NCBI RefSeq assembly: GCF_022899355.1
Contig: NZ_JALJCK010000001.1
Coordinates: 596,346 to 660,345, forward strand
Direction of reading: 5' to 3'
Length of the DNA: 64,000 bases
From: Shinella yambaruensis
GTDB taxonomy: Bacteria; Pseudomonadota; Alphaproteobacteria; Rhizobiales; Rhizobiaceae
Shown here: positions 1 through 64,000 of the stretch, in pieces
How positions within the stretch are numbered: the stretch's first letter is position 1
Layout: every line of letters begins with the position of its first letter
Notes under the pieces: generated by a model
What the model saw: only the letters and a program-made list of their open reading frames with translations
Database searches by the model: none
Told to the model about the DNA's origin: nothing
Made by a program: the position numbers and the translations under genes

Positions 1-651
1 CAGATTGACCGTGATGTTTTCCCCGATGCCGCCGGCCACCCGTTTCCAGCGCTCCATGATGGCCGAAATCCCGCGTCCGCCGTCCCAAAGCGACAGCGTT
101 TCCGCCATCGACTGGAAGAGATAGGCGAACAATTCCTCGGGAGAAGCGGCCGCACCGAAATCACGCAGCGTTGCGACGGGATAGAGCCCGGCGTCGGGCG
201 CCACGGCGACATTGATGCCGATGCCGATGACCAGCCCATGGCGCCCGTCGGGAAGCGTCTCGCCCTCGATCAGGATGCCGCAGACCTTGCGGCGGTCGAC
301 GAGGATGTCGTTCGGCCACTTGATCAGCACGTCGGGCGCATCGGGCGGCATGATGCGGCTCACCGCATCCTGCACCGCGACCGCGACGGCGAGCGGCAGG
401 GAGCCGAGCCGGTCCATCGGCGCCGGATCGATCAGGAGCAGCGAGGCGTAGAGGTTGCCGGGTTCGGAAAACCAGGCGCGCCCGCGCCGGCCGCGGCCGC
501 CCGTCTGCCGCTCCGCCGTGATCCAGAGACCCGAAAGCGCGCCCTTTCGGGCGCGCTCCAGGCATTCCGTATTGGTCGAGCCCACGTCGGCGAGCGCCTC
601 GTGCCGGAAGTCGTCGAGCGACAACCGGCGGTGCGTGCCGGACCCGCTCAA
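1..651 (-). CDS. birA: Biotin--[acetyl-CoA-carboxylase] ligase, C-terminus beyond window
   Basis: Attaches biotin to the carrier domain of biotin-dependent carboxylases in the cytoplasm. The minus frame reads an N-terminal segment with [10 protein letters not shown] and [11 protein letters not shown], then the biotin-ligase core KWPNDILVD near residue 110 followed by GILIEGE and VIGIGINV, all diagnostic of the BirA catalytic domain. There is no N-terminal DNA-binding domain, as in other rhizobial BirA. No ATG lies near the start. I chose a TTG at 651 that overlaps the nuoN stop (TTGA); a second in-frame TTG at 624 sits just before SLDDF and is equally possible. It is coupled to nuoN as the last visible gene of the nuo operon. 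The stop codon lies outside the window. Identity is secure, start is not. Confidence 0.88.
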
Positions 652-2090
652 AAGAAGGTCCGGGCGGCGGCTTCGGCCGCTGCGCCGATCGGCCCGCCGA
701 TCAGCACGTAACCGACGACGAACAGGCCGGAGAGACCGAAGACCAGCTTCAGTTCGCCGGCCGTGCGGGCGAACTCACCCGTCGGCTCGTCGAACCACAT
801 CACCTTGATGATGCGCAGGTAGTAGTAGGCGCCGACGACCGAGGCGAGCACGCCGATGATGGCGAGCGCATAGAGATGCGCCTCGATGGCCGCCATGAAC
901 ACGAAGTACTTGGCGAAGAAGCCCGCCATCGGCGGGATGCCGGCGAGCGAGAACATCAGGATCGTCAGCACGGTCGCCATGAACGGATTGGTCGAGGAGA
1001 GGCCGGCAAGGTCGTTGATGTCCTCGACATTGCCGCCTTCCTTGCGGCGCATGGCGAGGATGATGGCGAAGGTGCCGAGCGTCATGACCATGTAGATGAG
1101 CATATAGAGCGCGACGCCGCGCACGCCCGCCATGGAGCCGGCGGCAAGGCCGACCAGCGCATAGCCCATATGGCCGATCGAGGAATAGGCCATCAGGCGC
1201 TTGATGTTGCGCTGGCCGATGGCGGCGAAGGCGCCGAGCAGCATGGAGGCGATCGCGATGAAGACGATGACCTGCTGCCAGTCGGCGACGACCGGCTCGA
1301 AGGCATCGATGACGATACGCACCAGCATGGCCATGGCGGCGACCTTCGGGGCGGCGGCGAAGAAGGCCGTTACCGGGGTCGGCGCACCCTCATAGACGTC
1401 CGGCGTCCACATGTGGAACGGCACGGCCGAGATCTTGAAGGCAAGGCCGGCAAGGATGAAGACCAGGCCGAAGACGAGGCCGAGCGAGCGGCCTTCGGCC
1501 GTCAGCGCCGCGGCGATCTCCTGGAAGCCGATATGGCCGGTGAAGCCGTAGACCAGCGACATGCCGTAGAGCAGCATGCCCGAGGACAGCGCGCCGAGCA
1601 CGAAATATTTGAGGCCCGCTTCCGTCGAGCGCAGGCTGTCGCGGTTGATCGCGGCGACGACGTAGAGCGCCAGCGACTGGAGCTCCAGCGCGAGGTAGAG
1701 CGACAGAAGGCTGTTGGCGGAGATCATCAGCAGCATGCCGAGCGTCGACAGCACGATGAGGACCGGGAATTCGAAGCGGTCGAGCTGCTCCGAGCGGGCG
1801 TGGCCGACGGTCATCACCATGGCGGTGATCGAGCCGATCAGCGCCAGCACCTTCATGAACTTGGCGAAGGGATCGGAGACGAAGGCGCCGCCATAGGCCT
1901 GGCCCTCGCCCGTGGCGAGCACGAGCCAGAGGCCGGAGATGATGAGCAGCGCGACGGCAAGCCCCGTGACGGTCGTGCCCGAGCGTTCGCCGGAAAACAC
2001 GCCGACCATCAAAAGGGCCAGGGCGCCGACGGCAAGAATGATCTCGGGGGTCGAGAGTTGAAGGCTGGCAAGGATCGTATCAGCGGTCAT
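648..2090 (-). CDS. nuoN: NADH-quinone oxidoreductase subunit N
   Basis: Antiporter-like proton-pumping subunit of the membrane arm of complex I. The 480-residue product is almost wholly hydrophobic, with about 14 membrane segments. It carries the proton_antipo_M core, including [14 protein letters not shown] around residue 130 and [17 protein letters not shown] around 220, where the Lys and the TPDVY motif are family hallmarks. Length is typical of alphaproteobacterial NuoN. It lies 17 bases after nuoM and overlaps the likely birA start, so it is translated as part of the operon. Confidence 0.97.
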
Positions 2091-2107
2091 GTCTTCGAGT
2101 CCCGTCG

Positions 2108-3619
2108 TCAGTTCGCCGAAAGCGCAACGGATTGCGCCGCCTGCAGAGCCGCGGAGTAGTTATTGAGCAGCGCGTCGACCGAAGCCGCCGTCGCATCGAA
2201 TACCGGCGCCGGATAGACACCGTAGAAGATCGTCAGGATCAGGAGCGGATAGAGCAGCAGCTTCTCGCGCATGTCGAGATCGAGCAGCGACTTCAGGCTT
2301 TCCTTCTCCAGCGCGCCGAAGATCACCCGGCGGTAGAGCCAGAGGGCATAGGAGGCCGAAAGGATGACGCCGGTCGTGGCGAAGAGCGCGACCCAGGTGT
2401 TGGCGCGGAAGACGCCGATCAGCGTCATGAACTCGCCGACGAAGCCCGAGGTGCCCGGAAGGCCGACATTCGCCATGGTGAAGATCATGAAGGCGACGGC
2501 GTATTTCGGCATGTTGTTGACGAGGCCGCCATAGGCCGCGATCTCGCGGGTGTGCAGCCGGTCATAGACGACGCCGACGCACAGGAAGAGCGCGCCCGAG
2601 ACGATGCCGTGCGACAGCATCTGGAAGATGGCGCCCTGCAACCCTTGAGCATTCGCCGCGAAGATGCCCATGGTCACGTAGCCCATGTGGGCGACCGACG
2701 AATAGGCGATCAGCTTCTTGATGTCGTCCTGCATCATCGCGACCAGCGAGGTGTAGATGATGGCGATGACCGACAGCGCGAAGACGAAGGGCGCGAAATA
2801 GTCGGAGGCAAGCGGGAACATGGCGAGCGAGAAGCGGATGAAACCGTAGCCGCCGAGCTTCAGGAGCACGCCCGCCAGGATGACGGAGCCTGCCGTCGGC
2901 GCCTGGACGTGCGCATCGGGAAGCCAGGTGTGCACCGGCCACATCGGCATCTTCACCGCGAAGGAGGCGAAGAAGGCGAGCCACAGCCAGGTCTGCATGT
3001 GGGCCGGGAAGTTGTAGGCGAGCAGTTCCGTGATGTCGGTCGTGCCGGCCTGCCAGTACATCGCCATGATGGCGAGCAGCATCAGCACCGAGCCGAGCAG
3101 GGTATAGAGGAAGAACTTGTAGGATGCGTAGACGCGATCCTTGCCGCCCCACACGCCGATGATGATGAACATCGGGATGAGGCCCGCCTCGAAGAAGACG
3201 TAGAAGAGCACGATGTCGAGCGAGACGAAGACGCCGACCATGAACACTTCCAGGAGCAGGAAGGCGATCATGTATTCGCGCAGGCGCTTTTCGACCGAAT
3301 GCCAGCTTGCGAGCACGCAGAACGGCATCAGGAAGGTCGACAGGATGACGAACAGCATGGAGATGCCGTCGACGCCGAGATGGTAGGAAATGCCGGTGCC
3401 GAGCCATTCGGCCTTCTCGACCATCTGGAAGCCGGGGTTCGAATTGTCGAAGCCGATCCAGATGAAGAGCGAGAGCACGAAGGTGAAGACCGTCGTCAGC
3501 AGCGCGACGTTCAGGATGTTGCGGCGGCCGTACGGGCTGTCCTCGCGGGTCAGCAGCAGAAGCGCCACGCCGACGAGCGGGAGGAAGGTGACCGCTGAAA
3601 GAATGGGCCAATCGGTCAT
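2108..3619 (-). CDS. nuoM: NADH-quinone oxidoreductase subunit M
   Basis: Second antiporter-like proton channel of complex I. The 503-residue product has about 14 membrane helices. It shows the conserved glutamate segment [10 protein letters not shown] around residue 145 and [19 protein letters not shown] around 225, with the Lys and the HTWLPDAH motif of the NuoL/M/N family. Its ATG shares one base with the nuoL stop (TGATG), indicating translational coupling. Length matches rhizobial NuoM. Confidence 0.97.
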
Positions 3620-5616
3620 CAGAGGGAGCTCCCGAGCATCATCCAGGTAACGAGTGCCGCAATACCCAGCAGCATCGCGAATGCGTAGTGATAGAGGTAA
3701 CCGGTCTGGAGGCGGACGACGCGATCCGTGACGTCCACGACGCGGGCGGCGATGCCGTTCGGGCCGAGGCCGTCGATGACGGCGCCGTCACCCTTCTTCC
3801 AGAGGAACTTGCCGAGCCACTTGGCCGGGCGGACGAAGATGAAGTCGTACAGTTCGTCGAAATACCACTTGTTGAGCAGGAACAGGTAGAGGCCGCGGTG
3901 CTGCTCGGCGAGGTATTTCGGCGTTTCCGGCGAGCGGATGTACATGTACCAGGCGGTAACGAAGCCGATGGCCATGGCGGCGAACGGGCTCCACTTCACC
4001 CACTTCGGCACATTGTGGAACTCGTGCACGAGATGGTTGTCGGGAAGCGTGAAGAGCGCGCCCTGCCAGAACTCGTCATAGTGATGGCCGTAGAAGTACT
4101 CCACGAAGATCACGCCCGCGACCACCGCGCCGGCAGCCAGCAGATAGAGCGGGACCAGCATGACGGCCGGCGATTCGTGCACATGGTGCATGACGTCGGC
4201 GGAGGCACGCGGCTTGCCGAAGAAGGTCATGAATGCCAGGCGCCAGGAGTAGAAGCTGGTGAACAGCGCGGCGATGACCAGCAGCACGAAGGCGAAGCCG
4301 GCAACCGGGCTGTGCGAGGCGAAGGCCGATTCGATGATCGCGTCCTTCGAGAAGAAGCCGGCAAAGCCGATGACGGTGCCCGGGATGCCGACGCCGGTCA
4401 GCGCCAGCGTGCCGATCGTCATCATCCAGAAGGTGACCGGGATGTGCTTGCGAAGACCGCCCATGTAGCGCATGTCCTGCTCGCCATCGACGGCATGGAT
4501 CACGGAGCCCGCGCCGAGGAACAAGAGCGCCTTGAAGAAGGCGTGTGTGAAGAGGTGGAAGATCGCCGCGCCGTAGGCGCCGATGCCGAGCGCGACGAAC
4601 ATGTAGCCGAGCTGCGAGCAGGTCGAATAGGCGATGACGCGCTTGATGTCGTTCTGCACGAGACCGACGGTCGCCGCGAAGAAGGCGGTGATGGCGCCGA
4701 CGAGCGTCACGACCACGAGGGCGTCATGCGACAGTTCGAAGAGCGGCGACATGCGGGCGACAAGGAAGACGCCGGCGGTGACCATGGTCGCGGCATGGAT
4801 GAGCGCCGAAACCGGGGTCGGGCCTTCCATGGCGTCCGGCAGCCAGGTGTGCAGCAGGAACTGCGCCGACTTGCCCATCGCGCCCATGAAGAGCAGGAGG
4901 CAGGTGGCGGTCAGCGCATGCGACTTGTCGAGGCTCATGCCGAACAGCGTGATGACGGGATCGGCGGCATCCGCGGCGCCTTCGGCCGGCAGGTAGGTCG
5001 CGGCCGTCGCGAAGATCGTCTCCAGATTGATCGAGCCGAAGAGCACGAACACGCTGGAAATGCCGAGGATGAAGCCGAAGTCGCCGACGCGGTTGACGAT
5101 GAAGGCCTTCATGGCGGCAGCGCAGGCCGACGGCTTCTTGTACCAGAAGCCGATGAGCAGGTAGGACGCAAGGCCCACGCCTTCCCAGCCGAAGAACATC
5201 TGCAGGAGGTTGTCGGACGTCACCAGCATGAGCATGGCGAAGGTGAAGAGCGACAGATACGCGAAGAAGCGCGGCCGGTGCGGATCGTGGTGCATGTAGC
5301 CGATCGAGTAGACGTGTACCAGCGTCGAGACGGAGTTCACGACGACGAGCATGACGGCCGTCAGCGTATCGACGCGGAACGCCCATTCGACATCGAAGCC
5401 GCCGGACTGGATCCAGCGCAGCACGCTGACCTTGATCATCTCCGTCTCGCCCATGGCGACGTCGAAGAAGACGATCCACGACAGCACCGCGGCGATGATC
5501 ATGAAGCCGGACGTGACGTATTCGGACGCCTTGGCGCCGATGGCATTGCCGCCGATGCCGGCGATCAGGAAGCCGATCAGCGGAAGGAAGACGATTGCCT
5601 TGATGATGGTATCCAT
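3619..5616 (-). CDS. nuoL: NADH-quinone oxidoreductase subunit L
   Basis: Largest antiporter-like subunit, which carries the long lateral helix along the membrane arm. The 665-residue protein has the NuoL N-terminal domain ([20 protein letters not shown] near residue 110), the catalytic core [18 protein letters not shown], and [20 protein letters not shown] around 260. A hydrophilic stretch and final membrane helix at the C-terminus fit the lateral arm. It starts 7 bases after nuoK and overlaps nuoM by one base. Confidence 0.97.
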
Positions 5617-5623
5617 GACCCGA

Positions 5624-5932
5624 TCAGCCCTTCATCATATTGACGTCTTCGACGGCGATCGAACCGCGGTTGCGGTAGAAGACGACGAGAATTGCAAGAC
5701 CGATGGCCGCTTCCGCAGCCGCGACGGTCAGAATGAACAGCGCGAAGACCTGGCCGACGATGTCGTTCAGGAACGCCGAGAAGGCGACCATGTTGATGTT
5801 GACCGCAAGCAGGATCAATTCGATCGACATCAGGATGACGATGACGTTCTTCCGGTTCAGGAAGATGCCGAAGACGCCGAGGGTGAAGAGGATGGCGCTG
5901 ACAGTGAGATAGTGGGAAATACCGATTTCCAT
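5624..5932 (-). CDS. nuoK: NADH-quinone oxidoreductase subunit K
   Basis: Small three-helix membrane subunit of complex I (MrpC-like) that takes part in the proton path next to NuoJ and NuoN. The 102-residue product contains the conserved glutamates in the segments [10 protein letters not shown] and [10 protein letters not shown], which are characteristic of NuoK. Length is canonical. It lies between nuoJ and nuoL with short spacers. Confidence 0.97.
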
Positions 5933-5959
5933 GATGCTTTTCCTTGGGTCCGCGCTGCC

Positions 5960-6574
5960 TCAGATGCCCTGACCGGGCTTCACCTTGACCACCTCGACGG
6001 CGGTCTCCGGCGTGCGGGCGACCTGCGTCGGGATATCCTGGCGCTTGATATGCGGCTTGTGACGCAGCGTCAGCACGATCGCGCCGATCATGGCGACGAG
6101 CAGCACGAGGCCGGCGATCTGGAAGAAATAGACGTAGTGCGTATAGAGCACGTCGCCGAGGGCGGCCGTGTTGGTGCGCTCGGCGACCGGCGGGATCGGC
6201 ATCGAGGCATTGGCGGCGATCTCCGGCGAGAGCGTCGAGCCGCCGACGACGACCACGAGCTCGATCGCAAGGATGAGGCCGATCAGCGCGCCCACCGGCG
6301 CATATTCCAGCGCGCCTGCCCTGAGTTCGGCGAAATCGATGTCGAGCATCATCACGACGAAGAGGAAGAGAACCGCAACGGCGCCGACATAGACGACCAG
6401 CAGGATCATCGCCAGGAACTCGGCGCCCGTCAGGAGGAAGAGGCCCGCCGAATTGAAGAAGGTGAGGATCAGGAACAGCACGGAATAGACCGGGTTCCTC
6501 GACGCGATCACCATGAAGGCGGACGCCACCGCCACGAAGGCGAACAGATAGAAGAATAGAGCCTGCAGACCCAT
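5960..6574 (-). CDS. nuoJ: NADH-quinone oxidoreductase subunit J
   Basis: Five-helix membrane subunit of complex I. The 204-residue product opens with a hydrophobic helix (FYLFAFVAVASAFMVI) and contains GAEFLAMILLVVYVGAVAVL around residue 55, the conserved NuoJ/ND6 segment with its pi-bulge region. A polar tail of about 30 residues follows the last helix. It is downstream of nuoI after a gap of 107 bases, the second largest in the operon, in which I see no gene. Confidence 0.96.
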   Translation of the reverse strand: MGLQALFFYLFAFVAVASAFMVIASRNPVYSVLFLILTFFNSAGLFLLTGAEFLAMILLVVYVGAVAVLFLFVVMMLDIDFAELRAGALEYAPVGALIGLILAIELVVVVGGSTLSPEIAANASMPIPPVAERTNTAALGDVLYTHYVYFFQIAGLVLLVAMIGAIVLTLRHKPHIKRQDIPTQVARTPETAVEVVKVKPGQGI

Positions 6575-6681
6575 TTTGGTGCCTTTTCGTCTTCCCCGGA
6601 GGAGGTCCCCCCTCCCCCGTCGAAGCCTGACGACCTTATGCCGTCAGGCACATGCATTTCGTTTTACCCTCGCGCCGGCTA

Positions 6682-7173
6682 TCAGCGGTAGGGCGAGTCC
6701 ATCGCGATGTTGCGGGCGATTTCCCGCTCCCAGCGATCGCCGTTCTCGAGCAGCTTCTGCTTGTCGTAATAAAGTTCTTCGCGCGTTTCCGTCGAGAACT
6801 CGAAGTTGGGGCCCTCGACGATGGCGTCGACCGGGCAGGCCTCCTGGCAGAAGCCGCAATAGATGCACTTCACCATGTCGATGTCGTAACGCACCGTGCG
6901 GCGCGTGCCGTCGTTGCGGCGGGGGCCGGCCTCGATGGTGATGGCCTGAGCCGGACAGATGGCTTCGCACAGCTTGCAGGCGATGCAGCGTTCCTCGCCG
7001 TTCGGGTAGCGGCGCAGCGCATGCTCGCCGCGGAAGCGCGGCGAGACCGGGCCCTTTTCGAAGGGATAGTTCACTGTCGCCTTGGGGCGGAAGAAGTAGC
7101 GCATCGACAGGAAGAACGCCCCGACGAATTCCTTGAGGAACAGCGAATTTACGGCTTGCGAAAGACTAGCCAT
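6682..7173 (-). CDS. nuoI: NADH-quinone oxidoreductase subunit I
   Basis: Peripheral-arm iron-sulphur subunit that passes electrons through clusters N6a and N6b toward N2. Two ferredoxin motifs are present, [12 protein letters not shown] around residue 59 and [12 protein letters not shown] around 98. An N-terminal amphipathic segment anchors it at the membrane interface. I use the second ATG ([11 protein letters not shown], 163 aa) because this matches the normal rhizobial N-terminus; a start four codons upstream at 7185 is also open. Confidence 0.97.
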
Positions 7174-7209
7174 TTCAAGCTCCAATGCTGCTGAGGGTCA
7201 GGGCGGTCC

Positions 7210-8256
7210 TCATGCGGACCAGCCCGTGAGCTTCAGCACGAATGCAACGATGACGACCATGGCGAGCGAGATCGGCAGGAAGACCTTCCAGCCGAGACGC
7301 ATGAGCTGGTCGTAGCGGTAGCGCGGCACGAAGGCCTTCACCATCGCGAACATGAAGAAGACGAAGGACGCCTTCAGGACGAACCAGATGATGCCCGGGA
7401 CCCAGTTGAGGAACCAGACGTCGACCGGGGGCAGCCAGCCGCCGAGGAAGAGGATCGTGGTCAGCGCGCACATCAGGCAGATGGCGGCATATTCGCCGAG
7501 CATGAACATCATGTACGGGGTGGAGCCGTATTCGACCATGAAGCCGGCGACGAGTTCGGATTCGGCTTCCGGCAGGTCGAAGGGCGGGCGGTTCGTCTCG
7601 GCGAGCGCCGAGATGAAGAACACCACGAACATCGGGAACAGCGCCAGCCAGTGCCAATCCAGGAAAGAACCCGGCAGGCCGATCATCGTGCCGAGGCCGT
7701 CGCGCTGCGAATTGACGATATCTGTCAGGTTCAGCGAGCCGACGCAGAGCAGCACCGTGACGATGACGAAGCCGATGGAGACTTCATAGGAGACCATCTG
7801 CGCGGCGGAGCGCAGCGCGCCGAGGAACGGGTACTTCGAGTTCGAAGCCCAGCCGCCCATGATGATGCCATAGACTTCGAGCGAGGAGATCGCGAAGATG
7901 TAGAGGATGCCGACATTGATGTTGGCGATCACCCAGCCGTCGTTGAGCGGCACGACCGCCCAGGTGGCGAGCGCCAGCGTCACGGAGACGAGCGGGGCGA
8001 GCAGGAAGATCGCCTTGTTGGCCGTCGCCGGGATCACCGGCTCCTTGAAGACGAACTTCAAGAGGTCGGCGAAGGACTGGAACAGGCCGAAGGGGCCGAC
8101 GACGTTCGGGCCGCGGCGCAGCTGCACGGCCGCCCAGATCTTGCGGTCGGCCAGAAGCACGTAGGCGATGAAGACCAGGAGCGCGACCAGGAGCAGCAGC
8201 GACTGGGCCACCATGATCAGGCCGGGCCAAACATAGGTCGAAACGAAAGCGTCCAT
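7210..8256 (-). CDS. nuoH: NADH-quinone oxidoreductase subunit H
   Basis: Membrane subunit at the junction of the two arms, forming much of the quinone chamber. The 348-residue protein has eight predicted helices and the family signatures [20 protein letters not shown] near residue 35 and [18 protein letters not shown] near 215, whose acidic residues belong to the E-channel. Spacing to nuoG is 20 bases and to nuoI 36 bases. Confidence 0.97.
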
Positions 8257-8276
8257 AATGCTTTATCCCTTCGCGC

Positions 8277-10355
8277 TCATTCCGCCGCGGCTTTGAAATT
8301 GTTGCGGGCCAGCGCCGAGCATTCGGCCATGACCGCGGAGGCGCGCGCTATCGGGTTCGTCAAATAGAAGTCTTTGATCGGAGACGCAAACCCGGAATTC
8401 GCCATCGTCCCGCCTTTTTTCGCAAGTGCGGAAAGATCGGCGATATCGCCCGCCGCAATCTCGTCGATCGCGGCGAAATGCGGGTGTGCGGCGTGGAGTT
8501 TCGCTCTCAGCTGCACCAGCGAATCGAAAGGCAGCTTCTTGCCGAGCACGTCGGACAGCGCACGCAGGATCGCCCAGTCCTCACGGGCGTCGCCCGGCGC
8601 GAAGCCGGCGCGGTTGCCCAGCTGGACGCGGCCTTCGGTGTTGACCCAGGTGCCCGACTTCTCGGTATAGGTCGCGCCCGGCAGGATGACGTCGGCGACA
8701 TGCGCCGCATTGTCGCCGTGCGAGCCGATATAGACCGTGAAGGCGGTCTTGTTGGAAAAATCCATTTCATCCGCGCCAAGCAGGAAGAGCACGTCCGTGC
8801 CGGTCAGCATCTCGGCCGCGGTCTTGCCGCCCTCGCCCGGTACGAAGCCGAGGTCGAGGCCGCCGACGCGCGCGGCCGCGGTGTGGAGGACCGCAAGGCC
8901 GTTCCAGTCCGCCGTCACCGCGCCGACGCTTTCCGCCAGGTTCGCGACGGCCGAGAGAACGGCGAGACCATCGGCGCGCGACAGCGCGCCCTGGCCGACG
9001 ATGATCATCGGGCGTTCGGCCTTCTTCAGCTTTTCGGCAAAGGAGAGCGAGCCGTCGATGAGGGCCGAAAGCGTGTCCGTGCCGGCGCCGAGATAGTCGT
9101 AGTCGTAGCGCAGCTCGCCCTCAACGCCGATCACGCCGATCGGGAAGTTGTCCATGCGCCAGCGCTTGCGGATGCGGGCGTTGAGCACGGCGGCTTCGAG
9201 GCGCGGATTGGCGCCGACGATGAGCAGCGCGTCGGCCTGCTCTATGCCCTCGATGGTCGGGTTGAACAGGTAGCTGGCACGGCCGAGCGACGGATCGAGC
9301 ACCGAACCGTCCTGGCGGCAGTCGATATTCTTCGAGCCGAGCGCGGTCATCAGTTCGCGCAGCGCGTAGATCTCCTCGACGGAGGCGAGGTCACCGGCAA
9401 TCGCACCGATGCGGTCGCCCGGCTTGCCGGCGACAGCGGCCTTGATGGCGCCGAAGGCGTCGGCCCAGCTGGCGGGCTGCAGACGGCCGTCCTTGCGGAC
9501 ATAGGGGCGGTCGAGACGCTGGGTCTTCAGGCCGTCCCAGATGAAGCGGGTCTTGTCGGAGATCCACTCCTCGTTGATCTCCTCGTTGACGCGCGGCAGG
9601 ATGCGCATCACCTCGCGGCCGCGGGTATCGACGCGGATCGCCGAGCCGACGGCGTCCATGACGTCGATCGATTCGGTCTTGTTCAATTCCCACGGGCGGG
9701 CGGTGAAGGCGAAGGGCTTGGAGGTCAGCGCGCCGACCGGGCAGAGGTCGACCACGTTGCCCTGCAGCTCGGAGGTCATCGCCTGTTCGAGATAGGTGGT
9801 AATCTCGGCATCCTCGCCGCGGCCGATCAGGCCGAGCTCGGTGATGCCGGCCACTTCCGTCGTGAAGCGGACGCAGCGCGTGCAGTGGATGCAGCGGTTC
9901 ATGATCGTCTTGACGAGCGGGCCGATATACTTGTCCTCGACCGCGCGCTTGTTCTCCGCGTAGCGCGAACTGTCGATGCCGAAGGCCATCGCCTGGTCCT
10001 GCAGGTCGCATTCGCCGCCCTGGTCGCAGATCGGGCAATCCAGCGGGTGGTTGATGAGCAGGAACTCCATCACGCCCTCGCGCGCCTTCTTGACCATCGG
10101 CGTGGTCGTGAAGACTTCCGGCGGTTCGCCGTTCGGGCCGGGACGCAGGTCCCTGACGCCCATGGCGCAGGAGGCCGCCGGCTTCGGCGGGCCGCCCTTC
10201 ACCTCGACGAGGCACATGCGGCAGTTGCCGGCAACCGACAGCCGCTCGTGGAAACAGAAGCGCGGAACCTCGGCGCCGGCCTCCTCGCACGCCTGAAGCA
10301 GCGTGAAGTGATCCGGGACTTCGATTTCTTTTCCGTCGACTTTCAGCTTTGCCAT
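8277..10355 (-). CDS. nuoG: NADH-quinone oxidoreductase subunit G
   Basis: Largest peripheral-arm subunit, holding clusters N1b, N4 and N5. The N-terminus is a 2Fe-2S ferredoxin domain ([19 protein letters not shown], then a further Cys). It is followed by the His/Cys ligand motif for N5 ([16 protein letters not shown]), the 4Fe-4S motif CIHCTRC, and a C-terminal molybdopterin-oxidoreductase-like domain that has lost its cofactor in this family. The 692-residue length is typical of Rhizobiaceae. A 118-base spacer separates it from the preceding HhH gene. Confidence 0.97.
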
Positions 10356-10473
10356 ATCTCAATCCCGCTTTTGACGCGGGAAAGCCCCGCGTCTCGCCAG
10401 CGCCATTCTGTCCAGCCTCAGGTCCGGGTCCCGTCCCTTCGGCCTTGTTCCATCTGCCGGTTCCGGCGGGGTC

Positions 10474-11121
10474 TCAGCCCCTGCCCTTCGCCAGCGCCTT
10501 TGCCTGCTCCACCCAGCCATCGCGGGCAATGCGCCCTGCGAAACCGAGTTCGGCTTCGATCCTTGCGACATCGGCGGGCGTCAGGCCCACGATGTCGGCA
10601 TAGCGCCGGAAGCCCATGCCGTTCAGCACCTGCTCCAGCTTCGGCCCGATGCCCGAAATCGCTTTCAGGTCATCGGCCTTGGCGGTCTTTGCCGCCGGCG
10701 CCTTGCGCGCCTGTCTGGCGCCGGCCGCCTTCGGCGTCGCACTTTTCTCGCGCGCCACCGTCACCGTCTTCGCCACGGCGGGCTTTTCCGCCTTCGGCAC
10801 CACGGTCAGCGCCGGCTTCGCCTTGACCGGCTCCACCGGCTGCGGCTCCGCCGCCAGCGCCGCGGCCTCGTCGAGCACCACCTTGGCCCGCTCCGCCGCG
10901 CTCTGCATCAGGCCCAGCATCGCACCGGCCATCTGGCCCGCAATGCCGAAGCCGATCGCGGTCGTCGCGGCCATCGCCGCCACCGGATGGGCCATCAGCG
11001 GGTGCAGCGGCATGTCCGGCATTTCCCTCAGCCAGGGCGCGAGCCCGAAGGGATCGTTCCCGCCGGCTTCCGCCGGCTGAACCCTGGTTGCATTCGCATC
11101 CTGTCCTGCCGGCGTCTTCAT
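10474..11121 (-). CDS. Helix-hairpin-helix protein encoded inside the nuo operon
   Basis: Function unknown. The 216-residue product has a hydrophobic Ala/Gly/Met-rich stretch around residues 35-75 (GFGIAGQMAGAMLGLMQSAA), a Lys/Ala/Pro-rich linker, and a C-terminal helix-hairpin-helix fold (DDLKAISGIGPKLEQVLNGM, residues about 150-172) ending in [15 protein letters not shown]. The last 65 residues are clearly paralogous to the C-terminal domain of NuoE in this operon ([26 protein letters not shown]). I start at the ATG at 11121, 4 bases after nuoF; an upstream in-frame ATG at 11247 would overlap nuoF and is unlikely. Its position suggests a complex I accessory or assembly factor, which is inference. 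Confidence 0.8.
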   Translation of the reverse strand: MKTPAGQDANATRVQPAEAGGNDPFGLAPWLREMPDMPLHPLMAHPVAAMAATTAIGFGIAGQMAGAMLGLMQSAAERAKVVLDEAAALAAEPQPVEPVKAKPALTVVPKAEKPAVAKTVTVAREKSATPKAAGARQARKAPAAKTAKADDLKAISGIGPKLEQVLNGMGFRRYADIVGLTPADVARIEAELGFAGRIARDGWVEQAKALAKGRG

Positions 11122-11125
11122 CGTC

Positions 11126-12430
11126 TTACTCCGCTGCTTCGAGCACGGCGCCGTGCGCCATGGCGTTGGCCGTGTACTGGTCGATGCGTGCCTCGATTTC
11201 CGGGCGGAAGTTGCGGATGAGGCCCTGGATCGGCCAGGCCGCCGCATCGCCGAGGGCGCAGATCGTGTGGCCTTCGATCTGCTTCGTCACGTCGAACAGC
11301 ATGTCGATTTCGCGCTTCTGCGCATTGCCCTTCACCATGCGCTCCATGACGCGCATCATCCAGCCGGTTCCTTCGCGGCACGGCGTGCACTGGCCGCAGC
11401 TCTCGTGCTTGAAGAAGGCCGAGATGCGCCAGATCGCCTTGATGATGTCGGTCGAGCGGTCCATGATGATCATGCCGCCGGTGCCGAAGGAGGACTTCAC
11501 CTCGCGAAGGCCGTCGAAGTCGAGCGTGACGTTCATCATGTCCTCGGCCTTGACGACCGGGCAGGATGCGCCGCCGGGGATGACGGCAAGCAGGTTGTCC
11601 CAGCCGCCGCGGATGCCGCCGCCGTGCTTTTCGACCATTTCCTTGAAGGAGATGCCCATGGCCTCCTCGACCGTGCAGGGACGGTTGACGTGGCCGGACA
11701 TCATGAACAGCTTGGTGCCGACATTGTTCGGGCGGCCGAACGAGGAGAACCAGCTGGCGCCGCGGCGCAGGATGGTCGGCGTCACGGCGATCGATTCGAC
11801 GTTGTTGACCGTCGTCGGGCAGCCATAGAGACCCATATTCGCCGGGAACGGCGGCTTCAGGCGCGGCTGGCCCTTCTTGCCTTCCAGGCTTTCGAGCAGC
11901 GCGGTCTCCTCGCCGCAGATATAGGCGCCGGCGCCGTGGTGGACATAGATGTCGATGTCGTAGCCGAGCTTGTTGTTCTTGCCGAGAAGGCCGGCGTCGT
12001 AGCACTCGTCGATCGCCGCCTGCAGCGCCTCGCGCTCGCGGATGAACTCGCCGCGCACATAGATATAGGCGGCGTTCGCGCCCATGGCGAAGGAGGCGAC
12101 GACGCAGCCTTCGATCAGCGTGTGCGGATCGTGGCGCAGGATATCGCGGTCCTTGCAGGTGCCGGGCTCGGATTCGTCGGCGTTCACGACGAGATAGTGC
12201 GGGCGGCCGTCAGATTCCTTCGGCATGAAGGACCACTTGAGGCCGGTCGGGAAGCCGGCGCCGCCGCGGCCGCGCAGGCCCGAGGCCTTGACCTCGTTGA
12301 TGATCCAGTCACGGCCCTTTTCGAGCAGCTGCTTGGTGCCGTCCCAATGGCCGCGGGCCATGGCGCCCTTCAGCGACTTGTCCTTGGTGCCGTAGATGTT
12401 GGTGAAGATGCGATCCTGGTCCTTAAGCAT
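11126..12430 (-). CDS. nuoF: NADH-quinone oxidoreductase subunit F
   Basis: NADH-oxidising flavoprotein that binds FMN and cluster N3. The 434-residue product has the glycine-rich [16 protein letters not shown] near residue 52 for [21 protein letters not shown] near 85, a SLBB domain, and the N3 motif [12 protein letters not shown] near 347. Length and motifs are canonical. It follows nuoE by 11 bases. Confidence 0.97.
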
Positions 12431-12441
12431 GATTCACCCCT

Positions 12442-13575
12442 TTACCGCGGCTTCTTGCCGAAGACGCGGATGTATTCCGCTTCGCCGCCCTTGGCGAGCG
12501 CCTTGGCCTGCCTGACCCAGTCGTCGCGCTCGATGCGGCCCTTGAAATTCAGATAGGAATCGACCCATTCGCGCTCCGCCTTCTTCCAGGCCGCGACCTG
12601 CGCGAAGGTGAAGATGCCGAGCTCGTGCAAGATGCCCTCGATCTTCGGGCCGACGCCGGAGATGAGCTTCAGGTCGTCGGGCGTTTGCGGGCGCGCGATG
12701 GCGGCCGGGCGGTTCTTGTCTTCCAGCGACGGCTTGCCGGCCTCCGCGAGCGGCTGCTTGGCGGCGGCATCGCCGCCCTCGGCGCGCGTGTCGCCGGTCG
12801 CCTTGGCATTGGCGGCCGCTTCCGCCTTGGCGGTCGCCGGCGTCTTCAGCTTGGGATCGGTCTCGACGGCATCCGTCTTCGGCTTGGCGGCATTCGACGG
12901 GGGGACGCTGACGCTCTCCTCCTCGGTCTTCTTGGCGCGGGCCGGCGCCTTCTTGGCAACCGCCTCCGGCTCGTTGAGGCTGGTGAGGCCGCCAACCGGG
13001 GCGGAGAAGATGCGGTCGACCTGCGGGCCGGGCGTGACGTCGGCGCCCTTGCCGGCGTCGAAACGGTCGATGATGTGCTCGAGCTGCGTCGCCGTCAGGT
13101 CCTCATAGCTGTCCTTGAAGATCATGATCATCGGCGCGTTGACGCAGGCGCCCTGACACTCCACCTCTTCCCAGGAGAGCGTGCCCGTCTCGTTGAGATG
13201 GAAAGGCTCGGGATGGATGCGCTTCTTGCAGACATTGATGAGGTCTTCCGCGCCGCGCAGCATGCAGGGCGTCGTGCCGCAGACCTGGACATGGGCGCGC
13301 GTACCGACCGGCAGCAGCTGGAACTGGGTGTAGAAGGTCGCGACCTCGAGCACGCGGATATAGGCCATGCCGAGCATGTCGGCGACGGATTCGATCGCCG
13401 CCTTGGTGACCCAGCCGTCCTGCTCCTGCGCCCGCATCAGAAGCGGGATGACCGCCGATTGCTGACGGCCCTTCGGGTACTTGTTGATCGTTGCCTCGGC
13501 CCAGTCCGCGTTCTCCTTGGTGAAGGCGAAGCTGGCGGGCTGGACATTGTCATCGGCTAGTCGACGAACGGACAT
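12442..13575 (-). CDS. nuoE: NADH-quinone oxidoreductase subunit E with C-terminal HhH extension
   Basis: 24-kDa type thioredoxin-fold subunit that binds cluster N1a. Residues 1 to about 185 are the NuoE core with ligands CGTTPC and CQGAC. A low-complexity Ala/Lys/Pro linker follows (about 195-300), then a helix-hairpin-helix domain ([20 protein letters not shown]) and [18 protein letters not shown]. The total of 377 residues is about twice E. coli NuoE but usual for rhizobia. I start at [10 protein letters not shown] (13575); the longer open frame back to 13755 overlaps the upstream small gene and has no family match. The same HhH module recurs in the gene at 10474-11121. Confidence 0.95.
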
Positions 13576-13591
13576 TCTGTAACGCCTTGTC

Positions 13592-13834
13592 TCAGTTGAT
13601 CTGCCGGCACTGCGTTTGCGTCGTGTTGACGAATTCGCAGGCGTAGGCCGACGTGTCTTTCTGCATGAATACGACGTAGCGGCTGCCATTCGGCGCCGCC
13701 GCCTTGATCTCGTAGCCCTGGCTCGCCAAGGCCCCCATGGTGGTGCCGGACGCACCGATCTGCACGTCCTGCTGCGCGTTGGCGGCAGCGGCGGTTGCCA
13801 GGAGGATCAGCGTGGCAAGGGCAACGTTCGGCAT
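13592..13834 (-). CDS. Small predicted periplasmic protein between nuoD and nuoE
   Basis: An 80-residue product of unknown function. The first 20 residues form a clear Sec signal peptide (hydrophobic [13 protein letters not shown], cleavage likely after ANA). The mature part of about 60 residues contains [20 protein letters not shown] and two cysteines (YACEF, QCRQIN) that could form a disulphide. Its ATG overlaps the nuoD stop by one base (TGATG), so it is translationally coupled to nuoD, and nuoE follows 16 bases later. Small size, signal peptide and coupling argue that it is real; nothing in the sequence shows its role. Confidence 0.78.
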
Positions 13835-15024
13835 CAGCGATCGACCTCGCCGAACACGATGTCGAGGGAGCCGAGGATCGCCGAGACGTCGGCGAGCTGG
13901 TGGCCGCGACAGATGAAGTCCATCGCCTGCAGGTGGGCGTAACCCGGGGCGCGGATCTTGCAGCGGTACGGCTTGTTGGTGCCGTCGGCGACGACATAGA
14001 CGCCGAACTCGCCCTTCGGCGCCTCGACGGCCGCATATACCTCGCCGGCCGGCACGTGGTAGCCTTCGGTGTAGAGCTTGAAGTGGTGGATGAGCGCCTC
14101 CATCGAGCGCTTCATCTGGCCGCGCTTCGGCGGCACCATCTTGCCGTCGATCGAGGAGACCGGGCCGACCTTGGCGTCGCCCAGCAGGCGGTCGACGCAC
14201 TGGCGCATGATCTTCGCCGCTTCGCGCATCTCGATCATGCGGATCACGTACCGATCGTAGCAGTCGCCGTTCTTGCCGATCGGGATGTCGAAGTCGAGGT
14301 CGGAATAGCATTCATAGGGCTGCGAGCGGCGCAGGTCCCAGGCCGCGCCCGAGCCGCGCACCATGACGCCCGAAAAGCCCCAGGCCCAGCAGTCTTCCAG
14401 CTTCACCACGCCGATATCGACGTTGCGCTGCTTGAAGATGCGGTTGCCGGTCAGAAGCTCGTCGATGTCGTCGACGGTCTTCAGGAACGGGTCGATCCAC
14501 TTGCCGATGTCTTCCACCAACTCGTGCGGCAGGTCCTGGTGCACGCCGCCCGGGCGGATATAGGCCGAGTGCATGCGCGCGCCGCAGGCCCGCTCATAGA
14601 ACACCATCAGCTTCTCGCGCTCCTCGAAGCCCCAGAGCGGCGGCGTCAGCGCGCCGACGTCCATGGCCTGGGTCGTGACGTTGAGGAGGTGCGAGAGGAT
14701 GCGGCCGATTTCCGAATAGAGCACGCGGATCAGCTGGCCGCGGATCGGCACTTCCGTGCCCGTCAGCTTCTCGACGGCAAGCGCGAAGGCGTGCTCCTGG
14801 TTCATCGGCGCCACGTAGTCGAGGCGGTCGAAATAGGGCACGGCCTGGAGATAGGTCTTCGTCTCGATCAGCTTTTCGGTGCCGCGGTGCAGGAGGCCGA
14901 TATGCGGATCCACACGCTCGACGATTTCGCCGTCTAGTTCCAAAACGAGACGCAACACGCCGTGCGCCGCCGGGTGCTGCGGGCCGAAGTTGATATTAAA
15001 ATTGCGAACGTTATGCTCGTTCAT
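13834..15024 (-). CDS. nuoD: NADH-quinone oxidoreductase subunit D
   Basis: 49-kDa hydrogenase-like subunit that lines the quinone site beside NuoB. The 396-residue product starts [22 protein letters not shown], with the conserved HPAAHG loop, and contains [13 protein letters not shown] near residue 43, [13 protein letters not shown] near 145 and the C-terminal segment [13 protein letters not shown] that are invariant in the family. Upstream, where nuoC would normally lie close by, there is an inserted four-helix-bundle gene. Confidence 0.97.
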
Positions 15025-15081
15025 GGGCGCGCTCCGCGCTGGGAGGGGTTAGCCAATAGGCAGTAGGCAGTAGGGGTTACT

Positions 15082-15417
15082 TCACTCTGCGCGTTCATTT
15101 CGTCCATCCTGCAAACTGCGGATTAGCGATCTCAGCATTCTTCCGATTTCGTCACTCGATTTTAACAACCCATCCACCTGATCCGGTGAGACGATGCCGA
15201 CCCGTGACGAAAGTATCAAATGCGTCTCCAATTCCTTCAGGGACCCTTGCCCGATCTTGAGGTGCTGGACGTAGTGTCCTGTCGCATCCCGACCGTGGCC
15301 TTCAGCTATGTTGGCTGCCACCGACGCTGCCGAACGGCGTATCTGCGAGACAAGGCCATAGACTTCGTCGCGCGGGAACCGCCGCGTCAGGTCGTAGCAT
15401 TCGACAGCCAAATCCAT
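15082..15417 (-). CDS. Four-helix-bundle (23S rRNA IVP / Avd-like) protein
   Basis: Member of the TIGR02436-type four-helix-bundle family, first known from proteins encoded in intervening sequences of 23S rRNA and related in fold to Avd of diversity-generating retroelements. The biochemical role is not established. Seen here: AMDLAVECYDLTRRFP, GLVSQIRRSAASVAANIAEG and ELETHLILSSRVG, the family core. From the first ordinary start (ATG at 15417) it is 111 residues. However, the frame continues upstream with NSYQDLKVWQRAM, the normal family N-terminus, back to an ACG codon at 15462 that has an ideal ribosome site. The true product is probably 126 residues or the start is mutated. It is flanked by inverted repeats and splits nuoC from nuoD. 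Confidence 0.85.
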   Translation of the reverse strand: MDLAVECYDLTRRFPRDEVYGLVSQIRRSAASVAANIAEGHGRDATGHYVQHLKIGQGSLKELETHLILSSRVGIVSPDQVDGLLKSSDEIGRMLRSLIRSLQDGRNERAE

Positions 15418-15459
15418 GGCGCGCTGCCAGACCTTCAGATCCTGATAGGAATTAATCGC

Positions 15460-15475
15460 CGTCCGCTCGCTCCTT
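15460..15475 (-). promoter_or_regulatory. Shine-Dalgarno site paired with an ACG codon
   Basis: On the minus strand AAGGAG (15475-15470) is followed by a 7-base spacer and ACG (15462-15460), which opens the reading frame ACG-GCG-ATT-AAT-TCC encoding the conserved N-terminus of the four-helix-bundle protein. No ATG, GTG or TTG exists in frame between here and the upstream stop codon. This is either a genuine ACG start or an ATG that has mutated. Confidence 0.6.
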
Positions 15476-15508
15476 CCTACTGCCTATTGGCTACTGCCTA
15501 GTTCCTGA

Positions 15509-16111
15509 TTACTGCTTCGCCTTCTCATCCCCCGGCAGCACGTAATCCGTGCCTTCCCAGGGAGAGAGGAAGTCGAAGTTGCGGAATTCCTGCTTCAGTT
15601 CGACGGGTTCGTACACGACGCGCTTCACCTCGTCGTCATAACGCACCTCCACGAAGCCGGTCGTCGGGAAATCCTTGCGCAGCGGGTGCCCCTCGAAGCC
15701 GTAGTCGGTGAGGATGCGGCGCAGGTCCGGATGGCCGGTGAAGAGGATGCCGTACATGTCGTAGGCTTCGCGCTCGAACCAGTCGGCGCCCGGATAGACC
15801 GCACAGGCGGAGGGAACGGGCTGGTCCTCGCCGGTCGCGACCTTGACGCGGATGCGCACGTTCTGGCGCGGCGACAGCAGGTGGTAGACCACGTCGAAAC
15901 GCTCGGCGCGGGCGGGCCAGTCCACGCCGCAGATATCGACGAGGTTGACGAAGCCGCACTGCACGTCGTCGCGCAGGAAGGTCAGAAGCTCGACGACGCG
16001 GGCGCCGTCCGTCTTCAGGGTGAGTTCGCCATAGGCGATATCGGCGGAGGCGACGAGATTGCCGGCCGCTTCGCCGATATGGGAGGAAAGCTCCTGGAGG
16101 GCTTCGCTCAT
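15509..16111 (-). CDS. nuoC: NADH-quinone oxidoreductase subunit C
   Basis: 30-kDa subunit of the peripheral arm, without cofactor, next to NuoD and NuoI. The 200-residue product has the family signature [12 protein letters not shown] near residue 73 and [39 protein letters not shown], here in pieces around 115-150. It is a separate gene, not the NuoCD fusion of enterics. It is 19 bases downstream of nuoB. Confidence 0.97.
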
Positions 16112-16130
16112 ATCTTAAAGTCCCCTGCCC

Positions 16131-16712
16131 TTAACGCTCGATCGTACCGGTCCGGCGGATCTTCTTCTGCAGCAGGAGCACACCGTAAAGGAGCGCTTCC
16201 GCCGTGGGAGGACAGCCTGGTACATAGATGTCGACCGGCACCACGCGGTCACAGCCGCGCACCACCGAATAGGAATAGTGATAGTAGCCGCCGCCGTTCG
16301 CGCAGGAGCCCATCGAGATGACGTAGCGCGGCTCCGGCATCTGGTCGTAGACCTTGCGGAGCGCCGGCGCCATCTTGTTGGTCAGCGTGCCGGCGACGAT
16401 CATGACGTCGGACTGGCGCGGCGAGGCGCGCGGCGCGAAGCCGAAGCGCTCGACGTCGTAACGCGGCATGGAGAGCTGCATCATCTCCACCGCGCAGCAG
16501 GCAAGACCGAAGGTCATCCACATCAGCGAGCCGGTGCGCGCCCAGGTGATGAGCTCATCCGTCGACGTGACGAGAAAGCCCTTGTCGGCGAGTTCGTTGT
16601 TGATCTCGCCGAAGAAGGCGTCGTTGCTGCCGACGGGCTTGCCGGTGTTGGGATCGATGATCCCCCTGGCCTGCGGCGCGACGAGCGTCGTGTTGGTGTG
16701 GGCTACTCCCAT
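16131..16712 (-). CDS. nuoB: NADH-quinone oxidoreductase subunit B
   Basis: Subunit holding the terminal cluster N2 next to the quinone pocket. The tandem cysteines [12 protein letters not shown], the third ligand in [19 protein letters not shown] and the fourth in [14 protein letters not shown] are present. I start at [10 protein letters not shown] (16712), preceded by GGGAG at 7 bases; this overlaps the nuoA end by 10 bases. A longer frame from 16733 is open but has a poorer start. 193 residues, typical of the group. Confidence 0.97.
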
Positions 16713-17068
16713 TCGAGCGCTCCCTTCTTCCATTCGTAGATAAAGCCGATGGTCAGCACGCCGAGGAAGACCATCATCGACCAGAAGCCGAACCAGCCCA
16801 TGTCGCCGAAGGAGACGGCCCAGGGAAAGAGGAAGGCGACTTCGAGGTCGAAGATGATGAAGAGGATCGACACCAGGTAGAAGCGGATATCGAATTTCAT
16901 GCGCGCATCGTCAAACGCATTGAAGCCGCACTCGTAAGCGGAGAGTTTTTCCGAATCGGGGGCCTTGTATGCGACGGCAAACGGCGCGACCAGCAGCGCA
17001 AGGCCGATCACGAGCGCGATACCGATGAAGATGGCGATCGGGATATAGGAACCGAGAAGTTCAGTCAT
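16703..17068 (-). CDS. nuoA: NADH-quinone oxidoreductase subunit A, first gene of the operon
   Basis: Three-helix membrane subunit. The 121-residue product contains [20 protein letters not shown], the ND3 loop region, near residue 45, and the conserved acidic helix [16 protein letters not shown] near 70. It opens the nuo operon; the upstream 428 bases hold its likely promoter. Confidence 0.97.
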
Positions 17069-17496
17069 TGGCGTCCATCCTGCCTGCTCGTGGCGCCGGA
17101 GAGACGCCTGTTGGTCGTGAGAACCTGCAAGCCGAGAAAGTATGTTGCAACGCCCCGTCGTTAGCGCAGTGAGCGCCCCCGCGCAAGGCTTTGTCCGGCT
17201 TTCGCCCCATTCATTGTGTTGTTTTCCGAACAGCCGCGAAACCCCGGGCGCAAAGCCATTTAAATCGTTACGATTTCATGACTGACGCAATGCGGGACGT
17301 TTCGCCGCAGTTGCGAAGAAAACGACCCTGCCACCGTCCCCGGCGCACGGGCCGGGCGCACGATCGCGTCGCCCGGCGGCACCGATCCGCCGCCGCCCCG
17401 CATTCTGCGGCCCGACACGAAACCGACCGATAGCCACGAGCAATCATAACGTGCCGCATCAGGAAACAACCGCAATAGACTGGAGAGAAAGAAGAA
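17069..17496. other. Intergenic region upstream of nuoA
   Basis: This 428-base stretch between nuoA and the tRNA-Asp genes has no convincing gene; the short open frames in it lack family features and ribosome sites. It contains the candidate nuo promoter (17159-17187) and a 15-base palindrome AAATCGTTACGATTT at 17262-17276, with 7-base arms around one central base, which may be a regulator site. Confidence 0.6.
17159..17187 (-). promoter_or_regulatory. Candidate sigma70-type promoter of the nuo operon
   Basis: On the minus strand CTTGCG (17187-17182) and CTAACG (17164-17159) are separated by 17 bases and lie about 90 bases before the nuoA start. They fit the alphaproteobacterial pattern CTTGAC-17-CTATAT only partly. 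This is the best match in the gap. Confidence 0.35.
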
Positions 17497-17573
17497 TGGC
17501 GCGAGTGACGGGGCTCGAACCCGCGACCTCCGGCGTGACAGGCCGGCACTCTAACCGACTGAGCTACACCCGC
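17497..17573 (-). tRNA. tRNA-Asp (GUC), copy 1
   Basis: The minus strand folds as a full cloverleaf with the acceptor stem GCGGGTG/CACTCGC, a D arm GCTCAGTCGGTTAGAGT, the anticodon loop CTGTCAC (anticodon GTC), and the T arm CGGGTTCGAGCCCCG (within 17 bases). The discriminator is G and CCA is encoded. It is identical to copy 2, which lies 48 bases upstream in the direction of transcription. Confidence 0.97.
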
Positions 17574-17621
17574 GCATCTTGTGGCCTTTCGGCCCTGGCA
17601 CGTTTCGTCCGGTCTTTCGAG

Positions 17622-17698
17622 TGGCGCGAGTGACGGGGCTCGAACCCGCGACCTCCGGCGTGACAGGCCGGCACTCTAACCGACTGAGCTACACCCGC
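17622..17698 (-). tRNA. tRNA-Asp (GUC), copy 2
   Basis: Identical 77-base copy of the neighbouring tRNA-Asp, with anticodon GTC in the loop CTGTCAC and an encoded CCA end. The two copies are likely co-transcribed from the minus strand. Confidence 0.97.
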
Positions 17699-17941
17699 AT
17701 CCTCGAAAGCGACCGGATGGCAAAACATCCGTCCCGAGCGGCCTCAGCCGTTCGATGAGCGGCTAACTAAGGGGTTCGCCCCTGGGTGTCAAGCAGGTTT
17801 CACGACAAAAGAATGACGCGTCCGAAAATGTTTCCACAGCCTCACGCATCGTCATGGTCGCGTTCAAAAAAATGCAAAAACTTTGCGATTGCCTCTTGCG
17901 GTTTGATCCGGTTCCGCATAGATCACGGCCACCAACGCGGC

Positions 17942-18017
17942 GGGCGATTAGCTCAGTTGGTAGAGCGCCTCGTTTACACCGAGGATGTCGGGAGTTCGAG
18001 TCTCTCATCGCCCACCA
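17942..18017 (+). tRNA. tRNA-Val (UAC)
   Basis: Complete 76-base cloverleaf: acceptor stem GGGCGAT/ATCGCCC, D arm with GCTCAGTTGGTAGAGC, anticodon stem CCTCG/CGAGG around the loop TTTACAC (anticodon TAC), and T loop GTTCGAGTC. The discriminator is A and CCA is encoded. It is oriented away from the tRNA-Asp pair. Confidence 0.97.
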
Positions 18018-18308
18018 TTTTCCCCAAAAGTTCAAGTTTTCCAGCGATTTCAACGCTTTTCGTGCGGGGAGCCGTCTTTCCCGGGCTTTCGCGCACGGCC
18101 TGTGCGCTCATTCTTGCAAGCCGCGCCTTCCCGTCAAGAGATCGCGGAGAATTGTCCTGCGGCACGTCAGATTCGGTTTGCAATCAGAGCCCGAGCCACT
18201 AGTTGACTTGAGAAAGAGCGGATTTGCGCCGATCTGCCGGCAAATCGGGCAGGACACCGCGCCATCCCGCGGATGGATTCGGGATTTTAGGCATATGAGG
18301 TGTTTTGC

Positions 18309-20075
18309 TTGAGCGGCAAGGTTGCGGCGGGGCAGCGTTTTGGCAACGAAACCGACGAGCGCCCGGCGGCATCCCGGGCGTTTTTGCGCCGGCTTCGGCT
18401 GTGGACGGGCCTGACCCTTTTTCTCTACGCGACGATGCACCTCCTCAACCAGGCTTTCGGCATCCGCTCCATCGAGGCGATGGAAATGGCGAGCCGGGTG
18501 CTTTTCCAGCCGTGGCAGAGCCTGCCGGGACGGGTGCTGCTTTACGGCGGGCTCGCCGTTCACGCGGCGCTCGGGCTGCGCGCGCTCTATCGGCGGCGGC
18601 ACCTGCGGCTGCCCGCGGTCGATGCCGTGCAACTGGCCTTCGGCCTCGCCATCCCGGCCGTGCTCTTCGCCCATGCCGGGGCGATCGCCTATCTGAAGGG
18701 CGTCTACGGCGCGCGAATCGATTTCGACAAGACCGTCTACGCGCTCTGGGTCGCCAGCCCCGAGGTCGGCCTGCCCCGCCAGTTCCTGCTGATCATCGTC
18801 GTGTGGATCCACGGCTGCATCGGCGTGCGCGCCTGGCTGCGCGGCAAATCCTGGTATCCGCGATCCGTGCCCATCCTGATGTCGCTCGCCACCCTGCTGC
18901 CGGTGCTGGCGGTGCTCGGCTTCATCAATGCGGGCCTCGACATGCGCGACATTGCCGCCCAGGGCGCGGAAGCCCTGCGGCCCGGCCTGCATGACCTGCC
19001 GGGTTCACCCGCCGCGGCCGCAGCCGCCGAGGCCAATGCCATCGCAAACCGCTTCACCATGGGCTATCTCGCCCTGCTTGCCGGCATCTTCATCCTGCGA
19101 ATGGCGCGCGACTGGCACGCCACGCGGTTCGATTCGGTCCGGATCACCTATCCCGGCGGCCGCGTCGTTTCCGTTCCCGTCGGTTTCAGCGTGCTGGAGG
19201 CGAGCCGCTGGTCGGCCATTCCGCATGCCTCCGTCTGCGGCGGCCGGGGCCGGTGCTCGACCTGTCGCGTCGAGATTACCGCCGGCGGCGAAACGCTGCC
19301 GGCCCCGGCGGGCGACGAGCAGCGCCTCCTGCGGCGCATCGGGGCACCGCCACCGGTGCGGCTCGCCTGCCAGATCCGGCCGGAACGCGACATCGCCGTC
19401 GTGCCGCTCGTGCACTCGACCACCGCGGCCCAGCTGCCGAAGGGCCGGTTCGGCCCGGTGACGGCCGCCCGCCGGGAGGCGGAGGTGGCGGCGCTCTTCG
19501 TCGACCTGCGCCAATCCACGCGCCTTGCCGACGATCGCCTGCCCTACGACACCTTCTTCATCGTCGAACGCTACATCAAGGCCGTCTCCTCCGCGGTGCG
19601 GGCGAGCGGCGGCCATGTCACGAACATTGCCGGCGACGGCGTCATGAGCGTCTTCGGCACCGACGGGCCGACGCATGATGCCGCGCGCGATGCCTTTCGC
19701 GCCGCGCTGCGGCTGTGGGAGGGGATCGACGCCCTGAACGAGGAGCTGCGGCAGGAACTGAACGAGCCGCTGCGCATCGGGATCGGCCTGCATGTCGGGG
19801 TTGCGGTCGTCGGCACGGAGTGGACGGGCGGCCTCGAAGGCATGCCTTTCCTCGGCGATACCGGCAATGTCGCCGCGCGGCTGGAGGCCCAGACCAAGCA
19901 GCTGGGCGCGACGCTGATCGCCTCGAAGGAGGCGGTCCTGATGGCGGCGGGCGAACCGCACGCCTTCACCTTCGTCCCCGTGATGCTGGCCGGGAAGCAG
20001 GACCCGATAGAGGTCCTGTGCTTTCGCGACAGCGAGGTGCTTCGCCAGCTCGTCGGCGCCGCCGTTTCCGGGTGA
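18309..20075 (+). CDS. Membrane-anchored 2Fe-2S ferredoxin / class III nucleotide cyclase fusion (CyaC-like)
   Basis: Three parts are visible. Residues about 30-260 form six hydrophobic helices of the succinate-dehydrogenase-anchor type with several His (ATMHLLNQ, LAVHAALG, LFAHAGAI, VVWIHGCIG) suited to bind haem. Residues about 270-370 are a ferredoxin domain with CGGRGRCSTC and a fourth Cys in LACQI. Residues about 395-560 are a class III cyclase with metal aspartates in LFVDLRQST and AGDGVMSVFG. The layout matches CyaC of Sinorhizobium meliloti, a redox-controlled adenylate cyclase (known). The usual substrate-specifying Lys is Asn here (VTNIAGD) and the second position is Pro, so substrate is uncertain. 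I chose TTG at 18309, six bases after AGGTG; GTG at 18300 is in frame but abuts the AGG. Confidence 0.88.
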   Translation: MSGKVAAGQRFGNETDERPAASRAFLRRLRLWTGLTLFLYATMHLLNQAFGIRSIEAMEMASRVLFQPWQSLPGRVLLYGGLAVHAALGLRALYRRRHLRLPAVDAVQLAFGLAIPAVLFAHAGAIAYLKGVYGARIDFDKTVYALWVASPEVGLPRQFLLIIVVWIHGCIGVRAWLRGKSWYPRSVPILMSLATLLPVLAVLGFINAGLDMRDIAAQGAEALRPGLHDLPGSPAAAAAAEANAIANRFTMGYLALLAGIFILRMARDWHATRFDSVRITYPGGRVVSVPVGFSVLEASRWSAIPHASVCGGRGRCSTCRVEITAGGETLPAPAGDEQRLLRRIGAPPPVRLACQIRPERDIAVVPLVHSTTAAQLPKGRFGPVTAARREAEVAALFVDLRQSTRLADDRLPYDTFFIVERYIKAVSSAVRASGGHVTNIAGDGVMSVFGTDGPTHDAARDAFRAALRLWEGIDALNEELRQELNEPLRIGIGLHVGVAVVGTEWTGGLEGMPFLGDTGNVAARLEAQTKQLGATLIASKEAVLMAAGEPHAFTFVPVMLAGKQDPIEVLCFRDSEVLRQLVGAAVSG

Positions 20076-20212
20076 CGCCCCGCCGGGTCTGCCCCGGTTA
20101 TCACCGTCATATCCCCGCCGTCCCTCCTCCGGCCGCGTTCCGTGCGGGTTGCCAGGCCGCTTGACAGTTGCGGCCAAAAATAAGAACATAAAGGGAACGA
20201 ATGGAGGTGCCG

Positions 20213-20380
20213 ATGCAAAGCGATGCCATCGAACGGGCCCTGGCCGAGGTTGCTGCCTGCCGGGCCCTGCGCGAAAAGCAGCAGGCTCACCGGGCGGAAT
20301 TCCAGCGCAAGCTGGAGGCGGTCGCCAAGCCCCTCTATGTTCTGAAGTCCAAGACTCAGCTGGAGCTGCGGCTGCAATGA
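20213..20380 (+). CDS. Small hypothetical protein (55 aa), first of an overlapping pair
   Basis: Unrecognised 55-residue product, MQSDAIERALAEVAAC at the start, rich in Ala, Glu, Arg and Gln and likely wholly helical, possibly a short coiled coil. It has a strong ribosome site GGAGG five bases before the ATG and high-GC third positions like its neighbours. Its stop overlaps the ATG of the next small gene (ATGA). The coupling and ribosome site support a real gene. Confidence 0.6.
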   Translation: MQSDAIERALAEVAACRALREKQQAHRAEFQRKLEAVAKPLYVLKSKTQLELRLQ

Positions 20381-20565
20381 TGCGCGTTTCAAGACGACAG
20401 GGCGGCATCGTGCGCGAGGAAGCCGCCGAAATCCTCGCCCTTCACAATGGCGATGCCCTGGAAGCGCTGCGCACGCTGATTGCCGAACGGGATGCCGTCG
20501 AGGAGCAGCTTGCCGTCGCAACGCTCGTCATGCGCCGGCAATACGAGGCCGAAGGGCGGCCGTGA
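20377..20565 (+). CDS. Small hypothetical protein (62 aa), second of an overlapping pair
   Basis: Unrecognised 62-residue product, MMRVSRRQGGIVREEAAEIL at the start, with a helical, charged body (LRTLIAERDAVEEQLAVATL) ending RRQYEAEGRP. The ATG overlaps the preceding stop by four bases, so translation is probably coupled. It is followed at once by a rhizobial intergenic repeat. There is no signal peptide or membrane segment. Confidence 0.58.
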   Translation: MMRVSRRQGGIVREEAAEILALHNGDALEALRTLIAERDAVEEQLAVATLVMRRQYEAEGRP

Positions 20566-20567
20566 TC

Positions 20568-20669
20568 AGAGCAATTCCAGCAAAAGTGCGAAGCGGTTTT
20601 GCGTCCGGAATTGCGACAGAACAAAAGGTTCGAGTGTTTTCGCTGTTCGGAGAAAAGCGGAGATGCTCT
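20568..20669. repeat. Rhizobial intergenic repeat with AGAGCA/TGCTCT ends
   Basis: A 102-base element bounded by AGAGCA and TGCTCT, containing the widespread rhizobial core AAAGTGCGAAGCGGTTTTG and an inner inverted pair GCAATTCC/GGAATTGC. A shorter relative with the same core is at 32729-32775. It lies between the small ORF pair and the RTX protease, where it may also serve as a transcript end. Confidence 0.7.
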
Positions 20670-20736
20670 GGCGAGGCCCCGGCCAGCAAAGCGTCACGAC
20701 CCGGCACTCACGCGGGATCGCCGTGCAGGAGCCGGC

Positions 20737-21969
20737 CTACAGGATGAAATCCGTCGCCTTCAGGCTGAGGCTGGTGTCGAGCAGGATGGAGAAGTCGGCC
20801 TTTCCGTCGCCATTGACATCCGCATGGATGATCGTGTCGCCGTTCTTCTTCTCGTAGCGCAGTTCACCCGCCTTCTTGTGGAAGGAATCGGTGCCGATGA
20901 ACGTGAAAGCCTGGTCGCCGGCGGACTTCGTGTTCGCGTCCATCGCCTTGAGATCGATCTTGTCCTTCTGGGCGCGGCTGAAATCCGCGATCGTGTCGCG
21001 GCCGGACGTCGAAGCGGTCGAATCCCGGACCGAGGCGAAGACGAAGACATCGGCGCCGGAGCCGCCATGGAGACTGTCGGCACCGGTGCCGCCGCTGATC
21101 CGGTCGTTGCCCGCCTCCCCCATCAGCTTGTCCTTGCCGGCGCTGCCGCTGATCGTGTCGTTGCCGGTGCCGCCCAGCACATAGTCGGCGCCGGCGCCGG
21201 CATAGATCCGGTCATTGCCGCCATTGCCGAAGATCAGGTTGTCGCCGGACGTGCCCTTCAACATGTCGGCGCCGGCCTCGCCGAAGAAGTCGCCGGGGCT
21301 CCATTTTCCCTCGCCGTAGATCTTCTTCAGGATGGCATAGGCCTTCGGGTCGTATTTCGCGAGCTCGGTGCGGGTGTTGATCTCGTTGTGGATGCCGTCC
21401 GCGCCCTCCCGCTCGGGATTGTCGTTGAAATAGGCCTGGCTCAGCTCCGCGAAATATTCGTCGAGCGTGTCGTCCGCATAGGTGTTCTTCCAAAGACCGG
21501 TGCGCTTGGCATTTTCATAGACGGCGGAGAAAGACTCCATCAGCCCCTTGTCGACCGTCGATACGCCGAGATTGTCGATGGCGTGCGCCCATTCGTGCAG
21601 CGCGATGCTCTCGCTGCCGCCATAGGGGTCGGTCGGGTAGTTGAGCAGGTTCTCCTCGCCGGACGACGAGGTCGGCCGCCCCGGCACGGCCCCCAGCCCC
21701 CGATAGATATCCCAGGACGCACCGAGGTCGGAATAATCCGGCAGTTCGGTGATCTTGGTGCCTTCCGGGATGATGGCGAAGCGGCCGCCGGCATCGACGA
21801 TCGCGGACACGTATTTTCCAGCCCCGGCGATGGAATTGAAGATGATCTCCGCAGCCCGGTAGACCGCCTCGTCGGGAATGGCGTCGTTGGCGAGGATATA
21901 GATCCCCTTCCACTCGAACGCCTTGGTATGAAAGCCTCGTGCATAGTCCGACGGTGGCTTCTTCAGCAT
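20737..21969 (-). CDS. RTX-tailed zinc metalloprotease, anthrax lethal factor-like
   Basis: Predicted extracellular protease exported by a type I secretion system (inferred; none in this window). The N-terminal ~215 residues carry a zinc motif ALHEWAHAID near residue 125 and a downstream acidic motif DEYFAELSQAYFND near 170, the HExxH plus E arrangement of the M34/ATLF (anthrax lethal factor) family. Residues about 235-320 hold roughly seven RTX nonapeptides of the form GGxGxDxL, binding calcium. The C-terminal ~90 residues resemble the M10-type secretion domain (FADFSRAQ-like DTIADFSRAQKDKIDL, ending SLKATDFIL). There is no N-terminal signal peptide, as expected for type I export. The ribosome site GGGGGAG lies 8 bases before the ATG. 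The substrate is unknown. Confidence 0.85.
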   Translation of the reverse strand: MLKKPPSDYARGFHTKAFEWKGIYILANDAIPDEAVYRAAEIIFNSIAGAGKYVSAIVDAGGRFAIIPEGTKITELPDYSDLGASWDIYRGLGAVPGRPTSSSGEENLLNYPTDPYGGSESIALHEWAHAIDNLGVSTVDKGLMESFSAVYENAKRTGLWKNTYADDTLDEYFAELSQAYFNDNPEREGADGIHNEINTRTELAKYDPKAYAILKKIYGEGKWSPGDFFGEAGADMLKGTSGDNLIFGNGGNDRIYAGAGADYVLGGTGNDTISGSAGKDKLMGEAGNDRISGGTGADSLHGGSGADVFVFASVRDSTASTSGRDTIADFSRAQKDKIDLKAMDANTKSAGDQAFTFIGTDSFHKKAGELRYEKKNGDTIIHADVNGDGKADFSILLDTSLSLKATDFIL

Positions 21970-22115
21970 CGCCCTCTCCCCCAGGTTCCCGGCCCCGGCA
22001 AGCGTAGGCTAATATGCCGCGCGCTAAAAGGCGGCCCCGCGCCGTATTTGCGGCGAAGTCTGTCGCCGCCGTGGAATTTTCCGGGATGAGCGGCCCCGCG
22101 CCGCCGGCGGCACGG

Positions 22116-22658
22116 CTAGCGCGTCGCGAGCAGCGCGACATAGGCGACGACCGTCAGCAGCAGGCCGCGGAAGGCGAAGCCGACGAAGCGGTACTTGTCG
22201 CGGGCGATCGAGGCCATGGCGTCGGCATTCTGCATGTACTGTTCGAAGAGGTAGCCGACGTCACGCTCGTGCGCCGCCGTGCGGAACCCCTCGCGGTGAT
22301 GCGGCCAGGCGCCCCAGAACAGCGAGGTCGCCTTGTCGACCCGGCGCGGCAGCACGACGAGGATGGCCGAGACGATGGAGAAGATCAGCGCGAAGGCGAG
22401 CAGGCCGGAAAAGGCGATCGCCGTCGGGTTGCCCTCCGCATAGCGCGCCCAGGTGAAGACGGCGCGGCTCTCGGTGGAGGTGACCAGCAGTGCGAGCATG
22501 AAGGTGAAGATATAGGCGGCCTTCTGGTCGGAGATCTTCACCTGGTCGTAGAAGACGTCGTTGATGCGGCGGATATGGTCGAAATGCTCCAGCGCGATGC
22601 CCTGCGTGCCATCGAGGGCCTGCCCGAGAATGGTCTGCCGCGTTTCCAAAGCCGTCAT
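22116..22658 (-). CDS. PycTM / DUF5706-type two-helix membrane protein
   Basis: The 180-residue product has two hydrophobic helices (about 48-65, IFTFMLALLVT; and about 82-105, GLLAFALIFSIVSAILVVLP), a soluble loop, and a C-terminal hydrophobic segment (FRGLLLTVVAYVALL). It shows the pattern of Pycsar effector family PF18967: ISDQKAAYIFTF before helix 1, LPRR after helix 2, LFWGAW, then YMQNADAMASIARDKYRFV before the last helix. In Pycsar, PycTM disrupts the membrane when it senses a cyclic pyrimidine nucleotide (known). Here it is divergent from a CHASE2 nucleotide cyclase 183 bases away. Family assignment is from remembered patterns; whether it acts in defence is unproven. Confidence 0.75.
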   Translation of the reverse strand: MTALETRQTILGQALDGTQGIALEHFDHIRRINDVFYDQVKISDQKAAYIFTFMLALLVTSTESRAVFTWARYAEGNPTAIAFSGLLAFALIFSIVSAILVVLPRRVDKATSLFWGAWPHHREGFRTAAHERDVGYLFEQYMQNADAMASIARDKYRFVGFAFRGLLLTVVAYVALLATR

Positions 22659-22841
22659 GTCGCTTCCGTCCCTCCTGCGCCCGCCTCGTGATAGCCGAGT
22701 GCCTTCGGAAAGCAACGGCCTGCCCTCGGCACCGCTTGACTTTTTCGGGGGGATGTCGAGTTCTGGTTGCATGCTGAACCTCATCCCGCCGCCCGGCCCG
22801 CCGACCTTTCCTGCCCTGCGGCGCGCCGCCCGGAGCGGTGC

Positions 22842-24800
22842 ATGAGCACAACGCCGCGCCTTCCCCACCGCTGGTCGCGCCGCACCCGCCGGCTTGCCGT
22901 GCTCGCCCTTGCCGTCGTCGTGCTCGTCTCGGCCCTCACGCAGCTTCCGGCCTGGTCGCTCGCGGATCTGCGCGCCTTCGACTATCTTTCCACCGTCGAC
23001 GATCCGCGCCCGCCGGTCGATGGCCCGGTGGTCGTCGCGATCGACGAGCCGTCGCTGGCGGAAATCAATGCGCAATGGCCCTGGCCGCGCGAACTGCATG
23101 GCCGGCTGGTGGAAAGCCTGCGCAAGGCCGGCGCCACGGCGATCGGCCTCGACATCATCTTCGCCGAACCCTCCAACCCGGCCTCCGATGCGGCCTTTGC
23201 CGCAACGCTCGGGCCGGATGTCGTTCTGGCCGGCGACGAGAGCGTCATCGTCACGCCGCAGGCCGAGCAGCTTCTGCGCACGACGCCGCTGCCGGCGTTC
23301 ACCGCGGCGGGCGCGGTGACGGGCATCGCCTCGATCACGCTCGGCGGCGACGGCGTCTTTCGCGACCTGCCGCGCTATGAGGACGGCTTTGCGCGCGCCC
23401 TCGCCCGCATCGCGGGCAAGCCCGCGGTCTCGCCCGAGGGCAAGCTGCTGCAATCCTTCGGCCCCGCGCGCAGCTATCCGACGGTCTCCTATTACCAGGC
23501 GCTCGATCCGGAGAACATGCTGCCGAAGGATACGTTCAAGGGCCGCGTGGTGATCGTCGGCCTCAGCCTGCAGAATGCGCCCGTCATCAATTCCGGCGGC
23601 GCGGACGCCTTCGCCACGCCCTACACGGTCCATACCGGCCGGCTGGTGGCGGGAGCGGAAATCCAGGCGACGATCCTCGACAATCTCACCGCCGGCGCCG
23701 CGATCACCCGGGCCGGCACGCCGCTGGCCATCGCCGCCGTCGCCCTCGCCGCCCTGGTTTCGGCGGCGATCGTGCGCCGCGCGACGCGCTGGCAGACGGC
23801 CGTGCTCGGCATCCTTGCAAGCGCCATGCTCGGCCTTCTCAGCTTCGCGCTGATCCGCGAGGCCAGGCTCTTCGTCTCGCCCATCGGCCCCACCATCGCG
23901 CTTCTCCTGGTCGCGGCCGGCCAGACGGCGCTCGATTATGCGGAGGAGCGGCGCCGGCGCCGCGCGATCGTGCGCGCCTTCTCGCAATATCTCTCGCCCG
24001 CCCTCGTCGAGCGCCTCGCGCGCGATCCTTCGCAACTGAAGCTCGGCGGCGAGCGGCGCACGCTCTCCATCCTGTTTTGCGACGTGCGCGGCTTCACCAC
24101 CATCGCCGAGACGATGAAGGACGACCCGGAGCAGCTGACGACGCTGATCAACCGGCTGCTGACGCCGCTCTCCGATATCGTGCTCAAGCACGGCGGCACG
24201 ATCGACAAATATATCGGCGACTGCGTGATGGCCTTCTGGAACGCACCGCTCGACGACGGGGACCATGCCCGCCATGCGGTGGCCGCCGCGCTCGACATGC
24301 TCGACGTGATGGCGACGCTGAATGCAAAGCTCCAGGCGGAGGCGGCGGCCAGCGGCGGCACCCACCATGCGCTGCGCATCGGCATCGGCATCAACACGGG
24401 CGAATGCGTGGTCGGCAACATGGGATCCTCGCGGCGCTTCGACTATTCGGTGCTCGGCGATGCGGTGAACCTTGCCTCGCGCCTCGAAGGCGCTTCCAAG
24501 GCCTATGGCGTGCCGCTGCTCATCGGCGAAAGCACGGCGCAGTTGACGGCGACGGATTTCGCCGTGCTCGAACTCGACCGCATCACGGTCAAGGGCCGCA
24601 CCGGCGCGGCCCCGGTCTTCACCGCCGTCCGCAGCCTGCCGGAAGAGGCGAAGGCGCTGCACGCCCTGTTCGTCGAGGCCAAGTATGCCGGACGCCTCGC
24701 CGCCGATGACAGGGCCTTCGATGCGCTGGTCGAGATCGCTCCGGCGCTGGCCCCCTATTACGCGACAGTCCGGTCCGGACATGCGGCCGGCGGCGCGTAG
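22842..24800 (+). CDS. CHASE2 sensor / class III nucleotide cyclase
   Basis: Membrane receptor cyclase of 652 residues. After one membrane helix (about 20-40) comes an extracytoplasmic CHASE2 domain (about 45-300; LRAFDYLSTVDDPRPP, VVVAIDEPSLAEI, WPWPRELHG), then three more helices (about 308-380) and a cytoplasmic class III catalytic domain (about 410-590). Metal-binding aspartates are in LFCDVRGFTTIAE and YIGDCVMAFW, the substrate Lys in TIDKYIGD, and transition-state Asn/Arg in VNLASRLEG. The second specificity position is Ser (YSVLGD). The Lys favours adenine, so cAMP is the default prediction. I start at ATG 22842, with GGAG 7 bases upstream. It is divergent from the PycTM-type gene. Confidence 0.93.
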   Translation: MSTTPRLPHRWSRRTRRLAVLALAVVVLVSALTQLPAWSLADLRAFDYLSTVDDPRPPVDGPVVVAIDEPSLAEINAQWPWPRELHGRLVESLRKAGATAIGLDIIFAEPSNPASDAAFAATLGPDVVLAGDESVIVTPQAEQLLRTTPLPAFTAAGAVTGIASITLGGDGVFRDLPRYEDGFARALARIAGKPAVSPEGKLLQSFGPARSYPTVSYYQALDPENMLPKDTFKGRVVIVGLSLQNAPVINSGGADAFATPYTVHTGRLVAGAEIQATILDNLTAGAAITRAGTPLAIAAVALAALVSAAIVRRATRWQTAVLGILASAMLGLLSFALIREARLFVSPIGPTIALLLVAAGQTALDYAEERRRRRAIVRAFSQYLSPALVERLARDPSQLKLGGERRTLSILFCDVRGFTTIAETMKDDPEQLTTLINRLLTPLSDIVLKHGGTIDKYIGDCVMAFWNAPLDDGDHARHAVAAALDMLDVMATLNAKLQAEAAASGGTHHALRIGIGINTGECVVGNMGSSRRFDYSVLGDAVNLASRLEGASKAYGVPLLIGESTAQLTATDFAVLELDRITVKGRTGAAPVFTAVRSLPEEAKALHALFVEAKYAGRLAADDRAFDALVEIAPALAPYYATVRSGHAAGGA

Positions 24801-24803
24801 GTC

Positions 24804-25613
24804 CTACGCGCCCTGCTTGGGATGCGAGGGGGCGAACTCGGCGACGAGCTCGTGTTTTTCACCGGGATAGGTCAGCCGTACATGGGTGACGTAGAGGCCG
24901 CCGCTCCAGGTGCGGCGCTCGACGACGAGGCAGGGCGTTCCGGGCGCGATCGCCAGAAGCCCGGCGGCCCGGGCATCGGCACCGACGGCACGGATGCGGT
25001 GTTCGGCGGCACTCCAGGGCACGCGGCTGATCAGCCAGGCGCCGGGCGCGGTTTCGTCGAAGCTCTCGTCGACGGCTTCCGGCACGGCTTCCAGGTTGAT
25101 CAGGCGGTCCTCCAGGCAGAACGGCTGGGCACCGGCAAAATGCAGGGCGGAAATCTCGGTCAGCCGGGCCGATTCGGAAAGCTCCATCAGCCGCCGGTCG
25201 CCAGCCTTCGCAGCGCGGTTTACCCGCGTGCGCCGCTCGTAGCGATACGGCAGGCCGAGCGATTCGACCTCCAGGCGGATGTCGTGGATTTCGAGAACCG
25301 CCGACTGGGCGTGCGGGTGGGTGACATAGCTGCCGGACTTGCGCCGGCGCTCGATCAGGCCGCGCTTGACCAGCTCGGTGATCGCCTTGTTCACCGTCAT
25401 GCGCGAGCACTGGTACTGCTCGGTCAGTTCGTGCTCGAAGGGAATGCGGTGGCCCGGCGGCCATTCGCCCGAAAGGATCCTGCCCTCCACATCCTCCAGG
25501 ATGCGGCGGTGCAGCGACGGCTCCTTGGCCTCGGCCTGCCTGTTGTCCCCGAGAGTGAAAATGGTCGCCTCCGCGCTTGCCGGGCACAAATTCGCCCGGT
25601 CCGGAAAAGTCAT
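24804..25613 (-). CDS. hutC: Histidine utilisation repressor, GntR/HutC family
   Basis: Transcriptional repressor of the hut genes; in the family urocanate is the inducer. The N-terminal winged helix-turn-helix spans about residues 33-95 (LTEQYQCSRMTVNKAITELV, then GSYV). The C-terminal UTRA effector domain follows (CLEDRLINLEAVPE, LVVERRTW, HVRLTYPGEKHELVAEF). The only ordinary start gives 269 residues with a ~25-residue N-terminal extension relative to typical HutC, and has no obvious ribosome site. It follows hutF by 31 bases, so the repressor is in an operon it probably controls through the site at 27063-27074. Confidence 0.93.
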   Translation of the reverse strand: MTFPDRANLCPASAEATIFTLGDNRQAEAKEPSLHRRILEDVEGRILSGEWPPGHRIPFEHELTEQYQCSRMTVNKAITELVKRGLIERRRKSGSYVTHPHAQSAVLEIHDIRLEVESLGLPYRYERRTRVNRAAKAGDRRLMELSESARLTEISALHFAGAQPFCLEDRLINLEAVPEAVDESFDETAPGAWLISRVPWSAAEHRIRAVGADARAAGLLAIAPGTPCLVVERRTWSGGLYVTHVRLTYPGEKHELVAEFAPSHPKQGA

Positions 25614-25644
25614 AGGAAAGGCGGGGCCACCTTTCAATACGTCC

Positions 25645-26991
25645 TCAGGCCTCGGCCAATGCCCGCATGGTGGCCGTGAAGCGCCGGCCGACCGCCTCGC
25701 GCGCCACATGGCGACCGCCCTCGACCTGCCGGCGGCCATTCACCCAGACGCAATCGACCTTAGCGCCATTGGCGAAGATCCAGCCGTCGAGCAACGCGTC
25801 GCCGGCAAGGTCAAGGTCGTGCCGGGCCTTCAGGCTGACGAAATCGGCGGGGCTGCCGGCCGAAAGGCCCGATTCGACGCCGAGCGCCGCCGCGCCGCCA
25901 AGAAGCGCGCCGTCGAAGAGCGCCCGGCCCGTCGAGCCCCCGGGGGCGGCGAGCACGTTGCGGGCGCGGTGGGCGAGACGCTGCGAATATTCGAGCTGGC
26001 GCAGCTCGTCCGGCAGGCCGATCAGCACGTTGGAATCCGAGCCGACGCCGAAACGGCCGCCATGGGCAAGAAAGTCCGGCGCCGGGAAGGTTCCGTCGCC
26101 GAGATTGGCCTCCGTCACCGGGCAGAGGCCGGCGATCGCCCCGGCCTTCGCCATGCCGCGCGTCTCGGCCTCCGTCATGTGCGTCGCGTGGATGAAGCAC
26201 CAGCGGCCGTCGACCGCCTGGTTGTCGAGCAGCCATTCCACCGGACGACGGCCGGACCAGGCGATGCTGTCCTCCACTTCCTTGACCTGCTCGGAAATAT
26301 GGATGTGGACCGGCGCGTCGCCCGCCATCGCCACGACGTCGGAAAGCTCCTCCGGGGTGACGGCGCGCAGGCTGTGCGGGGCAACGCCGGTGATGCCGGC
26401 GGGCAGCGCATCGGTCAGCGCGCGGCAGCGCTCCAGCAATGCGGCATAGGACTGCCGGTCGTTGATGAAGCGGCGCTGGCCCTCGCCCGGCGCGGTGCCG
26501 CCGAAGCCGGCATGGGCGTAGAAGACGGGCAGCAGCGTCAGCGCGATGCCTGTCTTGGACGCCGCGGCGGCGATGCGCGCGGCCATCTCGGCGATATCGG
26601 CATAGTGCCCGCCGTCCTTGTCGTGGTGCAGGTAGTGGAACTCGCCGACGCGGGTGAAGCCCGCCTCCAGCATCTCGACATAGAGCTGGCCGGCAACGGC
26701 CTCCACATCGTCGGGCGTCATGGACAGCGCGAAGCGGTACATAACGTTGCGCCAGCTCCAGAACGAGTCGCTCCCCGGCCCGCGGGTTTCCGCCAGCCCC
26801 GCCATGCCGCGCTGGAAGGCGTGGCTGTGCAGGTTGGGCATGCCGGCGACGACGGTGTCGTGGCGCTCGTCGCCAGGCGCCGGCGCGGCGCCGGTTTCGA
26901 GCGTCGCGATGCGGCCGTCCGCGATGTCTATACGCACATCCTTCGCCCAGCCGCCCGTAAGCAGCGCCTGCCTTGCATGAATGACGGCCAT
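25645..26991 (-). CDS. hutF: Formimidoylglutamate deiminase
   Basis: Converts N-formimino-L-glutamate to N-formyl-L-glutamate and ammonia, the first step of the two-step end of the pathway, completed by HutG. Amidohydrolase fold: metal-binding [12 protein letters not shown] near residue 53, VAPHSLRAV near 200, HIHISEQ near 228, and the Asp in [10 protein letters not shown] near 320. I start at [10 protein letters not shown] (26991), with AAGGA 7 bases upstream; the frame is open 23 codons further. 448 residues, normal length. Confidence 0.95.
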
Positions 26992-27044
26992 GGCCCGTTC
27001 CTTCTCCCGATGGTACATCCTGGCGCCGCGCCGGCAAATTGGCT

Positions 27045-27073
27045 CTTGCGCCTCTCGCAATTATGTATATACA
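27045..27073 (+). promoter_or_regulatory. Candidate hutI promoter overlapping the HutC site
   Basis: CTTGCG (27045-27050), 17-base spacer, TATACA (27068-27073). The -10 element lies inside the palindromic operator, so repressor bound there would block RNA polymerase. Confidence 0.45.
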
Positions 27074-27074
27074 T
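27063..27074. promoter_or_regulatory. Palindromic operator, probable HutC site
   Basis: ATGTATATACAT is a perfect 12-base palindrome in the divergent promoter between hutF and hutI. HutC sites in other bacteria contain a TGTATATACA-like core (known). Repressor here could control both arms of the cluster, including hutC itself. Confidence 0.7.
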
Positions 27075-27104
27075 TATATCCATCACAGGGAAGAGGCAAT
27101 CACC

Positions 27105-28328
27105 ATGACGACACCGGAAAAGGACAGTCCCCGAGTCTGGCGCAATGCCCGGCTTGCGACGCTGAAGGAGAGCCTGCCGGACCTCGGCATCATCGAGAAC
27201 GGCGCGATCGCCGTCCGCGACGGACGCATCGCCTTTGCCGGCCCCGAGGCCGATCTTCCCGCCGAATTCTCCGCCGCTGAGACCATCGACTGCGAAGGCC
27301 GCTGGATCACGCCGGGCCTCATCGACTGCCATACCCATCTCGTCCATGCCGGCGACCGCGCCCAGGAATTCGAGCTGCGCCTTGACGGCGCCTCCTATGA
27401 GGAGATCGCGCGGGCCGGCGGCGGCATCGTCTCCTCCGTCAAGGCGCTGCGCGCCGCAAGCGAGGACGAGCTGGTGCGCCAGACCCTACCCCGCCTCGAC
27501 GCGCTGATCGCCGAGGGCGTGACGACGGTCGAACTGAAATCCGGCTACGGCCTCGACACCGAGAACGAGGTGAAATCCCTGCGCGCCGCGCGGCGCATCG
27601 CGGAGATGAGGGACGTCACCGTGCGCACCACCTTCCTCGGCGCCCATGCGCTGCCGCCGGAAATGAACGGCGACAAGGCGGCCTATATCGACAAGGTCAT
27701 CGGTGAGATGCTGCCGGCCGTCGCGGCCGAGGGGCTTGCCGATGCCGTCGACGGTTTCTGCGAGGGCATCGCCTTCTCGCCGGAAGAAATGGCCAGGGTC
27801 TTCGACGCCGCCAAGGCGCACGGCCTGCCCGTGAAACTGCATGCCGACCAGCTTTCCAACCTCCACGGCGCGGAAATGGCTGCCCGCTATGGCGCGCTGT
27901 CGGCCGACCACCTCGAATATACCGATGATGCGGGCGCGGCGGCCATGGCCAGGGCCGGCACCGTCGCCGTTATCCTGCCCGGCGCCTTCTACTTCATCCG
28001 CGAGACGAAGAAGCCGCCGGTCGATCTCTTCCGCAAGCACGGCGTCAGGATGGCCGTCGCGACGGACGCCAATCCCGGCACCTCGCCACTCACCTCGCTG
28101 CTCCTCACCATGAACATGGCCGCGACCCTCTTCGGCATGACTGTTACGGAATGCATTGCCGGCACGACGCGCGAGGCCGCCCGTGCCCTCGGCCTCGTCG
28201 ACGAGGTGGGAACGCTCGAAGCCGGGAAATGGGCCGATTTCGTCCTCTGGGACATCGGCCGGCCGGCGGAACTGGTCTACCGCATGGGCTTCAACCCCAT
28301 GCATGCCCGTATCCGCAGCGGACACTGA
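27105..28328 (+). CDS. hutI: Imidazolonepropionase
   Basis: Opens the ring of 4-imidazolone-5-propionate to give N-formimino-L-glutamate, the third step of histidine breakdown. It is an amidohydrolase of 407 residues with the metal motif [10 protein letters not shown] near residue 74, LKSGYGLD near 145, KLHADQLS near 245 and the Asp in ATDANPGTS near 320. I start at MTTPEKDSP, preceded by AGAGG at 8 bases; an earlier in-frame ATG at 27039 would lie upstream of the promoter elements. Confidence 0.96.
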
Positions 28329-28370
28329 TCCATCCAGTAAGCAGCACAGCGCTGCATCGGGGAATGCACC

Positions 28371-29906
28371 ATGACGATCATGCTCCATCCGGGCTCCGTG
28401 CCCCTCAAGACCCTTGAAACCATCTACTGGACCGGCGAGGCCGCCAAGCTCGACGCCTCCTTCGACGCCGGAATTGAGAAGGCCGCCGCGCGCATCGCAC
28501 AAATCGCCGGCGGCGACGAGCCGGTCTACGGCATCAATACCGGCTTCGGCAAACTCGCTTCCATCAAGATCGCGCCGGCCGACGTCGCGACCCTCCAGCG
28601 CAACCTGATCCTGTCGCATTGCTGCGGCGTCGGCAAACCGCTTGCCGAGAACATCGTGCGCCTCATCATGGCGCTGAAGCTAATCTCGCTCGGGCGCGGC
28701 GCGTCCGGCGTGCGCATCGAGGTCGTGCGCCTCATCGAGGCGATGCAGGCAAAGGGCGTCATCCCGGTCATCCCGGAACAGGGCTCCGTCGGCGCCTCCG
28801 GCGACCTCGCCCCCCTCGCCCACATGACGGCGGTGATGATCGGCGAAGGCGAGGCCTTTCATGCCGGCGAGCGCCTTTCCGGCGGCAAGGCGCTGGAAAA
28901 GGCGGGCCTGAAGCCCGTCGTCCTCGCCGCCAAGGAGGGGCTTGCCCTCATCAACGGCACGCAGGTCTCGACCGCCCTGGCGCTCGCCGGCCTCTTCCGC
29001 GCCCATCGCGCCGCCCAGGCCGCCCTCGTCACCGGGGCGCTTTCCACCGACGCGGCCATGGGTTCCTCCGCGCCGTTCCATCCGGATATCCACACGCTGC
29101 GCGGCCACAAGGGCCAGATCGACGCCGCTTCCGCGCTGCGCGCGCTGCTTGCCGGCTCCGTCATCCGCGAAAGCCACATCACCGGCGACGAGCGCGTGCA
29201 GGATCCCTATTGCATCCGCTGCCAGCCGCAGGTCGACGGCGCCTGCCTCGATCTGCTGCGTGCCGCCGCCCGGACGCTCGAAATCGAAGCCAATGCCGTC
29301 ACCGACAACCCGCTGGTCCTCTCCGACGACAGCGTCGTCTCGGGCGGCAACTTCCATGCCGAGCCCGTCGCCTTCGCCGCCGACCAGATCGCCATCGCGG
29401 CCTGCGAGATCGGCGCCATCGCCCAGCGCCGCATCGCGCTCCTGGTCGATCCCGCCCTCTCCTTCGGCCTGCCGGCCTTCCTCGCCAAGAAGCCGGGCCT
29501 CAATTCCGGCCTGATGATCGCGGAGGTCACCTCGGCCGCGCTGATGAGCGAGAACAAGCAGATGGCGCATCCGGCCTCGGTCGATTCGACGCCGACCTCC
29601 GCCAACCAGGAAGACCACGTCTCCATGGCCTGCCACGGCGCCCGTCGCCTCCTGCGCATGACGGAGAACCTCTCCGCCATCATCGGCATCGAGGCGCTGA
29701 CGGCCGCTCAAGGCATCGAGTTCCGCGCCCCGCTCGTCACCAGCCCGGAGCTGCAGAAGGTCGTCGCCGCGCTGCGCACGGTCGTCGCGACGCTGGAAGA
29801 GGACCGCTACATGGCGCATGACCTTGCCGCCGCCAGCACCTTCGTCTCCTCCGGCGCGCTCGCCGCCTCCGTCACCAAGGGCATCCTGCCGGTTCTGGAG
29901 GCTTGA
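28371..29906 (+). CDS. hutH: Histidine ammonia-lyase
   Basis: Deaminates L-histidine to urocanate, the first step. The 511-residue product carries the Ala-Ser-Gly triad at residues 142-144 ([14 protein letters not shown]) that cyclises to the MIO electrophile. It also has [10 protein letters not shown] near 53 with the catalytic Tyr, [11 protein letters not shown] near 283, and the [10 protein letters not shown](V) region near 400. It lies 42 bases after hutI and is separated from hutG by a repeat-filled gap. Confidence 0.97.
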
Positions 29907-29933
29907 GGATGAGTATTTTCGCGAACATACCTC

Positions 29934-30207
29934 CCTCTGCCCGGCCGGGCATTTCCCCCTCAAGGACAGGGCAATCGCCCATGGAGTTCGACGTTGCCGT
30001 TCTCCCCTTCTCCCCCGCGGGGAGAAGGTGGCCCGAAGGGTCGGATGAGGGGGTGGCTCTGACGGGTCGTCCGCGCCTTCGCCACCCCCCTCATCCGCCT
30101 GCCGGCACCTTCTCCCCGCGGGGGAGAAGGGGATGGGGCAACGGTTTCCCGCCATATGCGATAACCGTGCTCCTCGTGGGCGAGATGCCCGGCCGGGCAA
30201 AGGGGGG
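29934..30207. repeat. Composite palindromic repeat filling the hutH-hutG gap
   Basis: The 325-base gap (29907-30231) has no gene and is almost wholly an inverted repeat. The inner arms at 30002-30056 and 30081-30135 each hold the palindrome CTTCTCCCCGCGGGGAGAAG-type core and a GGATGAGGGGG/CCCCCTCATCC tail. The outer arms contain TGCCCGGCCGGGCA (29939-29952 and 30185-30198). The same type of element recurs at 59885-60042. Such repeats are common between genes in Rhizobiales; here it lies inside an operon and could attenuate or stabilise the mRNA. Confidence 0.75.
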
Positions 30208-30231
30208 TGAGCGCCACCCGGAGGCCGTCCA

Positions 30232-31035
30232 ATGAGCGCCCTCTTCGAAACGCACCAGGGCACCTCGCCCGTCATTCTCGCCTTTCCGCATACCGGCACG
30301 GATGTCCCGGCCGATATTTGGGAGCGCCTGAACGACAACGGCCGCATCCTCGCGGATACGGACTGGCACATCGAGCGTCTCTATGCCGGCCTGCTGCCGG
30401 AGGCGACGACGGTGCGTGCCACGTTCCACCGCTATGTCATCGACGCCAACCGCGATCCGGCCGGCGTCAGCCTCTATCCCGGCCAGAACACGACCGGCCT
30501 CGTTCCCGAAACGGATTTCGACGGCAAGCCGATCTGGAAGGACGGCGCGGCGCCGACCGAGGCGGACATCGCCTACCGGCTCGCCCATTTCCACGCGCCC
30601 TACCACGCGGCCCTTGCCGCCGAGATCGAGCGCGTCAAGGCGATCCACGGCGTGGCGATCCTCTACGACTGCCACTCGATCCGCTCGCTGATCCCCTTCC
30701 TCTTCGAAGGCCGGCTGCCGGATTTCAATGTGGGCACCGACATGGGCCGCACCTGCGCCAAGGAGATCGAAACGGCGATGTTCGAGATCTGCGCCCGGGC
30801 CGAGGGCTATACAAGCATCCTCAACGGCCGCTTCAAGGGCGGCTGGACGACGCGCCACTACGGCAGGCCGGAAACCGGCGTGCACGCCATCCAGATGGAG
30901 CTGGCGCAGGTCAGCCACCTTGCCACGGAAGCCCCGCCCTTCGCCCTCGACGAGGCGAAGGCCGCAAGACTGCGCATTCCCCTCAAAGATATCCTGAACC
31001 GTATCGAGGCCCTCGCCTCCACCCTCACACGCTGA
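30232..31035 (+). CDS. hutG: N-formylglutamate deformylase
   Basis: Hydrolyses N-formyl-L-glutamate to glutamate and formate, the last step of the hutF branch. The 267-residue product belongs to the FGase family: [10 protein letters not shown] near residue 18, [11 protein letters not shown] near 43, [10 protein letters not shown] near 68, and [17 protein letters not shown] near 142, where the Asp and His are metal ligands. It has a GAGG ribosome site and is followed by hutU after 16 bases. Confidence 0.95.
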
Positions 31036-31051
31036 TCCGGGAGAACCAGCC

Positions 31052-32728
31052 ATGACCGACAATCCCCGCCACAACATCCGCGAAATCCGCGCCGCCACCG
31101 GCACAGAGCGCACCGCCAAGAGCTGGCTGACCGAAGCGCCGCTGCGCATGCTGATGAACAACCTCGACCCGGACGTCGCGGAAAACCCGCACGAGCTCGT
31201 CGTTTACGGCGGCATCGGCCGTGCCGCCCGCACCTGGGCCGATTTCGACAGGATCGTCGCCTCGCTGCGCGACCTCGAGGACAACGAGACGCTGATCGTG
31301 CAGTCCGGCAAGCCGGTCGGCATCTTCCGCACGCACAAGGATGCACCGCGCGTCCTCATCGCCAATTCCAACCTCGTGCCGCACTGGGCCACCTGGGACC
31401 ATTTCAACGAGCTGGATAAGAAGGGCCTTGCCATGTACGGCCAGATGACGGCCGGCTCGTGGATCTATATCGGCTCGCAGGGCATCGTGCAGGGCACCTA
31501 CGAGACCTTCGTCGAGGCCGGTCGCCAGCACTATGGCGGCAACCTCAAGGGCAAGTGGGTGCTGACCGGCGGTCTCGGTGGCATGGGCGGCGCCCAGCCG
31601 CTCGCCGCCGTCATGGCCGGCGCCTCGTGCCTCGCCGTCGAATGCAACCCCGATTCGATCGAGTTCCGCTTGCGCACCCGCTATATCGACGAGAAGGCCG
31701 AAACGCTCGACGAGGCCATGGCGATGATCGACCGCTGGACGAAGGCCGGCGAGGCCAAGTCCGTCGGCCTGCTCGGCAATGCCGCGGAAATCCTTCCCGA
31801 GATGATCCGCCGCGGCATCCGCCCCGACATGGTCACCGACCAGACCTCCGCCCATGACCCGATCAACGGCTACCTGCCGAAGGGCTGGACCATGGCCGAG
31901 TGGAAGGCCAAGCGCGAAAGCGACCCGAAGGCCGTCGAAAAGGCCGCCCGCGCCTCGATGCGCGAGCATGTCGAAGCGATGATCGCCTTCCAAGACATGG
32001 GCATCCCGACCTTCGACTACGGCAACAACATCCGCCAGGTCGCCAAGGACGAAGGCCTCGAAAACGCCTTCGCCTTCCCGGGCTTCGTGCCGGCCTATAT
32101 CCGCCCGCTGTTCTGCAAGGGCATCGGCCCGTTCCGCTGGGCGGCGCTGTCCGGCGATCCGGAGGACATCTACAAGACCGACGCCAAGGTGAAGGAACTG
32201 CTGCCCGACAACAAGCACCTGCACAACTGGCTGGACATGGCGAAGGAGCGCATCTCCTTCCAGGGCCTGCCGGCGCGCATCTGCTGGGTCGGCCTCGGCG
32301 ACCGCCACCGCCTCGGCCTCGCCTTCAACGAGATGGTCAAGAACGGCGAGCTGAAGGCACCGATCGTCATCGGCCGCGACCATCTGGATTCCGGCTCCGT
32401 CGCCTCGCCGAACCGCGAGACGGAAGCGATGAAGGACGGTTCGGACGCGGTGTCCGACTGGCCGCTGCTCAATGCCCTGCTCAACACCGCCTCGGGCGCG
32501 ACCTGGGTCTCGCTCCATCACGGCGGCGGCGTCGGCATGGGCTTCTCGCAGCATTCGGGCGTTGTCATCTGCTGCGACGGCACGGATGAGGCCGCCGAGC
32601 GCGTCGGCCGCGTGCTGTGGAACGACCCGGCGACCGGCGTAATGCGCCACGCCGACGCCGGCTACGACATCGCGCTCGACTGCGCCCGCGAAAAGGGCCT
32701 GCGCCTGCCGGGCATCCTCGGCAACTGA
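31052..32728 (+). CDS. hutU: Urocanate hydratase
   Basis: Hydrates urocanate to 4-imidazolone-5-propionate, second step. The 558-residue product has the NAD-binding [13 protein letters not shown] near residue 176, [19 protein letters not shown] (in part) near 205, the active-site Cys in the [10 protein letters not shown] region near 353, and C-terminal [15 protein letters not shown] near 490, all family signatures. Its stop codon abuts the repeat that carries the start of hutD. Confidence 0.97.
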
Positions 32729-32775
32729 TGCATATCGCCTGAAAGTGCGCAGCGGTTTTGGGAGAACGATATGCA
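32729..32775. repeat. Short rhizobial repeat forming the hutU-hutD junction
   Basis: A 47-base element bounded by inverted TGCATATCG and CGATATGCA, with the rhizobial core AAAGTGCGCAGCGGTTTTG. It starts on the base after the hutU stop. Its right part supplies both the ribosome site GGGAG and the ATG of hutD. It is related to the longer element at 20568-20669. Confidence 0.75.
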
Positions 32776-33358
32776 CAACAAACCGAGACTTTTGCGCAAC
32801 AGCGACCATCGCCGCATGCCGTGGAAGAACGGCGGCGGCGAGACGGTCGAAGTGATCGTCCATCCGGAAGGCGCGAGCCTTTCGGATTTCGGCTGGCGCG
32901 TCAGCATGGCGCGCGTGGCGGGCGACGGGCCCTTCTCGGTCTTCCCCGGCATCGACCGCACGCTGGCGGTCCTTGCCGGAGACGGCATGGCGCTCTCGAT
33001 CGAGGGACTTGGCGAGAGACTGCTGACGCCCGCCTCCGCGCCGCTGGCCTTCCCCGCCGATGCGCCGACCACGGCGCGCCTCACGGGAGGGCCGATCACC
33101 GACCTCAACGTGATGACCCGACGCGGTGCCTTCCGGCACAGGCTGACGCATCACGTCGCGCGTGACGCACTGGCGCTGCCGGAAGCAATGGGAGAACGTC
33201 TGCTGCTGGCGCTGGAACCGCTCGGCGTCTCCACGCCGGAAGGCCTCGTCGGGCTCCAGCCGCTCGATGCGCTCGTGCTCGACGGCGGATCGGCGGCGGA
33301 GATCGTGCCGGCCGGCAAACAGGCGGCCTTCTATCTGGTGGAAATCACCCAGGACTGA
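32771..33358 (+). CDS. hutD: HutD family protein
   Basis: Cupin-like protein of 195 residues with the HutD signature at its N-terminus (RMPWKNGGGETVEV near residue 18, FGWRVSMARVAGDGPFSVFPG near 38, in part, and MTRRGAFRH near 118). In Pseudomonas HutD moderates hut expression, probably by binding urocanate (known); the reaction, if any, is not settled. It ends the hutIHGUD arm. Its first codons are encoded by the repeat element described separately. Confidence 0.92.
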   Translation: MHNKPRLLRNSDHRRMPWKNGGGETVEVIVHPEGASLSDFGWRVSMARVAGDGPFSVFPGIDRTLAVLAGDGMALSIEGLGERLLTPASAPLAFPADAPTTARLTGGPITDLNVMTRRGAFRHRLTHHVARDALALPEAMGERLLLALEPLGVSTPEGLVGLQPLDALVLDGGSAAEIVPAGKQAAFYLVEITQD

Positions 33359-33452
33359 CCGTTTGCGGGGAAGCGATTTCCTTGTCCGTCCCGGAGCGGA
33401 GTGCTACCTCCCGACACATTCATTCATTGGGCATTTGTCGGGAGAGATTTTC

Positions 33453-34439
33453 ATGAGACATCGCAAATTCGGCCGCACGGGTTTCACCACCACGGATATC
33501 GGCTTCGGCGCCTGGCAGATCGGCGGCGCCTGGGGTGATGTCAGCGAGGCGGACGGCCGCGCCGCCCTCAACGCCGCGCTCGACGCCGGCATGTCCTTCA
33601 TCGACACCGCCGACGTCTATGGCGACGGCCGCTCGGAAAAGATCATCGCCGACGTCCTGAAGGACCGTGGCGGCCAGCGCCCGATGGTGGCCACCAAGGC
33701 CGGGCGCCGGCTTTCCCCGCATGTCGCCGATGGCTACACCAAGGAAAACCTCGAAGGCTTCATCGACCGCAGCCTGAAGAACCTCGGCGTCGAGCGGCTC
33801 GATCTCGTGCAGCTGCACTGCCCGCCGACGGAGGTCTACTACCGTCCGGAGGTCTTCCATGCGCTGGAAGAGATCAAGGCCGCCGGCAAGATCGCCAATT
33901 ACGGCGTCAGCGTCGAGAAGGTCGAGGAGGCGCTGAAGGCGATCGAATATCCCGGCGTCGTCAGCGTGCAGATCATCTACAACATGTTCCGCCAGCGCCC
34001 GGCGCAGCTCTTCTTCAAGGAAGCCGCCCGCCGCCAGGTCGCCGTCATCGCCCGCGTGCCGCTGGCCAGCGGCCTGCTCTCGGGCAAGATCACGCGCGAC
34101 ACCGCCTTTGCCGCCGACGACCACCGCAACTTCAACCGTCAGGGCGATGCCTTCGATGTCGGCGAGACCTTTGCCGGCGTGCCCTTCGAGACCGGCCTTC
34201 AGGCCGTCGAGGAAATCCGTGCGTTGGTGCCGGCCGGCACCGCCATGGCCGCCTTCGCGCTGCGCTGGATCCTGATGGCTGATGCGGTCAGCGTCGTCAT
34301 TCCGGGCGCGCGCAACGCCGCGCAGGCCGAGGCGAATGCCCGGGCCGCAAGCCTGCCGGCGCTTTCGGACGACGTGATGGAGGCGACGCGCGAGATCTAT
34401 TACCGGCTCGTCGCGCCGCATGTGCACGATCGCTGGTAG
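33453..34439 (+). CDS. Aldo/keto reductase
   Basis: NADPH-dependent oxidoreductase of 328 residues with a TIM-barrel fold. Visible are the catalytic Asp/Tyr motif FIDTADVYGDGRSE near residue 50, the catalytic Lys in VATKAGR near 77, the His in LDLVQLHCPP near 115 and the C-terminal cofactor region SVVIPGARNAAQAEANARA near 285. The YajO/AKR11-like layout fits short-chain aldehydes or sugars; the substrate is unknown. The ribosome site GGGAG precedes ATG 33453; the open frame extends far upstream but only in the shadow of hutD. Confidence 0.92.
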   Translation: MRHRKFGRTGFTTTDIGFGAWQIGGAWGDVSEADGRAALNAALDAGMSFIDTADVYGDGRSEKIIADVLKDRGGQRPMVATKAGRRLSPHVADGYTKENLEGFIDRSLKNLGVERLDLVQLHCPPTEVYYRPEVFHALEEIKAAGKIANYGVSVEKVEEALKAIEYPGVVSVQIIYNMFRQRPAQLFFKEAARRQVAVIARVPLASGLLSGKITRDTAFAADDHRNFNRQGDAFDVGETFAGVPFETGLQAVEEIRALVPAGTAMAAFALRWILMADAVSVVIPGARNAAQAEANARAASLPALSDDVMEATREIYYRLVAPHVHDRW

Positions 34440-34474
34440 GACGCGGCCCTGCGGCTTCGCGCATCAACTGAAAT

Positions 34475-34496
34475 GATAGCCGACATCATGGCTATC
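34475..34496. promoter_or_regulatory. Inverted repeat upstream of the binding-protein gene
   Basis: GATAGCC and GGCTATC are perfect inverted 7-base arms around 8 bases, 67 bases before the ATG of the ABC binding protein. This has the look of an operator; the cognate regulator is not identifiable. Confidence 0.4.
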
Positions 34497-34563
34497 TATT
34501 TCGTTTATGCACGAGGCCGCGCTGCCGTTCCCCATCGGTCACAATCACAACAGGGGAACGACC

Positions 34564-35340
34564 ATGAAGACAATGCTGCTCGCGCTGGCTCTCGCAGGCT
34601 CCACGCTGCTTTCCGGCCCGGCTTTCGCCGAGACGCTGAAGATCGGCACGGAAGGCGCCTACCCGCCCTTCAACTTCCAGGATTCCGCGGGAAAACTCGG
34701 CGGCTTCGACGTGGAGATCGGCCTTGCGCTCTGCGAGAAGATGAAGGTCGAGTGCGACGTGGTCGCGCAGGACTGGGACGGCATCATTCCCGGCCTCGTC
34801 GCCAAGAAATACGACATGATCATCGCCTCGATGTTCATCACCGAGGAGCGCAAGAAGCAGGTCAACTTCACCGACCCCTACTATCTCGCCGCCATGACCC
34901 ATGCCGCGCCGAAGGGCGCCGGCATCACCGATTTCACCAATGAAGGCATGAAGGGCAAGACGATCGGCGCCCAGTCCGGCACCACGCAGGCCGATTTTGC
35001 CGCCGCCGTCTATCCGGATGCGGACATCAAGCTCTACCCGACGCAGGACGAGGTGAACCTCGACATGGCGAATGGCCGCCTCGACCTGCAGGTCGGCGAC
35101 ATGATCCCGCTGCTCGACTGGGTCACCAAGAACGACGACGGCAAGGCCTGCTGCGAACTGATCGGCGAGCCGATCACCGACCCGAAATTCGTCGGCGAAG
35201 GCGTCGGCATCGCAGTGCGCCAGGAAGACAACGACCTGCGCGAGAAGCTGAACGCCGCGCTGAAGGCGATCCGCGAGGACGGCACCTACCAGAAGATCAA
35301 CGACAAGTACTTCTCCATCGACATCTATACGATGAAGTAA
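34564..35340 (+). CDS. Amino-acid ABC transporter periplasmic binding protein (orphan)
   Basis: 258-residue solute-binding protein of family 3 (lysine/arginine/ornithine/histidine type). The first 22 residues are a Sec signal peptide ending in SGPAFA. The mature protein shows IGTEGAYPPFNFQDSAGKLG, FDVEIGLALCEKM, and DGIIPGLVAKKYDMIIASM, the ligand-binding core, and IGAQSGTTQADF in the second lobe. No permease or ATPase gene is adjacent, so it must share a transporter encoded elsewhere. I start at ATG 34564 with AGGGGAA upstream; an earlier in-frame ATG at 34507 lacks a signal peptide. Confidence 0.93.
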   Translation: MKTMLLALALAGSTLLSGPAFAETLKIGTEGAYPPFNFQDSAGKLGGFDVEIGLALCEKMKVECDVVAQDWDGIIPGLVAKKYDMIIASMFITEERKKQVNFTDPYYLAAMTHAAPKGAGITDFTNEGMKGKTIGAQSGTTQADFAAAVYPDADIKLYPTQDEVNLDMANGRLDLQVGDMIPLLDWVTKNDDGKACCELIGEPITDPKFVGEGVGIAVRQEDNDLREKLNAALKAIREDGTYQKINDKYFSIDIYTMK

Positions 35341-35484
35341 TCTCCCTCATCGGTCGTGGGCGGGCTCGACCCGATCATCCACAGCCGCGTGTGTCCTCGG
35401 GTTGAATTCGCGGATGACGCGATTGGTCAGGGCGACGTTGCGATCAGGTCGAGGCGGCTTCGGCCGCCTTTCACCTGTCCGGGC

Positions 35485-35700
35485 TCAGGGATCGAAGCGG
35501 GTGCGGTTTTCACCGCGAACGCCGTCCATGGGTCGCGTGAAGAAGGCTTCGTCGCTGCCCTCGCCGTCAAGGCTGACCAGAAACGGATGTGGGTCCAGCG
35601 CCCGCCGCGGACGAAACTCCATGCGCGCCTCCACGCCGCCCGCCAGGAGCTCGTCGAGATAGGCTCCCGCGAGTCCGCTGGTGCTAAACCTTTGCCACAT
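35485..35700 (-). CDS. Small hypothetical protein, divergent from the LysR gene
   Basis: A 71-residue product, unrecognised, with GLAGAYLDELLAGGVEARME near the N-terminus and HPFLVSLDGEGSDEAFFTRP in the middle. Codon use is like the neighbours (GC-ending), and GAGGGGG lies 9 bases before the ATG, which separates it from the many shadow frames here. It faces away from the lysR-type gene 143 bases off. The surrounding gap 35341-35843 otherwise holds only a partial palindromic repeat near 35355-35383. Confidence 0.5.
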   Translation of the reverse strand: MWQRFSTSGLAGAYLDELLAGGVEARMEFRPRRALDPHPFLVSLDGEGSDEAFFTRPMDGVRGENRTRFDP

Positions 35701-35843
35701 AATGCATTTCCCCCTCTTCCGGGGACCGGAATGCGCCGGGCTCCTTTTTGGTTCCGCGAAAAACGGCGCCTGCCGATCACATTTCAGGGCACGCCAGCCC
35801 GCCGCCTCTTGCCTTTCCCGCCCCCCTGGCCGTAGCTACGTGC

Positions 35844-36800
35844 ATGCCGATCAACCGCCTCGAACGCTTCGCCCACAATCTCGACTGGAACCTGCTGCGC
35901 ACCTTCGTGGTCGTGGTGGAGGAAGGCTCGATCACGCGGGCGGCGAACCGGCTGCTGCTGCAGCAGCCGGCCGTCAGCATGGCGCTGAAGCGGCTGGAGC
36001 AGTCGGTCGGTCACCGGCTGATCGACCGCAGCCCGGGCCGCTTCGAGCTGACGGAGGCCGGCGAGCGGCTGCATGCGCTCTGCCACGACATCTTCACCGC
36101 CATCGTGCGCCTGCCGGAGGCCATGCAGCTTTCCGGCGAGGATATTTCCGGCCACATCACCCTCCATGCCGTCAGCCATGCCATGAATCCGGCCTGGGAT
36201 CGGGCGATCGCCGATTTCTTCCGGCAGCATCCGCGCGTCACCATGGGCGTGACGGTCGAGACGACGACGGATGTCATCCGTTCGGTGGAACGGGGCGTCG
36301 CGACGCTCGGCCTTTCCGACGGCATCATTCCGGAGGGATTGGAAAAGACGCCCTTCTGCTACGAGCGCTACGCGCTCTATTGCGGCCGCGGACACCGGCT
36401 GTTCGGCGTGCGCGATGCCCGGCTGGAGGATTTACGGGGCGAGCCCTATGTCAGCTTCCTCGCCGACGTGCTCGGCGGGCCGCATATGGGCCCGGTGACG
36501 GCCGTGCGCGCCATCGGTTCCTTCGGCCAGCAGGTACGGGCGCTGGCCTTCAACGTGGAAGAGGTGTTGCGGCTGGTGGTGGCCAATGCCGGCATCGGCA
36601 TGCTGCCGGTGCACCTGACCGGCGCGGCGCTGGCGGCCGGCGAGCTCTGGCAGTTGCCGCCCTATGACGACCTGCCGGTGACCGAGACCTTCCGCATCAC
36701 CAATCCCGGCTCCGCGCTCAACCCGGCCGAACGCGCCTTCCTCGCCCATATGGCCGATGTGCCGGCCTGGCGCTGGGGCGAGCCGCATCAATCCGGCTGA
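35844..36800 (+). CDS. LysR-family transcriptional regulator
   Basis: 318-residue DNA-binding regulator. The N-terminal helix-turn-helix (about 10-70) shows LRTFVVVVEEGSITRAANRL and LQQPAVSMALKRLEQ with HRLIDRSPGRFELTEAG, the LysR signature. The C-terminal effector domain spans about 95-300 (GVATLGLSDGIIP, VVANAGIGMLPVHL). It lies 84 bases upstream of a DAO-type oxidase on the same strand, which may be its target. I chose MPINRLERF; a longer frame to 35748 is open but low in family features. No strong ribosome site is seen. Confidence 0.92.
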   Translation: MPINRLERFAHNLDWNLLRTFVVVVEEGSITRAANRLLLQQPAVSMALKRLEQSVGHRLIDRSPGRFELTEAGERLHALCHDIFTAIVRLPEAMQLSGEDISGHITLHAVSHAMNPAWDRAIADFFRQHPRVTMGVTVETTTDVIRSVERGVATLGLSDGIIPEGLEKTPFCYERYALYCGRGHRLFGVRDARLEDLRGEPYVSFLADVLGGPHMGPVTAVRAIGSFGQQVRALAFNVEEVLRLVVANAGIGMLPVHLTGAALAAGELWQLPPYDDLPVTETFRITNPGSALNPAERAFLAHMADVPAWRWGEPHQSG

Positions 36801-36884
36801 TAACCACCTTCATCCCTATAAATTTGAAGAATGCGGCCGGCTTGCTTAGGCAGGAGGGACAAGGGTCTAGAGCGGAGGCGGGTC

Positions 36885-38009
36885 ATGCGGACATTCGACA
36901 TCGTGATCATCGGCGGCGGCATTGCCGGCCTTTCGCTCGCCTATTTCCTGAGCCCGCACCGTTCCGTCGCCGTGCTGGAGCAGGAGGGCGCGCTCGGCTA
37001 TCACAGCACCGGCCGCTCGGCGGCGGAATTCACGCTGCGGGACAATGCGCCGCTGGTGAATGCGCTTGCCCGCGCCAGCCATGCTTTCCTCATGCGGCCG
37101 CCCGAGGGGTTCGCCGCCGTGCCGCTGCTCATCGAGCGGGGCAGCATCATCCTCGGCGCGGCGGAGAAGGCGGCGCTGGTGCGCGAACGCTTCGAAACGG
37201 CCAGAAGCCTCGGCGTGGCGGTGGAATGGCTGGACGAGGCCGCGATGCTCGCCCGCGCGCCGATGCTGGACCCCGCCTATGCGGCCGCCGCCTATTTCGA
37301 CCCCGACTACTGGGACATCGAGGTGGACGCGCTGCTGCAATCCTATGCCCGCCACGCCCGGCGCCATGGTGCCCAGATCGTCGAGGGCCGCCGCTTTGCC
37401 GGCGCCCGCCGCGCCGGCGGCCGATGGCTGATCGAAGCCGGCGAGGAGACGATCGCCGCCGGCATGCTGGTGAATGCGGCCGGCGGCTGGGCCGATGCGG
37501 TCGCCGCGCTTTCCGGCGTCGCGCCCGCCGGCATCGTGCCGCACCGCCGCACGGCCATCACCGTCGACCTGCCCGATGGCATCGACGCGAGCCGCCTGCC
37601 GGAGATCAACGAGATCGAGGATCTGTTCTACTTCAAGCCGGAAGGGGGCCGCCTGCTGGCCTCGCCTGCCGATGCGACGCCCTGCGAGGCGGCGGATGTG
37701 CAGCCGGAGGAGCTCGACATCGCCTATGCCGCCCACTATGTCGAGGAGGCAACGACGCTCACGGTGCGCCGCGTCTTCCGGAGCTGGGCCGGCATGCGCA
37801 GTTTCTCGGCGGACCGCCTGCCCGTCATCGGCCCGGCCGGGGACGAGCCGTCCTTCTTCTGGCTCGCCGGCCAGGGCGGCTACGGCATCCTGACCTCGCC
37901 CGCCCTCGGCAGCCTTTCCGCCGCCCTCCTCACCGGAAGCCCGGTGCCCGAGCCGCTCGCCCGCGAGGGCATAACGGCGGAGACCTTCAGCCCCCGCCGC
38001 TTCTCCTGA
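36885..38009 (+). CDS. FAD-dependent oxidoreductase, D-amino-acid oxidase (DAO) family
   Basis: 374-residue flavoprotein with an N-terminal dinucleotide-binding motif IVIIGGGIAGLSLAYFL (residues 5-21) and STGRSAAEF near 42. It also has LVNAAGGWAD near 190, and a C-terminal GQGGYGILTSPALG motif that closes the FAD site. It oxidises an amine or amino acid, but the substrate is not evident; related proteins act on glycine, sarcosine or D-amino acids. GGAGG lies upstream of ATG 36885. The neighbouring LysR regulator and amino-acid binding protein suggest amino-acid catabolism. Confidence 0.9.
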   Translation: MRTFDIVIIGGGIAGLSLAYFLSPHRSVAVLEQEGALGYHSTGRSAAEFTLRDNAPLVNALARASHAFLMRPPEGFAAVPLLIERGSIILGAAEKAALVRERFETARSLGVAVEWLDEAAMLARAPMLDPAYAAAAYFDPDYWDIEVDALLQSYARHARRHGAQIVEGRRFAGARRAGGRWLIEAGEETIAAGMLVNAAGGWADAVAALSGVAPAGIVPHRRTAITVDLPDGIDASRLPEINEIEDLFYFKPEGGRLLASPADATPCEAADVQPEELDIAYAAHYVEEATTLTVRRVFRSWAGMRSFSADRLPVIGPAGDEPSFFWLAGQGGYGILTSPALGSLSAALLTGSPVPEPLAREGITAETFSPRRFS

Positions 38010-38015
38010 AACGAA

Positions 38016-38046
38016 ACGGGCGCCCCAGGGGCGCCCGTTCTGTTTT
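38016..38046. terminator. Rho-independent terminator shared by convergent genes
   Basis: ACGGGCGCC/GGCGCCCGT stem (38016-38024 and 38030-38038) with a 5-base loop, followed on plus by TCTGTTTT. It sits between the convergent DAO-type oxidase and secDF and overlaps the secDF stop codon. The minus side has the matching A/T-rich flank GTTTCG and is weaker. Confidence 0.8.
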
Positions 38047-40582
38047 ATGCTTCCGTTGCCGGCGTCGTTGCCGAGGCGGCCGCCCGCGCGGTATCGCGGT
38101 CCTTCCACCAGCGGCTGAGGAAGAGCAGGATCGGGCCGCCGATATAGATCGACGAGGTGGTCGCAACGACCACGCCGAACAGCATCGGCCAGGCGAAGGG
38201 CTTGACCGTGTCGCCGCCCCAGATCGCCATCGGCAGCAGCGAGGCGGCGACGGCGACCGAGGTGAAGATGCATCGCATGACCACCTGGTTGATCGACAGG
38301 TCGATGAGGTCGGAGAACGGCATCGACTTGTACTTGCGCAGGTTCTCGCGCATGCGGTCGTAGACCACCACCTTGTCGTTGACCGAGTAGCCGATCAGCG
38401 TCAGCACGGCGGCGATGGCCGTCAGGTTGAAGTCGATCTGCATCAGCGAGAAGAAGCCGATCATCTTGGTGATATCCAGGATCAGCGTCGCGATGGCGCC
38501 CACGGCGAAGTGCCACTCGAACCGCCACCAGATATAGAGCAGGATCGCCACCATGCCGAGGCCGACGGCGAGGAAGCCGGAGCGGGCAAGCTCGGTGCTG
38601 ACCGTCGGGCCGACCACTTCCGTCCGCTCGAAATTGGCATCCGGGATCACTTCGGCAACGCCGTCGCGGATCTTCTGCAAGGCCGCCGTCTGCACCTCTT
38701 CGCCGCCCGGCTGGCGCTGGACGCGCACGAGGACCGAGGTGCCTTGGCCGAATTCCTGCAGGGCCACTTCACCGAGGTTCAGCCCCTCCATCTTCTCGCG
38801 CAGCGGGGCGAGGTCGATCGGCGTCTTGGACGTCGCCTCGACCTGGATGCCGCCGACGAAGTCGATGCCGTAGTTGAGGCCCGGCGTGAAGAACAGGATG
38901 ATCGAGCTGATCGAGATGAAGGCCGACATGGCGATGGCGATGTAGCGCCCGCGCATGAAGGAGAAGCTCGGGATGCTCCAGACCTTGCCGAAGATCGAGT
39001 GGATGTCGATCCGCTTCATCTTGCGGCGGATCACCACCTCGCGCATCAGGAGGCGCACGAAGGTGATCGAGGTGAACATCGAGATCGCAAGACCGATGAT
39101 CATGGTGATGGCGAAGCCGCGCACCGGGCCCGAGCCGAACATGAAGAGCAGGATCATGCCGACCATGGTCGTCATGTTGCCGTCGACGATGGTGGCATAG
39201 GCCTTGTTGAAGCCGACGTCGAGCGCCTTCATGGCCCCCGCCCCCGCCGCCGTCTCCTCTCGGATACGCGCATTGATCAGGATGTTGGCGTCGACGGCCA
39301 TGCCGATGCCGAGGATGATGCCGGCGATGCCGGGCAAGGTGAGCGTCGAGCCGAGCAGGCCGAGCGTGCCGATGGTCAGCACCGTATGCAGCACGAGGCC
39401 GAGATTGGCGATGAGGCCCCACGAACCGTAGAGCACCTGCATCAGCACGACGACGGCGGCAAGGCCGGCAAGGCCGGTATAAAGGCCCATGCGGATCGAG
39501 TCGGAGCCGAGGTTCGGGCCGACGGTGCGCTCCTCGATGATGGTGAGCGGCGCCGGCAGCGCGCCGGAGCGCAGCAGCGCCGACAGAACGGTCGCTTCCT
39601 GCGGGTTGAAATTGCCCGAAATCTGGCCCTGGCCGCCGATGATCGGTTCGCGGATGACGGGGGCCGTCAGCACCTTGCCGTCGAGCACGATGGCGAAGGG
39701 TTTTCCCACATTCGCCTGGGTGATCTCCGCGAACTGGCGCGCACCGGTGGAATCGAAGCTGAACGAGACGATCGGCTCGTTCGTGCGCTGGTCGAAGCCG
39801 GCCTTGGCATCCGCGAGGCGATCGCCCGAAATGGCGACGCGCTCTTCCACGGCATATTTGCCGGGGTCGTTGGCGCCGGGCAGGATCATAACGCCGCGCG
39901 GGGCGACGCCGTTCGGGTCCACGGTCTGATCGACCATGTGGAAGCTCATCTGCGCGGTGGAGCCGAGCAGCTGGCGCAGGCGCGTCGGGTCCTGCAGGCC
40001 CGGCAGCTGGACGAGGATGCGATCGCCGCCGACGCGCTGGATGAGCGGTTCGGCAACGCCGACCTGGTCGACGCGGCGGCGGATGATCTCGAGGCTCTGC
40101 TCGACGGCGGCCGACATGCGCTCGTTGATGCCGGCTTCCGTCAACGTGACATTGATCAGGTTGTCGCTGGTGGCGACATCGATATCGGCGCTGCCGGCGG
40201 TAAAGCCGAGCGTCGTCGTCGGCGTCGCGAGCTTGCGCACCTCCGGCAGGATCTTGTCGCGCGCCGCCGGGTCGGGCAGCGTGATCGTCAGCGTCGTGCC
40301 GCTGAGGCGGGCGGCCGAAGCGCGCTCGCCGGCTGTGCGCAGGATCGCGCGCGTATCGTTCAGCAGCACGTCCATGCGCGCCTTGCGCAGCGCCGCCGAA
40401 TCGACCTCCAGCACGAGATGCGAACCGCCCTTCAGGTCGAGGCCGAGGGTGACGGGATTGGCGGGCAGGAAGCGCCCGAATTTCGCCTGCTGTTCAGGCG
40501 TCAGCACGTTGGGCACGGCCGCGAGCACCCCGAAGAGGATGATCGCGATATAGACCAACAATGCCCATTTGGAGGTTTTCAT
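38045..40582 (-). CDS. secDF: Protein translocase SecDF fusion
   Basis: Inner-membrane protein that uses the proton gradient to help the Sec translocon release exported proteins. A single 845-residue chain joins SecD (about 1-520; PVTLGLDLKGGSHLVLEVD near 40, LPGLQDPTRLRQLLGSTA in the P1 domain, ALPAPLTIIEERTVGP near 340) and SecF (about 540-840; GLNYGIDFVGGIQVE, VLTLIGYSVNDKVVVYDRMREN in part). About 12 membrane helices are expected. The start MKTSKWALLVY is within a much longer open frame, but homology begins there. The fusion is usual in Rhizobiaceae. Confidence 0.96.
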   Translation of the reverse strand: MKTSKWALLVYIAIILFGVLAAVPNVLTPEQQAKFGRFLPANPVTLGLDLKGGSHLVLEVDSAALRKARMDVLLNDTRAILRTAGERASAARLSGTTLTITLPDPAARDKILPEVRKLATPTTTLGFTAGSADIDVATSDNLINVTLTEAGINERMSAAVEQSLEIIRRRVDQVGVAEPLIQRVGGDRILVQLPGLQDPTRLRQLLGSTAQMSFHMVDQTVDPNGVAPRGVMILPGANDPGKYAVEERVAISGDRLADAKAGFDQRTNEPIVSFSFDSTGARQFAEITQANVGKPFAIVLDGKVLTAPVIREPIIGGQGQISGNFNPQEATVLSALLRSGALPAPLTIIEERTVGPNLGSDSIRMGLYTGLAGLAAVVVLMQVLYGSWGLIANLGLVLHTVLTIGTLGLLGSTLTLPGIAGIILGIGMAVDANILINARIREETAAGAGAMKALDVGFNKAYATIVDGNMTTMVGMILLFMFGSGPVRGFAITMIIGLAISMFTSITFVRLLMREVVIRRKMKRIDIHSIFGKVWSIPSFSFMRGRYIAIAMSAFISISSIILFFTPGLNYGIDFVGGIQVEATSKTPIDLAPLREKMEGLNLGEVALQEFGQGTSVLVRVQRQPGGEEVQTAALQKIRDGVAEVIPDANFERTEVVGPTVSTELARSGFLAVGLGMVAILLYIWWRFEWHFAVGAIATLILDITKMIGFFSLMQIDFNLTAIAAVLTLIGYSVNDKVVVYDRMRENLRKYKSMPFSDLIDLSINQVVMRCIFTSVAVAASLLPMAIWGGDTVKPFAWPMLFGVVVATTSSIYIGGPILLFLSRWWKDRDTARAAASATTPATEA

Positions 40583-40689
40583 GGGGTTGTTCCATCTAGA
40601 CTGCCGGACGGGCGCGACGTGAAGTCGGCACCGTCCGCGGGAATCGGAATTTCGAACGAATGGCGCGGCGTACGGGACGCCACAGGGCC

Positions 40690-41112
40690 TCAGGCGGAAA
40701 GAGCCGGCGGCGCGCGGCTGCGGAAGGATGCCGGACCCAGGCGGGCGGGCGCCGCATCGTCGACAGCGACAGGGACCACCGAGGCGGCGGTCTCGAAGGG
40801 ATAAAGCACGGCACCGGCGCCCGGGACGAGCGCCTTGCCGGCGGCATCGCCCTCCGGCAGGCCGCTCTTGACCTTGGCGACCCGCCGCTCGGCATGGCCG
40901 CTGGCGGGGAACCAAAGCTCCTCGCCGGTGGCCGACAGCGGCGACGGCGCAACGCCGCCTTCGGCCGCCGCCCGCGGCGGATGACCGGCGCCGTCTGCAT
41001 TGCCGGGCAGGGAAAATTGCGACAGGAACAGGGTGACGAGCAGCACGAGGAAGCCGACGGGCGCAAAACCCCGCTCCCAGATCGTCGCTTCTCTGTCGGT
41101 CCTCAACGTCAT
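40690..41112 (-). CDS. Hypothetical single-pass membrane protein upstream of secDF
   Basis: Unrecognised 140-residue product. After a short charged N-terminus (MTLRTDREATIWERG) comes one hydrophobic segment (FAPVGFLVLLVTLFLSQFSL, residues about 16-36). An Ala/Pro-rich, low-complexity tail with no known domain follows. It is co-directional with secDF, 107 bases upstream. Codon use resembles neighbours. A longer frame back to 41202 exists; I use MTLRTD at 41112 because the earlier part is Cys/His-rich without likeness to a leader. An opposing frame on plus (40660-41220) is Arg-rich and judged a shadow. Confidence 0.55.
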   Translation of the reverse strand: MTLRTDREATIWERGFAPVGFLVLLVTLFLSQFSLPGNADGAGHPPRAAAEGGVAPSPLSATGEELWFPASGHAERRVAKVKSGLPEGDAAGKALVPGAGAVLYPFETAASVVPVAVDDAAPARLGPASFRSRAPPALSA

Positions 41113-41250
41113 ATCCGTCCGTTTCTTCAGGGCGGAGCGCCGCGCGAAGCAGGCTTCGCAGCAATGCCGGTGGTGCGCCAAGAACCACTTACCACCGGCC
41201 AAGTCAAGTTTCGACGCTAACGCTTCCTTTACGCTTCGACGTTTCTGGCC

Positions 41251-44200
41251 TCACAATTCATGGATCGTGACATCGGGGCAGGCTTTTTTCGCGAGATCGC
41301 AGAGATGTTCGTGATGGGTGAGGTAGATCACCTGCCCGCCTGTCGCCATCGCGCCCATCACCGTCAGGGCATTGAGCGCGCGCCGGTCGTCGAAGGTTTC
41401 CATGATGTCGTCGGCGATGAAGGGCACGATCTCGCGGCTGGCGGCGATCTCATGGTAGCCCGCCACGCGCAGCGCCAGATAGAGCTGGAAGCGCGTGCCC
41501 TTGGAAAGGTCCTTCGCCAGCTTCGCGCCGCCGGAGGCGGCATTGACAACGAGGAATTCGCTGTCCTTTTCGAGGATCGTCGAAAGGCCGGTATATTCGC
41601 CGGCCGTGATGTCGCGGAAGGTCCGGGACGCACGCTCCATCATCGCGCTGCGATGGCGCTCGCGGTAGAGCCGCAGGGCCTGTTCCGCGGCCAGGATGCC
41701 GGCGCGCGTCGCAAGGTAGCGCCGCGATTTCTCCGCCAGGTCGACCAGCACCGTGCGGCGCCGCTCCTCCAGCACCGCCGCCGCATCGCTGCCGGCGACC
41801 TTCGCCAGCGCCTCCTCCGCCCGCGCGCGCAGCAGGTGCTGTTCCTGCACCGCGCGGTCGAGCTCTTCCAGCCGTGCGGAGAGCGCGTCCTTCTCCACGG
41901 CGAGCTGGTCGTCATCGACCGCCGAGAGCAGCGCCTCGGCTTCCTCGACCGTCTCGGTGCGGAGCTGCTGGGCGAGGTCGCGGCCGACGTCATGGACGCG
42001 CGCCAGGATCTCGTCGCGCTTGCGGTAAGCTTCGAGCAGCACGTCCGCCTCCGCGAGCGTGTCGCAGCCGAGGACGGCGTAGACCTCCGAAAGCCGCGCG
42101 GCGAGCACCGTCCGGCGCTCGTCCAGCGCCCTCTCCTCCTCGTCAAGGCGCAGAACCGCCTTGTCGATCGCCTCGCGCCGCTGGCGCACCGCCGTCGCCG
42201 CGGCGAGCCGCCGACCGAAAGCCGCGACGGTCGCGAGCGGGTCCTCGGCGTTAAACGGCTCGGACAGACGCGCGGCGAGACGGCGGGCATGGTCGGCGTA
42301 GTCCTTCTGGTCGCGGCGCATGCCGGCGATCCGATGGTCGAAGTCCCTGCGCCGCTCGACATTCTGGGCGAGCGTCTGCAGCGCCGGGAGGAAGGCGGCA
42401 ACGCGGTCCAGCGAGACGGGCGCATCCTGCCGTGCAAGCCAGGTGCCGGCGATCACCCGCGCCCATGCCTCCTGCCATTCGGCAAGCGCCGCGCCGGCGT
42501 CCTCCGCGGCCTTGCCGCGCATATCGGCATCGGCTTTCAACCGGGCAAGCTGCGCGGCCGCGGCGAGCCGCCGGGCCTCGCCCGCCTTCAGCGCCTCCAG
42601 CCTATCCTCGGCAAGGAACAACGCTTCTTCGAAGGGGCTATCCTCCGCCAGCGCTTCGCCGAGCAGCGCCGCCAGCCGCGCCAGCACGTCCCGCCTGTCC
42701 TGTTCGACGAGATCGGCCGCGACCGTGCGCAGCGCGAGCGCGCCAAGCGCGTCCAGCGCCGCCGTCCGCCGTTCCAGCCAGCCGGCCATGTCCGCCAGCG
42801 TCGCCCCCTCGGGCAGGCCGAGGCGCCGGGCAAGCGCCGCTATCTGCGCTTCAACCGCCGCCCGCGCCTCCATCAGGCGCGTCACGTCATCCCCGAGGGT
42901 CTCCAGCCGCGCCGTGCCCTCCGCAGCCGTCCGTTCGAGAAGGCGAAGCTCCGAAAGGCGGTCGGCATTGCGCAGGCACGCCTCCGAAGCACGGTCGTCG
43001 TCGCGCATCGCCTGCTCGAAGGCGGCGGCGGAAGCGCTGTCGAGAGTTCCGACATGCGTCCGCCAGGCCGCGTCGCGCACGGCCCGCAGATGGCTCGCCT
43101 GCTCTTCGCCGGCGGCGCCGGTCGCCTTTTGCAGCGCCGCAAGCGTCGCACGGGCAGAGGCGACCTCCAGTTCCAGCGCGGCAACCTGCTCCCGCTGACG
43201 GTGCAGGGCCTCGGCCGCAATATCGTATCGTCTGCGCAGGCCCTCGATTTCGGCGGGCGGCGGAACCGCCATGCCTTCCAGGGACGCCGCCGTGCCGGAC
43301 CAGGGCGCAAGACGGGCCATCGCGCCGTCGGCCTCCTGCCGGGCAAGCGCGACGAGACGCCGGGCCTCGCGAAGGCGCGCCGGAAGATCGGTGGACCGGG
43401 CGGCACGCAGGACGGCAGCGAGCGTCGATTGCAGCGCCGCATCCGCCTGCCGCTGCTCATCCGAAACGGCACCGGCCTCGCCGCCGGCAGCAGCAAGCGC
43501 CCGTTCCGCCTCGGCACGCTCGCGAAGCGCCGCCTCGGCCCGTTCCGCAAGCGTCGCCCGCCGCGACAGGAGGGCTGCGAGTTTCTCGCCAAGGCCGGGA
43601 GGAAGCAGGATGCCGGCCGGGTCGGCATCCGCGGGCAGGCCGAACACGGCAAGGCTCGCCCCGATGGAGACGGCCACCTGGTCCCGCTCCGCCTCGCGGG
43701 CGGCAAGATCCATTGCCGCCGTGCGGAACCGGGCTTCGAGCGCGGAACCGACAAGGGCCGCGATGTCGCCTTCCACGGCCAGCACGGCCGCGTCCTCGGG
43801 CAGCACCGCCAGTTCCTCGGCAAGATGCAGGCGCTCGGCCTCCATGCGGGCGGCCCGGGCGGCGATTTCCGCCTCCTCGCGCGCCAGTTCGCCGGAAAGC
43901 GACCGCCAGGCAGCCGGCGGGGAATCACCGAGGTCGAACGCGCCGAGTTCGGCACGCAAGGCGCGCAGGCGCCGAAGGTATGGCAGCGCGGAGAGGCTGC
44001 GCTCCACCTGCGCCAGCGCGGCGCGCACCTCGGCCCGGGCGGCGGTCATCTCGCCGTGCCGCCCGGCGGCGGCATCGCGCTCGCGCACCAGGAGGCCATA
44101 GTCGCGGGCCGCGACGTCGAGCGCCTTGCGCTCGCCGGCGAGGGCCTCGATATCCGCCTTGAGGGCCGAGAGCGCGTGCTTGCGGCCGGAGGGACGATAG

Positions 44201-44721
44201 AACTCGTCGGCCTCCGCCTTCAGCGCCGCAAGGCCCGTGGCCATGTCGGACAGGCCGGAGCTGGCGGAAAAGAGCATCGCGCCGAGCTCGCCCTCGCTCT
44301 TCAGGATGTCCTCGCCGCCCTTCTCGATGCTCTCGTCGTCGAGCGAGAACATGGTGCGATAGGCATTGCGGTCCATGCCGCCGAGCACGGTGGCAAAGAG
44401 CGTGTCCGGCAGGGGGCGGTCGTCGGCGGAGACGAGCGAGGCCTGGTTGCGCTTCAGGCGATAGGCCTCGTGGCGCTCGGCACCGACGGAGAACTGCCCG
44501 CCGACGCGCATCAGGGCATAGGGATGCAGGAAGCCGTAGGCGCTGGATTTCTCGATGCCGAAGAGCAGGTCGAGATAGGCGGAAAAGAGCGTGGACTTGC
44601 CCGCCTCGTTCGGGCCGTAGACGAGGTGGAAATCCGGCTTTCCGGGCTGGGCCGCGCCGAAATCGAGGCTGCGGTCGGTGAATTTCCCGTAGCGGACGAG
44701 GTCCAGGCGATCGAGGCGCAT
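41251..44721 (-). CDS. YhaN-type SMC-like ATPase
   Basis: 1156-residue ABC/SMC-family ATPase. The N-terminal head has Walker A VYGPNEAGKSTLFSAYLDLL near residue 35 (in part) and the C-terminal head has the signature LSKGTRFQLYLALRVAGYHE and Walker B PFIADDIMETFDDRRA, followed by TGGQVIYLTHHEH. Between them lie about 850 residues of Ala/Arg/Glu-rich coiled coil. This layout matches YhaN, partner of the YhaO nuclease, analogous to SbcC/Rad50. It overlaps nothing and lies 3 bases after yhaO, so the two form an operon for DNA end processing or repair. The strong Ala/Arg bias generates many long shadow frames on the opposite strand. Confidence 0.9.
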   Translation of the reverse strand: MRLDRLDLVRYGKFTDRSLDFGAAQPGKPDFHLVYGPNEAGKSTLFSAYLDLLFGIEKSSAYGFLHPYALMRVGGQFSVGAERHEAYRLKRNQASLVSADDRPLPDTLFATVLGGMDRNAYRTMFSLDDESIEKGGEDILKSEGELGAMLFSASSGLSDMATGLAALKAEADEFYRPSGRKHALSALKADIEALAGERKALDVAARDYGLLVRERDAAAGRHGEMTAARAEVRAALAQVERSLSALPYLRRLRALRAELGAFDLGDSPPAAWRSLSGELAREEAEIAARAARMEAERLHLAEELAVLPEDAAVLAVEGDIAALVGSALEARFRTAAMDLAAREAERDQVAVSIGASLAVFGLPADADPAGILLPPGLGEKLAALLSRRATLAERAEAALRERAEAERALAAAGGEAGAVSDEQRQADAALQSTLAAVLRAARSTDLPARLREARRLVALARQEADGAMARLAPWSGTAASLEGMAVPPPAEIEGLRRRYDIAAEALHRQREQVAALELEVASARATLAALQKATGAAGEEQASHLRAVRDAAWRTHVGTLDSASAAAFEQAMRDDDRASEACLRNADRLSELRLLERTAAEGTARLETLGDDVTRLMEARAAVEAQIAALARRLGLPEGATLADMAGWLERRTAALDALGALALRTVAADLVEQDRRDVLARLAALLGEALAEDSPFEEALFLAEDRLEALKAGEARRLAAAAQLARLKADADMRGKAAEDAGAALAEWQEAWARVIAGTWLARQDAPVSLDRVAAFLPALQTLAQNVERRRDFDHRIAGMRRDQKDYADHARRLAARLSEPFNAEDPLATVAAFGRRLAAATAVRQRREAIDKAVLRLDEEERALDERRTVLAARLSEVYAVLGCDTLAEADVLLEAYRKRDEILARVHDVGRDLAQQLRTETVEEAEALLSAVDDDQLAVEKDALSARLEELDRAVQEQHLLRARAEEALAKVAGSDAAAVLEERRRTVLVDLAEKSRRYLATRAGILAAEQALRLYRERHRSAMMERASRTFRDITAGEYTGLSTILEKDSEFLVVNAASGGAKLAKDLSKGTRFQLYLALRVAGYHEIAASREIVPFIADDIMETFDDRRALNALTVMGAMATGGQVIYLTHHEHLCDLAKKACPDVTIHEL

Positions 44722-44724
44722 CGG

Positions 44725-45993
44725 CTATGCCCCCGCGCCTTCCCCGCCGAGGCGGGCGAGAACGGCATCGGCGCCCTCAAGGGCGAGCTCATGGAGCAGG
44801 GTCTCCTCCGCCGCCTCGTCCGCCGCCAGCAGGCTGCGCGCCTCCTTCGGCAACTGGCGCAGGAGGTCGGCCAGCGCCTCGCGCAGCTCCTCGCGATAGG
44901 CATGGCTTTCGACGACGTCCTCGCGCATCAGGCGCGACAGCTCGGTAAGAGGGCCGGCATCGGCACCGGCCGCGACAAGCGGCGCGGCGACGGAAAGCTC
45001 CACCGCCTCGATCCAGCATTCGCCGAGCGAGGCGGCAAGGTTCTGCAATTCGGCGGCGAGCAGGTCTTCGTCGCGGCGCAGGCGCCAGGCGAGCGGCGTG
45101 GCGCCGGCAAGGGTGAGGCGTGCGACGAGATGGGCGCCGCCCGCGGCCACCCGCGCCTCCGCCAGCGCGGCTTCGATGCGGTCGAGCATGCCGCGCCAGT
45201 CGTCGATGCCGGAAAGATCGACGGAAAGCCGCTCGAACAGGGCGACGGCAACCGGATGCAGCGCGCAGGTGATCGTGCCGTCATCGTCGACGGTGGCGAG
45301 GGTCACGCCCTTCGGGCCGCCCTCGTTGATGTCACGGCCCTGCGGATTGCCGGGCATGACGATCCACGGCTTTTCGAGATGCACCCGGCGCTGGTGGATG
45401 TGCCCGAGCGCCCAGTAGTCGAAGCCGTGCGCGGCAAGATCGGCTATGCCGACGGGCGCATAGGGATCGTGGCGGCTGGCGCCGGCAAGGCTGGTGTGCA
45501 TCAGGCCGATATTGACGGCGTCCGGCAGCGGGGCGCGAAAGCCCGGCAGGAGCGAGGCCGGGGCATGGGGATTGGCAAAGCTGATGCCGTGGACGTGGAC
45601 CTCGCGGCCGCTCGCCAATATGCCGGCCCTTACCGGCTTCCCGCGGCCGTCGAAGACGTGCACGTTCGGCGGAAAGGTCAGTTCGCGGGTGATCTGCGAC
45701 TGGGCGTCATGATTGCCGCGGATGAGGAAGACGCGGATGCCGGCCGCCTCCAGCCGGCGCATCTGCTCCATCAGGAAGAGCGCCGTCGCCATCGAGGTCT
45801 GCGAGCCGTCGTAGAGATCGCCGGCGATGATGAGCGCGTCGACGGCTTCCGTGATGGCAAGATCGACGATGCGCTCCAGCGCCTTGCGCGTCGCCCCGCG
45901 CACCAGGTCGCCAAGCTCGGCATTGCGCAGGGCGAGCGATGTCAGGGGCGAATCGAGATGGAGATCGGCGGTATGGATGAAGCGGAACGGCAT
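44725..45993 (-). CDS. YhaO/SbcD-type DNA exonuclease (metallophosphoesterase)
   Basis: 422-residue Mre11-like nuclease. Phosphoesterase motifs are in order: FIHTADLHLDSPL near residue 5, IIAGDLYDGSQ near 55, FLIRGNHDAQSQ near 90, HGISFANPH near 135, and ALGHIHQRR near 195. The C-terminal ~150 residues probably bind the ATPase partner. It is immediately upstream of the YhaN-type gene on minus. The pair is expected to cut DNA ends in an ATP-regulated way; this is inferred from SbcCD/Rad50-Mre11. Confidence 0.92.
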   Translation of the reverse strand: MPFRFIHTADLHLDSPLTSLALRNAELGDLVRGATRKALERIVDLAITEAVDALIIAGDLYDGSQTSMATALFLMEQMRRLEAAGIRVFLIRGNHDAQSQITRELTFPPNVHVFDGRGKPVRAGILASGREVHVHGISFANPHAPASLLPGFRAPLPDAVNIGLMHTSLAGASRHDPYAPVGIADLAAHGFDYWALGHIHQRRVHLEKPWIVMPGNPQGRDINEGGPKGVTLATVDDDGTITCALHPVAVALFERLSVDLSGIDDWRGMLDRIEAALAEARVAAGGAHLVARLTLAGATPLAWRLRRDEDLLAAELQNLAASLGECWIEAVELSVAAPLVAAGADAGPLTELSRLMREDVVESHAYREELREALADLLRQLPKEARSLLAADEAAEETLLHELALEGADAVLARLGGEGAGA

Positions 45994-46185
45994 CCCCGGA
46001 CAATCGCTTTCCCCTCCCGCCGGGTCAATGCTTGGCGCATCGCCGACAGGGTTATGCAGGAGAGAAATCGTCCCACCCGGAAAAATCCGGAAAAGGGCGG
46101 GAATAACGTCCTCCGCCTGACCGTTCGCATTTACAGAGATCGTTCAATATCTATGATCAAATTATCCGAAAACCTTCGTGATCAT

Positions 46186-46214
46186 TTGACATGGTCCCTC
46201 ATAATACCTATATT
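46186..46214 (+). promoter_or_regulatory. Strong sigma70 promoter of the MarR gene
   Basis: TTGACA (46186-46191), 17-base spacer, TATATT (46209-46214). Transcription would begin at about 46221-46222, on or next to the ATG of the MarR gene, which has no ribosome site. Two TGATCA palindromes (within 46153-46159 and 46179-46185) lie just upstream and could be regulator sites. Confidence 0.75.
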
Positions 46215-46221
46215 TCCCCTC

Positions 46222-46716
46222 ATGAGTAGCACGATAGAAATCTCCCAGGGCATGTTCAAACTCTACCATCAGGTGAGTCGCCTGGTGAACGAGTGCATGA
46301 TGGACGAAGGCGTGTCGCTTGCCCGCAGCAAGTTCCTGCTTCTTCTGGAATGCCAGGGGCCGCAGCGCTCGACGGACATCGCCTGCGCGCTCGGCTTCGC
46401 GCCCCGCACGGTGACGGAAGCGATCGACGGGCTGGAGCGCGACAAGCTCGTCAAGCGCGAGCCGGACCCGAAGGACCGTCGTGCCAAGATCGTCTCGATC
46501 ACGGATATGGGCCGCACGGTGATCTCCGCCGCCCAGCAGCCGCAGCACAAGACGATCGAAGCGATCTTCGCGGTGCTGACCGAGGACCAGAAGCAGCATC
46601 TCAAGGAGATCATCGGCTGCCTCAGCGAGAAGACCGAGGAATTGCAACGCGAACGGGACAAGGCCGAAGGAAGCGCCGGGGCAGCCCCCGCGCGGCCGTT
46701 GCGCGCCGTCGGCTGA
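46222..46716 (+). CDS. MarR-family transcriptional regulator, probably leaderless mRNA
   Basis: 164-residue winged-helix regulator. LYHQVSRLVNECMMDEGVSL forms the dimer helix. RSTDIACALGFAPRTVTEAIDGL is the recognition region near residue 55, and KREPDPKDRRAKIVSITDMG the wing near 80 (each in part). The C-terminus has a long charged helix and a Pro/Ala-rich tail. The ATG at 46222 coincides with the predicted transcription start and lacks a Shine-Dalgarno site. An in-frame ATG at 46153 would lie upstream of the promoter. Target genes are unknown; the divergent yhaO start is 228 bases away. Confidence 0.88.
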   Translation: MSSTIEISQGMFKLYHQVSRLVNECMMDEGVSLARSKFLLLLECQGPQRSTDIACALGFAPRTVTEAIDGLERDKLVKREPDPKDRRAKIVSITDMGRTVISAAQQPQHKTIEAIFAVLTEDQKQHLKEIIGCLSEKTEELQRERDKAEGSAGAAPARPLRAVG

Positions 46717-46736
46717 GCCCGGCGAAGACGAAAGAC

Positions 46737-46770
46737 AAAAAAGCCGGGATCGCAGGATCCCGGCTTTTTT
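46737..46770. terminator. Strong bidirectional Rho-independent terminator
   Basis: GCCGGGATC/GATCCCGGC stem (46743-46751 and 46756-46764) with loop GCAG, six T on the plus side and six A on the other. It ends the MarR transcript and can also stop minus-strand transcription. Confidence 0.9.
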
Positions 46771-46836
46771 CGTTCCTGCTTTCGGCAACCGACCCCTCTC
46801 CCCGCCTGCGGGAAAAGGGGCGGTGATGCGCGCAGC

Positions 46837-49032
46837 TTAAATGGCGTTCATCGGGCCGATGCCGAAGAACAGCGTCTCGCCGGAGGAATCGTCCACGCCG
46901 TCATTGTCGGTCACGATGAAGCCGTTGCCGGCGGCATCGATGGCAAAGCCCTCGACCTTGTCGACGACGAAGCCGTTGGTGGCGCCCTTGAGGTCCGGGA
47001 TGAGGTCGCGGACCTCCTCCTTCCTGACGACGGGCAGGTCGCCGCCGAGCGCGGCCGGCTTCAGGTCGGCGAGCGCCACGCGGTAGAGCTTCTTCAGCCT
47101 GGCGGCCTGGCCGATCAGGTTGTCGCGCTCGATGATATAGGCATGCTCGCCGTTCACGGTGATTTCGGAAAGGCCGACCCAGCCGCTTTCCGTCTTTTCG
47201 AGCGGGTAGCGCACGGCGCCCCATTCCTCCGAGGACGGCTTGTAGGAGACGAGCTTCACGAAACCCTTCTCGTCATCGCCCCATTCGCGCTGCACGGCCA
47301 TCCACAGCACCTTGTCATCGCCTTCGCCGACGCTGGTGATGCCTTCGAAGCCGAAGCGCTTCTCGCCGGCGCGCAGCGCGGCGGGAATGGCGATTTCCTT
47401 CTGGATCTCGCCCTTTTCGTTCACATGGATGATGGCGTGGCTGTAGAGCTTGTCGGCATCGCCTTCGTTGGCGAGCCAGAAGCCGCCCTCGCCGTCCGGC
47501 GTCAGGCCTTCGCTGTCGAGCTTCTGGGCGGCCGCGCCATTGCGCGTGATGCGCAATGCATCGACGATCCTCGCCGGCTTCGCAGTGGCGTCGATCGTGA
47601 AGATCGTCGGCTGCGCGGCGTAGAAGGAATCGTTGACGGCATAGAGCATGCCCGGCTTGTCCTTGACCGGGGCAAGGCCCGAGAGGGCGCCGAAGCCGAT
47701 CAGCTCGCCGTCCTTGTCGGTGGAGACGATCTGCGGATAGGCAACCTCCCCTTCCGCACGCTCATAGATCATGACATGCGAGCGGGCGCCGCCGTCCTCG
47801 ACGAGGTCGGTCTCGTTGGCGGTCACGAAGAGGTTGCGGCTCGCAATGGCGACGGCGCCTTCCGGGCCGACGCCCGAGGGCAGCAGCTGCAGAAGCTCGG
47901 GCTCGCCGCCGGTGTCCTTGTAGACGCCGACGATCGAGGCACGCTCGGCGAGCACGAAGAACAGGTTGTCGTCGCCGAACCTGGCCGCTTCCATGCCTTC
48001 CGGCTCGACGCCCTTCTTGTTGCGCTTGTCCGGGTAATGGCCGATCCTGGCGATCTCGCGCTCGAAGCCGGCACCGTTCTCGTAGAGAACCTTGCCCTGC
48101 TTGTCGAAGATGGTGAAGCCGCGCGCGCCGCCCTTCCAGTCGCCTTCATTGGCAACGACCAGGCGGTCGTCGTCGAGCCACTTCACGGCGTCGGGCTCGC
48201 GGGCGACATCCTTCATCTCGCCCGTGAACTTCAGGGCGCCGTCCTTCTTGGTGTCGATGCCTTCAAGGTTGACCGTGCCGGCGGAGAAATGGCTCTTCAC
48301 CGTGCCGTTCCTGCCGTCGACGACGACGATGTGGTTGTTCTCCTGCAGGGTGACGGCGACCTCGTCGAGGCTGTTGAAGGCGACGAATTCGGGTTCCGGA
48401 TCCTCACCCGCGACATCGGCAAGGCCGGTCAGCGCGACATGCTTGATCGAGCCGCAATCGACGATGCCGTCCTTGAGGGACAGCAGCACGAGATCGCCGG
48501 CCGGCATCTGCGGGATGGCGCCGTCATTGACCTCCTCGTCGCGCTCGTTCTCGATGGCGATGGCGGCGATCGTCCTGTCCTTGTTGAGGGCGATCGAATC
48601 CGGCTGGCCGCCGAGATCGCAGGTCGCCTCGATGGCCTTGGAAGCGAGATCGACCTGGGCGAGGACGCCGGACGGCTTCACGAAGCTCTCGCGCGTGTTG
48701 ATGGCGACGAGCGCCTTGCCGGCCGCGATCGCGACCGAGGTCGGCTCGCCCTCGAAGGAAAGGGAGCCTCCGGCCTTCGGGGCCCTGGCGTCGGTGATGT
48801 CGATGAAGCCGATCGCCTTGTTCGGGCTGTCGGAATAGACGAGCGTGTTGCCGTCCTCGGAGGCGGCAATGATTTCGGACGAGGTCGGCGTCGCCCTGTC
48901 CACGCCCTCCGGCAGGTTGTCGGCGACGGCGAAGGACGCAATGCGATTGAATACGGGCTCGGCGCTGGCGGCGGGGGCCACCGATGCGGCGAGGACCGCC
49001 GCGAGGGCGGCGGTGATCGAACGGGTTTTCAT
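46837..49032 (-). CDS. Secreted esterase-like/phytase-family beta-propeller protein
   Basis: 731-residue exported protein. Residues 1-24 are a Sec signal peptide (ALAAVLAASVAPAASA). The first half resembles a WD40-like propeller (GQPDSIALNKDRTIAAIAIE, GDWKGGARGFTIFDKQG). The second half matches the family called esterase-like activity of phytase (LSGLAPVKDKPGMLYAVND, LDSEGLTPDGEGGFWLANEG, FGFEGITSVGEGDDK). A role in releasing phosphate from organic esters is inferred from the family and from the Pho box 53-81 bases upstream of its start. It is cut off from the convergent MarR gene by a strong terminator. Confidence 0.88.
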   Translation of the reverse strand: MKTRSITAALAAVLAASVAPAASAEPVFNRIASFAVADNLPEGVDRATPTSSEIIAASEDGNTLVYSDSPNKAIGFIDITDARAPKAGGSLSFEGEPTSVAIAAGKALVAINTRESFVKPSGVLAQVDLASKAIEATCDLGGQPDSIALNKDRTIAAIAIENERDEEVNDGAIPQMPAGDLVLLSLKDGIVDCGSIKHVALTGLADVAGEDPEPEFVAFNSLDEVAVTLQENNHIVVVDGRNGTVKSHFSAGTVNLEGIDTKKDGALKFTGEMKDVAREPDAVKWLDDDRLVVANEGDWKGGARGFTIFDKQGKVLYENGAGFEREIARIGHYPDKRNKKGVEPEGMEAARFGDDNLFFVLAERASIVGVYKDTGGEPELLQLLPSGVGPEGAVAIASRNLFVTANETDLVEDGGARSHVMIYERAEGEVAYPQIVSTDKDGELIGFGALSGLAPVKDKPGMLYAVNDSFYAAQPTIFTIDATAKPARIVDALRITRNGAAAQKLDSEGLTPDGEGGFWLANEGDADKLYSHAIIHVNEKGEIQKEIAIPAALRAGEKRFGFEGITSVGEGDDKVLWMAVQREWGDDEKGFVKLVSYKPSSEEWGAVRYPLEKTESGWVGLSEITVNGEHAYIIERDNLIGQAARLKKLYRVALADLKPAALGGDLPVVRKEEVRDLIPDLKGATNGFVVDKVEGFAIDAAGNGFIVTDNDGVDDSSGETLFFGIGPMNAI

Positions 49033-49084
49033 GAAATCCTCCGGGATCCGGTCAAAAGGAACCCGGCGGTTCTGAGGCTTTCCT

Positions 49085-49113
49085 GTTACAGGCCGATGAC
49101 ATTTCGGCGACAG
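49085..49113 (-). promoter_or_regulatory. Pho box with three direct repeats
   Basis: On minus CTGTCGC, ATGTCAT and CTGTAAC follow each other with exact 4-base spacers (11-base period), matching the PhoB consensus CTGTCAT-N4-CTGTCAT at 5/7, 6/7 and 5/7. It lies 53 bases before the start of the secreted phytase-like gene. This predicts induction by phosphate starvation. Confidence 0.75.
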
Positions 49114-49135
49114 TGCCGCCCCTTCTCCCGCAAAT

Positions 49136-49163
49136 AAAAAGGGGCCCGGAAGAACCGGACCCC
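49136..49163 (-). terminator. Rho-independent terminator after the HU gene
   Basis: On minus GGGGTCCGG and CCGGGCCCC pair (one G-T) around loop TTCTT, followed by TTTTT. It is 58 bases beyond the HU stop. Confidence 0.8.
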
Positions 49164-49220
49164 GACCCTGAACTTCAGGTTTGGCGGCGGAGTGGATAAC
49201 CGCTCTGCCCGAACCAAGGA

Positions 49221-49496
49221 TCAGCCGTTGACGGCGTCCTTCAGGCCCTTGCCGGCCGAGAACTTCGGCACGTTGCGTGCCGGGATCTCGATCTCGGCGC
49301 CGGTCGAAAGGTTGCGGCCCTTCGAAGCTTCGCGGCGCGATACGGAGAAATTGCCGAAACCGACGAGACGAACGTCGCCACCGTTCTTGAGTTCGCCCTG
49401 GATCGTCTCGAAAACGGCGTCGACAGCCGATGCTGCGTCCGTCTTGGAGAGGCCAGACTTCTCAGCCACTGCGGATACGAGTTCATTCTTGTTCAT
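49221..49496 (-). CDS. hup: DNA-binding protein HU
   Basis: Nucleoid-associated protein of 91 residues that bends and compacts DNA. Family features are [20 protein letters not shown] at the start (in part), the central [21 protein letters not shown], and the DNA-contacting arm motif [21 protein letters not shown]. It has a purine-rich ribosome site AGGGGTGG. It lies downstream of lon on the same strand, but a terminator and its own promoter separate them. Confidence 0.97.
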
Positions 49497-49545
49497 GTTT
49501 CCACCCCTTTCATACGGTTTGAAACGACTCATACAAGTCGGGGGC

Positions 49546-49574
49546 AGAATACGCATCGCCCTTCGCCTCGCAAG
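49546..49574 (-). promoter_or_regulatory. Candidate HU promoter
   Basis: CTTGCG (49574-49569), 17-base spacer, TATTCT (49551-49546) on minus, giving a leader of about 45 bases before the HU start. It lies downstream of the lon terminator. Confidence 0.5.
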
Positions 49575-49627
49575 AAAATTTCGTCGCAAAACCCTGAGAA
49601 TCCGGGCTTTACACACGCTTTTCAACG

Positions 49628-49656
49628 AAAAAGACCGGCCGAACGGCCGGTCTTTT
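49628..49656. terminator. Rho-independent terminator after lon
   Basis: GACCGGCC/GGCCGGTC stem (49633-49640 and 49645-49652) with loop GAAC. On minus it is followed by five T, ending the lon transcript 46 bases after its stop codon. Confidence 0.85.
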
Positions 49657-49701
49657 CCCGTTTCGCTCCAAAATGCCGGATGCTTTACCCGGCATAAAGG
49701 C

Positions 49702-52125
<2,424 letters not shown>

Positions 52126-52208
52126 GTCATTTCCTTTCAAACGTCCCGTTTCCGGGAACCGGTCCATTCGGCGCTTGGGGTGCCGGGCCGGCGATCTTTT
52201 CCATCCAC

Positions 52209-52237
52209 AAGTGGCGTGCGGCTAACACATTTTCAAG
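52209..52237 (-). promoter_or_regulatory. Possible heat-shock type promoter of lon
   Basis: CTTGAA (52237-52232), 17-base spacer and CCACTT (52214-52209) on minus, about 84 bases before the lon start. The -35 fits the alphaproteobacterial RpoH pattern; the -10 is a weak match. Confidence 0.3.
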
Positions 52238-52493
52238 CCCGGTTGCAGAGTGCCCCACTCCACGACGGACAAGCGAACCAGCGACAGGAAGTGTAGTCTT
52301 CCGCGCTGTCGCGGAACTTGCGGCCTTCCCCCGGCGGGACCGCCGGAGCATACACAGCACAGAATCGACGCCTTCCATTCTGGCCCGGCGCAGACCGTTT
52401 CGCAACGGCCCGACGAAGCAGTGGAAGCTTGCCCATCATGCCCCTTCCCGCGGCACGCGACCAGTCACGAAATGTCACCAGGCGACGCAAACG

Positions 52494-52515
52494 AAAAGAC
52501 CCGCCGCGGCGGGTC
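52494..52515 (-). terminator. Hairpin with T-run, minus strand
   Basis: GACCCGC/GCGGGTC stem around a CGCG loop followed on minus by TTTT. It lies about 150 bases beyond clpX and is its first convincing terminator. Confidence 0.6.
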
Positions 52516-52546
52516 CTTATTGATGGCAACCTCAGCCCACCCTCAC

Positions 52547-52607
52547 CGTCATCCTCGGCCTTGAGCCGAGGATCCAGTGGATGGTCGGGTCAAGCCCGAC
52601 CATGACG
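52547..52607. repeat. Palindromic intergenic repeat (CGTCAT...ATGACG)
   Basis: A 61-base element with ends CGTCAT and ATGACG and two internal hairpins, CCTCGGC/GCCGAGG and GGTCGGG/CCCGACC, on either side of ATCCAGTGGAT. A degenerate half (GGGCTCGACCCGATCATCCA) is seen near 35364-35383. The pattern is common between genes of many alphaproteobacteria. Confidence 0.7.
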
Positions 52608-52665
52608 GAAGAGAGGTTGCGGCACTTGATCGACGTGCTGGCGCGCGCCTCATTCCAACAGCCGA

Positions 52666-53943
52666 TCAGGCCGAAACGTTGGCCTTCTCGTCGGAGCGCT
52701 CCGAATAGATGTAGAGCGGACGGGCAGAGCCCTTGACGACCTCGTCGGAGATGACGACCTCGCGCACGCCTTCCAGCGTCGGCAGCTCGAACATCGTGTC
52801 GAGCAGGATCTTCTCCATGATCGAGCGCAGGCCGCGCGCGCCGGTCTTGCGGACGATCGCCTTGCGGGCGATCTCGCGCAGCGCGTCCTCGTGGAAGGTC
52901 AGTTCCACGTCTTCCATCTCGAACAGGCGCTGGTACTGCTTGACGAGCGCGTTCTTCGGTTCCGACAGGATCTGGATCAACGCATCCTCGTCGAGGTCCT
53001 CCAGCGTCGCCAGGACCGGCAGGCGGCCGATGAATTCGGGGATGAGGCCGAACTTCACCAGGTCTTCCGGCTCCAGCTCGCGCAGAACCTCGCCGACGCG
53101 GCGGTCTTCCGGCGCACGCACCGTCGCGCCGAAGCCGATCGAGGTCTTCTCGCCGCGGGCGGAAATGATCTTGTCGAGGCCGGCAAAGGCGCCGCCGCAG
53201 ATGAACAGGATGTTCGTCGTGTCGACCTGCAGGAATTCCTGCTGCGGATGCTTGCGGCCACCCTGCGGCGGTACGGAAGCGACCGTGCCTTCCATGATCT
53301 TCAGAAGCGCCTGCTGCACGCCCTCGCCCGAGACGTCGCGCGTGATCGACGGGTTGTCGGACTTGCGCGAGATCTTGTCGACCTCGTCGATATAGACGAT
53401 GCCGCGCTGGGCGCGCTCGACATTGTAGTCGGCGGCCTGAAGCAGCTTCAGGATGATGTTCTCCACGTCCTCGCCGACGTAACCGGCTTCGGTCAGCGTC
53501 GTGGCGTCGGCCATGGTGAAGGGCACGTCGATGATGCGGGCGAGCGTCTGGGCGAGATAGGTCTTGCCGCAGCCCGTCGGGCCGACCAGCATGATGTTCG
53601 ACTTCGCCAGTTCCACGTCCGAGCCCTTGGCGGCATGCGCCAGGCGCTTGTAGTGGTTGTGCACCGCGACCGACAGGATGCGTTTCGCCTGCTGCTGGCC
53701 GATGACATATTCGTCGAGGACCTTGATGATATCCTGGGGCGTGGGAACGCCGTCGCGGGATTTCACCATCGAGGTCTTGTTCTCCTCGCGGATGATGTCC
53801 ATGCACAATTCGACGCATTCATCGCAGATGAACACGGTCGGTCCGGCAATCAGCTTGCGGACCTCGTGCTGGCTCTTGCCGCAGAAGGAGCAGTAAAGGG
53901 TATTCTTGGAGTCGCCGCCGTTGCTGCCGCTGACCTTGCTCAT
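52666..53943 (-). CDS. clpX: ATP-dependent Clp protease ATP-binding subunit ClpX
   Basis: AAA+ unfoldase that feeds substrates to ClpP. The 425-residue product has the N-terminal zinc-binding domain (CSFCGKSQ and CDECVELC), Walker [18 protein letters not shown] near residue 120, Walker [14 protein letters not shown] near 185, the pore and IGF-loop region ([13 protein letters not shown]), and sensor 2 [13 protein letters not shown]. It is downstream of clpP on minus with 286 bases between, so it probably has its own promoter. Confidence 0.97.
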
Positions 53944-54229
53944 GTCACTATCCTTCCAGCACGCCGTTCATCTTAGACAAGATGGCCGGACCACTCAAAC
54001 CGCCTTTGCCGGAAGCGTTCTCGCCGTCCTTCAAAGGCTCCAGGGGTACTGACCGGAAAAGGGTTTCCCCAAACCGGTGGCAACGAATCCCCCACCGAAC
54101 ACCGAATGCTAGGCCGTTACAAATCAACATAGCATTAACGGCCAATATTAACGGCTTTGCCGTGCGGATAAAGCCCCGCGACCATTACAAATGCGTCACA
54201 ATAACTTCATCCGCGGCAAAAGCATGGCG

Positions 54230-54862
54230 TCACGCGCCCTCGACGCCCTCGATCGCCTCGCGGCTGGTGATCACGCGGTCGACCAGACCCCAATCCTTCG
54301 CCTCGTCGGCGCTCATGAAATGGTCACGGTCGAGCGTCTGTTCCACCTCCTCGTAGGTGCGGCCGCAATGCTTGACATAGACCTCGTTCAGCTTGCGCTT
54401 CATCTTGAGGATGTCCTTGGCATGGCGCTCGATATCGGACGCCTGGCCCGAGAAGCCGCCCGAGGGCTGGTGCACCATGATGCGGGCGTTCGGCGTCGCG
54501 AAACGCATGTCCTTGTGGCCGGCGGCCAGCAGCAGCGAGCCCATCGAGGCGGCCTGGCCGATGCAGAGCGTCGAGACGGCCGGCTTGATGAACTGCATCG
54601 TGTCGTAGATCGCCATGCCCGAGGTGACGACGCCGCCCGGCGAATTGATGTAGAGCGCGATCTCCTTCTTCGGGTTCTCGGCCTCGAGGAAGAGAAGCTG
54701 CGCGCACACGAGCGTTGCGATGTGATCCTCGACGGGACCCGTCAGGAAGATGATGCGCTCCTTCAGGAGGCGCGAATAGATATCGTAGGAACGCTCGCCG
54801 CGGTTGGTTTGCTCGACGACCATCGGCACCAGAGCCATGGCGGTATCTACGGGATTTCTCAT
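54230..54862 (-). CDS. clpP: ATP-dependent Clp protease proteolytic subunit ClpP
   Basis: Serine protease that forms a double heptameric ring. The 210-residue product contains the oxyanion glycine strip [17 protein letters not shown], catalytic Ser in [16 protein letters not shown] near residue 113, catalytic His in [18 protein letters not shown] near 138, and the Asp in [20 protein letters not shown] near 187. Length is canonical. Confidence 0.97.
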
Positions 54863-54932
54863 GTCAATCCTTCATCGGTGTGGCCCTGAAACCCTTCGCA
54901 AGCGTTGGGAATCAGCAAGTTTCGTCTTCCCT

Positions 54933-54962
54933 ACATAGAGTGTGAGGGTGGCGGACTTCAAG
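54933..54962 (-). promoter_or_regulatory. Candidate clpP promoter
   Basis: CTTGAAG (54962-54956), 17-base spacer, CTATGT (54938-54933) on minus, about 75 bases before the clpP start. The -35 CTTGAA could serve either the vegetative or the heat-shock sigma factor. Confidence 0.5.
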
Positions 54963-55134
54963 ACAGGTGCGCGTTTTGCGGCGCTCTATGCGAGAATGCA
55001 GTTAACTGACGCAACGGGCGGCGGCGATTTCCACAACCGGAGCGCCGGCAAGGTGAAGGAAGGGTGAATTCCGCCCCGGCCTTGCCTCCCCCCGGCGATT
55101 GTCTGCACTATATCGTGCTCCAGCGGAGGCAGCC

Positions 55135-56889
55135 ATGATGAAACGATCCCTCGTCGCCCTCGGGCTTCTTTTCCTGACATCGGCCGGGGCACCCGCCCAG
55201 CAGGCCTCCGACGCCGTCGCGCCCGAACGGGCGACCGGCCTTGCGGCGGCCAAGGTCGCCACCGCGAAGACCCATATGGTGGCAGCCGCGCACCCGCTTG
55301 CGGCCGAGGCCGGCGAAAGGATCCTCGCGGACGGCGGCAGCGCGATCGACGCCATGATCGCCGTCCAGACCGTGCTCGGCCTCGTCGAGCCGCAATCCTC
55401 CGGCCTCGGCGGCGGCGCCTTCCTCGTCTACTACGACGCCAGGACCGGGCGCCTCACCACGCTCGACGGGCGCGAGACGGCGCCGATGGAGGCGACCCCC
55501 AAGCTCTTCCTCGACGACAAGGGCGCGCCGATGCAGTTCTTCGACGCCGTCGTCGGCGGGCGATCCGTCGGAACGCCCGGCACCGTCATGCTGATGCAGG
55601 AGGCGCACAACCGCTGGGGCCGCAAGCCCTGGAAGGACCTCTTCGCCCCCGCCGAAAAACTCGCCCGCGACGGCTTTGCCGTCTCCCCGCGCCTTGCCGG
55701 CCTGATCGCCGCCGAAGGGGACCGGCTGAAGACCTTCGAGGCGACCACCGCCTATTTCTTCGGCGCGGACGGCGCGCCGCTGAAGGCCGGCACCATCCTC
55801 AGGAACCCGGCCTATGCCGAGACGCTGTCGGCCATTGCCGGCGGCGGCGCGCCGGCCTTCTATACCGGCGCCATCGCCCAGGGGATCGTCGATACGGTGC
55901 GCAGCTCGGGCAGCAATGCCGGCGTGCTCTCGCTCGCCGACCTTCGGAACTACCAGGTGAAGGAGCGCCGGCCGGTCTGCATCGCCTATCGGGCGCTCGA
56001 CATCTGCGGCATGGGGCCGCCCTCCTCCGGCGCGGTCGCCGTCGGCCAGGTGCTCGGCATGCTGGAGAATTTCGACCTCAAGGCGCTCGGCAGGGACAAT
56101 CCGGAAAGCTGGCGGCTGATCGGCGACGCCCAGCGCCTCGCCTTCGCCGACCGCGAGCGCTACCTTGCGGACACGGATTTCGTGCCTGCGCCCATCAAGG
56201 GGCTCCTCGACAAAATCTATCTCGGCGAGCGGGCGAAACTGCTCGACGGCGACAAGGCGCTCGCCGGCGATGCCGTGACGGCGGGCAGGCCGGAATGGGA
56301 CCACGCCTTCAATTTCGGCCGGGATGCCGCGCTCGAACTGCCCTCCACCAGCCATTTCGTCATCGTCGACAAGGCCGGCAATGTCGTCTCCATGACGGCC
56401 ACCATCGAGAACGGCTTCGGTTCGCGGCTGATGACCGGCGGTTTCCTGCTCAACAACGAGCTCACCGACTTCTCCTTCAAGACCCATGACGAGGGCCTGC
56501 CCGTCGCCAACCGCGTGGAGCCCAGCAAGCGTCCCCGCTCCTCCATGTCGCCGACCATCGTCATGAAGGACGGCAAGCCCGTGCTGGCCATCGGCTCGCC
56601 CGGCGGCAGCCAGATCATCGGCTATGTCGCCCAGGCGCTGATCGCCCATATCGACTGGGGCATGGATGTCGGCGCGGTCGTCTCGATGCCGCATCTCGTC
56701 AACCGCTTCGGCCCCTACGACCTCGAAGCCGGAACGGACGCGGAAAAGCTCGCCGAACCGCTGAAGGCCCTCGGCTACGAGGTGAAGCTGAGCGAAATGA
56801 ACTCCGGCCTGCACGCCATCGCCATCTCCCCCGACGGCCTCACCGGCGCTGCCGATCCGCGGCGGGAGGGGATTGCGGTCGGGAAATAG
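55135..56889 (+). CDS. ggt: Gamma-glutamyltransferase, periplasmic
   Basis: Cleaves or transfers the gamma-glutamyl group of glutathione and related compounds. The 584-residue precursor has a signal peptide (LVALGLLFLTSAGAPA), a large subunit with ILADGGSAIDAMIAVQ near residue 65 and GLGGGAFLVYYD near 95. The autocatalytic cleavage site with nucleophile Thr lies in LPSTSHFVIVDKAGNV near 400, and the small subunit carries SPTIVMKDGKPVLAIGSPGG near 480. GGAGG lies six bases before ATG 55135. Transcribed away from clpP. Confidence 0.95.
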   Translation: MMKRSLVALGLLFLTSAGAPAQQASDAVAPERATGLAAAKVATAKTHMVAAAHPLAAEAGERILADGGSAIDAMIAVQTVLGLVEPQSSGLGGGAFLVYYDARTGRLTTLDGRETAPMEATPKLFLDDKGAPMQFFDAVVGGRSVGTPGTVMLMQEAHNRWGRKPWKDLFAPAEKLARDGFAVSPRLAGLIAAEGDRLKTFEATTAYFFGADGAPLKAGTILRNPAYAETLSAIAGGGAPAFYTGAIAQGIVDTVRSSGSNAGVLSLADLRNYQVKERRPVCIAYRALDICGMGPPSSGAVAVGQVLGMLENFDLKALGRDNPESWRLIGDAQRLAFADRERYLADTDFVPAPIKGLLDKIYLGERAKLLDGDKALAGDAVTAGRPEWDHAFNFGRDAALELPSTSHFVIVDKAGNVVSMTATIENGFGSRLMTGGFLLNNELTDFSFKTHDEGLPVANRVEPSKRPRSSMSPTIVMKDGKPVLAIGSPGGSQIIGYVAQALIAHIDWGMDVGAVVSMPHLVNRFGPYDLEAGTDAEKLAEPLKALGYEVKLSEMNSGLHAIAISPDGLTGAADPRREGIAVGK

Positions 56890-56891
56890 GG

Positions 56892-57278
56892 TCAGACGAG
56901 GCGGACAGGTCCGCCATAGTCGGCAACGCGTGCATCCGCCGTCAGCAACAGCAGGCCCTCATGTTTCGCCTGCGCGATGAGGATGCGGTCGAAAGGATCG
57001 CGGTGCAGGTGCGGCAGGTCCGCCACGGCGATGGCATGGCCGGCGATGATCGGCAACTCGACGTAACCGTTATCGACCAGGCCGCGCCGCAGCCGCGCGG
57101 CGTCCGCCTGGAAATCCTCGCGGTCGAGGCTCGATTTGATGACCACTTCCCAGAGGCTCGCGACGCTGAAATAGAGGGTGTTTTCCGGATCCGCCATAAG
57201 CGCCGTCGCGGCCTCGCTGAGGCGCTCCGGGCTCGACGCCGCCCAGAGCAGCAGGTGCGTATCGATGAGGAGCTTCAT
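56892..57278 (-). CDS. PIN-domain toxin (VapC-like)
   Basis: 128-residue PIN-domain ribonuclease, toxin half of a type II system. Acidic active-site residues are visible in LLIDTHLLLWA at the start, SLWEVVIKSSL near residue 42, and DPFDRILIAQAKHEGLLLLTAD near 92 (in part). Its ATG overlaps the antitoxin stop (ATGA). Typical VapC members cleave tRNA or rRNA; the target here is unknown. Confidence 0.9.
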   Translation of the reverse strand: MKLLIDTHLLLWAASSPERLSEAATALMADPENTLYFSVASLWEVVIKSSLDREDFQADAARLRRGLVDNGYVELPIIAGHAIAVADLPHLHRDPFDRILIAQAKHEGLLLLTADARVADYGGPVRLV

Positions 57279-57520
57279 TCTTCACCGGAAAACTGCCGGG
57301 CGATCTCATCCTCGCCCATCCGGTCGAAATCGTCGGGAACCGTCAACTCCCCGCGCAGAAAGCCGAAACGGCTCGTCTTGCCCTCCCCCACCGGTTCGAG
57401 CGGCACGACTTTGACCATCGGCTTTCCCGCCTTGGCGATAACGAAACTTTCCCCCTTCGCCGCCTGCTCGACCAAGCGTGAAAGGTTGGTCTTCGCATCA
57501 TGGATGTTGACCGTACGCAT
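57275..57520 (-). CDS. Phd/YefM-family antitoxin (VapB-like)
   Basis: 81-residue antitoxin that neutralises the downstream PIN toxin and represses the operon. The N-terminal DNA-binding part (RTVNIHDAKTNLSRLVEQAA) and FVIAKAGKPMVKVVPLE are of Phd/YefM type; the acidic C-terminus binds toxin. Two ATGs are possible: 57520 (used here, with GGGGAAGG just before) and 57532, which lies inside the palindromic operator and about 9 bases after the predicted transcription start. Confidence 0.88.
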   Translation of the reverse strand: MRTVNIHDAKTNLSRLVEQAAKGESFVIAKAGKPMVKVVPLEPVGEGKTSRFGFLRGELTVPDDFDRMGEDEIARQFSGEE

Positions 57521-57530
57521 CGCCTTCCCC

Positions 57531-57576
57531 ATGGACTTAGTCCGATAAACTTAGTCCATTGCTTTGGATAAATCAA
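57531..57576 (-). promoter_or_regulatory. Promoter and operator of the VapBC-like operon
   Basis: Minus-strand TTGATT (57576-57571), 17 bases, TAAGTT (57553-57548). Overlapping it, ATGGACTTAG (57531-57540) and CTTAGTCCAT (57550-57559) form a near-perfect inverted repeat, and ACTTAGTCC occurs twice as a direct repeat 14 bases apart. This fits autorepression by the antitoxin complex. Confidence 0.6.
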
Positions 57577-57618
57577 ATTCCGGTTTCACCCGACGCCGGT
57601 ATGCGCTACCCATCGATC

Positions 57619-58869
57619 ATGACGACGACACACTTCCCCTTCCTCTCCATCGATCCCGCCAGCCGCCGCGTCTCGCTCGACGGCCGCAATCCCGATTTCT
57701 ACCGCGATCCGAACCCGGTTTACGCGGCGCTGCATGCGCACTGTCCCACCTTCTGGTGGGAAGAGCAGAAGATGTGGTACTTCACCGGCTACGACCATGT
57801 GAACGGCCTCCTGCGCGACCGCCGCTTCGGCCGGCAGATCCTGCATGTGGCGACGCGCGAGGAACTGGGCCTGCCGGAGCCGCAGCCGCACCTGACGCAT
57901 TTCGACGCCGCCGAAGCCTGGTCGCTGCTGGAGCTGGAGCCGCCGGAACACACGCGGCTGCGCACCCTCGTCAACCGCGCCTTCGTCTCGCGCATGATCG
58001 AGAAGCTGACGCCGGAGATTTCCGCGCTCTGCCACGAGGCGATCGACCGGTTCGAGAAGGACGGGAAGGTCGAACTGCTCACCGCCTTCGCCGACATCCT
58101 GCCGGTGACGATGATCGCCCGCATGATCGGCATTCCCGACGAGATGGGGCCGCAGCTCCTGAAATGGTCGCATGCCTATGTGCGCATGTACATGTTCGGC
58201 CGCACCCACGCGGACGAGATCGCGGCCGACAGGGCGGCCGAGGAATTCTCCGCCTATGTCCGCGGCGTCATCGCCGAGCGCCGGGCGGACCCGCGCGACG
58301 ACCTGCTCTCGCACATGGTGCATACGGAGCACCGCGGCCAGCTCCTGACCGAGGACGAGCTGATCTCCACGACCATCGTGCTGCTCAATGCCGGCCACGA
58401 GGCGACGGTGCACCAGATCGGCAATGCCGTGCGCACCATCCTGGAAAACGGCGCCGATCCTTCCGTGCTCTTCGCCGACGGGAAGGCGACGGAGCGCACG
58501 GTCGAGGAATGCCTGCGCATCTCCGCGCCGGTGCACATCTTCGACCGTTTCGCGCTGGAGGATGTCGAACTCGACGGCATCCATTTCCGCCGCGGCGACA
58601 AGGTGGCGATGATCCTCGCGGCCGCCAATCTCGACCCGAGGAAATTCACCGATCCCCTCGTCTTCAAGCCGGACCGCAACGAGGGCGCCAACCTCTCCTT
58701 CGGCGCCGGCATCCACTTCTGCATCGGCGCCCCGCTCGCCCGGCTGGAGCTCAACATCGCCCTGCCGATCCTCTTTCAGCGCCTGCCGGGACTAAGAATC
58801 GCGCAGAAGCCCGTGGTGAAGGATGTCTACCACTTCCACGGGCTGGAGGCGCTGGAGCTGGAATGGTGA
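57619..58869 (+). CDS. Cytochrome P450
   Basis: Soluble bacterial P450 of 416 residues. The haem-ligand loop FGAGIHFCIGAPLARLEL is near residue 355, the I-helix motif LLNAGHEATVHQIGNAV near 255 (acid/alcohol pair altered to His-Glu-Ala-Thr), and the ExxR motif in VEECLRISAP near 296. No reductase or ferredoxin is adjacent, so electron donors lie elsewhere. The substrate is unknown. I start at MTTTHFPFLS; in-frame ATGs at 57601 and 57559 are also open and none has a clear ribosome site. Confidence 0.93.
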   Translation: MTTTHFPFLSIDPASRRVSLDGRNPDFYRDPNPVYAALHAHCPTFWWEEQKMWYFTGYDHVNGLLRDRRFGRQILHVATREELGLPEPQPHLTHFDAAEAWSLLELEPPEHTRLRTLVNRAFVSRMIEKLTPEISALCHEAIDRFEKDGKVELLTAFADILPVTMIARMIGIPDEMGPQLLKWSHAYVRMYMFGRTHADEIAADRAAEEFSAYVRGVIAERRADPRDDLLSHMVHTEHRGQLLTEDELISTTIVLLNAGHEATVHQIGNAVRTILENGADPSVLFADGKATERTVEECLRISAPVHIFDRFALEDVELDGIHFRRGDKVAMILAAANLDPRKFTDPLVFKPDRNEGANLSFGAGIHFCIGAPLARLELNIALPILFQRLPGLRIAQKPVVKDVYHFHGLEALELEW

Positions 58870-58877
58870 GGCGCTGA

Positions 58878-59447
58878 GTGGCACACGATAACAATCTCGT
58901 CCTCATCGGCGCGATCTTCGTCGCGGTCTATCTGCTCGTTCCCCTCGCCACGCTCGCCTCCGGCTTTCTGAGGTCGCGCGGCGATGAGTGGACGTTCCCG
59001 GCGCTCGTGGCCGCCAGTGTTGCACTTTGGGTATTGTTCACGACATCCATGGGTCAGGACAATTTAGCATCGGGTCTTTCTTTACCGTACCTCGGCCTGG
59101 TTGTTCTGACGTCGGTCGGCGGCGGCGCGCTACGCTTCTTTCTATCTCCCTCTGGTCGCGAGCCATCCTGGATTGGCAGCATGCTGCTGGGCTTCGCTAT
59201 TGGCGTTCCGTTACCTCTCACCGGGCTCGGCCAAGTGGGCCTTTTTGCCCAACCGCCACATACAGCCGTCACCATTGTTCTGGTCTGTTTGACTGGCTTC
59301 CTGCTCTATCAAGCGTGTTCAGGACGCAGCAGACTACGATTGAAGCAGCCGTTCGACACGTACGGCTTCATATGCTTCTCGCTCGCAGGGACGCTGGGCC
59401 TCGCGACTATCTTGGCCAATTTTTTCCCTCTACAGGCGGCATCCTAG
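58878..59447 (+). CDS. Hypothetical integral membrane protein with lower GC
   Basis: Unrecognised 189-residue protein with five or six hydrophobic segments (LIGAIFVAVYLLVPLATLA, ALVAASVALWVLF, YLGLVVLTSVGGG, IGSMLLGFAIGVPLPL, VTIVLVCLTGFLLYQ, FSLAGTLGLATILANFF). It starts with GTG 8 bases after the P450 stop, with GGTGAGG upstream. From about base 59030 the codon use shifts to more T- and A-ending codons than in the neighbours, suggesting recent acquisition or weak selection. Possibly co-transcribed with the P450; no function can be assigned. Confidence 0.7.
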   Translation: MAHDNNLVLIGAIFVAVYLLVPLATLASGFLRSRGDEWTFPALVAASVALWVLFTTSMGQDNLASGLSLPYLGLVVLTSVGGGALRFFLSPSGREPSWIGSMLLGFAIGVPLPLTGLGQVGLFAQPPHTAVTIVLVCLTGFLLYQACSGRSRLRLKQPFDTYGFICFSLAGTLGLATILANFFPLQAAS

Positions 59448-59509
59448 CCCCTGCATAAGATTGGGGCTCACCCGCCGCCCGATTTGACAAAAGCCTTGCG
59501 GGCGAAATC

Positions 59510-59854
59510 CTAGACGCGGATGACGTAGTCCTTGCGAGTCGTTTCAACGACTTCCCAGGTTCCCTTGAAGCCGGGTCTCAGGATCAGGCGGTCGCCGGCC
59601 TTCAGGTGCGTCGTTTCGCCATTTTCCGAAACCACGATCGAGCGCCCCTCGAGGATATGGAAATACTCCCACTCGTCGTACTGGATGCGCCATTTTCCCG
59701 GCGTCGACTGCCAGATGCCGGCATAGATGCCGCCATCGGCCTCCTCGATGTTCCAGGTGGTGAAGACCGGATCGCCAGCGATCAGCCGGTCGGCGGCCGG
59801 GCGGCCCGTCTCGGGCTCGATGCCCTCAATGTCGAAATCGCGTATCTTGGTCAT
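59510..59854 (-). CDS. Cupin-domain protein (EutQ/DUF861-like)
   Basis: 114-residue single-domain cupin. VFTTWNIEEADGGIYAGIWQ, YDEWEYFHILEGRSIVVSENGE and KAGDRLILRPGFKGTWEVVE (each in part) correspond to the two cupin motifs. Such proteins often bind a small sugar, amine or acid, and no specific role is evident. I start at MTKIRDFDIEG; a longer frame to 59953 runs into repeat DNA and is dismissed. Confidence 0.85.
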   Translation of the reverse strand: MTKIRDFDIEGIEPETGRPAADRLIAGDPVFTTWNIEEADGGIYAGIWQSTPGKWRIQYDEWEYFHILEGRSIVVSENGETTHLKAGDRLILRPGFKGTWEVVETTRKDYVIRV

Positions 59855-59884
59855 AAGGCTGTCCGTTCCTTCCTGAGCCAGATG

Positions 59885-60042
59885 CCCCTCATCCGGCTGC
59901 CGCCCCCTTCTCCCCGCAAGCGGGGCGAAGGGATGATGCACCGGTTTCCTCAAGCAATGCAGACAACGAACGGGAAAAGCGCTCCGCGTGTTTCCTTCTC
60001 CCCGCCTGCGGGGAGAAGGTGGCCGGCAGGCCGGATGAAGGG
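59885..60042. repeat. Inverted pair of rhizobial palindromic repeats
   Basis: The left arm CCCTCATCCGGCTGCCGCC with CCTTCTCCCCGC (59885-59924), and right arm CCTTCTCCCCGCCTGCGGGG, then CCGGCAGGCCGGATGAAGGG (59994-60042), are inverted relatives of the element between hutH and hutG. They lie between the cupin gene and the end of metY. A third, short and degenerate copy lies at about 46794-46824 after the MarR terminator. Confidence 0.7.
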
Positions 60043-60067
60043 CAATCCCGTTTATGCCCTGGCCCGT

Positions 60068-61351
60068 CTATGCCTTGGCCAGCGCCTGCTCGATATCCGC
60101 GATGATGTCTGCGACGTCCTCGATGCCGATCGACAGGCGCACGACGTCGGGGCCGGCGCCGGCGGCGACCTGCTGCTCCTCGCTGAGCTGGCGATGGGTG
60201 GTGGAGGCCGGGTGGATGACGAGGGAGCGCGTGTCGCCGATATTGGCGAGGTGCGAGAGCATTTCCAGGCCCTCGACGAAGCGCTTGCCCGATTCGTAGC
60301 CGCCCTTGAGGCCGAAGGTGAAGACCGCGCCGGCGCCCTTGGGCGAATAGCGCTGCTGGGTGGCATGGTTCGGATCGTCCTCGAGGCCCGCATAGGTGAC
60401 CCAGGAGATCTTGTCGTGGCCCTTCAGCCACTTGGCGACGGCGAGCGCATTGTCGCAATGGCGCTGCATCCTCAGCGGCAGGGTTTCGATGCCGGTCAGG
60501 ATCTGGAAGGCATTGAAGGGCGAGATGGCGGGGCCGAAATCGCGCAGGCCGAGAACGCGGCAGGCGATGGCGAAGGCGAAGTTGCCGAAGGTGGCATGCA
60601 GCACGATGCCGGCATATTCCGGCCGCGGCTCGGACAGCATCGGATACTTGCCGGAGGCCGTCCAGTCGAAGGTGCCGCCGTCGACGATGACGCCGCCCAT
60701 GGAATTGCCATGGCCGCCCATGAACTTGGTCAGCGAATGCACGACGATGTCGGCGCCGTGCTCCAGCGGGCGCACGAGATAGGGCGTCGCCATGGTGTTA
60801 TCGACGATGAGCGGCAGGCCGTGGCGATGGGCGATCTCGGCGATACCCGCGATATCGACGAAGGTGCCGCCGGGGTTTGCCAGGCTCTCGATGAAGATCG
60901 CCTTGGTCTTGTCGTCGATCTGGCTTTCGAAGGAGGAGAGGTCGGCCGTATCGGCCCAGCGCACATGCCAGTCGAAGCTCTTGAAGGCATGGCCGAACTG
61001 GTTGATCGAGCCGCCATAGAGCCGGCGCGCGGCGATGAAGTTGTCGCCCGGGCGCATGATCGTGTGGAAGACGAGGAGCTGGGCGGCATGGCCCGAGGCG
61101 ACGGCGAGCGCCGCCGTGCCGCCTTCGAGCGCCGCGACGCGCTCTTCCAGCACCGCCTGGGTCGGGTTCATGATGCGGGTGTAGATGTTCCCGAAGGCCT
61201 GGAGGCCGAAAAGCGAGGCGGCGTGGTCGGTGTCGTTGAACACGAAGCTCGTGGTCTGGTAGATCGGCGTCGCGCGCGCGCCCGTCGTCGGGTCCGGCTG
61301 GGCGCCGGCGTGGATGGCGAGCGTTGCAAATCCGGGCTTGTTCTGCGTCAT
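60068..61351 (-). CDS. metY: O-acetylhomoserine aminocarboxypropyltransferase (sulfhydrylase)
   Basis: PLP enzyme that makes homocysteine from O-acetylhomoserine and sulphide. The 427-residue product starts [20 protein letters not shown] and has [22 protein letters not shown] near residue 57 (in part). It also carries the PLP Lys in [18 protein letters not shown] near 205, and the C-terminal [20 protein letters not shown], all of the Cys/Met PLP family; overall resemblance is to MetY rather than MetZ or MetB. The leader before the ATG is short and I see no SAM riboswitch. Confidence 0.93.
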
Positions 61352-61470
61352 GAAATGGCCTCCCTGGCTAAAGTCGGGCGCACTATTTCAGAGTGGTAAG
61401 AGCCGGTCAAAGAAAGATTTTCCGGAAAAAGGCACAGGCGCGGCAACAGACGTTTTGCCGCCTGAAAACC

Positions 61471-61899
61471 TCAGGCGACGAGGCGGGGATATTCGATCGC
61501 CGGGCAGCGATCCATGACCACCTTGATGCCGGCCGCCTCCGCCTTTGCCGCCGCCGCGTCATGGCGCACCGAGAGCTGGCCCCAGATGACCCTGGGCAGC
61601 GGGTTCAGCGCCAGCACCTCCTCGACGACCGACGGGAGCGCATCCGCCGCGCGGAAGACATCGACCATGTCGATGGGTTCGACGATATCGGCCAGACGGG
61701 CGACGACCGGCTGACCGAGGATCTCCTTGCCGGCCTGGCCGGGATTGACCGGGATGACCCGATAGCCCTTGCGCAGCAGGAAGGCCATCACCCGGTGGCT
61801 GGGGCGCTCCGGATTGGGCGAGGCGCCGACGAGCGCGATGAGCTTGGTCGAGCGCAGGATGTCGGCGATGTAATAGTCCGGATAGGAATCGTGGTTCAT
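61471..61899 (-). CDS. CoA-binding domain protein, paralogue 1
   Basis: 142-residue protein with a Rossmann-type CoA-binding domain (YccU/YneT family). Visible are the N-terminal IADILRSTKLIALVGASPNP, with the nucleotide-binding glycine turn, GYRVIPVNPGQAGKEILGQP near residue 45, and VIWGQLSVRHDAAAAKAEAAG near 105 with VVMDRC at the end. The exact role of this family is not settled. It is about 65 % identical by eye to the next gene, from which it is 65 bases away. Confidence 0.88.
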   Translation of the reverse strand: MNHDSYPDYYIADILRSTKLIALVGASPNPERPSHRVMAFLLRKGYRVIPVNPGQAGKEILGQPVVARLADIVEPIDMVDVFRAADALPSVVEEVLALNPLPRVIWGQLSVRHDAAAAKAEAAGIKVVMDRCPAIEYPRLVA

Positions 61900-61964
61900 G
61901 CGGCTACCCCGTTTTGCTGCCGGAGAATTGGGGTAACGTTGCGTGAAGTCAATATGCGCGGCGC

Positions 61965-62402
61965 TCAGGAGGCCTTGAGCATCAGCACCGGATATTCCGT
62001 CACCGGGCAGCGATCCATGACCACCTGGATGCCGGCGGCCTCCGCCCGCGCGGCGGCGGCATCGTCGCGCACCGTGAACTGGCCCCAGAGCACGGCGGGA
62101 AGCGGATCGAGCGCCAGCACCTCGTCGACGACGGCACCGAACTGGCTTGCCGCGCGAAAGACGTCGACCATGTCGATCGGCTCGGCGATATCGGCAAGAT
62201 GCGCGTAGACCTTCTGGCCGAGGATGGTCTTTCCGGCGTGGCCGGGATTGACGGGAATGACGCGATAGCCCTTGCCGAGCAGGAAACCCATGACGCCATG
62301 GCTCGGCCGCGCATCGTTCGGCGAGGCGCCGAGCACGGCGATCGTGTGCACGGATTTGAGAATGTGGCGGATGTAGCTGTCGGGATAGTGATCGTGGTTC
62401 AT
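61965..62402 (-). CDS. CoA-binding domain protein, paralogue 2
   Basis: 145-residue tandem paralogue of the preceding gene: MNHDHYPDSYIRHILKSVHT, LGASPNDARPSHGVMGFLLG, VNPGHAGKTILGQKVYAHLA and VVMDRCPVTEYP align throughout. GGAGG lies before ATG 62402; a longer frame to 62501 has no family match. It lies upstream of paralogue 1 on the same strand, so the two may be co-transcribed. They probably arose by local duplication. Confidence 0.88.
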   Translation of the reverse strand: MNHDHYPDSYIRHILKSVHTIAVLGASPNDARPSHGVMGFLLGKGYRVIPVNPGHAGKTILGQKVYAHLADIAEPIDMVDVFRAASQFGAVVDEVLALDPLPAVLWGQFTVRDDAAAARAEAAGIQVVMDRCPVTEYPVLMLKAS

Positions 62403-62664
62403 CGCTGCCTCCTCCGGCGTTCGCAACCGTCTCTCACATGTCTTCCTGCCTTCCAGGCTAGCGCAGAACCTTAAAGAAGACGACCGCACCGGGGCCGGCA
62501 TTCGCGCGCCGATTGTGCCATTGCGGATCAGCTTCGGTCATTTTGCCGCCGCCAGGGCGCATTTTGCCGAAAATCCTGCCAGTATCCCGATTGCAAATCG
62601 GCGAAATTGCGCCGATGAAGGACCACGCTCCTCCCCCAATGGCCTGCCCCTTCGAGGTCCCGGA

Positions 62665-63501
62665 TTGCCGCTAGACATTCTTTTTCTCGTGCTGTTCGGC
62701 GCGGCTCTTCATGCCGTCTGGAATGCCCTCGTCAAATCCGGCACGGACAAGTCGCTCGACGCGGCCATGGTCTCGCTCGGCGGCGGCATGGTCGGCCTTG
62801 CCTTCCTGCCGTTCGTGCCCATGCCCGATCCGGCGGCCTGGCCCTTCGTGCTCACCTCGGCCGTCCTGCAATTCGCCTATTTCCAGCTCGTCGCCGCCGC
62901 CTACCGGGCCGGCGATATCGGCCTCGTCTATCCGCTGATGCGGGGCGCCGCGCCCCTTCTTGTCGCCATGACGAGCGGCCTCGTCCTGGGGGAGCACCTG
63001 ACACCGGGCGCAATGGCGGGCGTGCTGGTCATTTCCGTCGGCGTGCTGACGCTCGCCTTCGAATCGCGTCATGGCAGCCGCCGGGCCATCACCTATGCGC
63101 TGGCGAACGCCGCCGTCATCGCCACCTATACCTTCGTCGACGGCGCCGGCGCGCGCGTTTCCGGCAATGCGGTTTCCTACACGCTGTGGATGTCGTTGCT
63201 GCCGCCGGTCCTGCTCTTCGGCTGGGCGGTCGCGCGGCGCGGCAGCAGGCCGGTCTGGACGCATGTGCGCCGCAACTGGGTGCGCGGCCTCCTCGGCGGC
63301 GCCGGTTCCATCGCCTCCTACGGCCTCGCCCTCTGGGCCATGACCAAGGCGCCGGTCGCCACCATCGCCGCGCTGCGCGAAACCGCCATCCTCTTCGCCC
63401 TCCTCATCTCGGTCTTCATCCTCAAGGAGAGGGCCAGCATCTGGCGCTACATCGCCAGTGCCGTGATCGCGACGGGCGTGCTGGTGCTGAAGCTGGCTTG
63501 A
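62665..63501 (+). CDS. EamA-family (DMT) transporter
   Basis: Ten-helix membrane protein of the drug/metabolite transporter superfamily, 278 residues, with two EamA repeats (about 1-135 and 145-278). Conserved points are LHAVWNALVKSG near residue 14, YRAGDIGLVYPLMRGAAPL near 90, and APVATIAALRETAILFALLI near 228 followed by LKERASIWRYIAS. The likely start is TTG at 62665, with GAGG seven bases before; the frame is open upstream to 62515 but that part is not hydrophobic and does not fit the family. The exported substrate is unknown. Confidence 0.9.
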   Translation: MPLDILFLVLFGAALHAVWNALVKSGTDKSLDAAMVSLGGGMVGLAFLPFVPMPDPAAWPFVLTSAVLQFAYFQLVAAAYRAGDIGLVYPLMRGAAPLLVAMTSGLVLGEHLTPGAMAGVLVISVGVLTLAFESRHGSRRAITYALANAAVIATYTFVDGAGARVSGNAVSYTLWMSLLPPVLLFGWAVARRGSRPVWTHVRRNWVRGLLGGAGSIASYGLALWAMTKAPVATIAALRETAILFALLISVFILKERASIWRYIASAVIATGVLVLKLA

Positions 63502-63529
63502 GGATTGAAATCCTCGCCCGCAGAGTGTA

Positions 63530-63547
63530 TGTACGTATTATTGTACA
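63530..63547 (+). promoter_or_regulatory. YefM-type operator (paired TGTAC motifs)
   Basis: TGTACG (63530-63535) and TGTACA (63542-63547) are 12 bases apart centre to centre, the same geometry as the two TGTACA palindromes bound by E. coli YefM (known). The site lies 13 bases before the antitoxin start. Confidence 0.65.
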
Positions 63548-63559
63548 GAGGACACCGGC

Positions 63560-63829
63560 ATGAAGGTCGTCAGCCTTTCCGAACTGCGCGCGAACATTGC
63601 CAAGCACTTCGACAGCGTCGAGGCCGACCGGGACGAACTGATCGTCACGCGGCAGAACCGCGAGCCGATGGTCGTCATGTCGCTCGCCGATTTCGAGAGC
63701 TGGAAAGAGACGATGTACCTTACCGCCGGCCCGGCGAACCGCGCGCATCTGCTGCGCTCGATCCAATCGCTCGATGCAGGCAAGGGCGAGACAAGAACGC
63801 TCGATGAGCTGACCGTCACCGGCGAATGA
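63560..63829 (+). CDS. yefM: YefM-family antitoxin
   Basis: 89-residue Phd/YefM antitoxin: [20 protein letters not shown] at the start, with the DNA-binding fold, [20 protein letters not shown] near residue 30, then an acidic C-terminus ([20 protein letters not shown]) of the type that wraps the toxin. AGAGG precedes the ATG at 8 bases. It overlaps the toxin start by four bases (ATGA). Confidence 0.92.
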
Positions 63830-64000
63830 AGATCTGCTTTTCTCCGGAAGCCTGGGCCGATTTCACCTATTGGGTCGAAACGGACCGCAAGACCGCGGAG
63901 AAGATCGTCGGCCTGATCAAGGAATGCCGGCGGGAACCGTTTTCCGGCCTCGGCAAGCCCGAGCCGCTGCGCGGGGAGCTGAAAGGCTTCTGGTCACGCC
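63826..64000 (+). CDS. yoeB: YoeB-family mRNA interferase toxin, 3' end beyond window
   Basis: The 58 visible residues ([20 protein letters not shown] at the start, [20 protein letters not shown], then KGFWSR) match the RelE-fold YoeB toxin, a ribosome-dependent endoribonuclease. The expected total is about 85 residues, so roughly 25 residues with the catalytic C-terminal His/Tyr lie outside. It is coupled to yefM. Confidence 0.9.

Follow-up and report, generated by a model that had tools for sequence, protein, structure and literature searches.

The small membrane protein encoded at 22116-22658 (minus strand) of the analysed DNA very probably belongs to the CyaK signalling module, and we lean towards a role for it as a membrane output or modulator that serves CyaK signalling without killing the cell, rather than in abortive infection. 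The window, by which we mean the whole stretch of 64,000 nt that was analysed, comes from Shinella yambaruensis (NZ_JALJCK010000001.1, positions 596,346 to 660,345). Within it, the gene of this 180-aa PycTM-family protein (PF18967; DUF5706 in some records) is divergent from the gene of a CHASE2 receptor-type class III adenylate cyclase of 652 aa (22842-24800, plus strand), which is a CyaK orthologue by domain content and orthology. The original prediction had seen in the two genes a possible Pycsar-like signalling pair. They are, however, no two-gene variant of Pycsar: relatives mostly have a conserved CyaK signalling locus of three genes, for the PycTM-like protein, a FecR-TPR protein and the cyclase, of which the window carries a reduced form. 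Neither the third gene nor the CyaK identity could have been read from the letters of the window. The locus thus suggests that a defence-type membrane protein was taken into an ordinary sensing pathway.

The predicted membership of the small protein in PF18967 was borne out by a profile HMM search, in which residues 75-166 matched at 44.5 bits, above the curated Pfam cut-off of 27.2, and a profile search of the 6.87 Mb Shinella genome returned this protein as the sole match (46 bits, E 3.6e-11). PADLOC likewise matched it to PycTM at 44 bits. Three hydrophobic regions were found, with the best 19-residue windows lying in residues 42-68, 85-103 and 159-177, and a confident AlphaFold model (mean pLDDT 85.6, pTM 0.71) contains long helices at residues 23-60, 78-102 and 134-179 besides shorter ones. 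Hence the two-helix layout that had been proposed for the protein is too simple. Core residues were compared between the window protein and three PF18967 groups of 41, 8 and 5 rows, one row being incomplete; D44 (or E), K46, T52, P104, R105, K155 and Y156 (or F) were common to all of them with few exceptions, and the corresponding [DE]xK, PR and K[YF] residues are therefore shared by PycTM-like proteins and Pycsar-linked effectors in all three groups. Pfam recognised no cyclic-nucleotide-binding domain in the protein, and at E 1e-5 a search of 50,697 phage records gave no relative. Among the 80 loci listed of 177 found in named genomes, the closest relatives were from Shinella, with 94, 94 and 83% identity, and dN/dS of the small gene against three Shinella relatives was 0.08-0.17, indicating purifying selection.

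A tree of PF18967 grouped the proteins that resemble that of the window (P0001-like, P0001 being the window's PycTM-like protein), from all three bacterial families in which they were found, across one branch from the Pycsar-linked proteins, with one Pycsar-linked row placed in the third group. The support of this branch is moderate (88/94) and its bootstrap is unsettled; all rows used for the tree are stop-free and some of them are very long.

The cyclase carries a CHASE2 domain (129.6 bits, residues 26-297) and a Guanylate_cyc domain (84.3 bits, residues 407-587) in Pfam, in line with the CHASE2 sensor on a class III cyclase that had been read from the DNA. It is 65% identical to the cyclase on pSymB of Sinorhizobium meliloti, and the solved structure nearest to its cyclase domain is that of CyaB (3r5g). 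Over its first 230 codons dN/dS was 0.11-0.19 against three Shinella relatives, which is purifying selection of similar strength to that on the small gene. The substrate lysine is present in the motif IDKYIGD, and a lysine of this adenylate type occurred in 8/8 aligned CyaK-type cyclases vs 0/11 cyclases from Pycsar-type loci; a nearby Ser/Thr is usual in the CyaK-type rows, and at least one Pycsar-type row has it too. As had been suggested earlier, the lysine speaks for ATP as the probable substrate of CyaK and hence for cAMP as its product, as far as residues can tell; its absence elsewhere proves little. In the same alignment the adenylate-type lysine is also missing from a CyaC-like cyclase of the window, and S. 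meliloti CyaC is described as making cAMP in the available part of PMC10463352. Thus, a cyclase that lacks the lysine need not use pyrimidine nucleotides.

Between the two genes lies a divergent intergenic region of 183 bases (22659-22841), as claimed, and it holds no core Clr box. Across 122 such stretches, 117 of them different, the distance between match ends was 99-374 bases, and Clr boxes were not in excess in the promoter region that the two genes share (6/122 stretches vs 5.3 in shuffles). These counts give no sign of co-regulation by cAMP-Clr.

The genome holds four class III cyclases (PF00211, E 0.001), two of them within ~3 kb of the PycTM-like gene. The second of these is the CyaC-like protein just mentioned (18300-20075, plus strand), which combines an extended N-terminal part with a 2Fe-2S ferredoxin domain and is similar to CyaC, the redox-sensing cyclase of S. 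meliloti; two named Shinella genomes, too, have a second, weak cyclase match close to the PycTM-like locus. The gene at 20737-21969 (minus strand), between those of the two cyclases, encodes a protein that has RTX calcium-binding repeats and ends in a C-terminus of serralysin type; its match to a metalloprotease-type domain fell below the cut-off. On the other side, a GntR/UTRA regulator is followed by histidine-degradation-like genes (HutF, HutI-like, aromatic amino acid lyase) at 24804-29906, all by Pfam.

We then considered whether the locus could work as a Pycsar-like antiphage system, in which contact of a phage with the cell surface would cause the membrane cyclase to make cAMP and the PycTM-like protein would kill or stall the cell. 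Several observations agree with such a system: the PycTM-family core residues are kept, PADLOC recognises the small protein as PycTM and the cyclase as PycC (best 95.7 bits), the CyaC-like cyclase nearby also matches PycC models, and a FecR-TPR protein, which is probably located in the outer membrane, is linked in relatives. The PycC match of the CHASE2 cyclase is confined to the catalytic domain, namely residues 402-550 of 652, whereas four cyclases from three Pycsar-type loci matched PycC models nearly over their full length at 262 to 776 bits. Moreover, Pycsar-type loci in the same bacterial family differ from the window locus. Besides the window, 57 places with PF18967 were examined in that family, 44 of them P0001-like and 13 others. 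Eight of the 13 loci without a P0001-like match had cyclase ORFs on the effector strand; the remaining five, which make up the third group, had no cyclase in the stretch searched. The Pycsar-type loci were co-directional in 8/8 cases vs divergent arrangement in 40/40 linked P0001-like loci of the family. Two Pycsar-type loci combine two different cyclases with one PycTM on one strand, and both cyclases of one of them match PycC models.

The surroundings of the window pair bear on the same question. Ten neighbouring proteins had no PADLOC match at E 1e-5, and the eleventh, the CyaC-like cyclase, matched PycC models via its cyclase domain (best 56.3 bits). Together with the lack of relatives in the phage records, this agrees with the earlier suggestion that the locus serves sensing and is not part of a defence island. 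When the window was held against the hallmarks of Pycsar, the cyclase was found to have the adenylate-type lysine where a cyclase for cCMP or cUMP would be expected, a judgement from residues only; its PycC match was not full-length; and cyclase and effector were not in a one-strand operon. Thus, the core residues common to all groups make the protein a member of the PycTM family, yet its locus lacks the Pycsar features that were tested. A further argument comes from S. meliloti, in which, in the available part of PMC5498481, constitutive cAMP is reported to have given the wild type a smaller swim radius that was not due to reduced growth. Strain 1021 carries the small gene with an open frame, and the growth kept under constitutive cAMP makes a lethal pore unlikely, although local cAMP or low expression could mask an effect in this species. 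Taken together, we regard an antiphage function of the locus as very unlikely.

The ties of the small gene to the cyclase were followed in 247 genomes of the family Rhizobiaceae. PF18967 occurs in 56 of them and P0001-like genes in 46 (E 1e-5). CyaK orthologues, searched with the window cyclase, were set off by a clear score gap (>600 bits vs <300 bits for the next matches) and occur in 59. CyaK was held by 44/46 genomes with a P0001-like gene vs 15/201 others (Fisher p 2.9e-33, a value that takes no account of phylogeny, many of the compared genomes being close relatives). In the other direction, 15 of the 59 CyaK genomes, one of them a Shinella, have no PycTM-like gene, and the gene is thus accessory. 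The dependence runs one way, from the small protein to the cyclase locus, which is what an accessory output would show.

PycTM-like and CyaK genes were linked, at most 4.2 kb apart, in 40/46 genomes of the family, window included, so that the survey upheld the claim that the two are neighbours more often than by chance. All 40 linked loci are divergent, with 172 to 4,123 bases between matches. A full CHASE2 cyclase lies near 39 of the 44 P0001-like places; the remainder are one locus cut by a contig end, where only the beginning of the FecR-TPR gene is left, and four unlinked ones on uncut contigs, three of them in genomes that hold FecR-TPR and cyclase genes elsewhere and one in a genome without CyaK. 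One further genome, also without CyaK, carries close to the end of a contig a PycTM-like copy that is divided between two frames. The FecR-TPR protein, of ~1,200 aa, is encoded between the PycTM-like and cyclase genes and in line with the cyclase in 37/40 linked loci. Its relatives (E 1e-20) occur in the same 59 genomes as CyaK, some of them distant and away from cyaK. The window genome has such a relative elsewhere (38% identity) and none adjoining the window cyclase. In one genome a decayed PycTM-like remnant sits next to the FecR-TPR gene, where the intact gene is usually found, and in three genomes of one genus PdxA-like ORFs, as flank the S. meliloti locus, lie beside the locus without a PycTM-like match, the PdxA identity being a reading of their first residues rather than the result of a family search.

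Named genomes gave the same picture. Of 80 loci listed among the 177 found, 73 carry both partners, and five, all from Shinella, have the cyclase directly adjacent without a FecR-TPR gene; one locus breaks off where the cyclase begins, and another lacks both partners, although an isolate of the same name also carries a complete locus. A full cyclase is alongside in 78 of these 80 listed loci, always divergent, and with three plasmid loci, which carry both partners, 81/81 linked named loci are divergent. Some genomes are common to the family set and the named set, and the two sets are therefore not independent. In the wider order, 12/297 genomes matched the P0001-like profile at E 1e-10, seven of them from two other families; six of the seven are linked, two divergently and four on one strand, and one is unlinked. 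In one of these families all three genes are on one strand in 4/5 genomes, with a gap of ~4 kb. In the class-wide search no match was found among 289 genomes beyond the window's own.

These data also bear on whether the genes are mere bystanders, side by side only through common descent and a common promoter region and functionally unconnected. The close relationship of many of the compared genomes and the shortness of the intergenic region are what such an origin would give. Linkage is, however, found in two arrangements and three families, and its persistence when the gene arrangement differs speaks against a common promoter as the sole cause; it is kept without the middle gene in Shinella and also on the pSymB megaplasmid of S. 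meliloti, and the presence of the small gene depends one-way on CyaK. A bystander relationship is therefore very improbable.

A functional tie might also take the form of a structural or regulatory partnership, with the PycTM-like protein serving as brake, assembly factor or scaffold of CyaK or of an NsrA-type protein and having no effector activity of its own. Its linkage to both partners, be it divergent or co-directional, would fit this, as would the lack of a recognised ligand domain; and in the window and five named loci the Shinella gene stays beside CyaK without an NsrA-type gene. Against a partner of this kind, the 15/59 CyaK genomes that do without the PycTM-like gene imply that the cyclase does not need it there, and the core residues of Pycsar-linked effectors are kept. 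We consider this partnership rather unlikely, and continue with the preferred reading, in which the small protein acts at the membrane, as a non-lethal output of CyaK signalling or as its modulator.

For such a module S. meliloti provides the framework. The annotation of pSymB of strain ml47 lists cyaK, a FecR-domain protein and a DUF5706 protein, and the same three genes are present on pSymB of strain 1021. CyaK is SMb20776 according to the available part of PMC5498481. The gene order makes SMb20774 the probable PycTM-like gene. In S. meliloti, where CyaK senses a host signal together with NsrA, signal 1 is described as requiring the outer-membrane protein NsrA and CyaK, with the ribosomal protein uL2 proposed as this signal (PMC7529298, available part), and NsrA is described as a predicted beta-barrel in what is available of PMC10463352. 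From its position and its barrel-like C-terminus, we infer that the FecR-TPR protein is NsrA. An orthologue of Clr is encoded in the window genome (366.9 bits to 7pza, the structure of Clr; PMC10127613). It lies on another contig ~2 kb from another class III cyclase, resembling clr-cyaD1 of S. meliloti.

The module would thus comprise, in most of the relatives examined, an NsrA-type protein (FecR, TPR and barrel-like C-terminus), CyaK in the inner membrane and the PycTM-family protein, also in the inner membrane. A signal from outside would arrive at the CHASE2 domain, by way of NsrA in S. meliloti; in Shinella, the NsrA relative may be encoded elsewhere, or none may be needed. CyaK would then make cAMP, which Clr would read for transcription, and the PycTM-like protein would act as an accessory output or a local membrane modulator. 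It might be switched by cAMP made nearby or by contact with CyaK, and the switched protein may reversibly change membrane permeability or transport without killing the cell. A more specific version, which we put forward tentatively and think possible rather than probable, is that the proteins of the P0001-like clade are cAMP receptors in addition to Clr, namely membrane effectors gated by a purine cyclic nucleotide that CyaK makes locally on a host or outside protein signal. If true, a defence-type pore would now serve symbiotic or environmental sensing as a reversible output.

In the openly readable literature, judged by titles, abstract openings and excerpts, no study came up that links the PycTM family with CyaK. 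One relative is annotated as a "Pycsar system effector family protein" in the public record, and its neighbours are FecR-TPR and cyclase genes. The family name PycTM should hence not be taken as proof of a defence role. In the available part of PMC11224242, PycTM is presented as a defence effector that disrupts membranes, and CyaK-cAMP-Clr cascades are called incompletely understood in the available part of PMC10463352. A PycTM-family clade that depends one-way on a receptor adenylate cyclase is genetically tractable in a model symbiont, where a possible role of such proteins in ordinary signalling can be approached.

Compared with the Pycsar antiphage system (PycC and PycTM), the window locus is alike in having a PF18967 membrane protein with the core residues beside a class III cyclase. 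It differs in that its cyclase has the adenylate-type lysine and is a membrane receptor instead of a soluble enzyme, in that the genes are divergent instead of co-directional within the window's family, in the third gene, encoding the FecR-TPR protein, and in the defence context, none of which was found. CHASE2-FecR clusters are already known from Campylobacterota (PMC9239204, available part). They likewise contain FecR and TPR proteins, whereas their fourth gene encodes a phosphodiesterase, and no PycTM-family protein is named in that part of the description. The NsrA-CyaK-Clr pathway, which serves autoregulation of infection in S. meliloti, differs in that a divergent PycTM-family gene is absent from its description as far as this is available, and the cyaK gene of Shinella (window and 5/5 named Shinella loci listed) has no adjoining FecR-TPR gene. 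The CHASE2 cyclase is orthologous in both, a FecR-TPR gene lies beside cyaK in the relatives that have the full locus, and a Clr orthologue is present.
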